A stretch of 40,051 nucleotides of DNA, taken from a virus. A program made the translations under genes and the position numbers. This document shows, one piece after another, positions 1-40,051 of this stretch. Within the stretch, counting starts at the first letter, position 1; every line of letters starts with the position of its first letter. The stretch is taken from the IMG/VR virus record IMGVR_UViG_3300020165_000047, positions 1-40,051 of that record; one strand, written 5' to 3'. The notes below the pieces were generated by a model, which was not told the origin of the DNA, ran no database searches, and saw nothing but the letters and a program-made list of their open reading frames with translations.

Positions 1-1207
1 TATAAGTGTTGGTGCTGTTGTCTTGTTGAATGACAGTGGCACCACCTCCAGGAGCTCCTCCTAGATTTTCAGTCGCCTGCATAATGTTCATTCCGGAACT
101 TCCGGGTACAGATTCCACATTGTTTTTCCCGAAGAATCTTCCTAAAAACGGAATGGGAGCAGCACCTTCAAAACCAATAGGTTTATCTCTTTGCGTCTGT
201 AAGAAGTTTTCTACTCCTTGTAATGCACCAGGCTTATATAATTCTGATTTGACGGTACCTTCAAATCCTTTTTGCCCGCGTTCATATCGGGCATTTTGCA
301 TTTGCATAATAGCCACGGCTTCTTCAATTACTCCCCGAGAATACAGTTCCGGAGATTCTAAAACTTGCTGCGCTCCTCCAACTATAGTATTATCAGTAGT
401 TTCAGTAGGGCGGAGTACTTGGAATGCGCCTTCAGTGACAATACCACCTCGGATTAAGTTTCTAGGATTGAGTAATGCTTTTCCTGCACCTGCAGCAAGA
501 TTTTTTATTCTTTGCCCGAGTGTTGCTTGAGGTTTTATTGCACTTAGCTTTTGTTGAGTAGAAAATCTTTGTTGAGCAGAATTTGCAGCTGCTTTTTGAG
601 AAGCAGCCCTTTTAGATGTTTGATCTCTTTGATTGAATCTTTCCTGATCTAATTCTGCCGATCTTGCTACAGCTCTATTGATTCTTCCTTGAAGGGCTTG
701 TCTTTCTGCAGCAGCACCCATAAACTTAGATCCAGCTAAAACGGTAGGAACAGCAACTGCAGCCGGTCCCAATAACGCTGGATCGATACCGTTATCTGGA
801 TTATCTGGATCGAATATATTTGGTAAAGAAGGTAAAGAATTCTTTATAGTATCTACGATTATTTTGCCAGCTCTAGCAAAAATCGCATTAATATCGTTTC
901 TAAACTCTTGACTGCTGAAATACAAAAGTCCCAGTAAAGCGCCGCCTCCCAGGAGTTTAGCAAGTAGACCTGAGTTTTCTTTCACTACGGATACTACTTT
1001 GCCCATACCAGCCATTCGATTTCTGCGCTCTTCGGCCGCTTTTTCCCTGCGGTCTTCTAATTTATCGAGCTGATCGTCAGGACCTTTTCCACCAAAATTT
1101 ACAAGATCGGCAATACGGCCTACTAAAGACTCAATGGCCTCTACGGTTCGTTCCTGCTTCTCACCCTGATCTACGAGGGTCTGGTTGATATCTGCTAATG
1201 TTGTCAT
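1..1207 (-). CDS. Large virion protein, tape-measure candidate (partial, C-terminus beyond window)
   Basis: Reads leftwards from an ATG at 1207 and stays open to the left edge, giving 402 codons without a stop. The start overlaps the stop of the preceding 62-residue ORF as ATGA. The N-terminal 100 residues are charged and helical (LDKLEDRREKAAEERRNRM), followed by a hydrophobic stretch around residues 80-100 (LLAKLLGGGALLGLLYFS), a second one (LLGPAAVAVPTVLAG), an Ala/Gln/Arg-rich helical part, and a Gly/Asn/Thr-rich segment at the visible end (GGGATVIQQDNSTNTY). Helical content, hydrophobic patches and a position directly after gp26 and a small chaperone-like ORF fit a tail tape measure (T4 gp29 role). 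That is inference; no diagnostic domain is visible. It could also be another baseplate hub or tail structural protein. Confidence 0.45.
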   Translation of the reverse strand, partial: MTTLADINQTLVDQGEKQERTVEAIESLVGRIADLVNFGGKGPDDQLDKLEDRREKAAEERRNRMAGMGKVVSVVKENSGLLAKLLGGGALLGLLYFSSQEFRNDINAIFARAGKIIVDTIKNSLPSLPNIFDPDNPDNGIDPALLGPAAVAVPTVLAGSKFMGAAAERQALQGRINRAVARSAELDQERFNQRDQTSKRAASQKAAANSAQQRFSTQQKLSAIKPQATLGQRIKNLAAGAGKALLNPRNLIRGGIVTEGAFQVLRPTETTDNTIVGGAQQVLESPELYSRGVIEEAVAIMQMQNARYERGQKGFEGTVKSELYKPGALQGVENFLQTQRDKPIGFEGAAPIPFLGRFFGKNNVESVPGSSGMNIMQATENLGGAPGGGATVIQQDNSTNTY

Positions 1208-1392
1208 CGTGCGTTCTTAGCCTTTTGTTTCTCTGCTTCTTCTTGAAGGTGCGTAACCAACATTGAGATATAAATTTCCCTCTCCCAAGGTAACATATTT
1301 TCGATTTCAGTCAGCGAGTACTTAAAGTGGTGCATCAGCTGGAAGTTGGTGTTGTATAGGTTCACCAACGATTCATGAGAGAGGCTTATCAA
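1204..1392 (-). CDS. Small gp51-like / tail assembly chaperone ORF (62 aa), possibly expressed by -1 frameshift from gp26
   Basis: A 62-residue helical ORF with the motif PWEREIYISMLVTHLQEE near its end, a type I associate with small proteins next to gp26 in T4-like phages (the place of gp51, baseplate hub assembly). T4 gp51 is about 250 residues, so this is far shorter. The only start giving the full ORF is a TTG at 1392 inside the run of eight T that ends gp26; the next Met is residue 19. The frame is -1 relative to gp26, and the T run is a perfect slippery heptamer in the gp26 frame, so the ORF may be made as a C-terminal extension of gp26 rather than initiated on its own. An AAGGAA 13 nt upstream of the TTG could serve either initiation or frameshifting. 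It overlaps the next gene by ATGA. Confidence 0.5.
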   Translation of the reverse strand: MISLSHESLVNLYNTNFQLMHHFKYSLTEIENMLPWEREIYISMLVTHLQEEAEKQKAKNAR

Positions 1393-1411
1393 AAAAAATC
1401 AGAGGTTCCTT
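1389..1411 (-). promoter_or_regulatory. Candidate programmed -1 ribosomal frameshift site at the end of gp26
   Basis: On the minus strand gp26 ends GAT TTT TTT TGA TAA. The in-frame heptamer T TTT TTT (1398-1392) fits the X XXY YYZ rule for -1 slippage, and the next codon is a stop, a further stimulant. An SD-like AAGGAA (1411-1406) lies 7 nt upstream of the heptamer, comparable to the SD stimulator of E. coli dnaX. After slippage the next codon is TTG (1392-1390), continuing into the 62-residue ORF and giving a product of about 298 residues. A perfect 7-bp stem (1369-1363 with 1351-1345) begins 22 nt past the heptamer, farther than usual stimulatory structures, so its role is doubtful. Confidence 0.55.
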
Positions 1412-2099
1412 GTAAAGTAATTGAGTTTTTAGTTTCACATGATGTACAATCAAAGTCAATTTTATGCTTGAGTTGTGGGATACTGTCAACATATTCACGT
1501 ACTTTATTATACTGTTCCGAAGTTAAAGAGTCGATAAAGTTGTCAATCTCCTCTTGTGATTCATCAGCAAAGACGATACGATCTTCTCCGACTGCCACCG
1601 CATCGATACATACTTGAATTGATTCTAAGTTACGTTCAGTCATTGACTTCTCTTGATTGAAGAAATCCGAGTTGATCACTTGATCAATACTGGGGAACTT
1701 CATTTCAAGATAGATATCAGATGAGATTTGAATCGTGGTTTTTTTGCGAGGTACTGTGATTTTAATATTCTCTACGTTAACAGATACGTCGTTCAGTTCT
1801 TCACAAGACTTACACTTGATGCGAATGTCCGACGTCTCACCTACAGACTTTGCTCTGACCTGTAAAAACAGGTATTCGATATCAAACACAGGTAAACTGC
1901 GAATCTTAATGTTGTCATCGATACAGGCCTCCAGCGTGTCTACGATGGAGTTCAGAATAATCTTCTCATCTTGAGATTCCATTGCAATCAAAAGAATCTT
2001 TTCTTCTTTCATAAGGAATGGGCGAAAGCTGACTTGCTTGTTCAGCGAAGGCACTTTAGTCGTGTATTTGATCGACTCATTGATTCTTGGTAAAGCCAT
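1389..2099 (-). CDS. gp26: gp26-like baseplate hub / tail assembly protein
   Basis: 236 residues, close to T4 gp26 (208). It matches the T4-type baseplate protein family by its N-terminus (MALPRINESIKYTTKVPS), a central CKSC (residues 96-99), a second CTSC (218-221) and the closing TLQGTSDFF; the two CxxC pairs would form a zinc ribbon. T4 gp26 is needed for baseplate hub formation, and its position before a tape measure suggests a tail-chaperone-like role. A good SD (GGAG, about 8 nt upstream) supports the ATG at 2099. The reading frame ends in tandem stops TGA TAA directly behind a T8 run, discussed as a possible frameshift site. Downstream genes follow with 4-nt overlaps. Confidence 0.8.
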   Translation of the reverse strand: MALPRINESIKYTTKVPSLNKQVSFRPFLMKEEKILLIAMESQDEKIILNSIVDTLEACIDDNIKIRSLPVFDIEYLFLQVRAKSVGETSDIRIKCKSCEELNDVSVNVENIKITVPRKKTTIQISSDIYLEMKFPSIDQVINSDFFNQEKSMTERNLESIQVCIDAVAVGEDRIVFADESQEEIDNFIDSLTSEQYNKVREYVDSIPQLKHKIDFDCTSCETKNSITLQGTSDFF

Positions 2100-2114
2100 T
2101 ATGTATCTCCAATA

Positions 2115-2606
2115 TTATAATATGTCAAAGTCAGTGTATTGAATTTCTACACTTAGTCTAGCGATAGTATTTGCCTGATCGTTTCCGAGATCAACGCCGT
2201 TCACCGTCTTAGGGAAAGCATCTAAAAGCTTTACCTGATGAATGACAGTTTCAGTTTTTTTATCTAACTGCTGAATAGTGACATCTTCAACATACGAACT
2301 TTTATAGGATACTTCGTATGTATCGGTACCGATGATCTTTTGCTGCCAGCCGTCAAAGAACTTTCTGGCGCTATAGGCAGCATCCAGATAGAAAATTAAT
2401 GTAACAGGGTCAACCACAAAGGCATATGGTAGTTCCTGTGTTACCATACCGATAGTTCTAGGATTGGTTGTAATCTGACGTCCAGGTAAGTTAACTGCAT
2501 CGCATAGTATATCTCCTGCACTAAATCCAGGAATAATTACTTTATACCTATTAGGAAACGCAGGACCTCCTGCAAATGCTCCCTTGATCGTTTCTATACT
2601 AGCCAT
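2115..2606 (-). CDS. Tail tube-fold protein (gp19/gp54-like)
   Basis: 163 residues, the same length as the T4 tail tube protein gp19. The pattern agrees with that family: an N-terminal helix (SIETIKGAFAGG), then NRYKVIIPGF, a VNLPGRQ strand, a central strand pair (PVTLIFYLDAAYSARKFFDGW) ahead of a variable loop, and a C-terminal strand VEIQYTDFDIL. Tube subunits form the rigid inner tail channel; the initiator gp54 at the tube base has the same fold. Being next to gp48 (tube cap) and gp26 rather than beside sheath gp18 and portal gp20, this copy may be a tube initiator instead of the major tube protein; I cannot decide between the two. The start overlaps the preceding stop by one base (TAATG). 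Confidence 0.62.
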   Translation of the reverse strand: MASIETIKGAFAGGPAFPNRYKVIIPGFSAGDILCDAVNLPGRQITTNPRTIGMVTQELPYAFVVDPVTLIFYLDAAYSARKFFDGWQQKIIGTDTYEVSYKSSYVEDVTIQQLDKKTETVIHQVKLLDAFPKTVNGVDLGNDQANTIARLSVEIQYTDFDIL

Positions 2607-3193
2607 TAAGCTCTCATCTTTTTCCTAGAGTCACTATAAACACTTCTCGCCGATGACTTTTCCCAGTCGGCAGTCGGTAAGAAAGTCGCAATTTCCCATT
2701 CAGGTGCATCAACGCGAGCGAGTCTAGATCTAACATGTCCAGTTAAATATCTTTTAAAACACGGTTTAAAAGCTTTTAACTTAGACGCTCTATTTAACAT
2801 ATCATAAGACAATCTGAATCGAGTAGTTTCATCATATTTTTTATTATTTATATTGTCCAGCAAGGAATCTAGCAATCTAGCGCGTAAGTCTAATGGCAGA
2901 TAATGTAAATTAAGACCATAGAATCCTTTTGGCGCAGGTCCTACCATGATAGTCAGCGGAAACCTATCGTAATAAGGTAATGTGTCTTTTGTCTTAGGAT
3001 CGTAGAAGTACATAAACATACTGCCGACTCTAGGACGATTGCTAAGTGTTAATGCGTTATCCTTAAGCAGAGAAGATCTGCTAGGGCGAAGTTGTTGTGC
3101 TTTCTGTCGAAACCATTTCATAGATTCTTGTGATCGTGGCGTTATACCAGCACGAAATGCTTCTAGTTCTAACTTATCGAATAAGCTTGCCAT
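2606..3193 (-). CDS. Virion protein next to gp4; possible DNA end protector (gp2-like)
   Basis: 195 residues, basic, soluble. Visible motifs: MFMYFYDPKTKDTLPYYDRF (60-79), GLNLHYLPLDLRARLLDSLL (about 93-112) and a basic segment ending LTGHVRSRLARVDAPEW. Proteins with 'YDPK..D.LPYYD.FP' and 'GLNLHYLP' occur next to gp4 in T4-like phages. In T4 the genes around gp4 are 3, 2, 50/65, 4, 53, and gene 2 encodes the protector of DNA ends in the head, so gp2 is the best guess, but I recall the match only loosely. It is translated right after gp4 with no gap: the gp4 stop is at 3194 and this ATG at 3193. Confidence 0.5.
   Translation of the reverse strand: MASLFDKLELEAFRAGITPRSQESMKWFRQKAQQLRPSRSSLLKDNALTLSNRPRVGSMFMYFYDPKTKDTLPYYDRFPLTIMVGPAPKGFYGLNLHYLPLDLRARLLDSLLDNINNKKYDETTRFRLSYDMLNRASKLKAFKPCFKRYLTGHVRSRLARVDAPEWEIATFLPTADWEKSSARSVYSDSRKKMRA
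2845..2852 (-). promoter_or_regulatory. Possible internal late promoter (TATAAATA) ahead of the tube-fold gene
   Basis: An exact TATAAATA on the minus strand inside the gene at 2606-3193, about 240 nt upstream of the tube-fold gene. T4-type late promoters need little more than this box, so it could add transcripts for the tube gene. In AT-rich DNA an 8-base match also occurs by chance. Confidence 0.3.
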
Positions 3194-3631
3194 TTATACC
3201 TTCATTCCCATTTGTCTTAGTGTATCTTCTGTCCAGATTTGAAATTCCCAGCCACGGTCTAGACAGTATTCCTGAGCTGCTTTCCACTTGCACTGATTAC
3301 GAACATATTCTAATGACTCACTAATGAACCTTTTTGTTCTTTTTTTACCAGCTGGCGGTTTAGTCTGCTTTTTTGGTTTGATCTCAATTAAGATAGTTCT
3401 ATTGTCCGATGTTTTGATTTTTAAATCTACAAAGTATCTATGATATTTATTGTCAACTGCACTAACATACGGGATGACAGTTTCCTCAGAGCACCATGAT
3501 TTGATCTGATTCTGATTCTCACACCACATAAATGCAAACTTTTCCCAATATGATCGATAAATAACCTGAGTATGATCGCCTGAATACTTCTCTGGTTTCT
3601 TTACCTTGTATCTGCCCTTGTAAGTTTTCAT
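3194..3631 (-). CDS. gp4: Head completion protein gp4
   Basis: 145 residues, close to T4 gp4 (about 150). Recognisable family motifs: KPEKYSGD (12-19), YRSYWEKFAF (25-34), SEETVIPY (48-55), HRYFVDL (64-70), LIEIKPKKQT (81-90) and a C-terminal NQCKWKAAQEYC. gp4 acts late in head assembly, before tails join filled heads. E30, D69 and E83-x-K85 are laid out as in the TnsA/restriction-endonuclease fold, which agrees with a nuclease-like ancestry; activity is not shown. It is the first gene of the leftward block. Its ribosome binding site is weak: no clear purine-rich SD is seen upstream of the ATG at 3631. Confidence 0.85.
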   Translation of the reverse strand: MKTYKGRYKVKKPEKYSGDHTQVIYRSYWEKFAFMWCENQNQIKSWCSEETVIPYVSAVDNKYHRYFVDLKIKTSDNRTILIEIKPKKQTKPPAGKKRTKRFISESLEYVRNQCKWKAAQEYCLDRGWEFQIWTEDTLRQMGMKV

Positions 3632-3640
3632 GTAAAGCCA

Positions 3641-3648
3641 TATAAATA
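3641..3648 (+). promoter_or_regulatory. T4-type late promoter for gp48 and the baseplate operon
   Basis: Exact TATAAATA in the 51-bp gap between gp4 and gp48. Transcription should start near 3654, leaving a leader of about 30 nt with AGGA (3673-3676) before the gp48 ATG. It sits left of the leftward-directed box at 3664-3671, so the two point at each other. Confidence 0.75.
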
Positions 3649-3663
3649 ATTTAAACCAATATG

Positions 3664-3671
3664 TATTTATT
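3664..3671 (-). promoter_or_regulatory. Late promoter-like box (AATAAATA) for the leftward block
   Basis: Minus-strand AATAAATA, one mismatch from the T4 late consensus, within a run CTAAATAAATACATA. It is 33 bp ahead of the gp4 start and is the only promoter-like element available to the leftward genes in this gap. The exact register of the box is uncertain because two overlapping versions exist. Confidence 0.5.
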
Positions 3672-3682
3672 TAGGAATAAAC

Positions 3683-4540
3683 ATGGTATCTTTTCCAGCA
3701 GACCTGGGTGGCGGCAGAGAAAAATATAAAGGCACTGTAAGCTTTAGGGCCAGTAGTACTAGTTCAACTACTAGACAAACTTCAGGTAATCCTAACTTGA
3801 GTTTTGGACAAGCTAATACAACTACATCAATTACTACACCTTCAGCAGACTCTCGTGGAAACTCCGGAGTAACTTTATATCTTCCTCAAGCAATTAATAT
3901 TGCTGATCAAATTGGCTATGAAAATATCGATTTAGGAATGATTGGACTTGCAGCAGGAAGCGCTGCTAGATCTACCATGGCTCAAAAAGGATCTAGTACT
4001 GGAACCGCAATTAAAAATATTATTAATGATGTAACCTCTAGTATTTCAGATAACTATAGGTCTGTTAGAAATGCAGGTGCAGCTGGAGCTGCAGCTCTTC
4101 TAGCAGATGCTTTTGCTCCGGATAACATCAGAGCCGGTGTAACTGGTGCTACAGGTTTTACTGCTAACCCACATAAAAGATCGATCTTTCGTGATGTTGG
4201 ATTAAGATCTTTTAACTTTAGTTTTACTATGATGCCTGCGAGTCAGGCTGATGCACAAAGCTCTGAAGACATTGTAAAGTTTTTTAGAGAACACCTGTAT
4301 CCTGAAAGACTAGGTGACTTGCTCTATAAGTTTCCAGATAAGTTTACTATAGAATTTAAGTATAATGGAAAAGAAGTAGCTAGTAAAATTTTGCCCTGCT
4401 ATCTTACATCAGTAAATACAATCTACAACTCTCAAAGTACTTCATTCCATGACGATGGTAAGTTCACATCTATTCAGATTGACTTACAGTTTCAGGAAGA
4501 AGCAACTCTTGATAAGAAACTGGTTGAGGACGGTTATTAA
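3683..4540 (+). CDS. gp48: Baseplate tail-tube cap gp48
   Basis: 285 residues. The second half carries the gp48 signature: NPHKRSIFRDVG around residue 162, RSFNFSFTMMPAS, then KFFREHLYPERLG near 200 and YKFPDKFTIEFKY, ending in strands (SIQIDLQFQEEA). gp48 caps the central hub and, with gp54, starts polymerisation of the tail tube. The first 65 residues are Ser/Thr/Asn-rich and probably flexible; residues 90-155 are Ala-rich and helical. It begins the rightward operon behind an exact late promoter, with AGGA 7 nt before the ATG, and its stop overlaps the gp53 start by one base (TAATG). Confidence 0.88.
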   Translation: MVSFPADLGGGREKYKGTVSFRASSTSSTTRQTSGNPNLSFGQANTTTSITTPSADSRGNSGVTLYLPQAINIADQIGYENIDLGMIGLAAGSAARSTMAQKGSSTGTAIKNIINDVTSSISDNYRSVRNAGAAGAAALLADAFAPDNIRAGVTGATGFTANPHKRSIFRDVGLRSFNFSFTMMPASQADAQSSEDIVKFFREHLYPERLGDLLYKFPDKFTIEFKYNGKEVASKILPCYLTSVNTIYNSQSTSFHDDGKFTSIQIDLQFQEEATLDKKLVEDGY

Positions 4541-6315
4541 TGTCATATTTTCGAAACTTTCCAGTATTACAGTACGTCTTTGGTAACGAAAACTATAGTG
4601 TAACTTTTAATAAGATTGGAGCATATATTGATCTAGTTGATCAGTTAAAAGACGATGCTGCCTTCTACACCTACTATAATGTTCGTGAGGGAGATAGACC
4701 AGATCAGGTAGCAAACAAGCTATATGGTAATCCAGAATATCACTGGACGTTTTCTCTTTTAAATGATGATCTTAGAAGAGACGGCTGGCCATTAACTGAA
4801 AAGGTTGTTAAAGAAAAAGCCGAACACGATTATCCAGAAGAAACTGTAACAACTCGTGCAGAAATTAATAAGCGCTTTCTTATTAACAGCGTAGTTGAAG
4901 GCGCTACTTCTGGTGCAAAGGGAAAAATTGTTGATAAAAGATTTGATTTCGGTCAATTAGTACTAGATAGATGTTGGGCGACTGGTCCGTATTTTGCATT
5001 TGGCACTAGTGCACCTCCAACAACTGGAATTAGAACTCAGGGATATTATTATCCTCTATATATGAGAGAAGAGTACGCTAACGCTGCTAGTACTGATGGA
5101 AAATCTCATGTTCATATTTTTGATGAATTTCCAGGTGAAGTTTTGTTTATGCCAAATAAATTTGCAGCAAATGCAGACACATTTGGAGTTACTAGACACG
5201 TCAGAACACTAGCAGAAATCGAGACTGACTTTGGAACCTTTGATAATTTTGCTGAAGAGTACTTTGATCTCTTGACTACTACAAGACCATTTATTGCTGA
5301 AGAAAATATTATTACGACAGAAAATGGATTAGAACAGCAGGTTAAGATCGACGCTTGGACTAAGCAATATAACGCAACTCATCACTATGAAAATGCTGAT
5401 AAAAAATACGTCGACGTTTTGCCATATGCTCCATATACACAAAGATTAGAAAGCGTTCTAACATTTAGCAGCGCAGGAAGTGGAGACTACTTAATTAGCC
5501 AGAATATTATATCTGGTCCTACTAATGTTGAAGATATTTTTGACTTGAGTAGTGTTACAGCCGGTACTTTTTTATCAAACCTGCTAGGAGAGTTAGGAGG
5601 TCCTCTAGCGACCTTTGTTACAGATCTGGGAGAAGCATTGGCCGCAGGTCCAGTATCATATACTGGAATCTTGGTCTTATATAAAGATATTTGGAAAGCA
5701 CTAGGGTTGAGTGATTCTTTATATAATACTATTGTTGCTTATGTAACGACTAAAATTTCTGCATCTGTTGCAAATCTTTCCACTCATGCTTTTTATCTTA
5801 TTGATGGTACGGGGCAAGTCGTATTAGGTCCAGGTGTAGGATACTGCCTAGAAGATAAAACTCTAGATGAAGGTCGATATCTTTCTTATTATTCTTTACC
5901 TGACGGCACTGCGCAATTATTAGGTACTTTTAATAAAAGTGAAAGATCAGCCGCTTTTCAGATTGTCGTAGATGAGTTCGAAAGTTATATTAGTACAAAC
6001 TACGAAACAGTCAATAAGCCGGCGCTACTAACTCCTGTTACATATCTTGAAAGAGTAAGAGCCCAAAACGATACTTCAAAACAAATTAAAGTACTCAAGC
6101 CGACTGTAGTTGAACAAGTTGTTGATCAGTTTAACGAGATCTTAAAGCAAGATCAACAGTTTGACGATAATACTACGGTATTAACATCTACCACAGGGCA
6201 AACCAATTTGACAGGAAGTCAGACTTCTGAATCTTCGTCATCTTCCACTGCAACTAATACTGTATCAGGATCATCCTCTTCTAGTAGTGGTAGTTCTGGG
6301 GGAAGCTCTTATTAA
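4540..6315 (+). CDS. gp53: Baseplate wedge gp53, enlarged
   Basis: The N-terminus fits gp53: after YFRNFPVLQYVFG comes a LysM-like segment, YYNVREGDRPDQVANKLYGN (45-64), followed by PEYHWTFSLLNDDLRRDGWP, the counterpart of the T4 gp53 'LANAIYGNPQLYWVLLMCND' stretch. gp53 joins neighbouring wedges in the baseplate inner ring. T4 gp53 is 196 residues; this one is 591, with added material after residue 110 that I do not recognise (including a hydrophobic patch near residues 375-410) and a low-complexity Ser/Thr/Gly tail (last 50 residues). The extra mass may decorate the baseplate rim. One-base overlaps with gp48 and gp27 indicate translational coupling. Confidence 0.85.
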   Translation: MSYFRNFPVLQYVFGNENYSVTFNKIGAYIDLVDQLKDDAAFYTYYNVREGDRPDQVANKLYGNPEYHWTFSLLNDDLRRDGWPLTEKVVKEKAEHDYPEETVTTRAEINKRFLINSVVEGATSGAKGKIVDKRFDFGQLVLDRCWATGPYFAFGTSAPPTTGIRTQGYYYPLYMREEYANAASTDGKSHVHIFDEFPGEVLFMPNKFAANADTFGVTRHVRTLAEIETDFGTFDNFAEEYFDLLTTTRPFIAEENIITTENGLEQQVKIDAWTKQYNATHHYENADKKYVDVLPYAPYTQRLESVLTFSSAGSGDYLISQNIISGPTNVEDIFDLSSVTAGTFLSNLLGELGGPLATFVTDLGEALAAGPVSYTGILVLYKDIWKALGLSDSLYNTIVAYVTTKISASVANLSTHAFYLIDGTGQVVLGPGVGYCLEDKTLDEGRYLSYYSLPDGTAQLLGTFNKSERSAAFQIVVDEFESYISTNYETVNKPALLTPVTYLERVRAQNDTSKQIKVLKPTVVEQVVDQFNEILKQDQQFDDNTTVLTSTTGQTNLTGSQTSESSSSSTATNTVSGSSSSSSGSSGGSSY

Positions 6316-7658
6316 TGGTAGCTACGGTTGAACAGACTTTTAAGACAAAAATATTAGTAGAGTTAATCTCTCCTAGGCAAGGCACTAAAAACGTTGAGTT
6401 AATTGCCCAGGAGATTAACTTCTATGAGTCTATTGAAACTCCATATGTTACTGGTAATATTGTAATCACAGACTCGTCTAACCTTTCAAATGCTGCTGCA
6501 ATGATTGGTCAAGAAGATATTAAAATCACTGTTAAAAGACAGACTGATAAAGGCTCAGGCGAGACCATTATTCAAAAAGAATTGTCAGTCATATCTATTC
6601 AAAAAACTAATAAGTTGAATGATAGTACCTCTGTTTATATTTTGAACTTCATTGATAAGTTTGCTGCTAGAGATAAAATTATTCGCTGGTCTAAAAAGTA
6701 TGAGAGCAAGCCTGATGCCATGATCTCTACTATTTTAAATGAAAAGCTTGGAGTTAGAACTACAGCAAGAAGTAGCGCTATTCAAAATAATATGAGAGTA
6801 CTTGTTCCATTTACATACTCTCCTATGAATATAGCCGAGTGGTTAACTGCCAGATGTACTACAGGACAAGGTGCTCCGTTCTACATATTCTCGCACTTAA
6901 AAAAGAATAATGAAGTAGAACTTGTAGATCTACAGACTCTTTTAACTCAGGGAGCCTTGAATTCAGGTAATCCTTTTAAGTATAGTTCAGCAATGGGAGC
7001 TGGAAAAGAACTTCAAGCGCAGCAGCCATTTAGAATCTTGACATATGAAACAAATGTCGAAAGTACTATCAAAGCGATTAATGGCGCATCCTATGGTGCG
7101 CAATATCATTGGTTAGATCTCTACAAGGATGGAGCAAAGGAAGATAGGTATAAGATCACTGATGTATTAAGTACGCTTAACATGAGTAGTCAACCTGCAG
7201 CTCCATATAACTATGATCCTGGCTATTCTCTTGCTCCTCCATATCACGAAGGTGTTAGTACATATACCTCGCAGATTGTAACTAGAAAGATTTTTGACGA
7301 TGGAACATTCTCATATAACGAAGAAGCTAACTTTGAACCTCATATGAGAAAGGCTGAAAGTAAAGGACTGTTTAACTTTGCTCCAAAAGAATCAATTATT
7401 GCTCAAGTTCCAGCAGAGTTTTTTGATAATCAAAATGAGATTGTAGGTAGAGTCATTAACTTAGAATTTCCAAAAAACATTTTTGTTGAAAAAGAAGCTG
7501 CCAGTTCTCAAAAAATGAAGGATAAGAAAAAGTCTGGCAATTGGCTAGTCTACTCTACACGCCATATCATCAGTAATAGAAACTATACGATCGCTATGAC
7601 CTGCTTAAAGACTGGTACAGATGCCTCTATCGGACAGGAGCAGTTGAACGCACCATGA
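6315..7658 (+). CDS. gp27: Baseplate hub protein gp27-like
   Basis: 447 residues versus 391 in T4. Strand-rich N-terminus (ETPYVTGNIVITDSSNL, DIKITVKRQT, SVYILNFIDKF) and a middle domain (MRVLVPFTYSPMNIAEWL, then GAPFYIFSHLKKNN) follow the gp27/gpD hub pattern, in which a trimer forms a pseudo-sixfold ring at the tube base and holds the spike. Its position directly before the gp5 OB-domain gene, with an ATGA overlap, supports this. The C-terminus is basic (KMKDKKKSGNW) and ends in a strand domain (NRNYTIAMTCLKTG). Confidence 0.8.
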   Translation: MVATVEQTFKTKILVELISPRQGTKNVELIAQEINFYESIETPYVTGNIVITDSSNLSNAAAMIGQEDIKITVKRQTDKGSGETIIQKELSVISIQKTNKLNDSTSVYILNFIDKFAARDKIIRWSKKYESKPDAMISTILNEKLGVRTTARSSAIQNNMRVLVPFTYSPMNIAEWLTARCTTGQGAPFYIFSHLKKNNEVELVDLQTLLTQGALNSGNPFKYSSAMGAGKELQAQQPFRILTYETNVESTIKAINGASYGAQYHWLDLYKDGAKEDRYKITDVLSTLNMSSQPAAPYNYDPGYSLAPPYHEGVSTYTSQIVTRKIFDDGTFSYNEEANFEPHMRKAESKGLFNFAPKESIIAQVPAEFFDNQNEIVGRVINLEFPKNIFVEKEAASSQKMKDKKKSGNWLVYSTRHIISNRNYTIAMTCLKTGTDASIGQEQLNAP

Positions 7659-8458
7659 TGAAAGCTATTCAAAATCAGTTTTATGGCGATAACCCTAGAT
7701 GGTTTATCGGTGTTGTAGAAGATAATAAAAATGATCCTGAGCAGCTTGGTCGTGTCAGGGTACGTATTTTTGGTATTCACAGCCCGTACCTTAATGATAT
7801 TGCTAAAGAAGATCTTCCATGGGCAAATGTTTTAATTCCCCCTACAGGTGGAGGAATCTCTGGCTTAGGTAACAGCCCTACTGGTCTTCAACAAGGCGCA
7901 TTTGTCTTTGGTGTCTTTATGGATGGTGAACATTCTCAGATGCCATTTGTATTAGGAACATTTAGTAAGTTTGAGACTGATACTGGAGAAAATATTATTC
8001 CATACAAGATTGATATTCAATATGGTGGTGCAGCTGGAGGAGCAACTTCAGGGGAATCAGAATCAGATCCTGAAAGATCAACCATCCAAGGTGACTATAA
8101 TAAAGAAGCTTCCAGGCTTACCTATGAGCAGCTAGCTACACTGCAGCTGGCAGCAACTGAATCTTCAACTGGTTTTGGACTTTACAATCTTTCTGATATT
8201 AGAGCTAAAGGTTATTATAATTTTTGTTCAAGTAATAACTATAATGTGGATGATCCTAGAGCTCAGTTTCTTTATATTTTCGAAGAATACAAAAAAGATG
8301 ATGACCTAAACTATAGTAGTTTTAAATCTTCTGATACTATTAGAGAATCCATTGTTTCTTTCTATAAAGATTATTTAGAAAAAGACTTAAATGAAGAAGA
8401 ATTACTCACTAGAGAAATTGCAGCATACGAATTAATGGATAGGTTTAACGAATTATGA
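7655..8458 (+). CDS. gp5: Spike protein gp5, N-terminal OB-fold part only
   Basis: 267 residues. The OB fold that anchors gp5 in the gp27 ring is clear: FIGVVEDNKNDPEQLGRVRV (17-36), RIFGIHSP, DLPWANVLIPPTGGG (53-67), then PTGLQQGAFVFGVFMDGE (75-92) and MPFVLGTF (96-103). After about residue 105 a Gly/Ser linker leads into a helical, acidic segment (SIVSFYKDYLEKDLNEEELL) of unknown role. Neither lysozyme nor beta-helix is present: both gp5 functions lie in the next two genes. ATG-ATG doublet at the start, overlapping the gp27 stop; the end overlaps the next gene by ATGA. Confidence 0.85.
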   Translation: MMKAIQNQFYGDNPRWFIGVVEDNKNDPEQLGRVRVRIFGIHSPYLNDIAKEDLPWANVLIPPTGGGISGLGNSPTGLQQGAFVFGVFMDGEHSQMPFVLGTFSKFETDTGENIIPYKIDIQYGGAAGGATSGESESDPERSTIQGDYNKEASRLTYEQLATLQLAATESSTGFGLYNLSDIRAKGYYNFCSSNNYNVDDPRAQFLYIFEEYKKDDDLNYSSFKSSDTIRESIVSFYKDYLEKDLNEEELLTREIAAYELMDRFNEL

Positions 8459-9699
8459 CGACTATTGCTTCTATTAATAATAAACTGCAGAATTTATTAT
8501 CACAATATACTTCACTTATTGGAGGCGTTTATACCAGATCTTTAGCTGCAACAACTCAGTTGAAACAATTGACTAGATCTAAAAAAGATCTCAAAATCGG
8601 CGACGTTGTTCAAGGAATCGAGGTTATTAGTTTTATAGATGAAAATGAAAACCAAGAAAAAGTAGCTTTAGGAAGAGTTACTACAGCTGTTCCAGTTTTT
8701 GGAAGTCTACTAAAAACAAATTATGGATCTACGCTTTTGGCTAGTAGTGGTGACTTTTTATATGATATTACTGTACCTATGACTACTCAAGATGTGTTTA
8801 ATCTTTTTAATTCAACATTAAGAAGCTATTTTTCAGTAGTCCTTACATCTGAACAAATTACATTAGCGGCTATTAGTGTGTCTGAAGGAATGGCCGATTT
8901 TAATGCCACACCTGGATATAGTACAGTACCATTAATTAATCAAGCCGGCGATGCTTTACTCGATGCTTCTAATTCTTTACTCGCCAGGTTACCAGGAAAG
9001 AAAAAATATATTTTAGATGATATAACAGAAACTAAAGATCTTGCTAATAACATATCATTAAGTAGTCTTACTGAAATGGCTCCTAGAAATCCAGTTCCTA
9101 TTATTGACTATTCTAATCCTGCGCCAAGATTATCTTTAAGAACTTTAGAGGATATTGAAGCTTATCTTCTTACTTCGGTTAGAGATATTAATCAAGTTAT
9201 TGTAGGACATACTAATACGTATGCCGATCAATTTGTTTCATACGATTCTTTATATTATAGAGATGTTACTATTTCTAGACTAGACGACGTATCATGTCAT
9301 TTTATTATTACAAAAGAAGGACAAGTCATCACGGCCAGAAATATTAATACAGCTGCTCCTTTTGCTGATGCTAAACACAATGATTTTTCTATTGCAATAA
9401 TGTTAGAGGGTGGACTTCTTGGCACTACTGGATCTGGTAACGTAAAATATTCTAAAAAAAGTTTTACTAAAGCTCAGTTTAGAGCGTTTAAAATATTCCT
9501 TAAAGCTTTCTATACCATCTATCCAGGTGGTCAGGTGTGGGGTAAGAACGATTTAGATCAAAACACAAGTGAACCCGAATTTAGTGTTACTAAATATATC
9601 GATAGTGTATTTGATAAACAGAATACACAGTCTATTGCACAGGTTAGAGACGCGGGCTCCCTGTCAACAGACGATTTGATTTTTAGCCAGAAGAGGTAA
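8455..9699 (+). CDS. Spike-cluster protein with degenerate amidase_2 (T7 lysozyme-like) domain
   Basis: 414 residues. Residues about 247-385 look like an N-acetylmuramoyl-L-alanine amidase fold: VIVGHTNT (248-255), CHFIITKEGQVITAR (281-295) matching T7 lysozyme YHFIIKRDGTV, SIAIMLEGG (312-320) and a long helix AQFRAFKIFLKAFYTIYPGG. The zinc ligands are not where expected: T7 H17 lines up with G251 (a His sits one place later), the H122 region reads VWGKNDLD, and the C130 position falls in SEPEF. It is therefore probably structural rather than catalytic. The N-terminal 240 residues are unrecognised. ATGA overlap with the OB-domain gene and a 2-nt gap to the beta-helix gene indicate co-translation and probably joint assembly in the spike. 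Confidence 0.65.
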   Translation: MTTIASINNKLQNLLSQYTSLIGGVYTRSLAATTQLKQLTRSKKDLKIGDVVQGIEVISFIDENENQEKVALGRVTTAVPVFGSLLKTNYGSTLLASSGDFLYDITVPMTTQDVFNLFNSTLRSYFSVVLTSEQITLAAISVSEGMADFNATPGYSTVPLINQAGDALLDASNSLLARLPGKKKYILDDITETKDLANNISLSSLTEMAPRNPVPIIDYSNPAPRLSLRTLEDIEAYLLTSVRDINQVIVGHTNTYADQFVSYDSLYYRDVTISRLDDVSCHFIITKEGQVITARNINTAAPFADAKHNDFSIAIMLEGGLLGTTGSGNVKYSKKSFTKAQFRAFKIFLKAFYTIYPGGQVWGKNDLDQNTSEPEFSVTKYIDSVFDKQNTQSIAQVRDAGSLSTDDLIFSQKR

Positions 9700-9701
9700 C
9701 G

Positions 9702-11285
9702 ATGGCAAATCCAGGACACCCATATAGAGGTATAAGAAACGATAACCCAGGAAATATTAAAAATATTCCCGGAGGTTGGAAAGGCCAGACCGGAATCGAT
9801 GCTGGTGGTCACGCTATATTTTCTAATCCGGTATATGGCGCTAGAGCCATGTCCAGTCAGCTTAAAAGAAATGTTGATGTCTATAGAACTAGCAACCTAA
9901 CTCAGCTAATTGGAGGTAACTCTCGATATCCAGGATGGGCGCCGACAAGTGACGGTAATAACGTACAGAATTATGTTAATTATATAACCGCTCACATGAA
10001 TGAAAAGGGATATAATATTACCGGAGAAAGTGATATTACATCTTTGATGCAGGATTCACAGTTTAGATCTGATCTTATGAAGGCCATGACTGAACTTGAA
10101 GGTGATACCTATGAATATTTTACTAATGAAATTTTAAAGGCTGGTGATGAGGCTGTAGGCAAAAATGAACAAGATATCAATACAACTCCTAGCCCATCCT
10201 CTAGCGCATCACAAAATCCATCTAATAGTCCTACCAACTCTCCTAATTCAACTCCAGGAGGAAATAGTTCTGCAGGTGCAGCAGGCAGTACAGCGGCTCC
10301 AGCATCTTCATCAGGTGGTGGAGAATTGGGATTTAAAGATCCAGATAGAAACTATCCAGAAGAAAAATACGTTGGAGAGCAAACTACAAACAAAGCAGCT
10401 CGAGCCGGAGCTCCAGAATGGGAAACTAGATTAAACCTTCCTCAAAGTGCAATAGGTAGAGAGTTACTCCCTAAAGAATTTAATCCAGAATATCCTAGTA
10501 ACAAAACATATGAAACTGAGGATAAACATCGTATCGAATTAGATGATACTGAAGGTAAACCTAGGATTGAATACGCCCATATGAATGGTTCTGGATTTTC
10601 GATGGAAAACGAGCCAGATAAAGCAAGAATGTTACTTAATTCCTATGGCGACATGGTAGAGTTAGTAGGCAATGATTTTACTATGATTGTAAATGGTAAT
10701 GGAGATATTCTCTATACAGGAAACTTGAATCTTACAGTTGAAGGTAATATGAATTTAAATGTTAAAAAGGATTTAACGTTTAGAGTGGGCGGAACCTATA
10801 GAGAATTTGTTGATAAAGATAAGCGTTTGCTGACTGTTGGTAAAAAAAATGAATCAATCGGTAAAAATTATGAACTTAAAGTTGATGAAAATTTTATAAC
10901 AAAAGTCGATGGAAAATACGATCTTTTAGCAGATTATATGAAGATTAGCCTTAATGACGGAGCTAATATTTCTACTGGAGAAACTATAGCTGTTAGTTCT
11001 GATAAAGTTCAAATTGCTACAGGAGATTTTACTTCTACATCTACATCTATTGACGTCCAGGCATCTTCTGGTGTAATTGGCGGTAATGCTGTTCAAATAT
11101 CTGCAGGACAAATTGGACAATATAATTCTGCGGCTGTAACTGAAAACAAAAGAACTAATTCATCTGAGGGGCAAGTTACTAGTGTAACACAGACCCAAAC
11201 TGAAGTTAAAAATAAAGCTGGTGCTAATAAAGATGCAATTAAACCAGCAGATATATACAGCGGTAATGGAGGTCAATTAGTATGA
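9702..11285 (+). CDS. gp5: Spike protein: lysozyme-like N-terminal domain plus gp5 C-terminal beta-helix
   Basis: 527 residues in three parts. Residues 8-105 (RGIRNDNPGNIKN, GWKGQTGID, FSNPVYGARAM, YPGWAPTSDGN) match a family of lysozyme-like phage virion proteins related to PRD1 P5-type domains; catalysis is not proven. Residues 160-207 are a Ser/Pro/Asn/Gly linker. Residues 310-470 contain short strand repeats (DMVELVGNDFTMIVNGNGDI, NLTVEGNMNLNVKKDLTFRV), the triple beta-helix needle of gp5/VgrG. The needle punctures the outer membrane; the N-domain may open peptidoglycan. No PAAR-like tip motif is seen; the last 55 residues are polar. SD GAAGAGG lies 7 nt before the ATG. Confidence 0.8.
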   Translation: MANPGHPYRGIRNDNPGNIKNIPGGWKGQTGIDAGGHAIFSNPVYGARAMSSQLKRNVDVYRTSNLTQLIGGNSRYPGWAPTSDGNNVQNYVNYITAHMNEKGYNITGESDITSLMQDSQFRSDLMKAMTELEGDTYEYFTNEILKAGDEAVGKNEQDINTTPSPSSSASQNPSNSPTNSPNSTPGGNSSAGAAGSTAAPASSSGGGELGFKDPDRNYPEEKYVGEQTTNKAARAGAPEWETRLNLPQSAIGRELLPKEFNPEYPSNKTYETEDKHRIELDDTEGKPRIEYAHMNGSGFSMENEPDKARMLLNSYGDMVELVGNDFTMIVNGNGDILYTGNLNLTVEGNMNLNVKKDLTFRVGGTYREFVDKDKRLLTVGKKNESIGKNYELKVDENFITKVDGKYDLLADYMKISLNDGANISTGETIAVSSDKVQIATGDFTSTSTSIDVQASSGVIGGNAVQISAGQIGQYNSAAVTENKRTNSSEGQVTSVTQTQTEVKNKAGANKDAIKPADIYSGNGGQLV

Positions 11286-12106
11286 TTATTCCAACTGAAG
11301 ATCTTACTGTTGATCAGGTTAGACTGCTTCTTAGAGAGGAAAGTAACCGTTACAATTCCTATTTTTTGGGATTTGCCATGTCAAAAAAAGTATTGAATCC
11401 AAATTTTGCTTTATCTGTTCCTGTTGGAGTAAAAAGAATTTTAGGTAATAATGACAATAGAGCTAGAACTGGAACTACGGCATTTGGAAAGTCAAATCAG
11501 CCCAAATTAAGATTTAAGTTTACTAATAATAAATCCAGAATTTTACCCGAAGCAAAGTATAATCCAACTCTTATGAAAGATTTTGATTCTGGAGTTAAAT
11601 TAAGTAACACGATTACTTTGTCTAGTTTTTTAAAAAATGGAGATCTAAATTTAGTATCGACATTGGAAGATAAAAGACAGATCGTCAGAAACTTATATAT
11701 GCAAACTTATATGATTAATTCATTTAATAGTTTAGATAGATTTAAATCACTTTCATTGCAAGTTTCTGAAAGTTATTATACTTCATTAGCAGGCGAAACT
11801 ATTGAAGGTATTAGAGATTTGCAAACAAAAGGAAGAGCTGTAGTTTATAAAGTAGTCGGTAAAACTGGAGAAATAGATCACGCTAAAACATATGAGTTAG
11901 CTGAGTACTGGTCAAAAACTCAATTGTATGATAATATTATTTTATCTTATGATACTGTGGATCCAGACTTAAGATACTCATCGGAGATTATTGTGACTAT
12001 GCCTGAGATTCCATTTGACTATAAGACAACATTTTCTAAGATTAATGGTACACAGTTTAACTATCGACGAGCCTTACAAAATGGGTTTGCCGAATTATTC
12101 GTATAA
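11282..12106 (+). CDS. Unknown virion-cluster protein between spike and gp25
   Basis: 274 residues, no signal peptide or membrane segment, no motif I recognise. The start overlaps the spike gene stop (ATGA), which makes an assembly role in spike or wedge likely. It is basic in its first third (SVPVGVKRILGNN, KSNQPKLRFKFTNN) and alpha/beta in the middle (SLSLQVSESYYTSLAGETIE). Its stop codon is part of the late promoter box that serves gp25 (GTA TAA ATA). It could be a baseplate accessory protein or chaperone; confidence is in the gene, not the function. Confidence 0.75.
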   Translation: MIIPTEDLTVDQVRLLLREESNRYNSYFLGFAMSKKVLNPNFALSVPVGVKRILGNNDNRARTGTTAFGKSNQPKLRFKFTNNKSRILPEAKYNPTLMKDFDSGVKLSNTITLSSFLKNGDLNLVSTLEDKRQIVRNLYMQTYMINSFNSLDRFKSLSLQVSESYYTSLAGETIEGIRDLQTKGRAVVYKVVGKTGEIDHAKTYELAEYWSKTQLYDNIILSYDTVDPDLRYSSEIIVTMPEIPFDYKTTFSKINGTQFNYRRALQNGFAELFV

Positions 12107-12109
12107 ATA
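12102..12109 (+). promoter_or_regulatory. T4-type late promoter for gp25-gp6
   Basis: Exact TATAAATA overlapping the TAA stop of the preceding gene, 25 nt before the gp25 ATG at 12134. The leader contains GAAAGA shortly before the ATG as a modest ribosome binding site. Confidence 0.75.
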
Positions 12110-12133
12110 ATTTTAAATATTGAAAGATTTTCA

Positions 12134-12583
12134 ATGGCAGTAGTTAGAAGTTTTGCAGCAGAAGATAAGGACCTAGGCAGTAGAAGTATTATTGCCTCGC
12201 GCAGTCGATTATATAAAGATATTGATCTCACACTAGCAATTAAGCCTGACGGTGATATTTTTAAAAAGACTGATGCCGCAGCAGTAAAACAAGCAATCAA
12301 GACTTTGATCCTAACTAACTTTGGCGAGAAGCCTTTTCAGCCTTTTTTTGGTGGAAACATTCGAGCTCTTTTATTTGAGTTAGCAAATGACCTTGGTTTA
12401 GAAGATGAAATCAAATACTATATTGAGCTTGCTGTAAATAACTTTGAGCCTAGAGCGGAAATCATTTCTGTTAATGTAAATTTACTACAAGATGCTAATG
12501 ACTTAAGAGTCACAATCGAGTTCAAGATCTTATCGACAGAAGAAGTCGTGATCTTCACAACTGATATATCAAGGATTAGATAA
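12134..12583 (+). CDS. gp25: Baseplate wedge gp25
   Basis: 149 residues, close to T4 gp25 (132). It has the GPW/gp25 signature: LTNFGEKPFQPFFGG (60-74) and the EPR core motif at 105-107 (NNFEPRAEI), then IEFKILSTEE near the end. gp25 binds the first sheath ring to the wedge, and the EPR loop is essential in the family. Order gp25 then gp6 is standard for contractile injection systems. It has its own late promoter at 12102. Confidence 0.95.
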   Translation: MAVVRSFAAEDKDLGSRSIIASRSRLYKDIDLTLAIKPDGDIFKKTDAAAVKQAIKTLILTNFGEKPFQPFFGGNIRALLFELANDLGLEDEIKYYIELAVNNFEPRAEIISVNVNLLQDANDLRVTIEFKILSTEEVVIFTTDISRIR

Positions 12584-12588
12584 GAGAC

Positions 12589-14481
12589 ATGGCAACAACG
12601 ATTTCATCCTCTCAGTTAGATTTTGCTGGAATTAAAGCAGGACTGATTAATCATTTAAGAAAGCAAGATCAGTTTACTGATTATGACTTTGAAGCATCGG
12701 GTATGTCTGCTCTTCTTGACGTATTGGCATATAATACTCATACAAATGCGTTAATTGCAAACTATGCTTTAAATGAAACATTTCTAACTACAGCTCAGCT
12801 TAGAAGCTCTATGGTTAACCATGCCATTAAGTTTGCATATGTTCCTGGATCTAAGGCTGCGTCGACAGCAACGCTTAATCTTTCTGTCGATATGAGCGGA
12901 CTTGCTATACGTCCATCCGAAATTACTCTTCCTATAGGTACAGTATTTGTTGGCACTCTCGGCGATCAAACATATAACTTTAGAACGTTGGCTGAATACA
13001 AAGGATACGATACCACAGGAACTGGAATTTATACATTTCAAGATAGTGGCGGCAATGCCGCAATTTTTGCCCTTGAAGGAACTCTAACTACAAAAACGTT
13101 TTTGGCTGATACAACTGAAGGTCGCCAGATCTACGTCATTCCAGATACGAATCTTGATTTGGCAACGCTAACTGTTAACGTATTTGATGACGTTAATTCA
13201 ACTAATTTTGATACTTACACTTCTGTCAATCTTTTGAGCAGCGGTATTTCTGCTGATACTAGATTATTCATTCCATTAGAAACTTATAATGGTTTCTATG
13301 AGATTAACTTTGGTGATGGAGTCGTAACGGGTAAAGCACCTGAACCTGGTAATTTAATTAGAGCAACATATTTAAGCACTAATGGTATTGAAGCAAACGG
13401 CATTGATAAGTTTGAGGCAGCTGCTAGCTTTAGATACAATAATCAGTCCTATAACTATATCATTACTCCTATTGGTAAGACTGCTTTTGGATCTGAAAAA
13501 GAAGGCGTTGAGTCAATTAGAGCAAACGCTCCGCTAAGTTACTTAGCGCAAAATAGATTTGTAACTCCGATTGATTATATTGGTATTATTGCAAATAGTA
13601 TTCCGGGAATTAAATCAATCAATGCCTGGGGAGGAGAAGACAACGTTCCCCAAAAGTACGGTAAAGCAATTGTTTCTATAGAATTTACTTCCGATGTATC
13701 GGCAGTTCAAAGACTTGCCGTTGAGCAGCAAATTCAACAATTGTTATTGAGCCGGCTTTCTATGATATCTATCGATACTGAATTTGTTACTCCTGAAAAA
13801 GTATATCTGAATTTAACAACAAATGTCGACTACGATCCATCTAAAACTAACCTTACTGAAAATGCCTTAGAAATACAAATTGCAAATACTATTTCTTCTT
13901 ATTTTGCTACAAACTTAGGTAAGTTTAATAATGTATTTAGAAAGTCTAAATTGACTCCTACTGTAGATGCAGTTGATAATTCTATTTTATCATCTAATAT
14001 TACTATTGAGCTTGAAAATAGGTTAGTTCCTTTCTATAATACTACGACTCAGAGATATGTCAAAGAAGACTATACTTTAAGTTTTTTAAGTGTGTTACAA
14101 GAACCAGATGATGCAGTTCCAATTATTACTAGTGATGCGTTTAGATATCAACTAGGTGACGGTACTACAGTTATTGTTACTATTGAAAATAATACTGGTT
14201 CAGACAGACACTCGGCTAACCTAAGATTAGTAGATTCTAGAGGTAACGTAATTGTTTCTAGTGTAGGTGAGTACGTACCTAGTACTGGTAAAGTTAACTT
14301 AAGAGCTTTCCAGCCTTATAGTATTGTTTCAGGACAATCTTATATTGGGATTAAAGCTAAACCAGTTGACGAATCAGTAGTTAAGCCTTTGAGAAACCAG
14401 ATTATTAATCTTGGTAAAAATATTGTAGATGTCGATCCTGACGTTGACTTCGCTAACTCTGTTGTTGGAACGACTAATTAA
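12589..14481 (+). CDS. gp6: Baseplate wedge gp6 (baseplate J-like)
   Basis: 630 residues versus 660 in T4. The N-terminus shows family features: LDFAGIKAGLINHLRKQDQF, then MSALLDVLAYNTHTNALIAN, LNETFLTTAQLRSSMVNHAI and KFAYVPGSKAAS; the middle has NFGDGVVTGKAP and the C-terminal half the J-like segment (YIGIIANSIPGIKSINAWGG). gp6 dimers form the iris ring that opens when the tail contracts. SD AAGAGA stands 3 nt before the ATG, which follows the gp25 stop by 5 nt. Confidence 0.93.
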   Translation: MATTISSSQLDFAGIKAGLINHLRKQDQFTDYDFEASGMSALLDVLAYNTHTNALIANYALNETFLTTAQLRSSMVNHAIKFAYVPGSKAASTATLNLSVDMSGLAIRPSEITLPIGTVFVGTLGDQTYNFRTLAEYKGYDTTGTGIYTFQDSGGNAAIFALEGTLTTKTFLADTTEGRQIYVIPDTNLDLATLTVNVFDDVNSTNFDTYTSVNLLSSGISADTRLFIPLETYNGFYEINFGDGVVTGKAPEPGNLIRATYLSTNGIEANGIDKFEAAASFRYNNQSYNYIITPIGKTAFGSEKEGVESIRANAPLSYLAQNRFVTPIDYIGIIANSIPGIKSINAWGGEDNVPQKYGKAIVSIEFTSDVSAVQRLAVEQQIQQLLLSRLSMISIDTEFVTPEKVYLNLTTNVDYDPSKTNLTENALEIQIANTISSYFATNLGKFNNVFRKSKLTPTVDAVDNSILSSNITIELENRLVPFYNTTTQRYVKEDYTLSFLSVLQEPDDAVPIITSDAFRYQLGDGTTVIVTIENNTGSDRHSANLRLVDSRGNVIVSSVGEYVPSTGKVNLRAFQPYSIVSGQSYIGIKAKPVDESVVKPLRNQIINLGKNIVDVDPDVDFANSVVGTTN

Positions 14482-14483
14482 AA

Positions 14484-15461
14484 ATGACTAATCTTCTTCG
14501 AGACATCAACCGACGACCGCTAAACTTTAATCAAGACTTTATTGATACGGTTATTCCTGAACATTTTCAACAGGAATACCCACAGTTCGTCAAGCTACTT
14601 GAAGAGTACTATGATTTTCTTAGAGATGAGTTCGAACCGACTAAAGAGTTAAAAGATTTATTTTATATCAGAGATTTTGAATCTACTCCAGAAGAATATC
14701 TTCAATATCTTTTTGATGAGGCTTTAGCTTCAGGAATTAGTAAAGACGCATTTCCATACCCAAGACTTACTCTAAAGCTTTTACCACAACTAAATAGAAT
14801 TAAAGGTACCGTTGTATCTGTAGATTCGTTTTTTAGATACGTATTTGGTGCAGATGCACAACAAAGATATCCAAAGAACGATATGTTTATCGTTGGTAAA
14901 AGTCAGATTGGATATGATTCTCAAAAGTTTATTCAAGATTCATTTTACTATCAAATCTTTTCTATTCTTATAAAAAGTGACATACCTCCCACTGAATGGT
15001 TAGATGTTTATAAAAGATTTTTGCATCCTGCTGGATTTGCAATTTTTGCTGAAACGTTCTTTGAAGCTATAACAACAAATACCGCTATCAATGAGATGCC
15101 ATTAGCTATCATTGATTCTGCCGCCTCAGAGCTTACATTTGTTAATAGAATCGAAAACTTTGTAAATCCAGCAAATGCAGAAATTTTTGGAATAGACTCC
15201 GATAATCAAATCAGATATCCACTTTATGCTAATGCAACAACTACATTCCCAATTAGTATCCAAGATTCTTTTGGTTCGTTAGATTCTGGACTAGATAGTC
15301 TTTATGGAACTATTCAGAACTTGTTAGACTTAAACTCTCCAACATTTGATGACAGCGGCACATTTGGAGTTTTCCCATTCATTGAAATGTCGAATAACAA
15401 TGAATTAATGAGCGAAGCTGAATTCCCATATTATGCAGATTCCGGTGTAGATACAGCATAA
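14484..15461 (+). CDS. Baseplate wedge-associated structural protein (position of gp7)
   Basis: 325 residues. The N-terminus (DFIDTVIPEHFQQEYPQFVK, LLEEYYDFLRDEFEP, then KDLFYIRDFESTPEEYLQYL) is a common start of structural proteins that follow gp6 in marine T4-like phages. In T4 the following gene is gp7 (1032 residues), which joins gp6 and gp8 in the wedge arm; this one is a third of that size. A role in the wedge is inferred from order: gp25, gp6, this gene, then gp8 two genes later. The C-terminal third is acidic and Asp/Ser-rich. Starts 2 nt after the gp6 stop. Confidence 0.65.
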   Translation: MTNLLRDINRRPLNFNQDFIDTVIPEHFQQEYPQFVKLLEEYYDFLRDEFEPTKELKDLFYIRDFESTPEEYLQYLFDEALASGISKDAFPYPRLTLKLLPQLNRIKGTVVSVDSFFRYVFGADAQQRYPKNDMFIVGKSQIGYDSQKFIQDSFYYQIFSILIKSDIPPTEWLDVYKRFLHPAGFAIFAETFFEAITTNTAINEMPLAIIDSAASELTFVNRIENFVNPANAEIFGIDSDNQIRYPLYANATTTFPISIQDSFGSLDSGLDSLYGTIQNLLDLNSPTFDDSGTFGVFPFIEMSNNNELMSEAEFPYYADSGVDTA

Positions 15462-15464
15462 ATA
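15457..15464 (+). promoter_or_regulatory. Late promoter (CATAAATA)
   Basis: Seven of eight bases of the late consensus, overlapping the TAA stop of the gp7-like gene (GCA TAA ATA) and 36 nt before the ATG at 15501. It would drive the short fibre gene and the glycine-rich gene behind it. Confidence 0.65.
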
Positions 15465-15500
15465 AAAACAAACACATTACAATAGAAACGGTCCCAATCA

Positions 15501-16616
15501 ATGGTATTATTAGATTCAAATAGAATTGAGCTGATTAACAAAGGAACCAGTGCTAACGATGGTACAGGTGATACCTTACGAGAGGCAGCTACTAAAATCA
15601 ATAGCAATTTCGGAAAAATTGATAGTGACATTGCTGACCTTACTCTTGTACAGCTTTTAACAAAAGAAATCACTGAGGGTGATGCTAAATTAGATCTGAC
15701 AATCCTTCCAGTTCAAACGACTGGATATGTTGTATGGAATAATGGATTTGACAGTATCGGTCATATTGCTACAACTTTGGATTCTACTGATAGTGCAGGT
15801 ACTCAAGTAGGAACCTTTGCATATATCAGAAATCTAAATCGATTTGTAGCATCAGACTCTTCTACGTTTAATAGAAGATTGTTAGACAGCGATACTTTTT
15901 CGCTAGAAACATTTCCTAACTTTACTTCTGCATTCACAGATGACAGTAACAATGAGATTTTACAGTTAGCTAGTTCTAATAATAACTCGGTTAATTATTT
16001 AAAAATTAGTAATACTGATAGTGCTCCTGTGGTTTCTGCAGTAGGAGATGATACAAATGTAAATCTTACTTTATCTGCAAAAGGTACAGGAGACGTCAAA
16101 GTAATCAATGGATTTAATGTTGGAGGAAATGCTTCCGTTACTGGAACACTTACAGTATTAGATTCAGCAGTTTTAGAAAATGTTACTGTACAAAATGCAA
16201 CATTTCTTAACAATGTTACTATTAATAGCGATTTAACAGTAACGGATGAACTACGCCTCAATGGATTTGCAGTTGTTACTCCTGAAGTTTTAACCGTAAC
16301 CGATCAGGCTGGAGTCGAAGACTCAGCAACATATACATTAGTCGATGCTAATATTGCTAAAGTTACGCATGATTCCGATCTTACTATTAATCTAGTAGGC
16401 GGTGTAGGCGGAACTTTAGATGGATATAGCTTTACGCTTATGGTTAAGAACTCTAATTCAAGTAATTCTATCAGTGTCACGATAGCTAGTCCTACTGCGA
16501 CTGTTAGTCATGCTATTGGTAACCCTATTACTCTTGCTAGTAATAAGTTCTCTATTATTGGTGGGATTATGTTCGATTCTGATAATATTCTAATCTCGAA
16601 TGCAAACACGGTATAA
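15501..16616 (+). CDS. Short tail fibre-like structural protein
   Basis: 371 residues. Residues 12-37 contain NKGTSANDGTGDTLREAATK followed by INSNFG, a widespread N-terminal motif of marine T4-like fibre and baseplate proteins that probably forms an attachment helix. The rest is beta-rich with recurring short segments (KGTGDVKVINGFNVGGNASV, TGTLTVLDSAVLENV, NVTINSDLTVTDELRLNG), as in trimeric fibre shafts, and a C-terminal domain beginning VTDQAGVEDSATYTLVD. Asp-Ser pairs are very common (about 14). Location before gp8 suggests a baseplate-attached short fibre. Confidence 0.65.
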   Translation: MVLLDSNRIELINKGTSANDGTGDTLREAATKINSNFGKIDSDIADLTLVQLLTKEITEGDAKLDLTILPVQTTGYVVWNNGFDSIGHIATTLDSTDSAGTQVGTFAYIRNLNRFVASDSSTFNRRLLDSDTFSLETFPNFTSAFTDDSNNEILQLASSNNNSVNYLKISNTDSAPVVSAVGDDTNVNLTLSAKGTGDVKVINGFNVGGNASVTGTLTVLDSAVLENVTVQNATFLNNVTINSDLTVTDELRLNGFAVVTPEVLTVTDQAGVEDSATYTLVDANIAKVTHDSDLTINLVGGVGGTLDGYSFTLMVKNSNSSNSISVTIASPTATVSHAIGNPITLASNKFSIIGGIMFDSDNILISNANTV

Positions 16617-16618
16617 TA

Positions 16619-17740
16619 ATGGCTCTTTTTACTCCCAATATAGCTTTTTTAAACTTTAAAGTTGATGAATTTTTCGGAGAAATAGTATTTGAAGCCTCTG
16701 GGACTTATACTATAGAGATCGACACGCCGGGAGGTTCTGCTACTACTGCAGGAGGATTAGTATATGATATCTCTAACGACAAATATCTAATTCCTAATGG
16801 AGTTGGTTTAGCTAGCGCTGGAATAACTGCCATTGCTGTTGGTGCTGGCGGTGGGGCTTCCGGAGGCAATGGCAGTGATGGTGGCATGGGCGGAGGCGGT
16901 GGCGCCTTGTCCTATATGAATAATTACGGTGCTGGAGCACTAACTGCTGGAAATCAATTTACTGTTATTGTCGGGGGCGGCGGTACTGGTGGACCACGAC
17001 TGACGGCTTCCAACAGTTCCGCTATTAACGGTACAGCTGGAGGAATATCCAAACTCGTTCAGGTTTCTGATAGCTCTGAACTCATCATAGGGAATGGAGG
17101 AGCTGGTGGAGTATTTACTGATGGTTTTGCTCTTGGCGGAGCATCTTCAGGAACAGCTAGAAATGGTGGGGGTGACGGAGGTGCCGGTGGAACACAGTTT
17201 GGCGGTAATGACGGTACAGGCGGAGGTGGAGCCGGAGGATATAACAATAATGGTGGAAAAGGCTTTAATGAGAATCAAAGTAAGATATTCTACACAAACT
17301 TAGGAGCCGGTGGAAGTGGAGCCGGAGGTAACCATACCAGGGATGCCCGCAACGCTTATAGTTATACCGGAGGAGGTGGAGTTGCGTTGTACGGAATTGG
17401 AAATTCAGGTACTGTCACTTTTGATGCTTATGCTAGAGCACAATTTGCAGCGACTCAGGGATCGTTAAATGTTGCTCCAGCGACGGCTGAGGTTGGAGTA
17501 CAGAAATTTGGTAATGGCAGAGGTATTGGAGCCGGAGGCGGCGGCCTAGAGGATGACGCTAGTGCTTCTGGCGGCACCGGCGGAAACGGCGGAGTGAGAA
17601 TCGTATTCGGCGGGGCATCAAATCCCAGAAGCTTCCCAAGTACCAATGTTGGGCAAAGTAGTTCATTAGGTAATGTTCTTACTGTGACTGGTTCAGCAGG
17701 CGCCGGTGATTATGGCGGACAAAATCAATTTGGCACGTAA
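16619..17740 (+). CDS. Glycine-rich adhesin-like protein inside the baseplate cluster
   Basis: 373 residues. After an N-terminal strand domain (residues 1-60; EIVFEASGTYTIEIDTPGG) the protein becomes glycine-rich from about residue 70, with motifs like GAGGGASGGNGSDGGMGGGG, GGGGTGG, GGDGGAGG and GAGGGG separated by variable 5-20 residue segments. Such layouts are seen in phage receptor-binding tips (for example the polyglycine adhesin gp38 of phage S16), where glycine helices pack side by side and loops touch the receptor. It follows the short fibre by 2 nt and precedes gp8, so it may be the tip of that fibre. No homology could be tested. Confidence 0.6.
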   Translation: MALFTPNIAFLNFKVDEFFGEIVFEASGTYTIEIDTPGGSATTAGGLVYDISNDKYLIPNGVGLASAGITAIAVGAGGGASGGNGSDGGMGGGGGALSYMNNYGAGALTAGNQFTVIVGGGGTGGPRLTASNSSAINGTAGGISKLVQVSDSSELIIGNGGAGGVFTDGFALGGASSGTARNGGGDGGAGGTQFGGNDGTGGGGAGGYNNNGGKGFNENQSKIFYTNLGAGGSGAGGNHTRDARNAYSYTGGGGVALYGIGNSGTVTFDAYARAQFAATQGSLNVAPATAEVGVQKFGNGRGIGAGGGGLEDDASASGGTGGNGGVRIVFGGASNPRSFPSTNVGQSSSLGNVLTVTGSAGAGDYGGQNQFGT

Positions 17741-17745
17741 ACCAT

Positions 17746-17762
17746 GATAAATAAAATAAATA
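17746..17762 (+). promoter_or_regulatory. Tandem late promoter boxes for gp8
   Basis: GATAAATA (17746-17753) and AATAAATA (17755-17762), each one mismatch from TATAAATA, lie end to end in the 47-bp gap before gp8. SD AGGTAAAG follows about 8 nt before the ATG at 17788. Which of the two boxes is used cannot be read from sequence. Confidence 0.55.
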
Positions 17763-17787
17763 GATTTTAATCAATAGGTAAAGATAG

Positions 17788-19152
17788 ATGGTAGCAATCG
17801 TAACCGATAAAATGAAAAAGACTATTCTAGAACATGTTATCGTGGATCTAGAAGATACTGGTCATAGTAATGCGTATTACTATATTGGTCTTGGTAAGTC
17901 TGATCAGTGGAATATTACTGAGACTGTACCATCTCCAGTTAATACTCTTTTAGAAGAAAAAGAAGCCAGAAATAACCTACAAGCTGTAAAAAAAGTTACT
18001 GATATTTCACTAGTAACTAATAGATACGGCTGGTCTAACGGCGTAGTTTATAATGCGTATAATCCCAATGTTAGTCATACTGCAAATGGCAGGTATTATG
18101 TTTTAACTGAACAAAACAGAATTTATATTTGTCTACAATCGCCTAAAACTACTACTGGGGCAAATATTGCTTCAGTAGTAGATCCAGATACAATCGGTAC
18201 TGCTACTTCTGCTAAAAAGACTACAGATAATTATATTTGGAAATATCTTTATACAGTTTCGGCTGTACAAGCAAATAGATTCTTGACAGCAAACTTTATT
18301 CCAGTTGATAACATTGACAGTGCTCCTGGTAGTCCAACTAATATTCAAACTGCACAAATTAATGTTCAAAATGCAGCTGTAGAAGGTGAGATTATTGGTT
18401 ATCAAATTTCTCAAGGCGGTGTAGGGTACTCGACTACTCCAACGTTAACAGTTATAGGTGATGGCTCTGGAGCGGCTCCCACGGCAGTTCTAAACGCCGC
18501 TGGTGCGATTATTGACGTAAGGCATAAAGACAGTAGCGGTAATGGAGTATTTGGCTCAGGATACAATAACGCGACAATTCAAATTACCGGTGGATCTCCT
18601 ACAACCGCAGCTAGTATCAAGCCAATCATTAGTATTAATGGCATTGGTAAAGATGTTAGAGACGATATTAGATCTACTTCTGTTATGTTTAATGCCAAGC
18701 CTAGTGGTTCAACTGATACTGATTTCTTACTTAATCAAGATTTCCGCCAGATCACATTGATTAAAAATCCAAAAAAGTATAACGATTCTGACTTTACGGA
18801 TTTGACCGGTCGCGCTCTAAGATCTTTAACTGTAACTGATTCAGCAGATCTTACTAATGCAGACGTCGATATGGTTATTCAAGACTCTGTAAATGGAGCT
18901 AAAGCTTATATTGATCTTATTGATGGGGATAAAATTTTCTATCATAGAAATGATAATCTGAATTACTTACCTTGGGTAGTTGGAAGAAATATTCAAGACT
19001 CAGCAGCTACTTTTGGACCTGCAGAAATCTCAGCTGATTCTCAAGGTGAATTTGATCCATTTACTGGTGAAATTATTTACATTGAAAACCGTGCTCCAGT
19101 TACACGAGTCAGTGAGCAAATCGAAGATATTAAACTTATCCTTCAATTATAG
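17788..19152 (+). CDS. gp8: Baseplate wedge gp8
   Basis: 454 residues versus 334 in T4. Both ends match gp8: YYIGLGKSDQWN near residue 31, YVLTEQNRIYICLQSP, TTDNYIWKYLYTVSAVQANR in the middle, and the closing GEIIYIENRAPVTRVSEQIE plus DIKLILQL, counterpart of T4 'GEMIYMENRPPIIMAMDQTEEINILFTF'. gp8 dimers link gp6/gp7 to the outer wedge. The extra length is mostly an insert at about 195-290 with GYQISQGGVGYSTTPTLTVI, GDGSGAAPTAVL and FGSGYNNATIQITGG, a GxGY-type beta repeat seen in marine phage structural proteins. It has its own promoter boxes upstream. Confidence 0.9.
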   Translation: MVAIVTDKMKKTILEHVIVDLEDTGHSNAYYYIGLGKSDQWNITETVPSPVNTLLEEKEARNNLQAVKKVTDISLVTNRYGWSNGVVYNAYNPNVSHTANGRYYVLTEQNRIYICLQSPKTTTGANIASVVDPDTIGTATSAKKTTDNYIWKYLYTVSAVQANRFLTANFIPVDNIDSAPGSPTNIQTAQINVQNAAVEGEIIGYQISQGGVGYSTTPTLTVIGDGSGAAPTAVLNAAGAIIDVRHKDSSGNGVFGSGYNNATIQITGGSPTTAASIKPIISINGIGKDVRDDIRSTSVMFNAKPSGSTDTDFLLNQDFRQITLIKNPKKYNDSDFTDLTGRALRSLTVTDSADLTNADVDMVIQDSVNGAKAYIDLIDGDKIFYHRNDNLNYLPWVVGRNIQDSAATFGPAEISADSQGEFDPFTGEIIYIENRAPVTRVSEQIEDIKLILQL

Positions 19153-19165
19153 GAACGTATAAGAA

Positions 19166-22100
19166 ATGGCAGTTTTTAATAAAGACACTCTGGGTACAAC
19201 TTACAGAGACGATTTTGATGAGGATAAGGGATTTTATCAAATCCTTTTTAATTCTGGAGTAGCTCTTCAGGGAAGAGAATTAACTCAGTTACAAACTATC
19301 CTTGGAGATCAAATTGAAAAGTTTGCCAAGAATATCTTTGTAGATGGAAGTGTAGTCGAGCCCGGCGGTGTTTCTATTATTAGTAACTACGAATATATTA
19401 AAGTTACTCAATCTACAGTCGATAATGTTACTGCCGGAGATATTTTACGCAACGCAGGAAATACTATCAGAGCAGAAGTAATTAATAAAATTAATGCTAC
19501 TGATACAGATTCGTCCGTCATTTATGTAAAATATGTAAACACTTCTGGAGCAACAACTTCTCTTACTAGTGTTGCTAATACCGACATTAGATTTAAAGCA
19601 GACGATGTACTAACTAACTTGGCAAACTCTGCCACTTTAAATGTGGAAGCCGGCGCAAATAATCCTATTGGATTTGGCAGTTACGCCGATGTGCAGCCTG
19701 GTGTATATTTTACTAGGGGTAAATTTGTAAAGTTTTCTGGTGGAAAAATTGTTATTTCCAAATTTAGTCCTACTCCTACAGAGACTCTTGGCTTCAAGGT
19801 TATTCAGGATGTAATTCAGCCTACAGATGATATTTCACTTTATGATAATGCTAACCCAGGCGCAGTACCAAATCAGTCTTCGCCAGGCGCGGATCGTTAT
19901 AGAATTCGATTAGAATTAGCTTTAGAAAGAAATATTGATTCCGATGAACAGTTTATTTTCTTGACTGACATTATAGGTGGTATTAAACAAAATCAGCCTG
20001 AACGTACAGTATATGGCATCTTAGGAGATACTTTAGCCGAACGAACAAAAGAAGAGTCTGGTAACTACACTGTAAAGGATTTTAATTTAGATATTCAGAC
20101 AGGAAGTACAGATAATTTAGTTGCTAGCTTAACTCCTGGAATCGCATATGTAAATGGTTTTAGGATTGAAAAATCCGACAAGACAAATCTTTTGCTTAGT
20201 AAAGCTAGAGATACTGAGACTATTAATAATGAAGCAGTCGCCGCAAATATTGGTAACTTTATTACTATTAATGGTGATAGTGGTCAGTTTGCTGGTATGC
20301 CTGATATTAACTCTTTTGAAGAATTGACTTTAAAAGATAGTACAGGATTTACAGGAGATACTTTAGGTACAGCTAGAATTAGGCAAGTTGTCAGATCCGG
20401 AAGTAATTATAGATTCCATCTGTTTGATATTCAAATGGATAGTGCCAATAACTTTAGAGACACTAGAAGCTTAGGCAGCTCGGTTAATTCCTATGGTAAT
20501 ATTGTATTAGAAAATAATATTGCTGTTCTTAAGGAAACCAGTAATAATAACTTGTTCTTTGATCTAACTAGAGAAAAAGCAAAGTCAGTAACCGACGTTA
20601 GTTTTGATGTTCAGCGTAAGTTTGAATTTTCTACTGGAGGCGGAGAAACTGAACATACTGAAACATTAACAGCGTCAGGCGAAACCTTTACTAATATTAA
20701 TGACTGGATTTTTATTGATAAAACTAATAACGATAGAGTGATTAATACTCCAGCGTTTACTGGTGGTACAGGACAAGCAAGTATTACTTTTTCTGGACTT
20801 ACCAGCTCTAATAGTTACGAAATTATTGGCTTTGTAAATAAGTCAAATCCAACACTAAAAATCAAAGACTTAAGAACTGCGACTGAGACTTTAACTGGAA
20901 CAGGCGGGACTATCAACCTTACTAATTTTGATATTTTCTCTTTGGATTCTGTAGGAGACGCTAGCGCATCTAATAAGAATATTAAAAGTCGTTATACCCT
21001 TGATAATGGTCAGAGAGATAACTTCTTTACAACTGGTCGACTTTTATTAAAATCAGGACAGTCTGCTCCAAGTGGAAACGTACAAGTTAGGTATCGTTAT
21101 TTTGAGCATGAAAATGCTGGAGACTATTTCTCTATTAACTCTTATAAGTCTGCGAGTGTGTCTGGAGGAATTGCTCCAGAAAATATTCCTACATATCGCC
21201 AAAGAAACGGTGAAGTTATTGACTTCCGTAACTATCTTGATTTTAGAAGCTTTAAAGACTCTGCCTTGGGGGCGTTTACTGAGACCGGTGCTAATAGAAT
21301 TGTTGAGCTTCCTAAAAGTACTGATATTATTACAGCAGACATTGAATATTATCAAGGAAGAAAAGATGCTATTGTAGTTGAAGGAAAATCTTCTTTAACT
21401 CCTGGAACATCTAGAGCGCCAAAAATCAAAGTGATTCAGGGCAAATCCGATTTTGATCCAGAAATTCCTGCAATTCCAGATACATCAATGAAAATTTTTG
21501 ATCTAGAGTTTAAGCCATATACTGATGATGAAAATGATATTATTATTAGTAAAATTGATAATCGCCGTTATACTATGAGAGATATTGGTGATATTGAAAA
21601 AAGAATCGATAATCTTGAGGAAGTAACATCTCTTACTCTTCTTGAGTTAGAAACTTCTTCTTTAGAAGTTCTTGATGCAAGTGGTAATAATAGATTTAAA
21701 AATGGATTCTTTGCTGACAACTTTAAAAGCTTAAACTTTTCTGATATTACAGATGAGCAATATTCGGCATCTATTGATCTTGAAACTGGTATTCTTGGTC
21801 CAAAATATAATGATAAAACTGTAGAATTGTTCCATGATGTTGATGATGGAGATAATAGTAATATCTTCTTTGGCGGTGACCGTATTATGTTGAACTTTGA
21901 TGAGTCACCATTTATCTTACAAAACTTAGCAACAGAAACAGAAAACCTCAACCCGTATGAGTTTAGACAGGTTGTAGGAGATTTGCAAATCACTCCTCAA
22001 AGTGACTTTTTCTCTGAAACTAGAATTATAGGAACTAATGTAGTAGGAAGAACTTCTAGAGTCGTTCGTAGAAACGGACGTCCTTCTAGAACTGTAAGAA

Positions 22101-24670
22101 CTACTTTCCAAGTAGTTGGTGTAAGAACTGTCGGTGTTAACATTCTTCCATTCATGAGACACCGTCAGGTATGGTTTAGAGCAACTGGCCTTCGTCCTAA
22201 TACTAAGTATTTCTCTTTCTTAGATGACGTTAATATTAGTGATTTTACAATTAAGATTGATAATCTGTTTACAAATCTTTATGATTCTGCATCACAAGGA
22301 ACAAACTTAGTTGTAGTTCCTAATACTGGCGCACAAGTTAGAACTCCTGCAGTAGTTAATAGAGCACTTCCTACTGTTTCCGAAATTAGAACTACTGTTG
22401 GAAATAGAACTTCTAGGAGAAATAGAAGGACCCGCAGAAGAAACGCTGTTAGAGTTAGACCTAATCTTAGCGGATTTACAACGCCAACTTCAATGCAATC
22501 GAATCCATTAAACAACTTAGTTTTCAATGGTATCTCTGTTGCAGATTCACTTACTAGTGGAGCATATAGTACTGTAACTCAACACCCTCTTAAAGATGGT
22601 ACTAATGCGCAAGCTTTGATTACGGATAACTTTGGTATTATTGAAGGTTCATTTTTCGTACCAAATAATCCAAATCTTAATATTGCCAGAACTAGTATCC
22701 GAACAGCTGGAAACAGTATTGGATCTTTAACTCTTTCTCCTGAGGCTTCTACTACAAGTGAAACTGGAGATGCGCTCGGCAACTTTAATAATAATGATAA
22801 TTTTAGACTCGATCTTTCAAGCACAAATAAGCTGCTACGCTTTAGAGGCGGCACTATACCATTTACGTTAATTGATATCAGTGAACTTGACCTTACCGGT
22901 GCTGCATCTTATGCTCAGACATTCTACACCTCTGAAGGTCAAGAGGTTCTTCAAGTACGTGATGTTATTAGAAGAACGACCATCGTATCTCAAAGAAGAG
23001 ACCACGATCCATTGGCTCAATCTTTCTTCCAGAACAACGATGACGGTGCTTTCCTAAGTAGAATTGACGTATTCTTCGCCAATAAAAATACTACAGATGG
23101 CGGAGATGATGTGGATGAAGATGTATTCTTAGAAGTAAGACCTATTGAAAATGGTGTTCCTTCTCAGGAAAACGCTGTTCCAGGATCTAGAGTTGTACTG
23201 TCTAATAAAGACATTAATCTTCCAGCGGTAGCTGAGGCTAATCGTACTATTGATGATCTTGTAGCTACATCATTTAAGTTCAAAGCTCCAATTCATTTAG
23301 ATGGCAATAGAGAATATGCGTTTATTTTAATTGCTCCTAATAACCGATACAATGTCTACGTTGCTAGAACTGGAGATCTCTTACTTGGTAGAACAGATAG
23401 AAGAGTAACAAGACAACCTCTGCTTGGATCGCTGTTTATGTCACAAAACAGCATTACGTGGACTCCAGATCAAACTAGAGACATCATGTTTAGGTTATGG
23501 AGAGCTAAGTTCAAGAGAACTGGTAATGCTAAACTGGCAAACATGCCATTAGAAGATGTACAACTTACTGCAGATCCATTCTCAGTAATAAATGCAGATT
23601 CTAACATTAGTGTTTTCCATCCTAACCACGGATTTACTAAAAATGATGAGATTGATCTGTATGTTTCCGATTCCTCTGAGTTGACAACTGTAGCTAACTT
23701 TGGTGGTGTTACTGGCACCAGCTTGTTAGGAAGAAAAACCGTGGCTAAGGTTGATGGTGACTTTTTCCAATTTGTTCATGATTCTGCGCCTACTTCGACT
23801 GCAGTTGGCGGTGGCTCTAAAATCATGTGTACACAGAATGCGATGGTTGATGAAATCATTCCAATGATTCAAGACTTTAAGCCAGAACCTACTACTCTGA
23901 CTTACAATGCAAACTTAACTCAAGGTGTTGGTCTTGCGTTAGCAAATGATGAGAACCAAAGCATCTCTTATGCAACTCCTAAAGGATTTGAGGTAGTACC
24001 TTTCCAAAACTACCTGTTAGATACATCTAGAATTATTGCGGGCGAGACTATTGAGGAAGAAGAAAATACACTTCTTGATCAAGACTCTGGTAGCGCTAGA
24101 CTGTCTCTTGAAATAGATGTGTCATTGACAACTACTACTGATTGGGTATCTCCTGTAATTTACTCTGATGTCATGAGTATGGTAGCACGTGCAAATATTA
24201 TTGACAATCAAGATTCTGACACTGATGCTACATATCCATTAAATAATCCAATTACGTTTGTCAATGAAGCTACTGCCACAGGAGGATCGCATCTTTCAAA
24301 GCACATCACGCGGCCTATTGTTCTTGATGAAGCTGCTGTAGGATTAAAAGTTCTGCTTGGAGCTAATAGACCTGCATATATCTTAAATGATCAAGTAGGT
24401 GAAGCTGATTTTGACGTCTATTACAAGACCGTGCCGATTGGATCGGATTTAACTCTTGATGATGTATCTTGGATTTTGGCTAATAAAGATTTTGATATTG
24501 CAGCTGATGCTAATAGAGATATTTTTAGACAATATGAATACACAATTGGCGGTTTAGGCGGTACCTTATCTCCATTTACAACCTTTGCAATTAAAATTGT
24601 AATGAGATCTGCTAATACCTGTTCACCTCCAAGATTTAGAGATCTTAGAGTAATTGCGTTAGGTACATAA
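19166..24670 (+). CDS. Giant tail/baseplate protein with DUF4815 N-terminus
   Basis: 1834 residues, the largest protein here. The first 70 residues (GFYQILFNSGVALQGRELTQ, LQTILGDQIEKFAKNIFVDG) are the DUF4815 signature of large structural proteins in marine T4-like phages. Later landmarks: PFMRHRQVWFRATGLRPNTK near 995 and DPLAQSFFQNNDDGAFLSRI near 1280, both recurrent in phage baseplate and fibre-connector proteins. Two Arg-rich tracts (around residues 960-985 and 1077-1097) contrast with an otherwise acidic protein. The position after gp8 and before the fibres suggests that it links the baseplate to the fibres, filling the place of T4 gp9-gp11; this is inference. SD AGGA lies about 11 nt before the ATG. 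Confidence 0.8.
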   Translation: MAVFNKDTLGTTYRDDFDEDKGFYQILFNSGVALQGRELTQLQTILGDQIEKFAKNIFVDGSVVEPGGVSIISNYEYIKVTQSTVDNVTAGDILRNAGNTIRAEVINKINATDTDSSVIYVKYVNTSGATTSLTSVANTDIRFKADDVLTNLANSATLNVEAGANNPIGFGSYADVQPGVYFTRGKFVKFSGGKIVISKFSPTPTETLGFKVIQDVIQPTDDISLYDNANPGAVPNQSSPGADRYRIRLELALERNIDSDEQFIFLTDIIGGIKQNQPERTVYGILGDTLAERTKEESGNYTVKDFNLDIQTGSTDNLVASLTPGIAYVNGFRIEKSDKTNLLLSKARDTETINNEAVAANIGNFITINGDSGQFAGMPDINSFEELTLKDSTGFTGDTLGTARIRQVVRSGSNYRFHLFDIQMDSANNFRDTRSLGSSVNSYGNIVLENNIAVLKETSNNNLFFDLTREKAKSVTDVSFDVQRKFEFSTGGGETEHTETLTASGETFTNINDWIFIDKTNNDRVINTPAFTGGTGQASITFSGLTSSNSYEIIGFVNKSNPTLKIKDLRTATETLTGTGGTINLTNFDIFSLDSVGDASASNKNIKSRYTLDNGQRDNFFTTGRLLLKSGQSAPSGNVQVRYRYFEHENAGDYFSINSYKSASVSGGIAPENIPTYRQRNGEVIDFRNYLDFRSFKDSALGAFTETGANRIVELPKSTDIITADIEYYQGRKDAIVVEGKSSLTPGTSRAPKIKVIQGKSDFDPEIPAIPDTSMKIFDLEFKPYTDDENDIIISKIDNRRYTMRDIGDIEKRIDNLEEVTSLTLLELETSSLEVLDASGNNRFKNGFFADNFKSLNFSDITDEQYSASIDLETGILGPKYNDKTVELFHDVDDGDNSNIFFGGDRIMLNFDESPFILQNLATETENLNPYEFRQVVGDLQITPQSDFFSETRIIGTNVVGRTSRVVRRNGRPSRTVRTTFQVVGVRTVGVNILPFMRHRQVWFRATGLRPNTKYFSFLDDVNISDFTIKIDNLFTNLYDSASQGTNLVVVPNTGAQVRTPAVVNRALPTVSEIRTTVGNRTSRRNRRTRRRNAVRVRPNLSGFTTPTSMQSNPLNNLVFNGISVADSLTSGAYSTVTQHPLKDGTNAQALITDNFGIIEGSFFVPNNPNLNIARTSIRTAGNSIGSLTLSPEASTTSETGDALGNFNNNDNFRLDLSSTNKLLRFRGGTIPFTLIDISELDLTGAASYAQTFYTSEGQEVLQVRDVIRRTTIVSQRRDHDPLAQSFFQNNDDGAFLSRIDVFFANKNTTDGGDDVDEDVFLEVRPIENGVPSQENAVPGSRVVLSNKDINLPAVAEANRTIDDLVATSFKFKAPIHLDGNREYAFILIAPNNRYNVYVARTGDLLLGRTDRRVTRQPLLGSLFMSQNSITWTPDQTRDIMFRLWRAKFKRTGNAKLANMPLEDVQLTADPFSVINADSNISVFHPNHGFTKNDEIDLYVSDSSELTTVANFGGVTGTSLLGRKTVAKVDGDFFQFVHDSAPTSTAVGGGSKIMCTQNAMVDEIIPMIQDFKPEPTTLTYNANLTQGVGLALANDENQSISYATPKGFEVVPFQNYLLDTSRIIAGETIEEEENTLLDQDSGSARLSLEIDVSLTTTTDWVSPVIYSDVMSMVARANIIDNQDSDTDATYPLNNPITFVNEATATGGSHLSKHITRPIVLDEAAVGLKVLLGANRPAYILNDQVGEADFDVYYKTVPIGSDLTLDDVSWILANKDFDIAADANRDIFRQYEYTIGGLGGTLSPFTTFAIKIVMRSANTCSPPRFRDLRVIALGT

Positions 24671-24876
24671 TGAAAAATTATATTCCAGTTGAAGGGAATT
24701 TGCACTTAGTCCGTGACAAAAGTACAGGTGCAATTCTCAATATAAACAAGGGTGGACTTTATGCTGCACGGCAAAAGAAAATTGCTGAAAGTGAAGCAAA
24801 AAAAGAAGCTGAAAACTTAAAAAGTGAGATTGCGGAACTAAAACAATTGATTCAAAATCTTTCTAAATCTGAATAA
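24670..24876 (+). CDS. Small conserved coiled-coil protein
   Basis: 68 residues. The first half (NLHLVRDKSTGAILNIN) is a motif I have seen in small proteins of marine T4-like phages, without known function. Residues 36-65 are Lys/Glu/Ala-rich with heptad-like Leu and Ile (ENLKSEIAELKQLIQNLSKS), a likely coiled coil. The ATG overlaps the stop of the giant protein by one base (TAATG), so it is probably translated with it and may bind it. Short but with strong coding character and tight packing. Confidence 0.7.
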   Translation: MKNYIPVEGNLHLVRDKSTGAILNINKGGLYAARQKKIAESEAKKEAENLKSEIAELKQLIQNLSKSE

Positions 24877-24885
24877 TACATTGAT

Positions 24886-24893
24886 TATAAATA
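24886..24893 (+). promoter_or_regulatory. T4-type late promoter for the fibre region
   Basis: Exact TATAAATA in the 44-bp gap after the coiled-coil gene, 28 nt before the ATG at 24921. SD AGAGGT follows. Confidence 0.75.
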
Positions 24894-24920
24894 TAAGTAA
24901 ATTGTAATCTAGAGGTAATT

Positions 24921-25271
24921 ATGGCCCAGCAAAGAGATTTTGTTATTGATCAAGGAACAGATGTCACAATCGAATTACATCTTAAGAATGAGGATGGAAC
25001 CGACAAGGATCTTTCTGGGCATATCTTAAGAGGTAAGATTAAAAAGAATTATAATACTACTGACAGTGACCAGATTTTTAACTGGACAACAGCTATATCT
25101 TCTCCAGCAGCTGACGGTGTTGGAACAATTACTTTGACTAGTACTACGACAGATACAATGAAAGCGGGCAGATACGTATATGATATTGAGTTAGTTGGTG
25201 GTGATTCTGCAGATATAGTTGAACGAATTTTAGAAGGAAAAATTAATATTACTCCTTCTGTCACTAAATAG
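24921..25271 (+). CDS. Ig-like/BppU-type beta-sandwich virion protein
   Basis: 116 residues. FVIDQGTDVTIELHLKNEDG, then LSGHILRGKIKKNY, a GVGTITLTSTTTDTMKAGRY stretch and VERILEGKINITPSVTK follow the pattern of the N-terminal beta-sandwich found in baseplate upper proteins (BppU) and similar fibre attachment domains. The likely role is a small connector between baseplate and fibres. First gene after the promoter at 24886; next gene starts 9 nt later with SD AGGAAG. Confidence 0.6.
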   Translation: MAQQRDFVIDQGTDVTIELHLKNEDGTDKDLSGHILRGKIKKNYNTTDSDQIFNWTTAISSPAADGVGTITLTSTTTDTMKAGRYVYDIELVGGDSADIVERILEGKINITPSVTK

Positions 25272-25280
25272 GAAGATATA

Positions 25281-25598
25281 ATGGCTACCTATGTAAGTGA
25301 ATTAAGAAGAAATGCGGATGCGAAAAAAGTAAAAGTTGAATATCGTGACGGCACGGTTGTTGAAAAGATCGTAGTTGGAAAACCTATCTCCCTCTCAGAT
25401 GTAAGAGGAAATCTGCTTAGAGATCTTGGTGATGTAGCTGACAGTGCGGGAACTCCTTTAAGTGGTATTACGACAAATATACAAGATGGAAGCCTTTTGG
25501 TTTTCAACTCAAGTAACAGAAGATTCGAGACTACTACAACATTAGGAAGAACTGACAGGCCGAATCAAAAGCAGACTATTAACGGGGGCGAATACTAA
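25281..25598 (+). CDS. Small fibre-associated structural protein
   Basis: 105 residues. The middle reads LSDVRGNLLRDLGDVADSAG, then IQDGSLLVFNSSNRRFETTT. 'LxDLxDV...dGsvLvYNs...kfe' is a phrase that recurs in fibre proteins of marine T4-like phages, often at shaft beginnings. The N-terminal 35 residues are basic (RRNADAKKVKVEYRDG). It abuts the next fibre gene without any gap (stop 25598, ATG 25599), suggesting that the two act together. Confidence 0.6.
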   Translation: MATYVSELRRNADAKKVKVEYRDGTVVEKIVVGKPISLSDVRGNLLRDLGDVADSAGTPLSGITTNIQDGSLLVFNSSNRRFETTTTLGRTDRPNQKQTINGGEY

Positions 25599-26630
25599 AT
25601 GGCCGTCATTCTTATAAAACGTTCGGATAGCGACGGTAAACCAGCTGACGGCAATCTAGCTCGCGGTGAACTTGCGTATGCTTTTGGCACAGGTACTACT
25701 ACTAATGAAGGCCAACGATTATTCGTAGGTGTTCCTAATGGTGGTACAAGTAGAACTGCTATTATTGGTGGTGAATATTTTACTGAATTCTTAGATCACA
25801 CTCCAGGTGTTCTAACAGATTCCTCTGCTATTATTACTGATGGTAGTGGCAAGATTGATCAACTTAAAGTCGATAATGTTACTATTGGTGCATCTGAAGA
25901 CAATACTATCAGTACTAGTACTGGTAACTTGATTCTTGATGCAGCAAGTGGCGTAATTAGAATTGGTGCACTTGAGTTTGATAGTGATGAGATTAGATCT
26001 ACTTCTGCTAGTGAATTCTTAATCTTAAATCCGTATCCGACTAATGATTCAGGTACAGTAATCATTAAGGGTAACCTGAGAGTTGATGGTACAACTACTA
26101 CTGTAAATTCTACCGAAGTTACTATTAATGATATTGCATTAATCCTTGGTGATAGTGCAGGTTCTGTACAAGCCGATTTCAACGGCGCTGGCATTATTAT
26201 ATTTAATGATGACAGTAATACTGTATTTGGTAGTACTTCTCCATCGATCAAATATAACTCTACTACAGATCGTTGGGATTTTAGTAGAGCCGTTAATGCG
26301 GACTCTGCCGTTATTGGCACAGCTACAATCAACAACATTTCCTTTACTGATTCTGCCCTATCACAGTTCTTAGATAGTGACGACTTTGTATTCAGTGGAG
26401 GACAAGCTAGTCTTAAAGCCGAAGCTATTCAAGATGTTGTTGGAGCTATGGTCACCTCCAATACAGAAACAAACATATCGGTTACGTATCAGGACCTTGA
26501 TGGTACTATCGATTTTACTGTGCCTACTGCATCGACTTCTCAGGTTGGCGTTGCACAATTTGACGACAGCGAATTCAATGTTTCTAACGGATTAGTGACA
26601 TTAGACACCATTGATGGTGGAACCTACTAG
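25599..26630 (+). CDS. Modular tail fibre protein (343 aa)
   Basis: 343 residues. The N-terminus (DGKPADGNLARGELAYAFG, then EGQRLFVGVPNGG) is a GELA-type start common in marine phage fibres. A shaft module near 150-225 reads IIKGNLRVDGTTTTVNSTEV, TINDIALILGDSAGS and STTDRWDFSRAV; related copies occur in the gene at 29515. The end has GVAQFDDSEFNVSNGLVTL. About ten Asp-Ser pairs. Product: fibre subunit, probably trimeric. The gene is followed by a 97-bp gap with a promoter and hairpin. Confidence 0.7.
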   Translation: MAVILIKRSDSDGKPADGNLARGELAYAFGTGTTTNEGQRLFVGVPNGGTSRTAIIGGEYFTEFLDHTPGVLTDSSAIITDGSGKIDQLKVDNVTIGASEDNTISTSTGNLILDAASGVIRIGALEFDSDEIRSTSASEFLILNPYPTNDSGTVIIKGNLRVDGTTTTVNSTEVTINDIALILGDSAGSVQADFNGAGIIIFNDDSNTVFGSTSPSIKYNSTTDRWDFSRAVNADSAVIGTATINNISFTDSALSQFLDSDDFVFSGGQASLKAEAIQDVVGAMVTSNTETNISVTYQDLDGTIDFTVPTASTSQVGVAQFDDSEFNVSNGLVTLDTIDGGTY

Positions 26631-26638
26631 TATAAATA
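26631..26638 (+). promoter_or_regulatory. T4-type late promoter ahead of the 818-aa fibre gene
   Basis: Exact TATAAATA immediately behind the TAG stop of the previous gene, 90 nt before the ATG at 26728. The expected start near 26644 coincides with the first base of a GC-rich hairpin, so the transcript would begin in that stem. Confidence 0.7.
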
Positions 26639-26643
26639 AATGA

Positions 26644-26675
26644 AAGTGGCGGAGCTCATATAGTTACCGCCACTT
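26644..26675 (+). promoter_or_regulatory. GC-rich hairpin in the longest intergenic gap (5' leader hairpin or terminator)
   Basis: AAGTGGCGG (26644-26652) pairs perfectly with CCGCCACTT (26667-26675) around a 14-nt loop: a 9-bp stem in AT-rich surroundings. On the plus strand it is followed by AAAAATATAAATTTTT, not an immediate U-run, so it is a poor classical rightward terminator, although a second weak AT hairpin follows. On the minus strand a T-rich tract follows. Its place at the predicted +1 suggests an mRNA-stabilising 5' hairpin. The rest of the gap to 26727 holds only AT-rich sequence and SD GGAG (26719-26722). Confidence 0.65.
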
Positions 26676-26727
26676 AAAAATATAAATTTTTAGGCTTATA
26701 TAAGTCAAATGTAGGTTTGGAGACATA

Positions 26728-29184
26728 ATGTCAACTATTAAGTTGCGTCGCAGCGCTGTAACCGGTAATAAGCCGAATACAAGCCAATTAGCTTTAGGTG
26801 AAGTTGCCATCAATACACACGATGGCAAGATGTTCTTTAAGAGAGATAAGAACGGCGAACTATCTATTGTTGAACTAGGTGGCGCAGCAGTTGCTGAGAA
26901 CGTTTTTTATGTTTCTAAAAGCGGCGATGACAGTAATGCCGGAACAAGCATAGATCGGGCATTCCTTACACTTGATAAAGCTTTAGAAGTTGCAACAACT
27001 CGACGCACAAATGCGGGGTTGGATGACGATGGAGCCGAAGGTTCTGTTTTAGAAACAAAGACCAGAAGAGACCTTGGTCTTTATATTGATGCTTCCAAGT
27101 ATGACATTGCATTAGGTACTAAGTTTAATCAGGTATTTCAGGGAAGAGCTGGTTCCTATACACAAGGAATCACAGAAGTTCTTTTTAGCTTGGATGAAAC
27201 CAAAGACTTAGTTAATGACTTGACTGCTATTAGTGGTCAAGTCAGCTCTCTTTCTAGAGCAGATGCATATTTTGATGAAGTAAAAGATATTATTCAGAAC
27301 GGTAGAGATAACGCAGACGCTTTAGGTGCAAGTCAATATCCTACACCTACTAATGCATCTACATATTACGATTCAAGCTTGACAGAAGATGATGCTACAA
27401 GATCTAAATCTAGACTCTTGAATAACAAAGTTTTCATCTCTGAAGAAGTTAATGAATTTGTAAAAGCAAACTATACTATTGAATATGATAGTGATAAGTG
27501 TAAAAGAGATATCAGATTTGCCGTAGAAGCTTTAACATATGACGCTACATACTTAGGTAACGCTGGTGCATATGATAATGCAAACTTTTTCTTCTTTAAC
27601 GGAGATGGTGGACCACAAATTCCTGAATACCAGAAAACCGGAACTGCTGCAGCGTATGATAGACTCGCAGCAGTATTAGAAGATGTTTTGGCAGGAAACT
27701 CTATTACATTATCCGGCCCTGGTGGAAACTATACGACTACGCAAAATACCACAGGTCTTTCTCCTAGACAAACAAAAATCACAGAGCTGTCTGCTTCCGC
27801 TACAATGATTGGTAATGTGATTAGAAATGGAACAACATCTCTTCCTGCTAGCAGAATTGCTCCGGATTCTGACTCTAGAGTTACTTTTGACAGCGCAGGA
27901 TTAGATGCTGCTGAATTTAAAACGTCTTTTGATGCTATTGCTAGTAATAAGTCAACTATTATTAATGACGTAATTGTATCTGTAGATAGTGAGTTTCCAT
28001 TATTGTTTGGTATTGGTGACAGATATTTAGATGTCTTAGATGCTCCTGAAATCGCCTCTACGATTTATCTCAAGACAGGTGATTATCAGATTAATAATCC
28101 AGTAGAAGTCCCAAAGAACGTATCTATTATTGGTGATAACCTTAAGAATACAAGTGTTCGTCCTAAGAATCCTACCTCTGATATGTTCTATGTTAACAAT
28201 AACTGTTATATCTCAGATATCACCTTCCGCGATCATTTACAGCCTGCTGCTGTAATTTCTTGGGATCCAACTGGAACTCCTAGTACAAATATTATTGTAA
28301 ACTCTCCTTATATTAGAAACTGCACATCTATCACAGGTCCTAACTTAGCCAGAAATGATGATGGTACCTACAAATATCCAGACGCTAGTGATTCCTCCAA
28401 GCCTGCACAAGGCGGTGATGGTATTCGTAATGACGGATCTAAGGTTGGTGGTATTAGATCTATCGTAGTTGACTCGTTCACACAGATCAACCAAGGCGGT
28501 AAAGGTGTATACCTGTTAAACAGAGGTTATTGTCAGTTGGTATCTGTGTTTACAGTATACTGTGACGTCGGATTCTTAGCTGAAAATGGTGGATTTGCTT
28601 CGATTACCAACTCCAATAGTTCTTTTGGTAATATCGGCTTGAAAGCAACTGGTGTATCTGATAAGCTATATGAGGCAAAGGTAGATGGTCAACAAGATCA
28701 AGTTGATAATCTAATTACTCTTAAGAATTTGACACAAAGACCAAATATTTCTGATGCAATTAAGTTTACATCTGACCCGCTTTACTATACTGTAGATTCT
28801 GCTTCTTATGATTCTGCTGCAGGTACCGGTACTATTAAGCTGCAGGAAAGTCCAGATTTAAATCTGCCTGATGATGACTCTGCTACTTTCCATCAGAGAA
28901 GCGCATTATCTTCTTCCGGCCATACGTTTGAGTGGATTGGTACAGGAACAGATGTGCGCACAGCATTTCCGTATCGCGGTGGTGTTCCTGATCAAAAAGA
29001 TGAAGTAGTTCAAGATTCTAACAGAGCTGGACTTTGTTTTGTTACTAGTACCGACCAGAAAGGTGACTTCAGAGTTGGTGAAGACTTTCTTATTCAAAGA
29101 TCAACAGGCACTATTGAGGGGCAAGCATTTGACCGCAGTCTCTTTGCCCGTGTAACTCCATTCTCTCTCGCACTTGAGGATTAA
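26728..29184 (+). CDS. Tail fibre / adhesin with beta-helix (818 aa)
   Basis: 818 residues. The N-terminus (KLRRSAVTGNKPNTSQLALG, then EVAINTHDGKMFFKRDKNG) is the attachment motif of marine T4-like fibres. ENVFYVSKSGDDSNAGTSID (around 57) starts a region typical of right-handed beta-helix proteins, and residues about 450-640 (IYLKTGDYQINNPVEVPKNV, SIIGDNLKNTSVRP, CYISDITFRDH) look like parallel beta-helix coils. The C-terminus (HTFEWIGTGTDVRTAFPYRG, TSTDQKGDFRVGEDFL, RSLFARVTPFSLALED) is a block I know from other marine fibres. No polysaccharide-cleaving residues could be assigned. SD GGAG lies 5 nt before the ATG; the next gene starts 2 nt after the stop. Confidence 0.75.
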   Translation: MSTIKLRRSAVTGNKPNTSQLALGEVAINTHDGKMFFKRDKNGELSIVELGGAAVAENVFYVSKSGDDSNAGTSIDRAFLTLDKALEVATTRRTNAGLDDDGAEGSVLETKTRRDLGLYIDASKYDIALGTKFNQVFQGRAGSYTQGITEVLFSLDETKDLVNDLTAISGQVSSLSRADAYFDEVKDIIQNGRDNADALGASQYPTPTNASTYYDSSLTEDDATRSKSRLLNNKVFISEEVNEFVKANYTIEYDSDKCKRDIRFAVEALTYDATYLGNAGAYDNANFFFFNGDGGPQIPEYQKTGTAAAYDRLAAVLEDVLAGNSITLSGPGGNYTTTQNTTGLSPRQTKITELSASATMIGNVIRNGTTSLPASRIAPDSDSRVTFDSAGLDAAEFKTSFDAIASNKSTIINDVIVSVDSEFPLLFGIGDRYLDVLDAPEIASTIYLKTGDYQINNPVEVPKNVSIIGDNLKNTSVRPKNPTSDMFYVNNNCYISDITFRDHLQPAAVISWDPTGTPSTNIIVNSPYIRNCTSITGPNLARNDDGTYKYPDASDSSKPAQGGDGIRNDGSKVGGIRSIVVDSFTQINQGGKGVYLLNRGYCQLVSVFTVYCDVGFLAENGGFASITNSNSSFGNIGLKATGVSDKLYEAKVDGQQDQVDNLITLKNLTQRPNISDAIKFTSDPLYYTVDSASYDSAAGTGTIKLQESPDLNLPDDDSATFHQRSALSSSGHTFEWIGTGTDVRTAFPYRGGVPDQKDEVVQDSNRAGLCFVTSTDQKGDFRVGEDFLIQRSTGTIEGQAFDRSLFARVTPFSLALED

Positions 29185-29186
29185 AC

Positions 29187-29522
29187 ATGGCTGAACTAAA
29201 CGTATTTCGAACTCTAACAAAGACAATTGATACCAGTACGCAGACAATTTATACTGCGCCTACAAATTATACTGGGATTGTATTATCTACTCAGATTGCC
29301 AATGCATCTGATTCTGATGCTACTCTGACCTTCACATATCATGACTCTGCCAGTGCAACTGGTGTCGAGCTGCTTTCGCAGTTTGATATTCCATCTAGAG
29401 ATACTGCAAACGGTACTACTGGAAAACTAGTTGTGACTGCTGGCGGGGCTCTTAAAATGGTGTCTAATAAAGATAACAAACTCAAGCTAGTAATGGGCGT
29501 ACTGGAATCTCTTAATGGCTAA
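29187..29522 (+). CDS. Small beta-rich virion protein
   Basis: 111 residues, strand-rich and slightly hydrophobic: IDTSTQTIYTAPTNYTGIVL, QIANASDSDATLTFTYHDSA, then KLVVTAGGALKMVSNKDNKL. It resembles the small single-domain proteins found among marine phage fibres, which I read as fibre decoration or connector. It is placed between two large fibre genes and overlaps the following one by 8 nt (29515-29522), so the three are likely made together. Function unproven. Confidence 0.6.
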   Translation: MAELNVFRTLTKTIDTSTQTIYTAPTNYTGIVLSTQIANASDSDATLTFTYHDSASATGVELLSQFDIPSRDTANGTTGKLVVTAGGALKMVSNKDNKLKLVMGVLESLNG

Positions 29523-32500
29523 ATCAGAATCAAGACTCCTTAGCGGTCGCATTAAAACTAAGAGCGGCAGTAATTTAGATCCAAGAAGAAGTGACTTCTT
29601 AAGTCTAGAGAATGCCGAACCAAATCTGGGCACTCCAGATTCTGATCGCTATGTTCTTGCTTCTCTTGCCGACGGTACTCGTGTATTCTTAAAACTTAAT
29701 AACGGTTTTATCGTAAATGCAGATAGTGTAAGTGGCGATGAAACCACATTTGTAATCGATCCCTCTGGATTAGCAAACGTTACCGGAACAACTCTTGCTC
29801 AAGTTTTAGATAATCTTGACTCTGCAATTACTGATGCTACATTACTGGGTCAAACAATCTCTGATTCTAATTTTGATGGATTAGGAACAGCCGTAGATCC
29901 ATTGAGATTGGATTCAAGTCTAAATGTATTTAAACTCAGTGCAGATAGTATTAGTTCTTCTATTCTAACTGAAAATAGAGTAGTTATTGTTGGTCCAGAT
30001 GGATTATTAGAAGATGACGGCAATTTAACATATAACGGCTCCACTTTTACTATTGCTAATAATACAGCATCCACTAATTCTGCCACAGGTGCATTAGTTG
30101 TTACTGGCGGTGTAGGAATCGGCGGTGCTTTAAATGTTAACGGCAATACGGAAATTAATGGTAACCTTAGTATTATTGGTACTACTACAACTGTTAATGC
30201 ACAAACATTATCGATTACTGATCCACTTATTCACTTGGCAGACTCTAATGAAACTTCCGATGAAGTTGATATTGGGTTTCTAGGGCATTATTTTGATTCT
30301 AATTTAGGCGGCAGACAACATACTGGTTTATTCAGAGATGCTACTAATGATCAATACTATCTTTTTGCTGAATATCAAGATTCGTTACTAGATGCCACTC
30401 CTAGATCAAATACTATTAATAGAAGTGATTCTTCGTTTAAGTTAGCTCCTTTTAATGCTAAGTCTCTGACAGTAGATAGCGAAGTTACAGCTAGCACATT
30501 TATTGGTAATGGTGCAGCCATTACTAATATTAATGCAGATAATATTACGACTGGTGATCTTCCATTAGGAACTAGAACATCGGGTAATTATGTTAAGTCT
30601 GTTATTGCTGGATTTGGTATTGAGACGTTAGGCTCTGCATCTGGAGGCACGCAGCATACTGTAACGGTGGATTCCAGTGCAGTTAAAGGTTTATTCTCTG
30701 GCGGAGCAAATATCAATTATAACTCAACTTCTGGTGAAATATCTGTAGCTACTAGTGGAGTTGTATCAGGAACCTATGGTGCTGCTAATAAAATTCCTAT
30801 AATCAGCGTAGATAGTTTTGGTCAAGTTGATAGTATCGGTCTTGTTACTCCTACTACATCTCTAGGTGACACTGTTGATAGCATGTCATTCAATAGTCTC
30901 ACTGGTATTATTACACTTACTACTGATGTAGCATCATTCCCGGTTCAATTAGGTCTTGCACCTTTTGATACAGATAGTTTGTCGGAAGGCACAACTAATC
31001 TCTACTATACTACCGCAAGAGTAGATTCTGATATTCTTGCTAAGGTTGACTCAGCATATGTCAGAGCTAGAGCAGATTCCGACTATGTCAAAAGCGTAAC
31101 TGGAATCGATGCAGGTACATTAGATGGTGTAAACTCAACATCATTTTTAAGGTCGGATGTTGCTGACCAAAAGACTACTGGCAATCTTAGATTTAATGAC
31201 AATATCAAGTTGACCTTTGGTCAGTTTGACGATTTACAACTTTATCATGATGGAACAAGTAGTTTTATCTCTGAAGTAGGTACAGGTGACCTTTATATCA
31301 CTACTAACGGTCAGGAAGTACTAATTAAAGACTCGCAGAGTGGTAAGCTCTCTGCAGAGTTTATTCCTGATAGTGCAGTAGATCTTTATTATAATAGTAG
31401 TCTTAAGTTTGCAACTACCGATAGTGGAGTATTAATCACTGGTGTTATGAGGGCCGACTCAGGTACTCTTAGTGGTAATAGAATTCTTACTACTGTGGAC
31501 GAAGGTTCTGGGAACGGTCTAGATGCTGATACCTTAGACGGTTTACAAAGTACACAGTTCTTGCGTTCTGATCAAGATGACAGTATGGCAGGTACATTGT
31601 TTATTGATGACAGTCTTTCTGCCAATAATATCACTAGAAGAAATACAACTGTTACTGCTGGAAAATACGGTTCAGGTAGTCAGATTCCAATTATCACTGT
31701 AGATGGATCCGGATTTGTTGATAGTGCTGGAGTCGTTAACGTAGCTACTGCACTTACTATTACAGGTGAAACCGGATCAGGTACAGTTAATCTTCTTGAT
31801 TCTTCATTTGAAATTGCAGCAGGTGAAGGTGTTAATACTGTAATTGCCGGTAGAACAGTAACAATTTCTGGTGAAGATGCTTCTACTAGTAACAAGGGTG
31901 TTGCTAGTTTTAATACGAATGATTTCAGTATTTCTTCTGGTGCAGTTAGCATTAAGACAGCTGGTATTAGTAATGCTCAGCTTGAAAATGACTCTGTTAC
32001 TATTGGTACTACAGGTATTGCTTTAGGAGGAAGTAGTACTACACTTGCTGGTCTTACTCAGTTAGATATTGACAATATCCGCATTGATGGTAATACTATC
32101 AGCAGTACTTCTTCTGGAAATATGTTCATTGATCCACATCCTGAAGACAGTGCTGGAACATTGGTGATCTTAGGTGACCTTCAAGTTAATGGCACAACTA
32201 CTACGATTAACTCTGTAGATCTTACGATCCGAGATAGAAATATTATACTTGCGGACTCTGCCACAAATAACCCTCAAGCAGATGGCGCTGGAATTACAGT
32301 AGGAACATATGGATCAAGTCCTGCAATCACATATGATGCTAACACTAATAGATGGGATTTTAATAGATCTATTGAAGTTGATAGTGTTTATGCAAATCTT
32401 GTAGGTAATGTAACTTCATCCGGAACAAGTACATTTAGCACTGTAGATATTAATGGCGGCACGATTGATGGTACTGCAATCGGTCATACTACAGCAGACT

Positions 32501-33162
32501 CTGCTACATTTACCAATCTGACTGCGAATAATCTTACTATTGATACTAATACGCTCTTTGTAGATGCTGCAAACAACAGGGTTGGTATTGGGACAGATAA
32601 CACTATAAAAAAGCTTCGAGTAGTGGATGCAACAGATGCTACTACTGACTTTCGAACTACTAATGGTACTGATAGAGGCTTTGAAATTAAGGTTACGTCT
32701 GCCGCAAGTGAAGTTACTATAGGCAGTAGCACAAACCACCCACTAGCCTTAATGACAAACGATACAGAAGCCATGCGCATCGACGCCAGCGGAAACGTAG
32801 GTATTGGCACTACTTCTCCTGCTGCTACACTAGATGTTAATGGTCATATGGCAATTGATACTGACAGTGATCAAATATCAGATGGAAATCAAGCTGCCAT
32901 TGCAACATTTACTGCTGCTACTTTCTCTGGTGCTAAGTTAGTAGTTACCGCTAAAGATGGGTCTAACAGATATATTAGTGAACTTCTTATTACACATAAT
33001 GGAACTACAGCTGTGGCAACAGAATATGGTCAGGTAGCAACTAGTTCAGCGTTAGCAACCTATGACGTAGATATTAATGGTGGAAATGTAAGATTATTAG
33101 CAACTCCAGCATCAACTAATGCAACTACATTTAAAGTTATGAAATTATTATTGATTGATTGA
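29515..33162 (+). CDS. Long tail fibre protein (1215 aa)
   Basis: 1215 residues of repetitive beta-rich shaft. Landmarks: ATGALVVTGGVGIGGALNVN (around 190), a GTTTTVN module near 221 with DPLIHLADSNE, TTNLYYTTARVDSD near 497, NSTSFLRSDVADQKTTG and LDGLQSTQFLRSDQDDSMAG ('LDG..S..FLRSD' repeats), a second GTTTTIN module near 892, and C-terminal NNRVGIGTDN and SGNVGIGTTSPAATLDVNG. 'VGIGT..P...LdV.G' precedes the tip in many phage fibres. The last 100 residues (SNRYISELLITHNGTT) form a distinct C-terminal domain, either tip or trimerisation unit. No chaperone-type protease motif (as in endosialidase-like fibres) was seen. Very rich in Asp-Ser pairs. Confidence 0.8.
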   Translation: MAKSESRLLSGRIKTKSGSNLDPRRSDFLSLENAEPNLGTPDSDRYVLASLADGTRVFLKLNNGFIVNADSVSGDETTFVIDPSGLANVTGTTLAQVLDNLDSAITDATLLGQTISDSNFDGLGTAVDPLRLDSSLNVFKLSADSISSSILTENRVVIVGPDGLLEDDGNLTYNGSTFTIANNTASTNSATGALVVTGGVGIGGALNVNGNTEINGNLSIIGTTTTVNAQTLSITDPLIHLADSNETSDEVDIGFLGHYFDSNLGGRQHTGLFRDATNDQYYLFAEYQDSLLDATPRSNTINRSDSSFKLAPFNAKSLTVDSEVTASTFIGNGAAITNINADNITTGDLPLGTRTSGNYVKSVIAGFGIETLGSASGGTQHTVTVDSSAVKGLFSGGANINYNSTSGEISVATSGVVSGTYGAANKIPIISVDSFGQVDSIGLVTPTTSLGDTVDSMSFNSLTGIITLTTDVASFPVQLGLAPFDTDSLSEGTTNLYYTTARVDSDILAKVDSAYVRARADSDYVKSVTGIDAGTLDGVNSTSFLRSDVADQKTTGNLRFNDNIKLTFGQFDDLQLYHDGTSSFISEVGTGDLYITTNGQEVLIKDSQSGKLSAEFIPDSAVDLYYNSSLKFATTDSGVLITGVMRADSGTLSGNRILTTVDEGSGNGLDADTLDGLQSTQFLRSDQDDSMAGTLFIDDSLSANNITRRNTTVTAGKYGSGSQIPIITVDGSGFVDSAGVVNVATALTITGETGSGTVNLLDSSFEIAAGEGVNTVIAGRTVTISGEDASTSNKGVASFNTNDFSISSGAVSIKTAGISNAQLENDSVTIGTTGIALGGSSTTLAGLTQLDIDNIRIDGNTISSTSSGNMFIDPHPEDSAGTLVILGDLQVNGTTTTINSVDLTIRDRNIILADSATNNPQADGAGITVGTYGSSPAITYDANTNRWDFNRSIEVDSVYANLVGNVTSSGTSTFSTVDINGGTIDGTAIGHTTADSATFTNLTANNLTIDTNTLFVDAANNRVGIGTDNTIKKLRVVDATDATTDFRTTNGTDRGFEIKVTSAASEVTIGSSTNHPLALMTNDTEAMRIDASGNVGIGTTSPAATLDVNGHMAIDTDSDQISDGNQAAIATFTAATFSGAKLVVTAKDGSNRYISELLITHNGTTAVATEYGQVATSSALATYDVDINGGNVRLLATPASTNATTFKVMKLLLID

Positions 33163-33166
33163 TTTG

Positions 33167-33174
33167 TATAAATA
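33167..33174 (+). promoter_or_regulatory. T4-type late promoter for the 33215 gene group
   Basis: Exact TATAAATA four bases after the stop of the long fibre gene and 40 nt before the TTG start at 33215. Confidence 0.75.
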
Positions 33175-33214
33175 AAGATATAATCGAATATGTGCCTATT
33201 GGGGAGAGTGAACC

Positions 33215-33802
33215 TTGGCGAATGATCAGGACTTTAAAGTCAAAAATGGCTTACAAGTCGGAAAAGATGCTACATTTGATTCTGACGTCAGCGTATCGGG
33301 AATTATTACCGGCGTTGGATCTGGTTTAACTAGACTTAAAGCATCTATAGATTCTTCAGGCGCGGCGCCGAGCGTTTCTGCTGGTGCAGACTCCGGTGAG
33401 CTTTTCTTTGATATTACACAAAATAGATTAGAGATTTGGAACGGAACAGAGTTTCTTCCAGCAGTCGAAGATCTTGATGCATTTGCAATCATACGTTCAG
33501 GAACGTTTGCTGCCGGTACAGGGACCCTGACTTATACTCCTGCTTCTACAATTACTATAAAAAGATTAGATGCAACATTAGGGGTAGCACCTACAAATAG
33601 TGCAGATATTACATTTGATATTTTGAAGAATGGAACCTCAGTTCAACAGTTTACGATTCCTGGAGGACAAACGACATTTTCTAGTTTATTTACTACAGAA
33701 ACCGAAGTAACTTCTTCAGATACAATTCGTATGGATGTCGTAACAATTAATAGCGCCACAGGTCACAGCAATTTAACAGTAGAGATTTTCTACTCTTCGT
33801 AA
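33215..33802 (+). CDS. Short tail fibre-like protein (195 aa), TTG start
   Basis: 195 residues. DQDFKVKNGLQVG at residues 4-16 is a well-known N-terminal motif of marine T4-like fibre proteins ('DFkVKnGLvV'), which supports the TTG start; no upstream ATG exists in frame, and a strong SD GGGGAG (33201-33206) lies 8 nt before the TTG. Residues 58-85 (GADSGELFFDITQNRLEIWN, GTEFLPAVE) are a common shaft-to-head segment, followed by a beta-sandwich-like domain (TITIKRLDATLGVAPTNSAD). Probably a short fibre or attachment piece for the larger gene behind it, 15 nt downstream. Confidence 0.7.
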   Translation: MANDQDFKVKNGLQVGKDATFDSDVSVSGIITGVGSGLTRLKASIDSSGAAPSVSAGADSGELFFDITQNRLEIWNGTEFLPAVEDLDAFAIIRSGTFAAGTGTLTYTPASTITIKRLDATLGVAPTNSADITFDILKNGTSVQQFTIPGGQTTFSSLFTTETEVTSSDTIRMDVVTINSATGHSNLTVEIFYSS

Positions 33803-33817
33803 AAAAGGTTAAGAATA

Positions 33818-36592
33818 ATGTCAGTTCTATCTTCTACTTTTAACTTAAGTAACAATGTTAAGTATATCAATGCTAAGGTTGATACTACTCCATCAGGTGG
33901 TGGTGCTTTGACTGGTACTGCTACTACACAAGATAAAAAAGAATTAATGCACACTATTCTTCGTGCAATCTCCACTAATATTGACGATACTGCTAGTAAT
34001 CCAAAAAGTAAAACTTTAGGTTGGCAGAGATTTGGCTCTGAAGACTCTGCCGGTGATGTTGTTCAAGGAACAACTGGCACTTTTGACACCGGATCGGTTT
34101 ACGGATTTTTAAGAGCCCGCTGTTATGACTATGGGGGTACTTCTAGAACTGGAGGGAACATTAATGATAACTATAAGTATCTTAGACTGAGATTATTTGA
34201 AAGAGATGATACTACTCTTCCCGCCAATGAGTTTGATAGTTCTGATAGAAGCACTGCAAGATATTCAACTGCCAATAACGTATTAGTTCTTAGATGGGAC
34301 ATGTATTCAGATTGGAATTCGACTGTACTTACCAATATGTTGGATAGTACCGGCGCATATAATGACTCTGATGCTATTAACGGTGGTGACGGTCTTGCTG
34401 ATGCTGATGGCTTTGGTAAGTCCAGCGGTGACTTAGCCTATGAGGCTCAAAATGAACTCTGGAACTTTAGTCGATTTGGCGGCAATACTAAGTTAAACAA
34501 ATTCGCTAATACACAAAATGGTACTTTAAAGACAACCGGTAACGACCCACATTTTGCTTCTAGAAACAACTCTAACGGTGAATATCCTCGAGGTAACTCG
34601 ATTTTTTATGACATGTACTATGATCGCTATGGTCAGACGGGTTTTGGTCACGGTGATCTGAGTTATAAAGTTCAACACCAAGAGCTGACCTTTAATATTG
34701 ATGGTAACTTTACCATGTGGCTTTTTGGTGATCAAGACACTGTTGGCACAAACCTAGATTCTTTGTCTGCAAACGCTATTGCGACAGATCGCGCATATCA
34801 ACAAGTTGACTCTACTGCCCCTGCTAGATACCTGTGTATGTTTACCACTCAGATGCAAGATCAAGATCCTGAGTTAAATGGTCCGTACAATACAGTACTA
34901 ATGGCTACTGAGTATAAAAAGGAGTTTGGTGAAGCTGCTCCTACTAATGAATTTATCCATAACGGCACCATATTTACAGCAAATAGTTTATTAATGAATA
35001 ATGGAATGGCTACACCTAATTCGTTTAACGCCTATGAAGGGTTTGCCCTAGGGGGCGGTGCCTCCAACAACGGCGGCACCATTAACACCGCCCCCGGTAT
35101 TGCTACTAATACCCTTCATCAATTAAGTCCGGCGCAGCATGGTACAAAGTTTCGAAATACTGATGGCGGCATGAGCAACCAAGCCGACGCCGCCAATGTC
35201 AAAGCTATGCTTGATTTAGGTGGTGTAACAAAGAGTAATAATGGTATCCTATCGGCTAGCATTACTAATGCTCATCTACCTACAGACTTCCAAGATACTA
35301 CTACAGGTTATGGGGCTCATAACGATAATGTAAATAGTCTTAGTAACGTGATGTCAACTGATGCTGACAATAATGCCAGAGTTGAAAGAAGCGGCAATAT
35401 TTTAATGGGCCCAAGTAATTCTCACCATAGTGAAGATACTAATAACACTAATCAGTCAGCACGGAATGCCTCTTATGGTGTAGCATCAAACTCATCTCAC
35501 TCTAATGTTCGTGATAGAAACTTAGGTAATTACATTGTTCAGAATAATACTAGTGCAAAATCCCAAGACCACGGCGGCCTAACTTATGCAGATTGGGATA
35601 ATGATAATAATGGCGCACGCGGTATTAGAAGACAAAATAACGCTAGCGCTGCTCAATATGATGGGTCTGGAGTTGCTGCAGCTAAAGAGGTCCGCTGGTA
35701 TGGTGCTGACGGAGCTCAGTTTATGTTGACTGAATATCCGGCTAGAGACGCAGGTCAGTCGACTTTTAGGGGTGATACAAACTCCGATAATCAAGCACTA
35801 GAAACTGCAGAATCTATTAATGCGTTTGATGCTTACGGTACTCCTCTATCTGGACGTGAATTTCTCTCTGCTACAAGACTTCATATGGGATGGTTAGGTT
35901 ATGTGGGTCACCAGAATTCACATACTTGTTATTCTTTGAACGAGATGTTCTTTGGATCTAGACATGGACTATTTGGAGATAATAAGGGACTTCAGCCGAT
36001 TGGGGCTTTATCTGAGCATATTCCAGGGAAATCAGACTTAGGTCGACCAATTGGTTATGGTTCTAGTATTCCAATGGTTAATAATATGCTGGATAGTGCA
36101 CGTGCTGATGTAACAGAAGCTGCAGACAAACCCAGAGAAATGTTTGAGGAATTCCATCCTACTCCAGAACAACAAGTTAATTACTCTGTATATGAACCAA
36201 TCTTATCTGTTGGAACCTCTAAGATGTCAGCAGGGGGAATATATAATGGACATTTTGATGGTGAAACTTTTAGATCCGGTGAAGCTAACGATAATGTTGC
36301 TTTTTTTGCAAACACTAACGGTACTTTTACGGGGACAGATGGAGTAGACGGTATCGCTGAAATGGGAAATCCTGGAGGAACCAACAAAAAGTTATCTGCA
36401 TTTGCCATGTTGGGAAGATGTTTTGGTATGAAGATTTTTGGTCCATATAGACACCACAAATATAATTATCTTGATGCGGTATCAATTCAGGTAGATGATG
36501 ATGGTTTCTACGCGGTAAATCCTACAAACTCAGTGGAGCACTGGGTTGTCCCGATGAATCATACCCAGTGTGCATTGCTTTTGAAGAAGTAA
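33818..36592 (+). CDS. Unrecognised large fibre-region protein (924 aa)
   Basis: 924 residues; no family recognised. Asn, Asp, Gly and Ser are abundant, with no signal peptide or coiled coil. Segments such as SVYGFLRARCYDYGGTSRTG, KYLRLRLFERDDTTLPANEF, ELTFNIDGNFTMWLFGDQDT and RYLCMFTTQMQDQDPELNGP are strand-like, while residues about 400-620 are Asn/His/Asp-rich and low in hydrophobics (GAHNDNVNSLSNVMSTDADN). The end (CFGMKIFGPYRHHKYNYLDA, then NSVEHWVVPMNHTQCALLLK) is compact and folded-looking. Position in the fibre cluster and large size suggest a receptor-facing or baseplate-peripheral virion protein. SD is weak (AAGGTTAAGA, about 4-13 nt before the ATG). Confidence 0.75.
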   Translation: MSVLSSTFNLSNNVKYINAKVDTTPSGGGALTGTATTQDKKELMHTILRAISTNIDDTASNPKSKTLGWQRFGSEDSAGDVVQGTTGTFDTGSVYGFLRARCYDYGGTSRTGGNINDNYKYLRLRLFERDDTTLPANEFDSSDRSTARYSTANNVLVLRWDMYSDWNSTVLTNMLDSTGAYNDSDAINGGDGLADADGFGKSSGDLAYEAQNELWNFSRFGGNTKLNKFANTQNGTLKTTGNDPHFASRNNSNGEYPRGNSIFYDMYYDRYGQTGFGHGDLSYKVQHQELTFNIDGNFTMWLFGDQDTVGTNLDSLSANAIATDRAYQQVDSTAPARYLCMFTTQMQDQDPELNGPYNTVLMATEYKKEFGEAAPTNEFIHNGTIFTANSLLMNNGMATPNSFNAYEGFALGGGASNNGGTINTAPGIATNTLHQLSPAQHGTKFRNTDGGMSNQADAANVKAMLDLGGVTKSNNGILSASITNAHLPTDFQDTTTGYGAHNDNVNSLSNVMSTDADNNARVERSGNILMGPSNSHHSEDTNNTNQSARNASYGVASNSSHSNVRDRNLGNYIVQNNTSAKSQDHGGLTYADWDNDNNGARGIRRQNNASAAQYDGSGVAAAKEVRWYGADGAQFMLTEYPARDAGQSTFRGDTNSDNQALETAESINAFDAYGTPLSGREFLSATRLHMGWLGYVGHQNSHTCYSLNEMFFGSRHGLFGDNKGLQPIGALSEHIPGKSDLGRPIGYGSSIPMVNNMLDSARADVTEAADKPREMFEEFHPTPEQQVNYSVYEPILSVGTSKMSAGGIYNGHFDGETFRSGEANDNVAFFANTNGTFTGTDGVDGIAEMGNPGGTNKKLSAFAMLGRCFGMKIFGPYRHHKYNYLDAVSIQVDDDGFYAVNPTNSVEHWVVPMNHTQCALLLKK

Positions 36593-36598
36593 TAGATC

Positions 36599-38386
36599 AT
36601 GGCTAATTTATTTGATTCAAATAATGTACCATTTTCGATTCTGTATGACTCTAACGAGGATGCTGCTACGCAGAATAATAAGTATCCAGCAACTACTGTT
36701 GCTAGCTTGTCTTCTGATACTCTTCTGGTGGCTAATTCAGGCGCAGGTGGTACGGCTTCTGGGACTGCTGGTGTAGGTGGAACTGCTTCCTTTGATAATT
36801 CACTAGGAACAGGTGCTGCTTATTCGGGTGGTTCTGGTGGAGCAGGTGGATCATCTACTAATGGTGCTGGTGGCGGTGGCGCTGCTGGTTATGCTGGAAC
36901 AGGTGGCGCTGGAGGAACAGGAACCACAGCAGGAACAACCTCTAATGGAGGCGGTGGTGGTGGATACTCCACGGGTAAACTTCTATTAGGTGGTGGTGGC
37001 GCTGGGCTCTATGGTTCAGGTGTAGGATCATCTGGATCAGGTGGAGGTGCTAATACTGGTGGAGGCGGTGCCTTTGCATTTGGTGATAGTGACTGGCAAG
37101 GTGGTGTAGACGGGTTTGCTGATAGTGATGGTGCTTTAATTGGGGGTACTAGTAATGTTGATCCAGTTATTGTTTCAGCATGGGGTGCTGGTGGTGCTGG
37201 AGGTAACGTAAACGCTTCTGGTGACGGAGAAGATGCTGGACCGGGAGGTAACGGTGCTTTTGTAGAATTCAGAATTGAAGGTCTCAAGGGAACGGAAACT
37301 ATCTACGCCTATCCCGGAGGAGGCGGATCAGCATTTGCAGATCAAAACGATGGTGATGCTGGTGGCGGTGGTGCTGCTACTCTAGTATACATTACAGATG
37401 GCGTTAGTACTGATTATCTCTGCGTTGTCGGTGCCGGCGGTGGTGGCGGCGGTGTTGGCTCTGATCCTGGTAACCGTGATGCTACTGCTGGTGGTGAAGG
37501 TGGTGCTGCTGGGGGTAATGGTGCTGATGCTCAAGATGTTGGTCTTGGCGCTTCGGGCGGCGGAGGCGGTACTCAGTCTGCTGGCGGCAATGGTCCCGGC
37601 GGTGCTGAAAATGGCTCTGGACCGGGAGTAGGCGACTTTGCTGGTGCTGGCGGGGCCGGCGGCGGAGGAGAGGATCAGGCCTCGCTTACAGGTGGTGCCG
37701 GAGCTGGTGGCGTTGTAGGTCATTCCTTTGCTGGTACTGGCGGCAGTGGCGGTCTTGAAGGCGGTAATGCAGGAACTGACCAAGAAGGCGGCGGTGGTGG
37801 CGGCGGTGGTGGTTACTACGGCGGCGGTGGTGGACAGGGTGATGACTCTAATAACGATGCTGGTGCTGGCGGCGGCGGAGGATCCACTAACTTAAACACT
37901 TCTCCTTCGGGGTTCTCTTACCTCACCATTACTCAAGTTTCCACTTCTGCTGGTACTGCTTCTCCAACAGTACAGTATGATGGGTCTGCCTCCACTCAGA
38001 CAGCAGGGTCTACAAATGAGTTTTCTGTATCTGTTGGTGGTCAAGCAGGAAGAGGTGGACAAGTCGATGGTGCAGCAGGACTAAGCGGGTCTAACGGTAG
38101 GGTTGCTGTAGGTCTTGAAGGTGGCACTGCGACAATAAATACTACGTCTACATCCGGGTCTTCTTTGGCGACTTCAAGTGTTGTTACGAGTAGTAATGGC
38201 ACACAACCACCCGGTGCTGAAGGTAGATTTGGTGGTGGTGCTGGTTCAGCAAAATCTACTGAAATAAGCACTGGTGTAGATGGCGCAACAGGTGCAGTGA
38301 GAATTATATATAAGACACCAGCTGGGTCTGCTAGAACCAGAAAAGTAATTAGTTCTTCAGGAACTACGACCTATACTTTATCGTAA
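36599..38386 (+). CDS. Glycine-rich adhesin-like protein (595 aa)
   Basis: 595 residues, dominated by glycine runs from about residue 50 to 440: AGGTASGTAGVGGTASF, GAGGGGAAGYAGTGGAGG, GGGGGGYSTG, GAGGGGGGVG, GGGGGGGGGYYGGGGG. Variable 8-25 residue segments lie between them. This fits polyglycine-helix receptor-binding proteins and Gly_rich_2-type domains. The N-terminal 45 residues (LFDSNNVPFSILYDSNEDAA) are the non-repetitive mount, and the C-terminus ends in strands (GAVRIIYKTPAGSARTRKVI). Locally higher GC content comes from GGT/GGC codons. It probably forms a fibre tip; glycine-rich proteins also occur at 16619 and 39173. Confidence 0.65.
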   Translation: MANLFDSNNVPFSILYDSNEDAATQNNKYPATTVASLSSDTLLVANSGAGGTASGTAGVGGTASFDNSLGTGAAYSGGSGGAGGSSTNGAGGGGAAGYAGTGGAGGTGTTAGTTSNGGGGGGYSTGKLLLGGGGAGLYGSGVGSSGSGGGANTGGGGAFAFGDSDWQGGVDGFADSDGALIGGTSNVDPVIVSAWGAGGAGGNVNASGDGEDAGPGGNGAFVEFRIEGLKGTETIYAYPGGGGSAFADQNDGDAGGGGAATLVYITDGVSTDYLCVVGAGGGGGGVGSDPGNRDATAGGEGGAAGGNGADAQDVGLGASGGGGGTQSAGGNGPGGAENGSGPGVGDFAGAGGAGGGGEDQASLTGGAGAGGVVGHSFAGTGGSGGLEGGNAGTDQEGGGGGGGGGYYGGGGGQGDDSNNDAGAGGGGGSTNLNTSPSGFSYLTITQVSTSAGTASPTVQYDGSASTQTAGSTNEFSVSVGGQAGRGGQVDGAAGLSGSNGRVAVGLEGGTATINTTSTSGSSLATSSVVTSSNGTQPPGAEGRFGGGAGSAKSTEISTGVDGATGAVRIIYKTPAGSARTRKVISSSGTTTYTLS

Positions 38387-38398
38387 TGAGGAAATATA

Positions 38399-39166
38399 AT
38401 GTTTAATCTATTTAAGAAAAAAGAACCTGTGATTGAGTTTGTATCAACTGACCCTGCGTTTAGTTATATCCCTAAGCCAGATAATGCTCGTAAGTTTCTT
38501 CCTGATTGGATTAAGAAGATGAAAGAGCAGACAGATGAAGGTACGCATGTAGCAATACCAGCTAGGAAGTTAGATACTGTTCGTAAGTGTGTTCCTTTCC
38601 TAGATGCCATGAAGATTGGATATACTATTCCTGCACCTGCAGATATGTATATTAAAGTAGGTAATAACGGCCATGCTTATATTAAAGAAACTAGATCTGC
38701 GATTAACTTCCAAGGAGAGACGACACAGCTTTTATCTGAGCATGATCCTAAGCAGCTTGGGCAAGGGCCGTTTAGAGGACTAGCCTTAAAGTTCCATAAT
38801 CCTTGGAAAATCAATACCCGTGAAGGTTATTCGTGTTTGTTTATTAGTCCTATTAATTCTGGTAATAAATACTTTGAGTGTTTTAGCGGTGTAGTTGATA
38901 CTGATAGATATCAAAATATTATTAACTTTCCATTTCGCATTTTAAATCCTAATAATGAACAAGAGTTTGAATTTTATATTAAAAGAGGTGAACCTATTAT
39001 TCAGGTAATTCCTTTCAAGAGAACTGATGCCTACGCCAAGGTTAATTTAAAAAATGCAACTCCTTTAGAATGGAAAGAAGAGAATATAGAACAAGATTTT
39101 GTAGCTGGTAATTTTTCATGGTATCGCGAACACACCGTAGAGAAAAAGATCACTTTGGAGAAGTAA
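38399..39166 (+). CDS. DUF6065-like protein
   Basis: 255 residues, folded globular composition unlike its glycine-rich neighbours. Motifs RKFLPDWIKKM (31-41), VRKCVPFLDAM (61-71), GYTIPAPADMYIKV (74-87), then FHNPWKINTREGYSCLFISP, and RGEPIIQVIPFKRT near the C-terminus match my memory of the DUF6065 family ('K.CPPFLDAm..GY.iplp.D'), found in phages and some bacteria with no assigned function. It sits between two glycine-rich adhesin genes with good SD GAGGAAAT before its ATG and 6 nt to the next gene. It could be a fibre assembly factor, a tip-modifying enzyme (the IPxP and fold suggest a hydroxylase-like or cupin-like beta barrel only by shape) or an accessory protein. Function unknown. Confidence 0.6.
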   Translation: MFNLFKKKEPVIEFVSTDPAFSYIPKPDNARKFLPDWIKKMKEQTDEGTHVAIPARKLDTVRKCVPFLDAMKIGYTIPAPADMYIKVGNNGHAYIKETRSAINFQGETTQLLSEHDPKQLGQGPFRGLALKFHNPWKINTREGYSCLFISPINSGNKYFECFSGVVDTDRYQNIINFPFRILNPNNEQEFEFYIKRGEPIIQVIPFKRTDAYAKVNLKNATPLEWKEENIEQDFVAGNFSWYREHTVEKKITLEK

Positions 39167-39172
39167 AGATAG

Positions 39173-40051
39173 ATGGCCGCTTCGTTTCCATCAAATGCTG
39201 ATTCTGCTCAACTCGCAACCGATGGTTACAGCGAGGTAATTCTGCTTACTGATCATGCGGATATTGGTTCCAATTTTTCAGCGACAGGTGGAGACAGCGA
39301 CTTTACATATAGTGGTAAATCATATCACGAATTTCTTTCTGATGGGACACTGACATTTTCTTCTGGAGGAACATTTGATGTTTTACTTGTCGGTGGCGGT
39401 GGTGGTGGCGGTGATAACAACGCTGGTGGTGGTGCTGGTGGCGAAGTCGTAATCGGTACAGGTCTAACACTATCTTCAGGTGGAACAATCACTGTAACAG
39501 TAGGTGCAGGTGGTGCTGGTGCAACGGTAGACACTGCGCTCGGAATAAATGGTGGTGCGTCATCTATTGCTGCAACTGGACTTACAACAATAACTGCAAA
39601 GTCAGGTCAAGGCGGTGAGGGTCGTAAAGCAACAGTAGCAAATGACGACACCGGAAGTAACAGCGGTGGTGCTGCTGATGGTTGGGAAGCTAACGACGGA
39701 ACTGCATCAACTGGAAATTCAGCTTCATCTTACACTAATGAGAATGGTGGATCGTATACTGTTCATGGTGGCAACACAGGTGGTAATGGATCAAATGGCG
39801 TTGTGTCGCCGGGTTATCGAGGTGGCGGTGGTGGCGCTGGTGCTGGTGGAGACGGAGAAAGTCAAACAGCCACAGAAGATGGTGATGGCGGTGTAGGCAT
39901 TCAAGTCACAGGATGGGGATCAACTGACTACTACTATGGCGGTGGCGGTGGTTCTTCAAACTATCAGATTCAAGGTGGTGACGGTGGTATTGGTGGCGGC
40001 GGTGGCGGTGCTGCTAGCAGCGGTGGTTCTGCCGCAGTAGGCATCGGTGGT
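39173..40051 (+). CDS. Glycine-rich adhesin-like protein (partial, C-terminus beyond window)
   Basis: Open from the ATG at 39173 to the right edge, 293 codons. Residues 1-60 are a non-glycine mount (ASFPSNADSAQLATDGYSEV, ILLTDHADIGSNFS); then YSGKSYHEFLSDGTLTFSSG and FDVLLVGGGGGGG, the classical start of a Gly_rich_2-type domain ('tFtvp.g...v.vlvvGGGGgG'). Further motifs: GAGGEVVIGTGLTL, VTVGAGGAGA, GGGGGAGAGGDG, YYYGGGGGSSN, GGGGGGAASSGG. SD GGAGAAG lies in the end of the preceding gene. It resembles the genes at 36599 and 16619 in layout rather than in exact sequence. Confidence 0.65.
   Translation, partial: MAASFPSNADSAQLATDGYSEVILLTDHADIGSNFSATGGDSDFTYSGKSYHEFLSDGTLTFSSGGTFDVLLVGGGGGGGDNNAGGGAGGEVVIGTGLTLSSGGTITVTVGAGGAGATVDTALGINGGASSIAATGLTTITAKSGQGGEGRKATVANDDTGSNSGGAADGWEANDGTASTGNSASSYTNENGGSYTVHGGNTGGNGSNGVVSPGYRGGGGGAGAGGDGESQTATEDGDGGVGIQVTGWGSTDYYYGGGGGSSNYQIQGGDGGIGGGGGGAASSGGSAAVGIGG

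Follow-up and report, generated by a model that had tools for sequence, protein, structure and literature searches.

Tail assembly chaperones made by programmed -1 frameshifting were described for phage lambda (gpG/gpGT) and other phages by Xu, Hendrix and Duda (2004), work that is reviewed in PMC5009743. In the lambda model, the short form coats the tape measure and the long form links the tape measure to the tube subunit (PMC5009743). The same review describes G-T frameshifting as conserved "except T4". For the T4-like phages, to judge from its title and the papers that cite it, the study of Vladimirov, Gautam and Davidson (2022; Virology 566:9-15) named the tail assembly chaperone (TAC) genes and assigned T4 gp26 and gp51, with the title proposing a mechanism other than frameshifting. 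As relayed in PMC10274946 and PMC10885494, these phages have a short TAC gene and a long, fused one in place of frameshifting, and PMC12846349 refers to the same study on slip signals of the poly-T kind in the TAC-N genes of T4-like phages. As these later papers credit the 2022 study with both the T4-like TAC genes and the poly-T sites, the principle is treated here as known. The initial annotation of the present locus, which knew of no such description for T4-like gp26/gp51, is superseded in this respect: going by those citations, the chaperone role and the poly-T sites had already been published. Added here are a broad count of slip sites, tests of start codons and selection, an SD-like element and a copy-number test.

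The window, that is the whole stretch of DNA analyzed, is a virus record of 40,051 bases. At its start, the minus strand carries a T4-like set of genes in the order gp4, gp2, tail-tube-like protein, gp26, a small ORF and a further gene, which runs off the window end. The gp26 product matches PF12322 (T4_baseplate) with 194 bits, passing the curated cut-off of 24.5, and phrog_150 (baseplate hub) at 7.7e-58. On the minus strand, the gene ends in the codons GAT (1400-1398) TTT TTT TGA (1391-1389) TAA (1388-1386), and the -1 frame opens just 7 nt before the gp26 stop (Table 1). This frame begins LISLSHESLVN..., and the predicted junction of the long form reads ...SDFF-LISLSHESLVNLYNTNFQLMHHFK. The only full-length start for the extension is a TTG within the T run, the next starts being 8-9 codons in. 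The initial annotation had listed the gp26 ending with its tandem stops, the in-phase T_TTT_TTT, the SD-like AAGGAA 7 nt upstream, the 62-codon frame with a fusion of about 298 residues, and the TTG as sole full-length independent start, all of which is borne out. With a probability of about 0.93, judged from sequence comparison and from analogy, gene 26 makes two tail assembly chaperones by a -1 frameshift, as in lambda gpG/gpGT.

Table 1. Features at the end of gene 26 in the window
Feature	Position in window	Strand	Remark
gp26 homologue, short form (TAC-N / gpG-like), 236 aa, C-terminus ...SDFF*	1389..2099	-	
Slippery heptamer T_TTT_TTT in gp26 phase, inside a run of eight T (1391-1398)	1392..1398	-	sequence
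SD-like AAGGAA, 7 nt 5' of heptamer; probable internal Shine-Dalgarno stimulator	1406..1411	-	
Tandem zero-frame stops TGA TAA, directly 3' of heptamer; end of short form	1386..1391	-	
-1-frame extension, 62 codons + stop; if joined by slippage, 236 + 62 = 298-aa long form (TAC-NC / gpGT-like)	1204..1392	-	
Possible stem-loop GTTGGTG...CACCAAC, 22 nt 3' of heptamer; role doubtful	1345..1369	-	
Next gene, candidate tape measure; ATG overlaps extension stop (ATGA)	2..1207	-	runs off window

Relatives were drawn from IMG/VR viral contigs and named phages, a first set comprising 234 unique gp26 loci. Clustering of this set at 50% identity gives 50 clusters, and at 40% it gives 22; counts are uncorrected for relatedness. 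The initial annotation had proposed an alignment of the gp26 end in related phages; at 232 of the 234 loci, the last 11 codons of gp26 include an in-phase T_TTT_TTN, with the -1 phase kept. The two loci without it are those of T4 itself and Pseudomonas phage Cygsa01. The heptamer is T_TTT_TTC in 185 cases and T_TTT_TTT in 38, and all non-truncated -1 tails at the 232 loci are 56-69 residues long and have a common conserved sequence. ORFs of at least 150 codons from the same loci as gp26 served as controls, and 8 of 940 carried the heptamer at their end. Chance does not account for the heptamer and the -1 frame because the gp26 site alone sits at a gene end in the window, where some 12,660 codons hold eight in-phase T_TTT_TTN, and because 0 of the 940 controls combine the heptamer with a -1 ORF that reaches 50 codons. 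Codons of the form NNT TTT TTY encode 223 of 224 terminal FF motifs (the single exception being T4) versus 7 of the 217 FF pairs in the remainder of gp26. On this codon count, it is codon choice, beyond the Phe-Phe residues, that is conserved at the gp26 end.

A tblastn search with the extension gave matches in 504 phage records. A clade made up of Cygsa01, Serratia phage 3M and Vibrio K444 is of the single-copy type without T_TTT_TTY. In Serratia phage 3M (Ackermannviridae), the gp26 end has an in-phase G_GTT_TTC (L264:3238-3244), the slip heptamer of T7 gene 10, and no start codon occurs in codons 1 to 12 of the -1 frame.

Homopolymer runs are error-prone and T4 gp51 is continuous, so that a T lost or gained in sequencing or assembly might be thought to have broken one continuous gene. 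Comparison of the loci already refutes this reading and leaves it practically no probability: the identical break is present in 232 unique loci, finished isolate genomes included, and most of these have six T plus C.

The small ORF could also be a separate gene, expressed by termination-reinitiation at the TTG or at a nearby ATG overlapping the gp26 stop, with the T run incidental. The window TTG is rightly placed for this, with AAGGAA upstream; many cyanophages have distinct gp51 ORFs in GenBank, and 88 of the 232 relatives have an early ATG, within residue 3 of the extension. Against this, in the close relative L002 a TAA replaces the TGA of the window, so the TTG start is lost, and an early start is also absent in L006, Melnitz, C48C1, S-CAM1, 65.2 and Mosig. 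For S-CAM1, the predicted peptides from the junction or the start-less part are ...LQSFFR and IAVFHNSLEGYYK. In total, ATG, GTG and TTG are absent up to residue 11 of the open -1 frame at 86 of 232 loci, which cover 22 of the 50 clusters at 50% identity. Over the first 12 extension codons of these loci, dN/dS is 0.14 in the -1 frame, the remaining two frames having 1.36 and 2.54. By this measure the start-less segment is under purifying selection, and its codons are therefore probably translated in the -1 frame despite the lack of a usual start codon. In addition, the heptamer is retained even in loci having an ATG, and separate translation leaves the invariant -1 phase and the codon choice without a reason. 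Relatives with a proper ATG and SD for the small ORF and no slippery run had been named at the outset as the pattern contrary to frameshifting; this is not what is seen, since the run is near-universal and over one third of the relatives are without a usable start. These comparisons generally preclude a separate gene for the extension, a reading we consider very improbable, while at loci with an early ATG separate translation is additionally possible.

The frameshift would explain cyanophage "gp51" annotations as having wrong starts or as being missed. In the C48C1, Melnitz, Mosig and P-TIM40 records, the extension is annotated from an internal start, either as a hypothetical protein or as a truncated "baseplate hub assembly catalyst", and it is left out of the S-CAM1 and Aeromonas 65.2 records (the loci concerned are L008:3283-3387, L011:3250-3393, L012:2555-2689, L013:2555-2701, L010 and L262).

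Upstream of the heptamer, an SD-like motif, in which 4 nt or more agree with the Shine-Dalgarno sequence, is present at 206 of the 232 loci versus 22% at control positions, with a spacing of mostly 10 nt. Glutamate codons at this site are GAG:GAA = 118:34, whereas the gene body has 1450:3571 (p = 3e-34, uncorrected for relatedness). Downstream, folding z-scores for the 50 cluster representatives peak in the 60-nt stretch that starts 6 nt after the heptamer, where the mean is -1.75 and half of the representatives fall below -2. A consensus downstream structure was not found by RNAalifold, and a conserved pseudoknot or stem is therefore not claimed. The only clear downstream stem of the window (z = -2.68 for a 39-nt stretch) is too distant from the heptamer for a classical stimulator and is not common to L006. 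In P-SSM2 (L009:3220-3250), a strong stem-loop, AGTATGGCTCATGA...TCTTGAGTCATACT, begins 5 nt after the heptamer, and several relatives have differing stems at similar positions.

These elements bear on whether RNA polymerase, and not the ribosome, might slip on the T run, adding one extra U, and so give rise to the long form. The protein product would be identical, and the eight T of the window are a plausible length for it. However, exactly six T, mostly C-ended and with the X_XXY_YYZ phasing kept, are found in 194 of 232 relatives, and an SD-like motif at about 10 nt together with downstream folding is typical of ribosomal and not of transcriptional slippage. Slippage by the polymerase is thus unlikely, though it is the least improbable of the alternatives to a ribosomal frameshift.

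The proposed frameshift mechanism starts from the slip site, its frame, the extension, the selection and the T4 correspondence described below, each of which is established by comparison of sequences; whether and how often ribosomes slip in vivo, and what the products bind, are inferred as follows. Most ribosomes would stop at the TGA and release the 236-residue short form. A minority would pause at U_UUU_UUU by means of the upstream SD-like element, slip back one base and then read UUG AUA AGC..., yielding a long form of 298 residues whose extra C-terminal domain would be helical. If the two products act as gpG and gpGT do in lambda, both would coat the tape measure protein through their gp26 domain; the domain added in the long form would bring in tail-tube subunits and so link the tape measure to the tube, and both forms would be gone before the virion is completed. 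The original reading of gp26/gp51 as a G/GT-type chaperone pair is supported by slip-site conservation, selection and the T4 match.

An AlphaFold2 model of gp26 is of high confidence, with a pLDDT of 92.7. Among the PDB fold matches listed for this model, that of top probability is 2ob9, the HK97 tail assembly chaperone, at 0.69, which is below significance (E 0.35), with a target TM of 0.40-0.48. A search of PDB sequences with gp26 found no relatives. For the extension, a helical structure is predicted (H6-22, H27-31 and H35-61). Its profile (window 1207-1392) gave mainly short, weak matches in the PDB to HIV gp41 heptad repeats, which were judged to be chance coiled-coil similarity.

T4 gp26 (208 aa) consists of a PF12322 domain ending ...GLKEFFELL, at the slip position where the short form ends. 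T4 gp51 (249 aa) has PF12322 (1-201) followed by a phrog_634 tail that matches the -1 extension. Here, phrog_634, "baseplate hub assembly catalyst", is matched by the window extension at 3.8e-25 and by T4 gp51 residues 147-246 at 1.2e-23; the extension also matches the C-terminus of phrog_150 (positions 236-278). On these profile matches, T4 gp26 corresponds to just the short form, and the equivalent of the whole gp26+extension fusion is T4 gp51. The small ORF had been called gp51-like, which is right as to homology with the C-terminus of gp51 and wrong as to equivalence with the whole of T4 gp51.

Genes for both gp26 and gp51 are present in RB43, Aeromonas phage 25 and Acinetobacter phage Stupor, and the Stupor record names both "tape measure protein assembly chaperone". 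The 18 whole phage records that show the gp26/-1-ORF layout have a single PF12322 copy each, and the four T4-type records (T4, RB43, Aeromonas phage 25 and Stupor) have two each. In a tree of the gp26 domain, T4-type gp26 and gp51 lie on one branch apart from the frameshifters; the support is weak (60/57), and the timing of the duplication is therefore not claimed. Tentatively, and at rather less than even odds, T4-like phages outside the T4 type (marine, schizo-type Vibrio and Aeromonas, Stenotrophomonas and rhizobial) may nearly all make gp26/gp51 from a single gene through -1 frameshifting at U_UUU_UUY, assisted by an internal SD, the T4-type branch having swapped the frameshift for a gene duplication. 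This picture, if true and absent from the 2022 paper, would reverse the view of T4-like phages as the exception to G/GT frameshifting.

The gene that follows is a candidate for the tape measure protein, mainly by position. Its counterparts in L003 and L006 are 469 aa and 489 aa long, and that of Sinorhizobium phage phiM12 matches tape-measure PHROGs at 1.8e-5, the only clear family support among the counterparts tested. For the window ORF, profile searches gave no confident family match, and matches among isolate phages were absent. The earlier description of this gene as tape-measure-like is thus upheld by its position and by the phiM12 counterpart, and not by a confident match of the window ORF to a family. 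Elsewhere in the window, matches to gp5-type hub/lysozyme are split over several ORFs (gp5-like N-terminal, 7655-8458; amidase-like, 8455-9699; gp5-like, 9702-11285), and an 1834-aa ORF (19166-24670) has PHROG matches all of unknown function (phrog_358, 877 and 5986).

When compared to known systems, the locus resembles lambda gpG/gpGT in that one gene of the tail cluster would give a short form and a low-level -1 long form from a slippery heptamer at its 3' end, and a candidate tape measure gene comes next. The slip site differs, being T_TTT_TTY here and G_GGA_AAG in lambda, and gp26 has a large domain in which many members carry Cys-x-x-Cys motifs. In the -1 frameshift of E. coli dnaX, an SD-like stimulator likewise lies about 10 nt before the heptamer, whereas the heptamer is A_AAA_AAG, the downstream stem-loop is strong and the long product is the zero-frame one. 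Phage Adele (Vandenendeviridae/Andersonviridae) has, as proposed for the window, a -1 shift at poly-T at the end of TAC-N, which directly precedes the tape measure gene there, but uses a GTTTTT motif and belongs to another phage family (PMC12846349). Finally, T4 gp26 and gp51, the hub assembly chaperones with PF12322, have the family and both predicted products in common with the window gene, but each has a gene of its own, the two being oriented divergently and lacking a slip site, where here there is one gene. A pair made by frameshifting and a pair made from two genes apparently do the same job in related phages.
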